The notes beneath the pieces are model-generated. The model saw only the letters and a list, made by a program, of their open reading frames with translations. It was not told the origin of the DNA and did no database searches. The translations under genes were made by a program, and so were the position numbers. This document shows positions 1-14,421 of a stretch of DNA of 14,421 nt, piece by piece (the first letter of the stretch is position 1; every line of letters starts with the position of its first letter). The DNA is from Bacteroidales bacterium (GTDB taxonomy: Bacteria > Bacteroidota > Bacteroidia > Bacteroidales > UBA12481), in assembly GCA_021160155.1 (NCBI GenBank), contig JAGHDB010000038.1, forward strand, positions 1-14,421, read 5' to 3'.

Positions 1-21
1 ATTTTTGACACCTATAATTAA

Positions 22-2237
<2,216 letters not shown>

Positions 2238-2251
2238 GATACGGGGTTTAA

Positions 2252-2878
2252 TTAATGCAGGTTGGCATTCAACAAATGGATGAACTCTTCTCGTGTTGCC
2301 GATTTGAGAAATGCCCCGGTAAAATCTGATGTGGTAGTTACCGAGTTCTGTTTTTGGACACCTCTCATCTGCATACACATATGCTGGGCTTCAATTACTA
2401 CGGCAACACCCAGCGGATGAAGCGTGTCATGAATGCAATCCCTGATTTGAGTGGTCAATCTTTCCTGAACCTGAAGCCTTCGTGAATAAGCTTCAACCAC
2501 CCGGGCAATTTTACTTAACCCGGTGATATAACCATTCGGGATGTATGCTACATGAGCTTTACCGAAAAAAGGCAACAGATGATGCTCACACAAAGAATAT
2601 ATCTCAATGTTTTTCACTAATACCATCTGGCGGTAATCTTCAGCAAACATGGCGGATCTGAGAATCTCAACCGGATCCATCTCGTAGCCCTGGGTTAAAA
2701 ATTGCATGGCTTTGGCAACCCTTAGAGGTGTTTTAAGTAATCCGTCGCGATCCGGATCTTCACCGATCAGGCCCAGAACCGAACGGTAATGCTCTGCCAG
2801 TTTATCTGTTATGTGATCATCATATCGGTCAATTCGCTGATAACCGTTTTCGTTATTTTCGTGTAATGAAAATTCCAT
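2252..2878 (-). CDS. folE: GTP cyclohydrolase I (FolE)
   Basis: FolE converts GTP to 7,8-dihydroneopterin triphosphate, the first committed step to tetrahydrofolate and, in many bacteria, to the queuosine precursor. The 208-residue protein has the FolE1 core. Zinc ligands are Cys97 and His100 in the CEHHLLP motif and Cys168 in QHMCM. His99 and His166 sit at the positions of active-site histidines. [16 protein letters not shown] (about 114-129) and QERLTTQI (about 138-145) are typical of the family. The N-terminal 25 residues or so are variable and polar, as usual. It is the first gene of a probable folE-fabD unit, divergent from mqnB across an 80-base gap. A weak promoter-like TTACTTTG lies 25 bases ahead of the start. 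Confidence 0.97.
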
Positions 2879-2958
2879 ATCGAGTCATTGCGTAAAATTA
2901 CGACAAAGTAACATTAAAAAATGTTTAAAAAGGATAACTTTCGTCAGCTTTACTGCTT
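2879..2958. promoter_or_regulatory. Divergent folE / mqnB intergenic region
   Basis: This 80-base AT-rich gap separates two divergent genes, so it must hold or overlap both promoters. On the minus strand, TTACTTTG (2911 to 2904) matches the Bacteroidota -7 consensus TAnnTTTG at seven of eight positions, 25 bases before the folE ATG, but I see no good -33 TTTG for it. On the plus strand TAACTTTC (2935-2942) is a weaker match 16 bases before the mqnB ATG. No hairpin or riboswitch-like structure was seen. The promoter assignments are tentative. Confidence 0.25.
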
Positions 2959-3630
2959 ATGAAACAGTTGTTAATTGTCTCCACGTTTGCTGAAGTGAAT
3001 TTCCTGCCGGATCTTTTCCGGGATTTTAACCCGCCTGTTACGGGTAAGGTGATATCGCTGTATCAGGATTCGGATACTTCGCTGGATTTGCTGATTTCGG
3101 GGATAGGGATGCCTTCAACGATTTTTCATCTGACGCGGGCCCAGCTCATCAATCAGTATCACCGGATCATTCAAATGGGTTTGTGCGGGTCGTTTAACCC
3201 GGTTTATGCACCCGGACAATTGGTTTGGGTTAAAGAAGATCGCTTTGCTGATCTGGGGATTGATGACCGGGGGCTGTTCAAAACACTCGAAGAGGGCCTC
3301 CCCGGAAAGTTAGGCTCGGATCCGTGGCTCTCTGAATGGATCTCCGGTGCTGCTCCTGAAGATTCTTCCGTTACCGGAGTACGGGGAATTACGGTTAATA
3401 CCGCCACAGGTTCTGAAAAGAGAATCAAACAACTGATCAATCAATTTCATCCGGATATTGAAACCATGGAAGGAGCCGCTGCATTATATATCGGTAGGCA
3501 ACTGCATGTATCTGTAGTACAGATTAGAACCGTATCCAATTATGTCACACAAAGAGACCGTACCTCCTGGAATATTTCCCTGGCACGGAAGAGTCTTTTC
3601 GGATGGTTCAAAGAAAACCTTAAACCTTAA
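2959..3630 (+). CDS. mqnB: Futalosine hydrolase (MqnB)
   Basis: MqnB cleaves futalosine to dehypoxanthine futalosine plus hypoxanthine in the futalosine route to menaquinone. The 223-residue protein has the nucleoside phosphorylase fold. It has a phosphorylase-type first strand (QLLIVSTFAEVNFL), the loop IQMGLCGSF (about 71-79), and the nucleoside-binding segment DIETMEGAA (166-174) with Met170 and Glu171. The C-terminal block from QIRTVSNYV to RDRTSWN (about 188-205) is characteristic of MqnB rather than of MTA/SAH nucleosidase. mqnD follows after 26 bases on the same strand, which settles the pathway. Other genes of the route (mqnA, C, E) are not in the window. The alternative, a general nucleosidase, is much less likely given the neighbour. 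Confidence 0.92.
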   Translation: MKQLLIVSTFAEVNFLPDLFRDFNPPVTGKVISLYQDSDTSLDLLISGIGMPSTIFHLTRAQLINQYHRIIQMGLCGSFNPVYAPGQLVWVKEDRFADLGIDDRGLFKTLEEGLPGKLGSDPWLSEWISGAAPEDSSVTGVRGITVNTATGSEKRIKQLINQFHPDIETMEGAAALYIGRQLHVSVVQIRTVSNYVTQRDRTSWNISLARKSLFGWFKENLKP

Positions 3631-3656
3631 CTTATACCAAAAATCCAATATTTTCT

Positions 3657-4499
3657 ATGCCTCTATCTCTTGCTTTTAGTCCGTGCCCAAATGACACGTT
3701 CATTTTTGAAGCCTTGATTAACAGACGGATCGATACGGAAGATTTGATTTTTATACCATATTTAGAGGATGTTGAAGCTCTGAATGATCATGCATTTGAG
3801 GGACGGTATGATGTAACAAAAATATCCTTTCACGCCTGGTTGAAAGTGGCTGACCGGTATCAGATTCTCAATTCCGGAGGTGCGCTGGGGCGGGGTAACG
3901 GTCCGCTGCTGGTTGCCCGGAACGGATTTAATCCTGAAAAGATCAACGGAGCAATTATTGCCATACCCGGCGAACATACCACTGCCAACCTGTTGCTTTC
4001 GCTGGCTTATCCGGAGGCGGTTCATAAAAAGGCGATGTTGTTTTCGGATATCATTCATGCGGTTCGTTCGGGGGAAGTGGATGCCGGCGTGCTGATTCAC
4101 GAAACCCGTTTTACTTACCGGGAGCGGCAACTCGATTTGATCGCCGATCTGGGAACCTATTGGGAAACCCTGACCGGTCATGCGATCCCTTTGGGAGGAA
4201 TTGCGGTCAAACGCTCACTGCCGGTGAACCGGCGTCAGCAGATCGATCGATTGATCCGGTTGAGTCTTTCTTATGCCATGGAACACCCTGAGGCCGGTTG
4301 GCTCTACATCACTCGCCATGCACAAGAGATTCAGCCGGATGTAATCCGGGCCCATATCTCTACTTTTGTGAATGATTATTCTTTAGATCTGGGCCGGGAG
4401 GGGCGGGCGGCTATTCAGGAGTTGATACGCCGGGCACTCAGAGCCGGCTTGATCCGTAAAGCACCGGCTAATCCGGTACTTGAATTAATCTCTGAATAA
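3657..4499 (+). CDS. mqnD: 1,4-dihydroxy-6-naphthoate synthase (MqnD)
   Basis: MqnD turns cyclic dehypoxanthine futalosine into 1,4-dihydroxy-6-naphthoate in the futalosine menaquinone pathway. The 280-residue protein has a periplasmic-binding-protein-like two-lobed fold without a signal peptide, so it is cytoplasmic. Family landmarks are FSPCPNDTF (7-15), TKISFHAW (about 54-61), LGRGNGPLLV (about 77-86), PGEHTTANLL (about 104-113) and GVLIHETRFTY (144-154). His148 in the last sits where the family's proposed catalytic histidine lies. It is the second gene of the mqnB-mqnD pair. It converges on the MATE gene across 94 bases in which I see no clear terminator hairpin. Confidence 0.95.
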   Translation: MPLSLAFSPCPNDTFIFEALINRRIDTEDLIFIPYLEDVEALNDHAFEGRYDVTKISFHAWLKVADRYQILNSGGALGRGNGPLLVARNGFNPEKINGAIIAIPGEHTTANLLLSLAYPEAVHKKAMLFSDIIHAVRSGEVDAGVLIHETRFTYRERQLDLIADLGTYWETLTGHAIPLGGIAVKRSLPVNRRQQIDRLIRLSLSYAMEHPEAGWLYITRHAQEIQPDVIRAHISTFVNDYSLDLGREGRAAIQELIRRALRAGLIRKAPANPVLELISE

Positions 4500-4593
4500 A
4501 TTATCTGTTTATGATCCGGTGTATCAATTACGTTACTTTTTCCGACTAATAATAACTTCTTTTAAAGCCAGTAAGGTTTTTTGCAGATAGGGT

Positions 4594-5898
4594 TCACCGG
4601 TTTGCTTTAGCATACACCGCCCGCCGGGCTGCTATCCATTGGCTCAGTCCCCGGGCAACCAAAAAAAGCGTCAGTGCAAGCCAAAGACCATGATTGCCCA
4701 TTGACGACCGGGTCAGGAACCAGACAGGCAGAAAAACAACCATGGTGGATAATAACATGGTGTTCCTTAATCCCCGGCCGGCCGTGGCCCCGATATAAAT
4801 ACCATCCCATAAATAGGAGGGGAATCCGGCCAGTGGCAGAAGCAATACCCAGAAAAAATAGGGCCGGCATGAATCAATTACCTCCTGGTTATTGGTCAGA
4901 ATATTCAAAATGGAAGTACCCATTATGGCATATGCCATCGTAAAAGGAATGGTAATTCCTAATCCCCACCGGAACAGCAATCTGATCGTCTGGTGCAACC
5001 TGGCCGGGTTTTTTGATCCGATATATTTTCCGGTAAGTGCTTCGGCAGCGTAGGCAAATCCGTCTGTAAAATAGGAGAATACCATTAAGAACTGGAGTAA
5101 CAGTGTGTTTACAGCCAACATCCGGTCATTTTGGGCTGCAGATTTTGAAGTAAAAAAAGAGAACACAAAAATGAGAAATAGTGTACGGATCAGGATGTTG
5201 GCATTTACAGAAAAAAACGATCCGAAGGCTGTTGCTTTAAAAGCTATCTGACGGATAAAATATTTAAACAGCCGCCGGTAATAACGGAATAAGATGACCA
5301 GAGCAATAATCAAGCCGGTATATTGGGCGATTACCGTACCCAGGGCAACTCCGTCTGATTTCATTCCTAGAACAAAAACGAAAAAGAAATCCATTCCCAC
5401 ATTTACCAGGTTAGCCACAATGGCAATGATCATCGGAGCTTTTGCATTTTGCATCCCGATAAACCATCCGGTAAGGGCATACAGGCCAAGTGTGGCCGGT
5501 GCGGCAAACACACGGATAGAGTAATATTGTTTTGCTAAAAATGTGACATCCCGGTTCCCTTCCAACAGGTTAAAGGCTATCCATCCAATCGGGGATTTAA
5601 CCAGGATAATGAAAAACCCTCCGAGACCTGCAACCAGAAGGGCCCGGACCAGCGTATGCACGGCTTCACTCAGGTTATGTTGCCCGAATGCCTGGGCGGT
5701 AAATCCACTCGTACCCATCCGTAGAAATCCGAAGCCCCAATAAAGGAAATTGAATAATACCCCCCCCAGGGCTATTGCTCCGATGTAAACTTCTGACTCC
5801 AGATGCCCCAGCACCGCCAGGTCAACGAGTCCGAGCAGGGGGACAGTTACATTGGAGATAATGTTGGGAATTGCCAGACGGAGAATTTGCCGGTTCAT
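4594..5898 (-). CDS. MATE-family efflux transporter, DinF-like branch
   Basis: This is a polytopic inner-membrane exporter of the MATE (multidrug and toxic compound extrusion) family, driven by a sodium or proton gradient. At 434 residues it has the usual twelve predicted helices. The N-terminal repeat opens with RLAIPNIISNVTVPLLGLVD and carries GFLRMGTSGFTAQAFG (57-72). The second half carries FTDGFAYAAEALTGK (277-291) and DGIYIGATAG (365-374), patterns typical of the DinF-like branch. The ATG at 5898 lies 23 bases after the stop of the homocysteine methyltransferase gene, same strand, so it may be the last gene of the corrinoid operon. A substrate cannot be read from the sequence. Export of a toxic donor or product, or simple chance proximity, are both possible. 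Confidence 0.9.
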   Translation of the reverse strand: MNRQILRLAIPNIISNVTVPLLGLVDLAVLGHLESEVYIGAIALGGVLFNFLYWGFGFLRMGTSGFTAQAFGQHNLSEAVHTLVRALLVAGLGGFFIILVKSPIGWIAFNLLEGNRDVTFLAKQYYSIRVFAAPATLGLYALTGWFIGMQNAKAPMIIAIVANLVNVGMDFFFVFVLGMKSDGVALGTVIAQYTGLIIALVILFRYYRRLFKYFIRQIAFKATAFGSFFSVNANILIRTLFLIFVFSFFTSKSAAQNDRMLAVNTLLLQFLMVFSYFTDGFAYAAEALTGKYIGSKNPARLHQTIRLLFRWGLGITIPFTMAYAIMGTSILNILTNNQEVIDSCRPYFFWVLLLPLAGFPSYLWDGIYIGATAGRGLRNTMLLSTMVVFLPVWFLTRSSMGNHGLWLALTLFLVARGLSQWIAARRAVYAKANR

Positions 5899-5921
5899 AT
5901 CTCGATGTTACCCTAAACCCT

Positions 5922-6815
5922 TTATTCTTTAGTTCTGATCTCTGTCTTTTGCCTTATTTTTTTTATGTGTTCCGGTGTCGTACCACAGCATCCTCCCACG
6001 ATATTGGCCCCGGCATCCAGCAATCTGGGAATAAAAGAGGCGGTGATTTCAGGAGTTTCGTCGAAAACATTCTGACCGTCAATCAGATGAGGCAGACCGG
6101 CATTGGCATGAACCAATACCGGAATATCGGGATTAATCCGGCGGATAGATTCAACGATCGGGATCATATTTTCCATACCATTGCCACAATTTGTACCCAG
6201 GATATCCACTCCTGCTTCCTGCAGTGCCGTTACCATCTCTTCGGGACTTACTCCCATCATGGTTCTGAAGTCACCCTGTACGGTTTTATCGAAAGTCATG
6301 GTACAGATCACTTCAAGCCGGGTGTGTTCTTTGGCAGCTTTAACGGCCAGGATCGCTTCATCCAGGGCTATCATGGTTTCAATACAGATGGCGTCAGCTC
6401 CACCGGCTTCAAGAGCCATAGCCTGTTCTTTAAATGCATCAAATAACTGATCCTCGCTTACTTCTCCCATCATCAACATAACTCCGGTTGGACCTACTGA
6501 ACCTAATACAATTACTTTATCCCCTGCAGCGGACCGGGAAATTTCAGCTGCTTTTTGATTAATCTCATAAGTTTGTCCGTCTAAATGATAATGGGCCAGT
6601 TTGAACCGGCTGCCTCCAAAGCTGTTGGTCTCAATCAGGTCAGATCCGGCAGCTACATAGGCTGCTGCCACCTCTCTGACTTTTTCGGGATGGGTCAGGT
6701 TCCATGATTCGGGGCATTCGCCGGGTTGTAATCCCATTGATTGCAACATGGTACCCCAGGCACCGTCAGAGACCAGGGTTTTCCCTGATGATAAAGCTTT
6801 AAGAATTCTGTTCAT
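5922..6815 (-). CDS. Zinc homocysteine S-methyltransferase, MetH N-terminal-module type
   Basis: The family transfers a methyl group to the zinc-activated thiol of homocysteine, giving methionine. The 297-residue barrel corresponds to the first module of cobalamin-dependent methionine synthase, or to BHMT/MmuM, standing alone. DGAWGTMLQ begins the barrel (17-25) and IETNSFGGSR follows (61-70). GTNCGNG supplies Cys210 and GGCCGTTPEHI supplies Cys276 and Cys277, the three zinc ligands. No folate-, B12- or AdoMet-binding module is attached. Its start overlaps the end of the G3E GTPase gene by 17 bases. Because the operon also encodes a separate corrinoid protein, the likely methyl donor is that protein's methyl-cob(III)alamin. 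A betaine or S-methylmethionine donor remains possible. Confidence 0.9.
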   Translation of the reverse strand: MNRILKALSSGKTLVSDGAWGTMLQSMGLQPGECPESWNLTHPEKVREVAAAYVAAGSDLIETNSFGGSRFKLAHYHLDGQTYEINQKAAEISRSAAGDKVIVLGSVGPTGVMLMMGEVSEDQLFDAFKEQAMALEAGGADAICIETMIALDEAILAVKAAKEHTRLEVICTMTFDKTVQGDFRTMMGVSPEEMVTALQEAGVDILGTNCGNGMENMIPIVESIRRINPDIPVLVHANAGLPHLIDGQNVFDETPEITASFIPRLLDAGANIVGGCCGTTPEHIKKIRQKTEIRTKE

Positions 6816-7758
6816 ATGATGATTTCACTTGTTTAAGGGATAGAAATTTTTTAGAAAACTGTGCAGGGATTAAATCGGGTCCCAGAGCGATCACTTCAGT
6901 GCCGCTTTCATGATTTGGCCACTCCCGGATCTCCACATCCCGGTTTACTGTTTGAATAGCCAGGGTTAAATCCGGAGAGATTTTGATAAAGCCTTTCATC
7001 CGGTACAGGTGTGCCGCTTCCTGATGGATAAAATCGGTGACTTTTTGCCGGTCGAAATAGTAGTTTGAACGAACCACGCAGGCACCGACGGCGGGTCTTT
7101 TTACTTTGCTTACGGGTTCATTTACCGGTATTTTATCCCAAACATTAAAGAAATGGTTTTCTAATTCGATTTGAGTTGTATTTCCGAATCGGGTTGACAA
7201 GATTGAAGCATAGGGATTCAATTCACGAAGGCGTTTTTCAATAGGTTCAATCTCAGAGATCAGATCGGTTTTATTGATCCAGATCAGGTCGGCGATACTT
7301 ACCTGGTGACGGATTTGAAATACCTGGTCAACCATGGGGAAAAAGTTTCTGGCATCCACAATGCACCATGATCCTGCCAGATAAATATGATCGAATACCT
7401 GGGGGGATTGTAATATTTCTCCCAGTGAAACCGGATCTGCGAGTCCGGTTGCTTCCAGAAAGATTACATCCGGTCGGGCCTCTTTCAAAAACGCATCCAG
7501 GCGGTCAATGAAATCACTCAGAAGGCAGGCGCAGAAAACACTGCCGTTATTAATCTCCATCAATTGAAATGGCTTCCCGACTTCCCGGAGCATCTGACCG
7601 TCCACATGACCGGGGGCAAACTCATTCTGAACCACTGCTATCCGGTAGTGTTGACTGTACCGCCGGATCAATTCTGTCAACAGGGTGGTTTTGCCACTTC
7701 CGAGAAACCCGGTGACCAGGAAAAAGGGTACTTTGACTACAGGAGATCTTTTATCCAT
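6799..7758 (-). CDS. G3E-family (CobW/UreG/HypB-like) GTPase
   Basis: G3E GTPases load or guard metals and B12 cofactors in target enzymes, using GTP hydrolysis. The 319-residue protein has a Walker A loop GFLGSGKTT (17-25), a Walker B/E-motif strand DVIFLEATGLADP (97-109), and the guanine-specifying NKTD (162-165). The C-terminal domain is CobW-like but short. The metal-binding CxCC motif of most CobW/COG0523 proteins is altered. Here NNGSVFCACLL (70-80) provides Cys76-x-Cys78 only, with a Ser where the first Cys usually stands. The start overlaps the fusion methyltransferase gene by 22 bases and its end overlaps the homocysteine methyltransferase gene by 17. Context suggests cofactor insertion, zinc supply or corrinoid reactivation for the methyltransferases. 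Which of these is unknown. Confidence 0.88.
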   Translation of the reverse strand: MDKRSPVVKVPFFLVTGFLGSGKTTLLTELIRRYSQHYRIAVVQNEFAPGHVDGQMLREVGKPFQLMEINNGSVFCACLLSDFIDRLDAFLKEARPDVIFLEATGLADPVSLGEILQSPQVFDHIYLAGSWCIVDARNFFPMVDQVFQIRHQVSIADLIWINKTDLISEIEPIEKRLRELNPYASILSTRFGNTTQIELENHFFNVWDKIPVNEPVSKVKRPAVGACVVRSNYYFDRQKVTDFIHQEAAHLYRMKGFIKISPDLTLAIQTVNRDVEIREWPNHESGTEVIALGPDLIPAQFSKKFLSLKQVKSSYEQNS

Positions 7759-9359
7759 TCTTTGATTACTTCAATGGTGGGTTGGCGGCCTTCAGAACGA
7801 ATCCGGTATTTGACAGATATCCAGGCAGGGGTGTCTGCCACCCCGAGGTTTTGACGGAATTCTTCTCCCGTTTCAATCCTCACGTCTAATTTAGTGCCCA
7901 GCTCGGCAAGCGCCAGCTCTGTTTTTCTTTTTAATTCAGTAAGTTCTTCACCTGATTCACCTGCCAGCAGAATCTCTCCGGGTTTAATACGCAGGCGGCT
8001 TTTCAGTTTTTCATTAATTCGCTTTTGTATAGCACGTATCAATTCGTTCTTTGGAGGAATTTTCGAAACAAAGGTTATTTTACCATCAATACAGATTGTC
8101 GGTATGTTTTTAACAAAAAGAGAAGACATAAAAGTAATACCTTCGAAATCTTTAATAGAGTGTTCTCTCCATTCAACGATTCCTTCAAAATGCGGGGCTA
8201 CCTGTTTGACAGCTTCAACCATATACTGACAGGGAGCACACGACTCTGAATCAAGGGTGATAATATCTACTATGACTTTATCAATGTTTCCATAATCATC
8301 CAGGTTAAGCAATTCGGGTTTGGAAGAGGTCTTTCCCAGAGCCTGAATAACCTCTTGCTGATAGGGATCATTCACCAGACGGGTAATTGCCCTGATGTTT
8401 TCAGGTGGCGTTTTCATGGGCAGATCGCATCCCGGAGCAAGAATAAACCGGGGACTGTCAGCGGTAGTTATGCACTCCCATGCGTGCTGCATGCAATCTT
8501 CTTCGGATCCCATCAGTAACACCATGGTCAGCTGCAGGTTGCCTCCAAAACTGATGTCGTATTTTTTGCATACTTCTCTGACAAAGTCGAGGGGGATATT
8601 CTCATCGATAGAGACGTTATCCGGGCCGGTCTGGCTCATGACTTCGATATTCTGCTGGGCATGGCCGCAGACAAAAAATGAACTCAGAGCTCCGGATTTA
8701 CGAATAAAGTTAAAAACGGATGAAGCCGGCTCGTGAATGAATTCTTTAAATTGTTCCGGACCTATTTGTGAGGTCATCGGATCTACCATTGCAATGATAT
8801 CGCAACCGGCATCCAGGTAATACCCGGCCATGGTACTGGTAACTTCGGCAGTAAAGGTAAGCAGCTCTCTGATACCCTCCGGATCCTCAAACATTTTCAT
8901 AAAAATATCGGTACCCAGAAGGTGTAAAGCCAGAGTAAACGGACCGGTAACCAGTCCGTACAATCCCAGTTCGGGAAATTTTTTCCTCATTTCCCGTGCA
9001 GTTTCCATAACCATCGGGATTCGGCCGTCTTTTGGCCCCGGTATCTTAAGTGTTTTCAGTGCAACTCCTTCTGCAAGCGGGTGCGTAACAACCGCGGGCG
9101 GGTTATCGGGTGACCAGTTCAACCGGCATCCCAATGCTTCAGCTTCAATTTGTAAATCAAAACAAACCGGAAGACCATCAGGTTGGTATAATTCAACCGC
9201 TTTAGAAAGCCCCTGAATCATAAGTTCTGAGGATTGCAGATACAAATCGGCTGTAGTGCCGATCAGGTATCCGCCATGCACTCCGACAAAAGGAACCCAC
9301 GGGGTACGGCTGGTCTCTTCTCCTCTTATTGTATTGATTAGCAGTTCTTTGCCTTTCAT
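7737..9359 (-). CDS. UroD-superfamily (MtaA/CmuA-like) corrinoid methyltransferase fused to two thioredoxin-like domains
   Basis: Residues 1-335 or so form a UroD-fold methyltransferase domain of the MtaA/MtbA/CmuA type, which moves methyl groups to or from a corrinoid protein. EAEALGCRLNW (72-82), DNPPAVV (85-91) and PGCDLPMKTPPENI (309-322) are typical. The usual zinc motif HxC is altered: the segment reads FFVCGHA, with Phe at the His position, Cys231, and His233 two residues later. Cys311 is the distal Cys. A thioredoxin-like domain follows (about 360-450) with a CAPC active site (Cys374, Cys377) and a likely cis-Pro420. A second such domain (about 458-540) lacks the cysteines (GESG at the equivalent place) but keeps a TPAW cis-Pro-like segment. 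Usual family members stop near 340-370 residues. A redox role on the corrinoid or on the enzyme's own thiols is an inference. Confidence 0.85.
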   Translation of the reverse strand: MKGKELLINTIRGEETSRTPWVPFVGVHGGYLIGTTADLYLQSSELMIQGLSKAVELYQPDGLPVCFDLQIEAEALGCRLNWSPDNPPAVVTHPLAEGVALKTLKIPGPKDGRIPMVMETAREMRKKFPELGLYGLVTGPFTLALHLLGTDIFMKMFEDPEGIRELLTFTAEVTSTMAGYYLDAGCDIIAMVDPMTSQIGPEQFKEFIHEPASSVFNFIRKSGALSSFFVCGHAQQNIEVMSQTGPDNVSIDENIPLDFVREVCKKYDISFGGNLQLTMVLLMGSEEDCMQHAWECITTADSPRFILAPGCDLPMKTPPENIRAITRLVNDPYQQEVIQALGKTSSKPELLNLDDYGNIDKVIVDIITLDSESCAPCQYMVEAVKQVAPHFEGIVEWREHSIKDFEGITFMSSLFVKNIPTICIDGKITFVSKIPPKNELIRAIQKRINEKLKSRLRIKPGEILLAGESGEELTELKRKTELALAELGTKLDVRIETGEEFRQNLGVADTPAWISVKYRIRSEGRQPTIEVIKEWIKDLL

Positions 9360-9362
9360 TTT

Positions 9363-10433
9363 TTAATACTTTGGATAGAGGGATCTGGCAATTTCTTTAA
9401 TGACTTCAAGGTTTTCAAACGGTACTTCCGGCTCAACCAGGTGGGTAGGACCCAGAACCAATCCGCCCCGCGTGCCACAGGTTTTCAGGCGGTCTTCAAT
9501 TACCTCCCGGATTTCGGCAGGAGTACCAAACGGAAGAAGTTGCTGGGTTCCCAAAGTACCCCAAAAAGAGAGCCGGTCGCCGAATTGGCTGTATATTTCA
9601 TTGAAGTCCATCGACTCGGGTTGCACCGGATTCAGAATATCGATCCCGGTTTCGATCAGGTGCTCGATAAAAGGTGTGACAAATCCACAGGAGTGATAAA
9701 ACACCAGTATATCTGGATTAATCTCACGGGCGGCAACAATAACCTTTTTCAGGCGGGGCTGGATCCAGTTAAGCCACATATCCACACTCATCAGGGGAGC
9801 TTTCTGGGCTCCCAGATCGTCTCCCAGAGAGAGGATATCCACTCCCGCACGGGTATAAAGCCGAACCCGGTCAATTGCATATTGCGTGACCCGGTCAAGG
9901 AGGAGCGTGGCTTTTTCATCGCCAAACATAATATCGGTCAGGAGGTCTTCCATTGAGCGAAGGTACCATGATGATTCCCAAATGGTCATCTGCATCGGGC
10001 ACATGGTAGCCAGGCCTTGCTGATTCAGGGATTGTACCTCCTTGAAAAGTTCCTGGTTTTCAGCCTCGGTGAAATGTGGAAGAGGATAGTTCAGGATCTC
10101 TTCGGGGCTAATGTCTCCTTTAAGGGGATGATGCATCCGTGTCATGTGGTAGGCGGCTGCCGATCCCTTGGAGTGGCCCACTCCTAATAGGTCAAATTCA
10201 GTATCACGGGGTAGTTCTTCACGTGTATACAGCTCTTGTCCATGGGTGTATCCGGGATGTTCCTGAAGAGTGACCCAACGGAAATCCATATCAAACCATT
10301 TGAAATAATCTGTATGGCCGGTACGGTTTTTGAAATTTTCAATCTGCGCATCACACAATAAAAAATCCAAAGGCACCCATTCAAAGCCTTCACGACGACA
10401 GGCATGCAACAGGTTTTCCCTTGGCGAAATCAT
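9363..10433 (-). CDS. UroD-superfamily methyltransferase (corrinoid-dependent type)
   Basis: This 356-residue single-domain protein has the uroporphyrinogen decarboxylase fold but is not HemE, because it lacks HemE's N-terminal RPPVWxMRQAGR-type substrate motif. LSLGDDLGAQKAPLMS (201-216) and the zinc-type HxC in FYHSCGF (His247, Cys249) place it with the methyltransferase branch. A third ligand could be Cys319 or His331 in PTHLVEPEVPFENL. Such proteins take a methyl group from an O-, N-, S- or halo-methyl substrate and give it to a corrinoid protein, or the reverse. It begins one base after the corrinoid protein gene stops and ends three bases before the fusion methyltransferase gene begins, so the three are translationally linked. 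It is the better candidate for the substrate-side methyltransferase. The substrate is unknown. Confidence 0.86.
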   Translation of the reverse strand: MISPRENLLHACRREGFEWVPLDFLLCDAQIENFKNRTGHTDYFKWFDMDFRWVTLQEHPGYTHGQELYTREELPRDTEFDLLGVGHSKGSAAAYHMTRMHHPLKGDISPEEILNYPLPHFTEAENQELFKEVQSLNQQGLATMCPMQMTIWESSWYLRSMEDLLTDIMFGDEKATLLLDRVTQYAIDRVRLYTRAGVDILSLGDDLGAQKAPLMSVDMWLNWIQPRLKKVIVAAREINPDILVFYHSCGFVTPFIEHLIETGIDILNPVQPESMDFNEIYSQFGDRLSFWGTLGTQQLLPFGTPAEIREVIEDRLKTCGTRGGLVLGPTHLVEPEVPFENLEVIKEIARSLYPKY

Positions 10434-10434
10434 T

Positions 10435-11109
10435 TTATGATACCTGTTTGTTTAGAAAATCAACCGCTCCCTGAGGATCTGGCGAATACCAGTTAGCACC
10501 AATCTTTGTTTTAAATTCGTCAGTTACCGGAGCTCCACCGATCAGAATTTTGGCATCCGGTCTGGAATCTCTGACATCCTGAACAATTCGTTCCATATTC
10601 AACATTGTGGTAGTCAACAGACAACTTAATCCTATAAAAGCTCCGGGATGTTCTTCAAGAGCAGCAAGAAACTTTACCGCAGGTACATCAATACCCAAAT
10701 CAATTACTTCCCAGCCGGCTCCTTCAACAATCATACCCAGGAGGTTTTTTCCAATGTCATGCAGATCACCCATAACTGTTCCAATGATAAAGGTCCCTTT
10801 TCGTTGAACTTCTCCGGATTGAAAATAGGGCCTGAGATGGTTCATCCCGGCAGTCATGGCTTTGGCTGCCATAAGTACTTCGGGGACAAAAATTTTATTT
10901 TCACGAAATTTTATCCCAACTATTTTCATTCCCGGTACCAAACCTTCAGATAAGACCTGGTCTGCAGAAGCACCCATATCCAGAACTTTCCGGGTTAATT
11001 CATCAGCCCCCGGTTGCCCCTTTAAATCTGGCGGATAGGGAGATTGCTCATTTACTTTCCCTCGTTCAACACAAACGGCGATCTCTTGTAATAGCGACTC
11101 TTGGCTCAT
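10435..11109 (-). CDS. Corrinoid (methylcobamide-carrying) protein, MtaC/MetH B12-module type
   Basis: This is a small cytoplasmic methyl carrier holding a B12-type cofactor, the shuttle between methyltransferases. The 224-residue protein has a helical cap domain (about 1-100) and a Rossmann-like B12 domain. The domain carries the base-off/His-on motif DLHDIG (115-120), in which His117 should ligate cobalt. SCLLTTTM (162-169) and GGAPVT (191-196) line the nucleotide-tail pocket as in MtaC, MttC and MetH. The open frame extends 18 codons further up to 11163, but that stretch (MQAFANIELN...) is hydrophobic, unlike the family, and lies in the promoter gap. The ATG at 11109 gives the usual MSQESLLQEI helix start. 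It is the first gene of the operon, divergent from the nitroreductase gene. Confidence 0.93.
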   Translation of the reverse strand: MSQESLLQEIAVCVERGKVNEQSPYPPDLKGQPGADELTRKVLDMGASADQVLSEGLVPGMKIVGIKFRENKIFVPEVLMAAKAMTAGMNHLRPYFQSGEVQRKGTFIIGTVMGDLHDIGKNLLGMIVEGAGWEVIDLGIDVPAVKFLAALEEHPGAFIGLSCLLTTTMLNMERIVQDVRDSRPDAKILIGGAPVTDEFKTKIGANWYSPDPQGAVDFLNKQVS

Positions 11110-11120
11110 AGTAACAATTA

Positions 11121-11150
11121 TTTGAATAATAAAATTAAGTTCGATATTTG
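11121..11150 (+). promoter_or_regulatory. Bacteroidota-type promoter for the nitroreductase gene
   Basis: TTTG at 11121-11124 is followed after 18 bases by GATATTTG at 11143-11150. This fits the Bacteroidota promoter pattern (TTTG at -33, about 19 bases, TAnnTTTG at -7) with one mismatch. The ATG lies 30 bases downstream of the -7 element, a normal leader length. This is the best promoter match I found in the window. Activity is inferred from pattern only. Confidence 0.45.
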
Positions 11151-11163
11151 CAAAGGCCTGCAA
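11148..11163. promoter_or_regulatory. Inverted repeat TTGCA-N6-TGCAA, possible operator
   Basis: Perfect five-base arms, TTGCA (11148-11152) and TGCAA (11159-11163), flank six bases. The site overlaps the end of the -7 element and the expected transcription start of the nitroreductase gene. It lies 39 bases upstream of the corrinoid protein start on the other strand. A dimeric repressor bound here could control one or both transcripts. Short arms make chance occurrence quite possible. Confidence 0.28.
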
Positions 11164-11179
11164 TTTAACAAAAACAGAA

Positions 11180-11743
11180 ATGATAAAAGATTTGATACGG
11201 AAAAATCGGAGTTACCGCAGATTCAATGAAAATGAGCGAATACCCCAGGAACTTCTGAAGGATTGGGTCAATCTGGCCAGGCTGAGTGCTTCAAGCCGTA
11301 ACCAACAGGCCCTGAAATTTAAATTTTTCTATGATTTGAAAGAGTGTGAGAAGATGTTTTCATGTTTATCCTGGGCAGGGTATCTTAGTGACTGGACAGG
11401 GGCAGCGCCCGGTGAACGGCCGGCTGCCTACATCATGATTTTGGGAGATACGCAACTGGGGACGAATTTTGACACAGATCTGGGTATTGCCGCTCAAAGT
11501 ATTATGCTGGGTGCAGTCGAGGCGGGATACGGAGGATGTATGATCGCATCGGTGAACCGTTACAGGGCCCGGGATATTTTTGCCCTCAAAGATATTTTTG
11601 AGATATTATTGGTGCTGGCTTTGGGAAAACCGGCAGAAAAAGTGGTCATTGAACCGATGAAAGAGGGTAATATCGAGTACTGGCGAGATTCAAAAGGTAT
11701 CCATCATGTACCCAAACGTGCGCTGAATGAACTGATTGTCTGA
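11180..11743 (+). CDS. Nitroreductase-family flavoprotein
   Basis: This is an FMN-dependent oxidoreductase of the nitroreductase superfamily, whose members reduce nitroaromatics, quinones, flavins or enones using NAD(P)H. The 187-residue protein shows the FMN-phosphate segment KNRSYRRF (8-15) and ASSRNQQ (37-43). It also has the central helix DLGIAAQSIMLGAVEAGYGG (100-119) and the C-terminal ALGKPAEK (147-154). No Fe-S domain is attached. The physiological substrate cannot be read from the sequence. It is the only gene in its direction before the long gap. BluB, the nitroreductase-fold enzyme that makes the lower ligand of B12, came to mind because of the corrinoid context, but this protein is shorter and I do not see BluB hallmarks. 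The real partner may be a flavin-dependent electron transfer to the neighbours, which is a guess. Confidence 0.88.
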   Translation: MIKDLIRKNRSYRRFNENERIPQELLKDWVNLARLSASSRNQQALKFKFFYDLKECEKMFSCLSWAGYLSDWTGAAPGERPAAYIMILGDTQLGTNFDTDLGIAAQSIMLGAVEAGYGGCMIASVNRYRARDIFALKDIFEILLVLALGKPAEKVVIEPMKEGNIEYWRDSKGIHHVPKRALNELIV

Positions 11744-11839
11744 TAAAACAATCATTAAAATACAGTTGGTCAAATAGTTAAAAGAATTGTTAAAAAAAGT
11801 GTACATTTTCCTCTTATTTTTCTTGCTCTTTTAATTCAG

Positions 11840-12027
11840 TCGTTTTACCTTAGTAGTCGATAACAAGAAGTAATAGGTAAAAGTTCAACAAGGGATTTTT
11901 TAGGTTTAGTTGCTAAATAAAAATTTTTTCTTCTCACTTCTTCTTATCTGTAAGGTGGTTCTTGATTGTGGGGTTTGATAGGTGAAGTTGGTAAAAGAAA
12001 AAGGCGGTTCCCAGCCGCCTTTTTTTA
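11840..12027 (+). ncRNA. Possible structured leader or small RNA ahead of the reductive-dehalogenase-like gene
   Basis: The 313-base gap 11744-12056 has no credible ORF but folds repeatedly on the plus strand. TTTTACCT (11843-11850) pairs with AGGTAAAA (11875-11882). TTTAG/CTAAA (11905-11917) forms a small hairpin. A longer interrupted rod pairs 11925-11932 with 11995-12002 (8 bp), 11936-11940 with 11984-11988 (5 bp) and 11943-11948 with 11977-11982 (6 bp, one G-U). An intrinsic terminator closes the region. The first arm could pair instead with GGTAAAA at 11990-11996, so a switch is conceivable. No cobalamin-riboswitch B12 box (GCCACTG) is present. It could be an attenuator, a free small RNA such as a 6S-like RNA, or simply the nitroreductase 3' UTR. 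The pairings were found by eye. Confidence 0.3.
11998..12026 (+). terminator. Strong intrinsic terminator
   Basis: The stem GGCGG (12003-12007) pairs with CCGCC (12015-12019) over a seven-base loop. It is extended by A-T pairs between the upstream run of five A and the downstream run of seven T (12020-12026). It sits 237 bases after the nitroreductase stop and only 30 bases before the ATG of the next gene. It can therefore end the nitroreductase or small-RNA transcript, or act as an attenuator for the downstream gene. The reverse strand also has a five-T run, so some bidirectional action is possible. Confidence 0.85.
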
Positions 12028-12056
12028 TATTTTCGTCTCAGATAAAAGTTGTCAAA

Positions 12057-13400
12057 ATGGGTCAGGAAGTTGCTGCTGCCATAGGTGTACTGATGTTACT
12101 GGTTGCTTGTTGGTTTGTTTTTACTTCCATCCGCGAAGGAGAGCGGCGGGCTGCGTTGCGTCTGGTTTTATTAATGGTTCCGGCAGCTTTTCTTTTCTTT
12201 ATTCCTTTATTCCTGCACGCTCATGCCGGGGGGTTGATGGGCTGGATTATGACAGGGATACTTATTGCGGTTGTATTTTTTATTTTATGGCCGGATACCG
12301 GTCGTTCCATGGAAGATGAAGGTGTGCCTGACCGGGTAGATGAGCGGACCGTGATGTTTTCAAGGGTTGAACTGGTAAAGGGCACTGAACGGTTTCACAG
12401 CTACTACCGGATGCATCCCGAGCATTTTCAAGCGGATGAACAATTCAGGGAATATCCGGGTTTATTACAATCCGGTGCCCGGTTTGAACATCCATGGATT
12501 TTTGCTGCGGCTCAGTCGACTTTTGATACGGTTAAATTATTGCACCAGCAGGTGGATGGTCCCCTCCATTCAACCCGTACTAAGGCAGATGCTGATAAAA
12601 TTACACGGTTTCTGACAGAATGGTGCCGTACCATGGGTGCCCATTCGGTGGGTATAACCCTGTTAAAACCACACCACCTTTATACTTATGGCGGCAGGGC
12701 CCACAATTACGGGAAAAAGACCGAAAATCATCATCGTTATGCCATTGTTTTTACGGTTGAAATGAACTATGATCGTGTACAAATGGCACCTAAAAGTCCG
12801 ATTACCCTCGAATCTTCTGCCAGATACCTGCACGCCGGTGAAATTGCAGTCCAGCTGGCTCTGATGATCAGGAAACTGGGATATCCGGCCAGGGCACATA
12901 TTGATGGCAACTACCAGGTACGTTGTCCGCAGATTGCCCGTGATGCGGGACTGGGGGAGTTAGGCAGAATGAGTTTGCTGATTACCCCAACTGCAGGTCC
13001 CAGGGTCAGGATCGGAGTAGTGACCACGGATATTCCCCTGGTAATTACACCACGTAAGCCGGATTCGTCGGTGATTGATTTTTGCCGGATATGTAAAAAA
13101 TGTGCTGATGCCTGTCCCTCTCAAGCGATACCGTTTGACGACATCAAAAAGCAGTTTGGTGCACGGCAGTGGATCATCAATCAGGAGAAGTGTTTTACCT
13201 ATTGGTGTCAAACAGGAACCGACTGTGGCAGGTGCATTTCGGTTTGTCCCTATGCCCATCCGGATAATGCCATGCACCGGATGATCCGTTTTTTTATTCG
13301 AAAATCTTCAAGGATGAGAAGAGCAGCCCTCTGGTTTGACGATCTGATCTATGGAAGAAAACCTTCGCAACGACCTCTGGCCCCGTGGATGAATATATGA
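12057..13400 (+). CDS. Reductive-dehalogenase-like corrinoid/iron-sulfur protein with fused membrane anchor
   Basis: The catalytic part (about 95-447) resembles the reductive dehalogenase (RdhA) and QueG-related family, corrinoid enzymes that reduce their substrate at cobalt with electrons from two [4Fe-4S] clusters. AGLGELGRMSLLITPTAGPRVRI-type sequence (297-319) is a family hallmark. Cluster one is C343-x2-C346-x2-C349-x3-C353-P. Cluster two uses C379, C390, C393 and C397-P, with an extra C384. There is no Tat RR signal. Instead residues 6-23, 34-53 and 58-77 form three membrane helices. Arginines between helices one and two (SIREGERRAALR) suggest a cytoplasmic loop and a cytoplasm-facing catalytic domain. 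The frame opens 25 codons earlier at a GTG inside the terminator hairpin; the ATG at 12057 is preferred. Substrate, and even dehalogenase activity, are unproven. Confidence 0.82.
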   Translation: MGQEVAAAIGVLMLLVACWFVFTSIREGERRAALRLVLLMVPAAFLFFIPLFLHAHAGGLMGWIMTGILIAVVFFILWPDTGRSMEDEGVPDRVDERTVMFSRVELVKGTERFHSYYRMHPEHFQADEQFREYPGLLQSGARFEHPWIFAAAQSTFDTVKLLHQQVDGPLHSTRTKADADKITRFLTEWCRTMGAHSVGITLLKPHHLYTYGGRAHNYGKKTENHHRYAIVFTVEMNYDRVQMAPKSPITLESSARYLHAGEIAVQLALMIRKLGYPARAHIDGNYQVRCPQIARDAGLGELGRMSLLITPTAGPRVRIGVVTTDIPLVITPRKPDSSVIDFCRICKKCADACPSQAIPFDDIKKQFGARQWIINQEKCFTYWCQTGTDCGRCISVCPYAHPDNAMHRMIRFFIRKSSRMRRAALWFDDLIYGRKPSQRPLAPWMNI

Positions 13401-13456
13401 TTTTTTATTATTTTTGTCAGGCCGAATAAAATTAATAATCAGACAGACAGTAATTT

Positions 13457-14074
13457 ATGAAAAAATTATCTTGGGGCTTCAATGTTGTTCTGGCCATCGC
13501 CGTTGTGATTCTTTTTATTTTTCATTTTTCACAACAACATCGTATCAAGGAGTTAAGCAGTAGTGCGCTCCCGCAAGAGCGGGCTGATTCTGTCAAACCG
13601 TCGTTCAGGGCAGCTTACGTATTTGTTGATTCATTACTGGCTCATTATGGTTTGTATCAGGAACTGACGGATGGGCTTGTGAAGAAAAAAGCCAATCTTG
13701 AAAAGGAACTGGCCAAAAAAGGAAAAAATCTGGATAAAGAGATCTCTGACTATCAGTATAAAGTTCAAAAACATCTGATTACTTCATGGGATGCCGCCGA
13801 TCAGGAAAAAAAGCTTCAGGAGAAACAGCAGGTGCTGGTCAACTTGCAGAATGATATGCAGAGCCGGCTAATGGATGAACAGCAGAAAGTGAACCTGCAG
13901 ATTCATGACAGTGTGGTAAATGCAGTGAATCGTTTCAACCAAACGCACGGGTACCATGTTATTTTCAGTCATACTTTCGGGGGAGGTTTGTTATTTGCCG
14001 AAGATGATATGAATATCACCCGTGAAGTTTTGGATATGCTGAATGAGTCATATCAACAAGGGAAGAAAAAATAA
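13457..14074 (+). CDS. OmpH/Skp-like periplasmic coiled-coil protein with N-terminal membrane anchor
   Basis: Skp/OmpH proteins are periplasmic chaperones for unfolded outer-membrane proteins. This 205-residue protein has a hydrophobic segment at 8-24 after a short MKKLSWG start and no clear signal-peptidase site, so it is probably anchored in the inner membrane with the rest periplasmic. The family's first strand, AAYVFVDSLL (52-61), is followed by a charged coiled coil (about 74-155, rich in Lys, Glu and Gln). A C-terminal strand region (YHVIFSHTFGGGLLFAEDDMNIT) folds back as in Skp. A 56-base AT-rich gap separates it from the preceding gene. I see no clear promoter there. It lacks the bamA neighbour typical of classic skp, so it may be a paralogue with a specialised client. 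A glycosyltransferase gene follows within a few bases. Confidence 0.78.
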   Translation: MKKLSWGFNVVLAIAVVILFIFHFSQQHRIKELSSSALPQERADSVKPSFRAAYVFVDSLLAHYGLYQELTDGLVKKKANLEKELAKKGKNLDKEISDYQYKVQKHLITSWDAADQEKKLQEKQQVLVNLQNDMQSRLMDEQQKVNLQIHDSVVNAVNRFNQTHGYHVIFSHTFGGGLLFAEDDMNITREVLDMLNESYQQGKKK

Positions 14075-14080
14075 CATCCA

Positions 14081-14421
14081 TTGCCTGATCCCGGATTTGC
14101 CGGCCTTTATCTTTCACGTTATGGTTCCCCTCTCGGGGATTCCTTACCTGACCCGGACCCGGATATTGCTGTTATTGTTGTCATTCCATCTTTCAGGGAG
14201 AAACATCTGAACCTTGCCATTCAATCTCTTATTGAAGCTGATGTGCCGGGATTGACATGGGAAATACTCTGCGTCATCAATCATCCGGAACATTCAGATC
14301 GTGAAACAATGGAGATTAACCGGCAGAGTCTGGCTCAGGTAAAAGATATGGATGCCGGTGTTAGAAAGGGTATCCGGATTTTACCTCTCTGGGTACCGGA
14401 TGTGCCTGTTAAACATGCTGG
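14081..14421 (+). CDS. Glycosyltransferase, family-2-like, 5' part only
   Basis: The frame from 14075 is open to the window edge. It reads DIAVIVVIPSFREKHLNLAI followed by SLIEADVPGLTWEILCVIN. This is the nucleotide-sugar-binding start of a GT-A fold (VVIPSFRE in place of the usual VVIPTYNE), then a second beta strand. The preceding in-frame stop is the taa of the OmpH-like gene (14072-14074). The only plausible initiator before the first strand is TTG at 14081, since the first in-frame ATG (about 14308) would remove the nucleotide-binding strand. That puts the start six bases after the previous stop, pointing to co-transcription. About 114 residues are visible. The sugar, the acceptor and any C-terminal membrane helices lie beyond the window. 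Confidence 0.72.
   Translation, partial: MPDPGFAGLYLSRYGSPLGDSLPDPDPDIAVIVVIPSFREKHLNLAIQSLIEADVPGLTWEILCVINHPEHSDRETMEINRQSLAQVKDMDAGVRKGIRILPLWVPDVPVKHA

Follow-up and report, generated by a model that had tools for sequence, protein, structure and literature searches.

The minus strand of the window, the whole 14,421-nt stretch of DNA that we analysed, encodes a 540-residue protein in which a UroD methyltransferase domain of MtaA type is fused to two Thioredoxin_3 domains (7737..9359; ORF list, Pfam and model). We tentatively favour the view that this protein is a corrinoid methyltransferase whose metal-thiolate pocket has been rebuilt, the zinc-binding histidine being lost and His28 gained, and that thioredoxin domain 1 serves this pocket in cis. 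The domains, the losses, the gene linkage and the co-occurrence behind this view are read from sequence; the presence of a metal, the substrate, the direction of transfer and the target reduced by domain 1 are parts that we infer. Rfam and tRNA scans of the window gave no matches.

Pfam and alignment confirm the description given by the sequence-only reading: a 540-residue protein joining a UroD domain to a CAPC thioredoxin domain and a cysteine-free second thioredoxin-like domain. The UroD/MtaA-type domain covers residues 4-330 (8370..9350; this and all further coordinates refer to the minus strand), thioredoxin domain 1 residues 361-452 (8004..8279) and the cysteine-free thioredoxin domain 2 residues 457-540 (7740..7991). 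We aligned 63 long forms (20 taken from the 120 database proteins listed, 43 from the 80 named loci) and compared them with seven short forms, six from genomes of the order sample and one from Subdoligranulum (L003). The short form ends directly after domain 1; of the ten order-sample genomes with a fusion, six carry this form. Misassembly or accidental fusion is ruled out, as the ~540-residue form recurs in named records, with lengths of 537 to 545 residues in the 43 aligned.

Domain 1 is the most conserved part of the fusion. Mean pairwise identity among the 63 aligned proteins is 0.76 in domain 1 (residues 359-452), 0.61 in the UroD part and 0.38 in domain 2. Domain 1 of the window protein scores 37.7 bits against PF13192 (cut-off 24.8), and all 63 relatives match Thioredoxin_3. 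Its CAPC redox motif (Cys374/Cys377, 8229..8240) is kept as CXXC in 63/63 long and 7/7 short forms. The alignment also shows a further cysteine, Cys423 (8091..8093), three residues after Pro420, which we take to be the cis-Pro position; Cys423 is present in 63/63 long forms and in none of the seven short forms, those without domain 2. Domain 2 of the window protein matches PF13192 below cut-off (16.5 bits, E 0.0085) and has no cysteine. CXXC is absent from domain 2 in 58 of the 63 aligned proteins, and because the other five retain it, domain 2 can be traced to Thioredoxin_3. When cut out singly, these five segments match Thioredoxin_3 at 50.6 to 72.9 bits (2e-13 to 2e-20), and the segment of L101, with an incomplete CXXC, matches at 4.8e-11. 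Judged by sequence, domain 2 is a real but worn thioredoxin copy that probably serves a structural role. Could both thioredoxin domains be non-catalytic and serve instead for docking or redox sensing, bringing in the corrinoid protein or CobW? The usual loss of CXXC from domain 2 and the conservation of domain 1, which reaches well past its own CXXC, would suit such a role, but the motif of domain 1 persists in every long and short form, and we regard this explanation as unlikely.

The UroD part has the URO-D fold, and its closest structural match is the MtaA/MtbA-type 4ay7, at about 24% identity; in this PDB comparison the whole model barely probed residues past 336 and the C-terminal model barely probed domain 2. 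Models of MtaA, MtbA and CmuA all match below their curated cut-offs (TIGR01463, 151.2 of 235.4 bits; NF040654, 133.7 of 400; NF041608, 114 of 600). Alignment to 4ay7 places Phe229 (8673..8675) in the position of the histidine of the HxC zinc motif, with Phe in 63/63 proteins, and shows that the two other zinc-ligand positions, Cys231 (8667..8669) and Cys311 (8427..8429), are cysteine in 63/63. Thus the fusion carries Phe-Cys-Cys throughout, as against the His-Cys-Cys zinc ligands of MtaA, MtbA and CmuA. His28 (9276..9278) is invariant in 63/63 long and 7/7 short forms. We also aligned 62 other UroD proteins encoded in these loci and genomes: histidine occupies position 229 in 58 of them and position 28 in none, although position 28 is less surely aligned in distant UroD sequences. 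According to PMC10418091, His-Cys-Cys goes with S/Se-methyltransferases, and loss of Cys or its replacement by carboxylate goes with O-methyltransferases; Phe-Cys-Cys matches neither of the ligand classes published there. The fusion pocket would still bind a metal in our preferred reading, with His28 as a possible new ligand. Metal is not obligatory in the superfamily, since CdmB, a UroD-type methyltransferase, works without zinc (PMC13222342).

The fusion belongs to a large family. Of the 4022 proteins found at E <= 1e-3, 120, the query included, were listed, and 119 of these carry both Pfam domains. A redox-active disulfide in cis with a corrinoid methyltransferase had been called unexpected, a view weakened by how widespread the architecture is; no UroD-thioredoxin fusion with an assigned function was found in the open-licence literature, where no listed paper names such a fusion in its title or in the opening of its abstract; this is weak evidence of absence, subscription papers lying mostly outside it. 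Source records name the proteins only 'uroporphyrinogen decarboxylase', 'MtaA/CmuA family methyltransferase' or 'thioredoxin family protein'. Each part is of a known kind; for the union of UroD with a single or a double Thioredoxin_3 domain, an altered zinc motif and linkage to CobW we found no description in open-licence literature. By record titles, the best 80 of 556 confirmed named loci, mostly MAGs, come from Bacteroidota, Planctomycetota, KSB1, Calditrichota, Spirochaetaceae, Lentisphaeria, Chlamydiota and others; chosen by rank, this sample therefore leans to close relatives. One carrier of the fusion, Mariniphaga anaerophila, is in culture. In the phylum sample of 148 genomes a full-length match occurs only in the window's own genome, and in the order sample 10 of 198 genomes match at E <= 1e-60.

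The fusion gene lies in a row of genes for methyl transfer. Its end overlaps by 22 bases the gene of a CobW/COG0523 GTPase (6799..7758; PF02492, E 8.2e-39), beyond which lies a homocysteine S-methyltransferase domain (5922..6815; PF02574, E 2.9e-75). Upstream are a second UroD-family protein of 356 aa with His-Cys-His at the zinc positions (9363..10433; PF01208, E 6.9e-20) and a small corrinoid protein (10435..11163; PF02310, PF02607). An ATG at 11109 would give a corrinoid protein of 224 aa, near the 222 aa of many relatives. Of the MetH module set, the window ORFs scanned contain the homocysteine and B12 modules only. The closest solved relative of the homocysteine domain is the MetH fragment 1q7m (E 5.2e-46), as against E 7.4e-17 for BHMT 1umy. 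We propose that the fusion, as a member of the UroD/MtaA clan, has as its partner the small corrinoid protein from two genes upstream; their methyl exchange is putative. Methyl traffic in the row would most likely end on homocysteine, via the MetH-like domain at the row's end.

A different end point would be domain 1 itself, whose thiol or persulfide could accept the methyl group to give a protein thioether or to release methanethiol. The likeness of the UroD part to the thiol-methylating MtaA group and the extra Cys423 of all 63 long forms are consistent with this, but the row already has a homocysteine domain and Cys423 is missing in 7/7 short forms, and we consider such an acceptor quite improbable.

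We used profiles of our own making to count the genes lying within 8 kb of the fusion in the best 80 of the 556 named loci; the second figure of each pair refers to the 39 of these loci that extend 4 kb or more to either side. CobW is present in 64/80 and 34/39, the small corrinoid protein in 45/80 and 29/39, the homocysteine domain in 39/80 and 22/39, another UroD protein in 24/80 and 17/39, a PF02965-like activation protein in 18/80 and 12/39, a nitroreductase in 6/80 and 5/39, and a RACo-type gene in 5/80 and 2/39. No homocysteine domain lies within 8 kb in 41 of these best 80 loci or in any of the six short-form stretches. Five of the 39 loci have CobW alone or none of the counted genes, with no corrinoid-type partner; Planctomycetes CA13, one of these five, does have a small corrinoid protein, ~33 kb from the fusion. 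Five of the six short-form stretches carry UroD, corrinoid protein, fusion, CobW and activation protein in this order, and in the sixth (L121) the contig starts at the fusion. The activation protein is found in all six, and RACo follows in two. Pfam confirmed four near-fusion activation proteins as PF02965. A match of the activation protein to 1j6r has E 3.8e-7, in a search that ranked first a ubiquitin construct of which no single stretch passed by itself. Because the homocysteine domain is closer to MetH and the activation protein is like 1j6r, rows with a homocysteine domain look like a methionine synthase taken apart, the pterin module being replaced by UroD enzymes. That such a row is the sole methionine synthase is ruled out by frames of 1215-1245 aa with a B12 module in 8/8 genomes examined; elsewhere in the window's genome a MetH-type frame of 1215 aa combines the pterin, B12 and activation modules.

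COG0523 proteins are metal chaperones. According to PMC2770081, genes of one COG0523 subfamily adjoin mtaA, mtaB, mtaC and ramM. Likewise, in L163 and L164 CobW has as neighbours a different corrinoid protein and a protein of 458 aa; by eye the latter is like a protein of L156 that Pfam identifies as MtaB. We suggest that the CobW GTPase adjoining the fusion probably loads the altered Cys231-Cys311 site. Domain 1 would most likely act in cis on this site, keeping the metal thiolates of the pocket, or a thiol substrate there, reduced.

We examined co-occurrence in the 198 genomes of the order sample. A close corrinoid protein (E no higher than 1e-75; 34 genomes match at 1e-35) occurs in 24 genomes, the fusion in 10, and a UroD family of ~420 residues (query L140, E <= 1e-35) in 17. 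The corrinoid protein is present in 10/10 fusion genomes and in 14/188 others (Fisher P 9.7e-11), and in 14/17 genomes with the ~420-residue family as against 10/181 (P 1.1e-12); these P values are optimistic because the sampled genomes are related. At E <= 1e-50, 12 of 13 genomes with the ~420-residue family have the corrinoid protein. Among the 24 corrinoid genomes, the fusion and this family are independent of each other (5,5 / 9,5; P 0.68). CobW follows the fusion, since its profile matched in none of the 14 corrinoid-protein stretches (3.6 to 13.5 kb) of fusion-less genomes. These same 14 stretches include one homocysteine domain, four activation proteins and three RACo-type matches, one of the latter truncated where its stretch ends. 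The corrinoid protein is paired, by Pfam, with folate enzymes in L153 and with MtaB in L156. In L148, from the host's family, corrinoid protein, UroD and homocysteine domain share a locus without fusion or CobW, and the genome has no fusion match at 1e-60. The fusion is therefore not needed for a corrinoid-to-homocysteine route, and the idea that it is the obligatory second methyltransferase of the row is weakened. Since the L148 locus has neither, fusion and CobW can be seen as a detachable module, gained by or lost from the corrinoid pathway.

The independence of the two UroD families as clients of one corrinoid protein also bears on whether the fusion acts on the donor side, with a methyl-S or methyl-Se substrate of its own, and domain 1 reduces a disulfide or selenosulfide of that substrate so that its thiolate can bind the metal. 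This independence would fit such a role, as would the retention of both cysteine ligands, like that of the S/Se-methyltransferases in PMC10418091. The nearest UroD groups are, in addition, mostly His-Cys-Cys in a FastTree tree given without branch supports. On the other side, the histidine of the His-Cys-Cys set is Phe in 63/63, and the 17 recurring neighbour clusters listed show, by eye, no S/Se metabolism save the homocysteine domain. Such a donor role is possible but rather doubtful.

UroD genes scattered over the genomes stand in sugar loci to a degree that is partly borne out only. Their 88 neighbours include GFO_IDH_MocA seven times, GH2 six times and RhaT three times; these three are absent from the 25 of 140 control families listed and so occur at most once each in the control stretches, which we positioned manually in the same four genomes. 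Sulfatases are at control level (4/88 in both). Numbers are small, some loci are orthologous (L131, L135, L141), and the count is without L133 (no complete UroD ORF), L146, L147 and L117 and without the scattered UroD genes of G347, G323 and G219. A wider, redox-coupled scheme would have the CAPC dithiol directly reduce or hand over an S/Se substrate in the CobW-loaded, rebuilt pocket, the methyl groups being pooled and passed to homocysteine; as part of it, the fusion and the UroD enzymes of the sugar loci would feed one small corrinoid protein acting as a methyl-collecting hub. Taken jointly, we give this scheme about a one-in-four chance. A methyl-collecting hub in Bacteroidota was not found described in open-licence literature.

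The sequence-only reading also proposed that the fusion could reduce the corrinoid in place of the ATP-dependent Fe-S activators, none of which it found in the window. That absence holds: the ten ORFs scanned match neither RamA nor RACo, apart from a weak Fe-S similarity to RamA (17 of 500 bits). The proposal that domain 1 brings the corrinoid to Co(I), replacing RamA or RACo, draws on this absence, on a CXXC in cis in all 63 aligned proteins and on five of the nine other fusion genomes that have no PF14574 match. The data from other loci and genomes speak against it. The window's genome (81.6% complete) encodes a RACo-type protein of 534 aa on contig C295, and PF14574, the RACo model to which our genome-wide activator counts refer, matches in the remaining four of the nine and in 3 of 11 chosen fusion-less genomes. 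RACo-type genes lie near the fusion in the five of the best 80 loci and the two short-form stretches noted above, and activation proteins in 18 of those 80 and in all six short-form stretches. Four of the five RACo-less fusion genomes (G179, G185, G293 and G344) have an activation protein beside the fusion; G219 has neither a RACo match nor an activation protein there. Moreover, the Co(II)/Co(I) couple is far lower in potential than dithiols, so that a dithiol is too weak to take Co(II) to Co(I). These data count against the thioredoxin as a general substitute for the activators, though single genomes may differ, and we hold the proposal to be very improbable. In our preferred reading, domain 1 would not make cob(I)alamin.

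How does the fusion compare with known systems? It shares with the coenzyme M methyltransferases MtaA and MtbA (4ay7, M. mazei) the UroD fold, two of three zinc-ligand positions and an adjoining corrinoid protein, and differs in the Phe that replaces the zinc histidine, the invariant His28, the C-terminal thioredoxin domains and an identity of only ~24%. The nearest NCBIfam models of domain 1 are those of HUIPC-motif thioredoxin-like (seleno)proteins (41.6 bits, cut-off 105) and of the MTH895/ArsE family (34.1 bits, cut-off 62); domain 1 stays below both cut-offs, has Cys and not Sec, and is fused. The MetH fragment 1q7m (T. maritima) and the stand-alone activation protein 1j6r, presumably from the same organism, are like the homocysteine and PF02965-like genes of the cassette, but come without UroD, thioredoxin or CobW part. 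In Type 1 mlp clusters (Kountz and Balskus, PMC10418091), Mlps are His-Cys-Cys except several Mlps1, whereas the fusion has Phe-Cys-Cys and the second UroD protein of the window His-Cys-His. The fusion is linked to a MetH-like homocysteine domain and to CobW; the main text of that paper mentions thioredoxin in a reference only and never CobW. The split methionine synthase and glycine betaine demethylase MtgB/C/D/E of Ruegeria pomeroyi likewise has a small corrinoid protein and a separate homocysteine module, and its corrinoid protein is common to demethylation and methionine synthesis; it uses the donor enzyme MtgB and a pterin module, in contrast to the UroD enzymes of the window, which lacks a pterin module (PMC12478193).

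Together the results set apart a large, multi-phylum family of proteins by its changed zinc motif, its dithiol in cis and its linked CobW partner. If the dithiol joins the reaction, thiol-disulfide chemistry would enter B12-dependent methyl transfer, for which we know of no case. With one corrinoid protein served by several interchangeable UroD clients, the fate of methyl groups drawn from methylated compounds in these Bacteroidota becomes testable.

A Subdoligranulum contig labelled "plasmid" carries a short form of the fusion, ending after the first thioredoxin domain, with a BioB-like radical SAM protein and a CobW encoded after it (L003:119-3501). Another genome, from the family to which the window's belongs, has a corrinoid protein, a UroD and a MetH-like homocysteine domain in one row (L148:4342-7174) that lacks both fusion and CobW, as if this pair had been deleted naturally.

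COG0523 proteins typically carry the metal motif CxCC. In contrast, the CobW proteins of the cassette, including that of the window (6799-7758), display CxC followed mostly by Leu: CVCL in 38 and CACL in 8 of 72 proteins, with the pattern used for the motif unmatched in 14 of the 72.

Divergently oriented from the corrinoid protein gene of the window lies a nitroreductase-family gene (11180-11743, forward strand). Of 80 fusion loci (the best 80 of 556), 6 have a nitroreductase profile match within 8 kb of the fusion, and the window protein might donate electrons or act as a flavin enzyme in corrinoid metabolism. The window also encodes a reductive-dehalogenase-like protein (11982-13400, forward strand) that harbors a 4Fe-4S dicluster domain and scores 148.5 bits against TIGR02486, narrowly below the cut-off of 160.35; a similar protein was found in L028, a stretch from another database genome.

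Eight genomes hold 3 to 16 PF01208 matches each, HemE-like proteins, fusion and fragments included. UroD-family genes are dispersed across the window's own genome (L117, L128, L129) and those of Mariniphaga and Maribellus (L131-L145). Several lie beside sugar genes, as judged by Pfam (RhaT, GH2, GFO/IDH oxidoreductases, sulfatases) and by eye (RhaM-like and mannosidase-like proteins); sulfatases near them, counted in four genomes, showed no excess over control stretches placed by hand in those four. These UroD proteins encoded near sugar genes may be O-methyl-sugar demethylases supplying the small corrinoid protein of the cassette.
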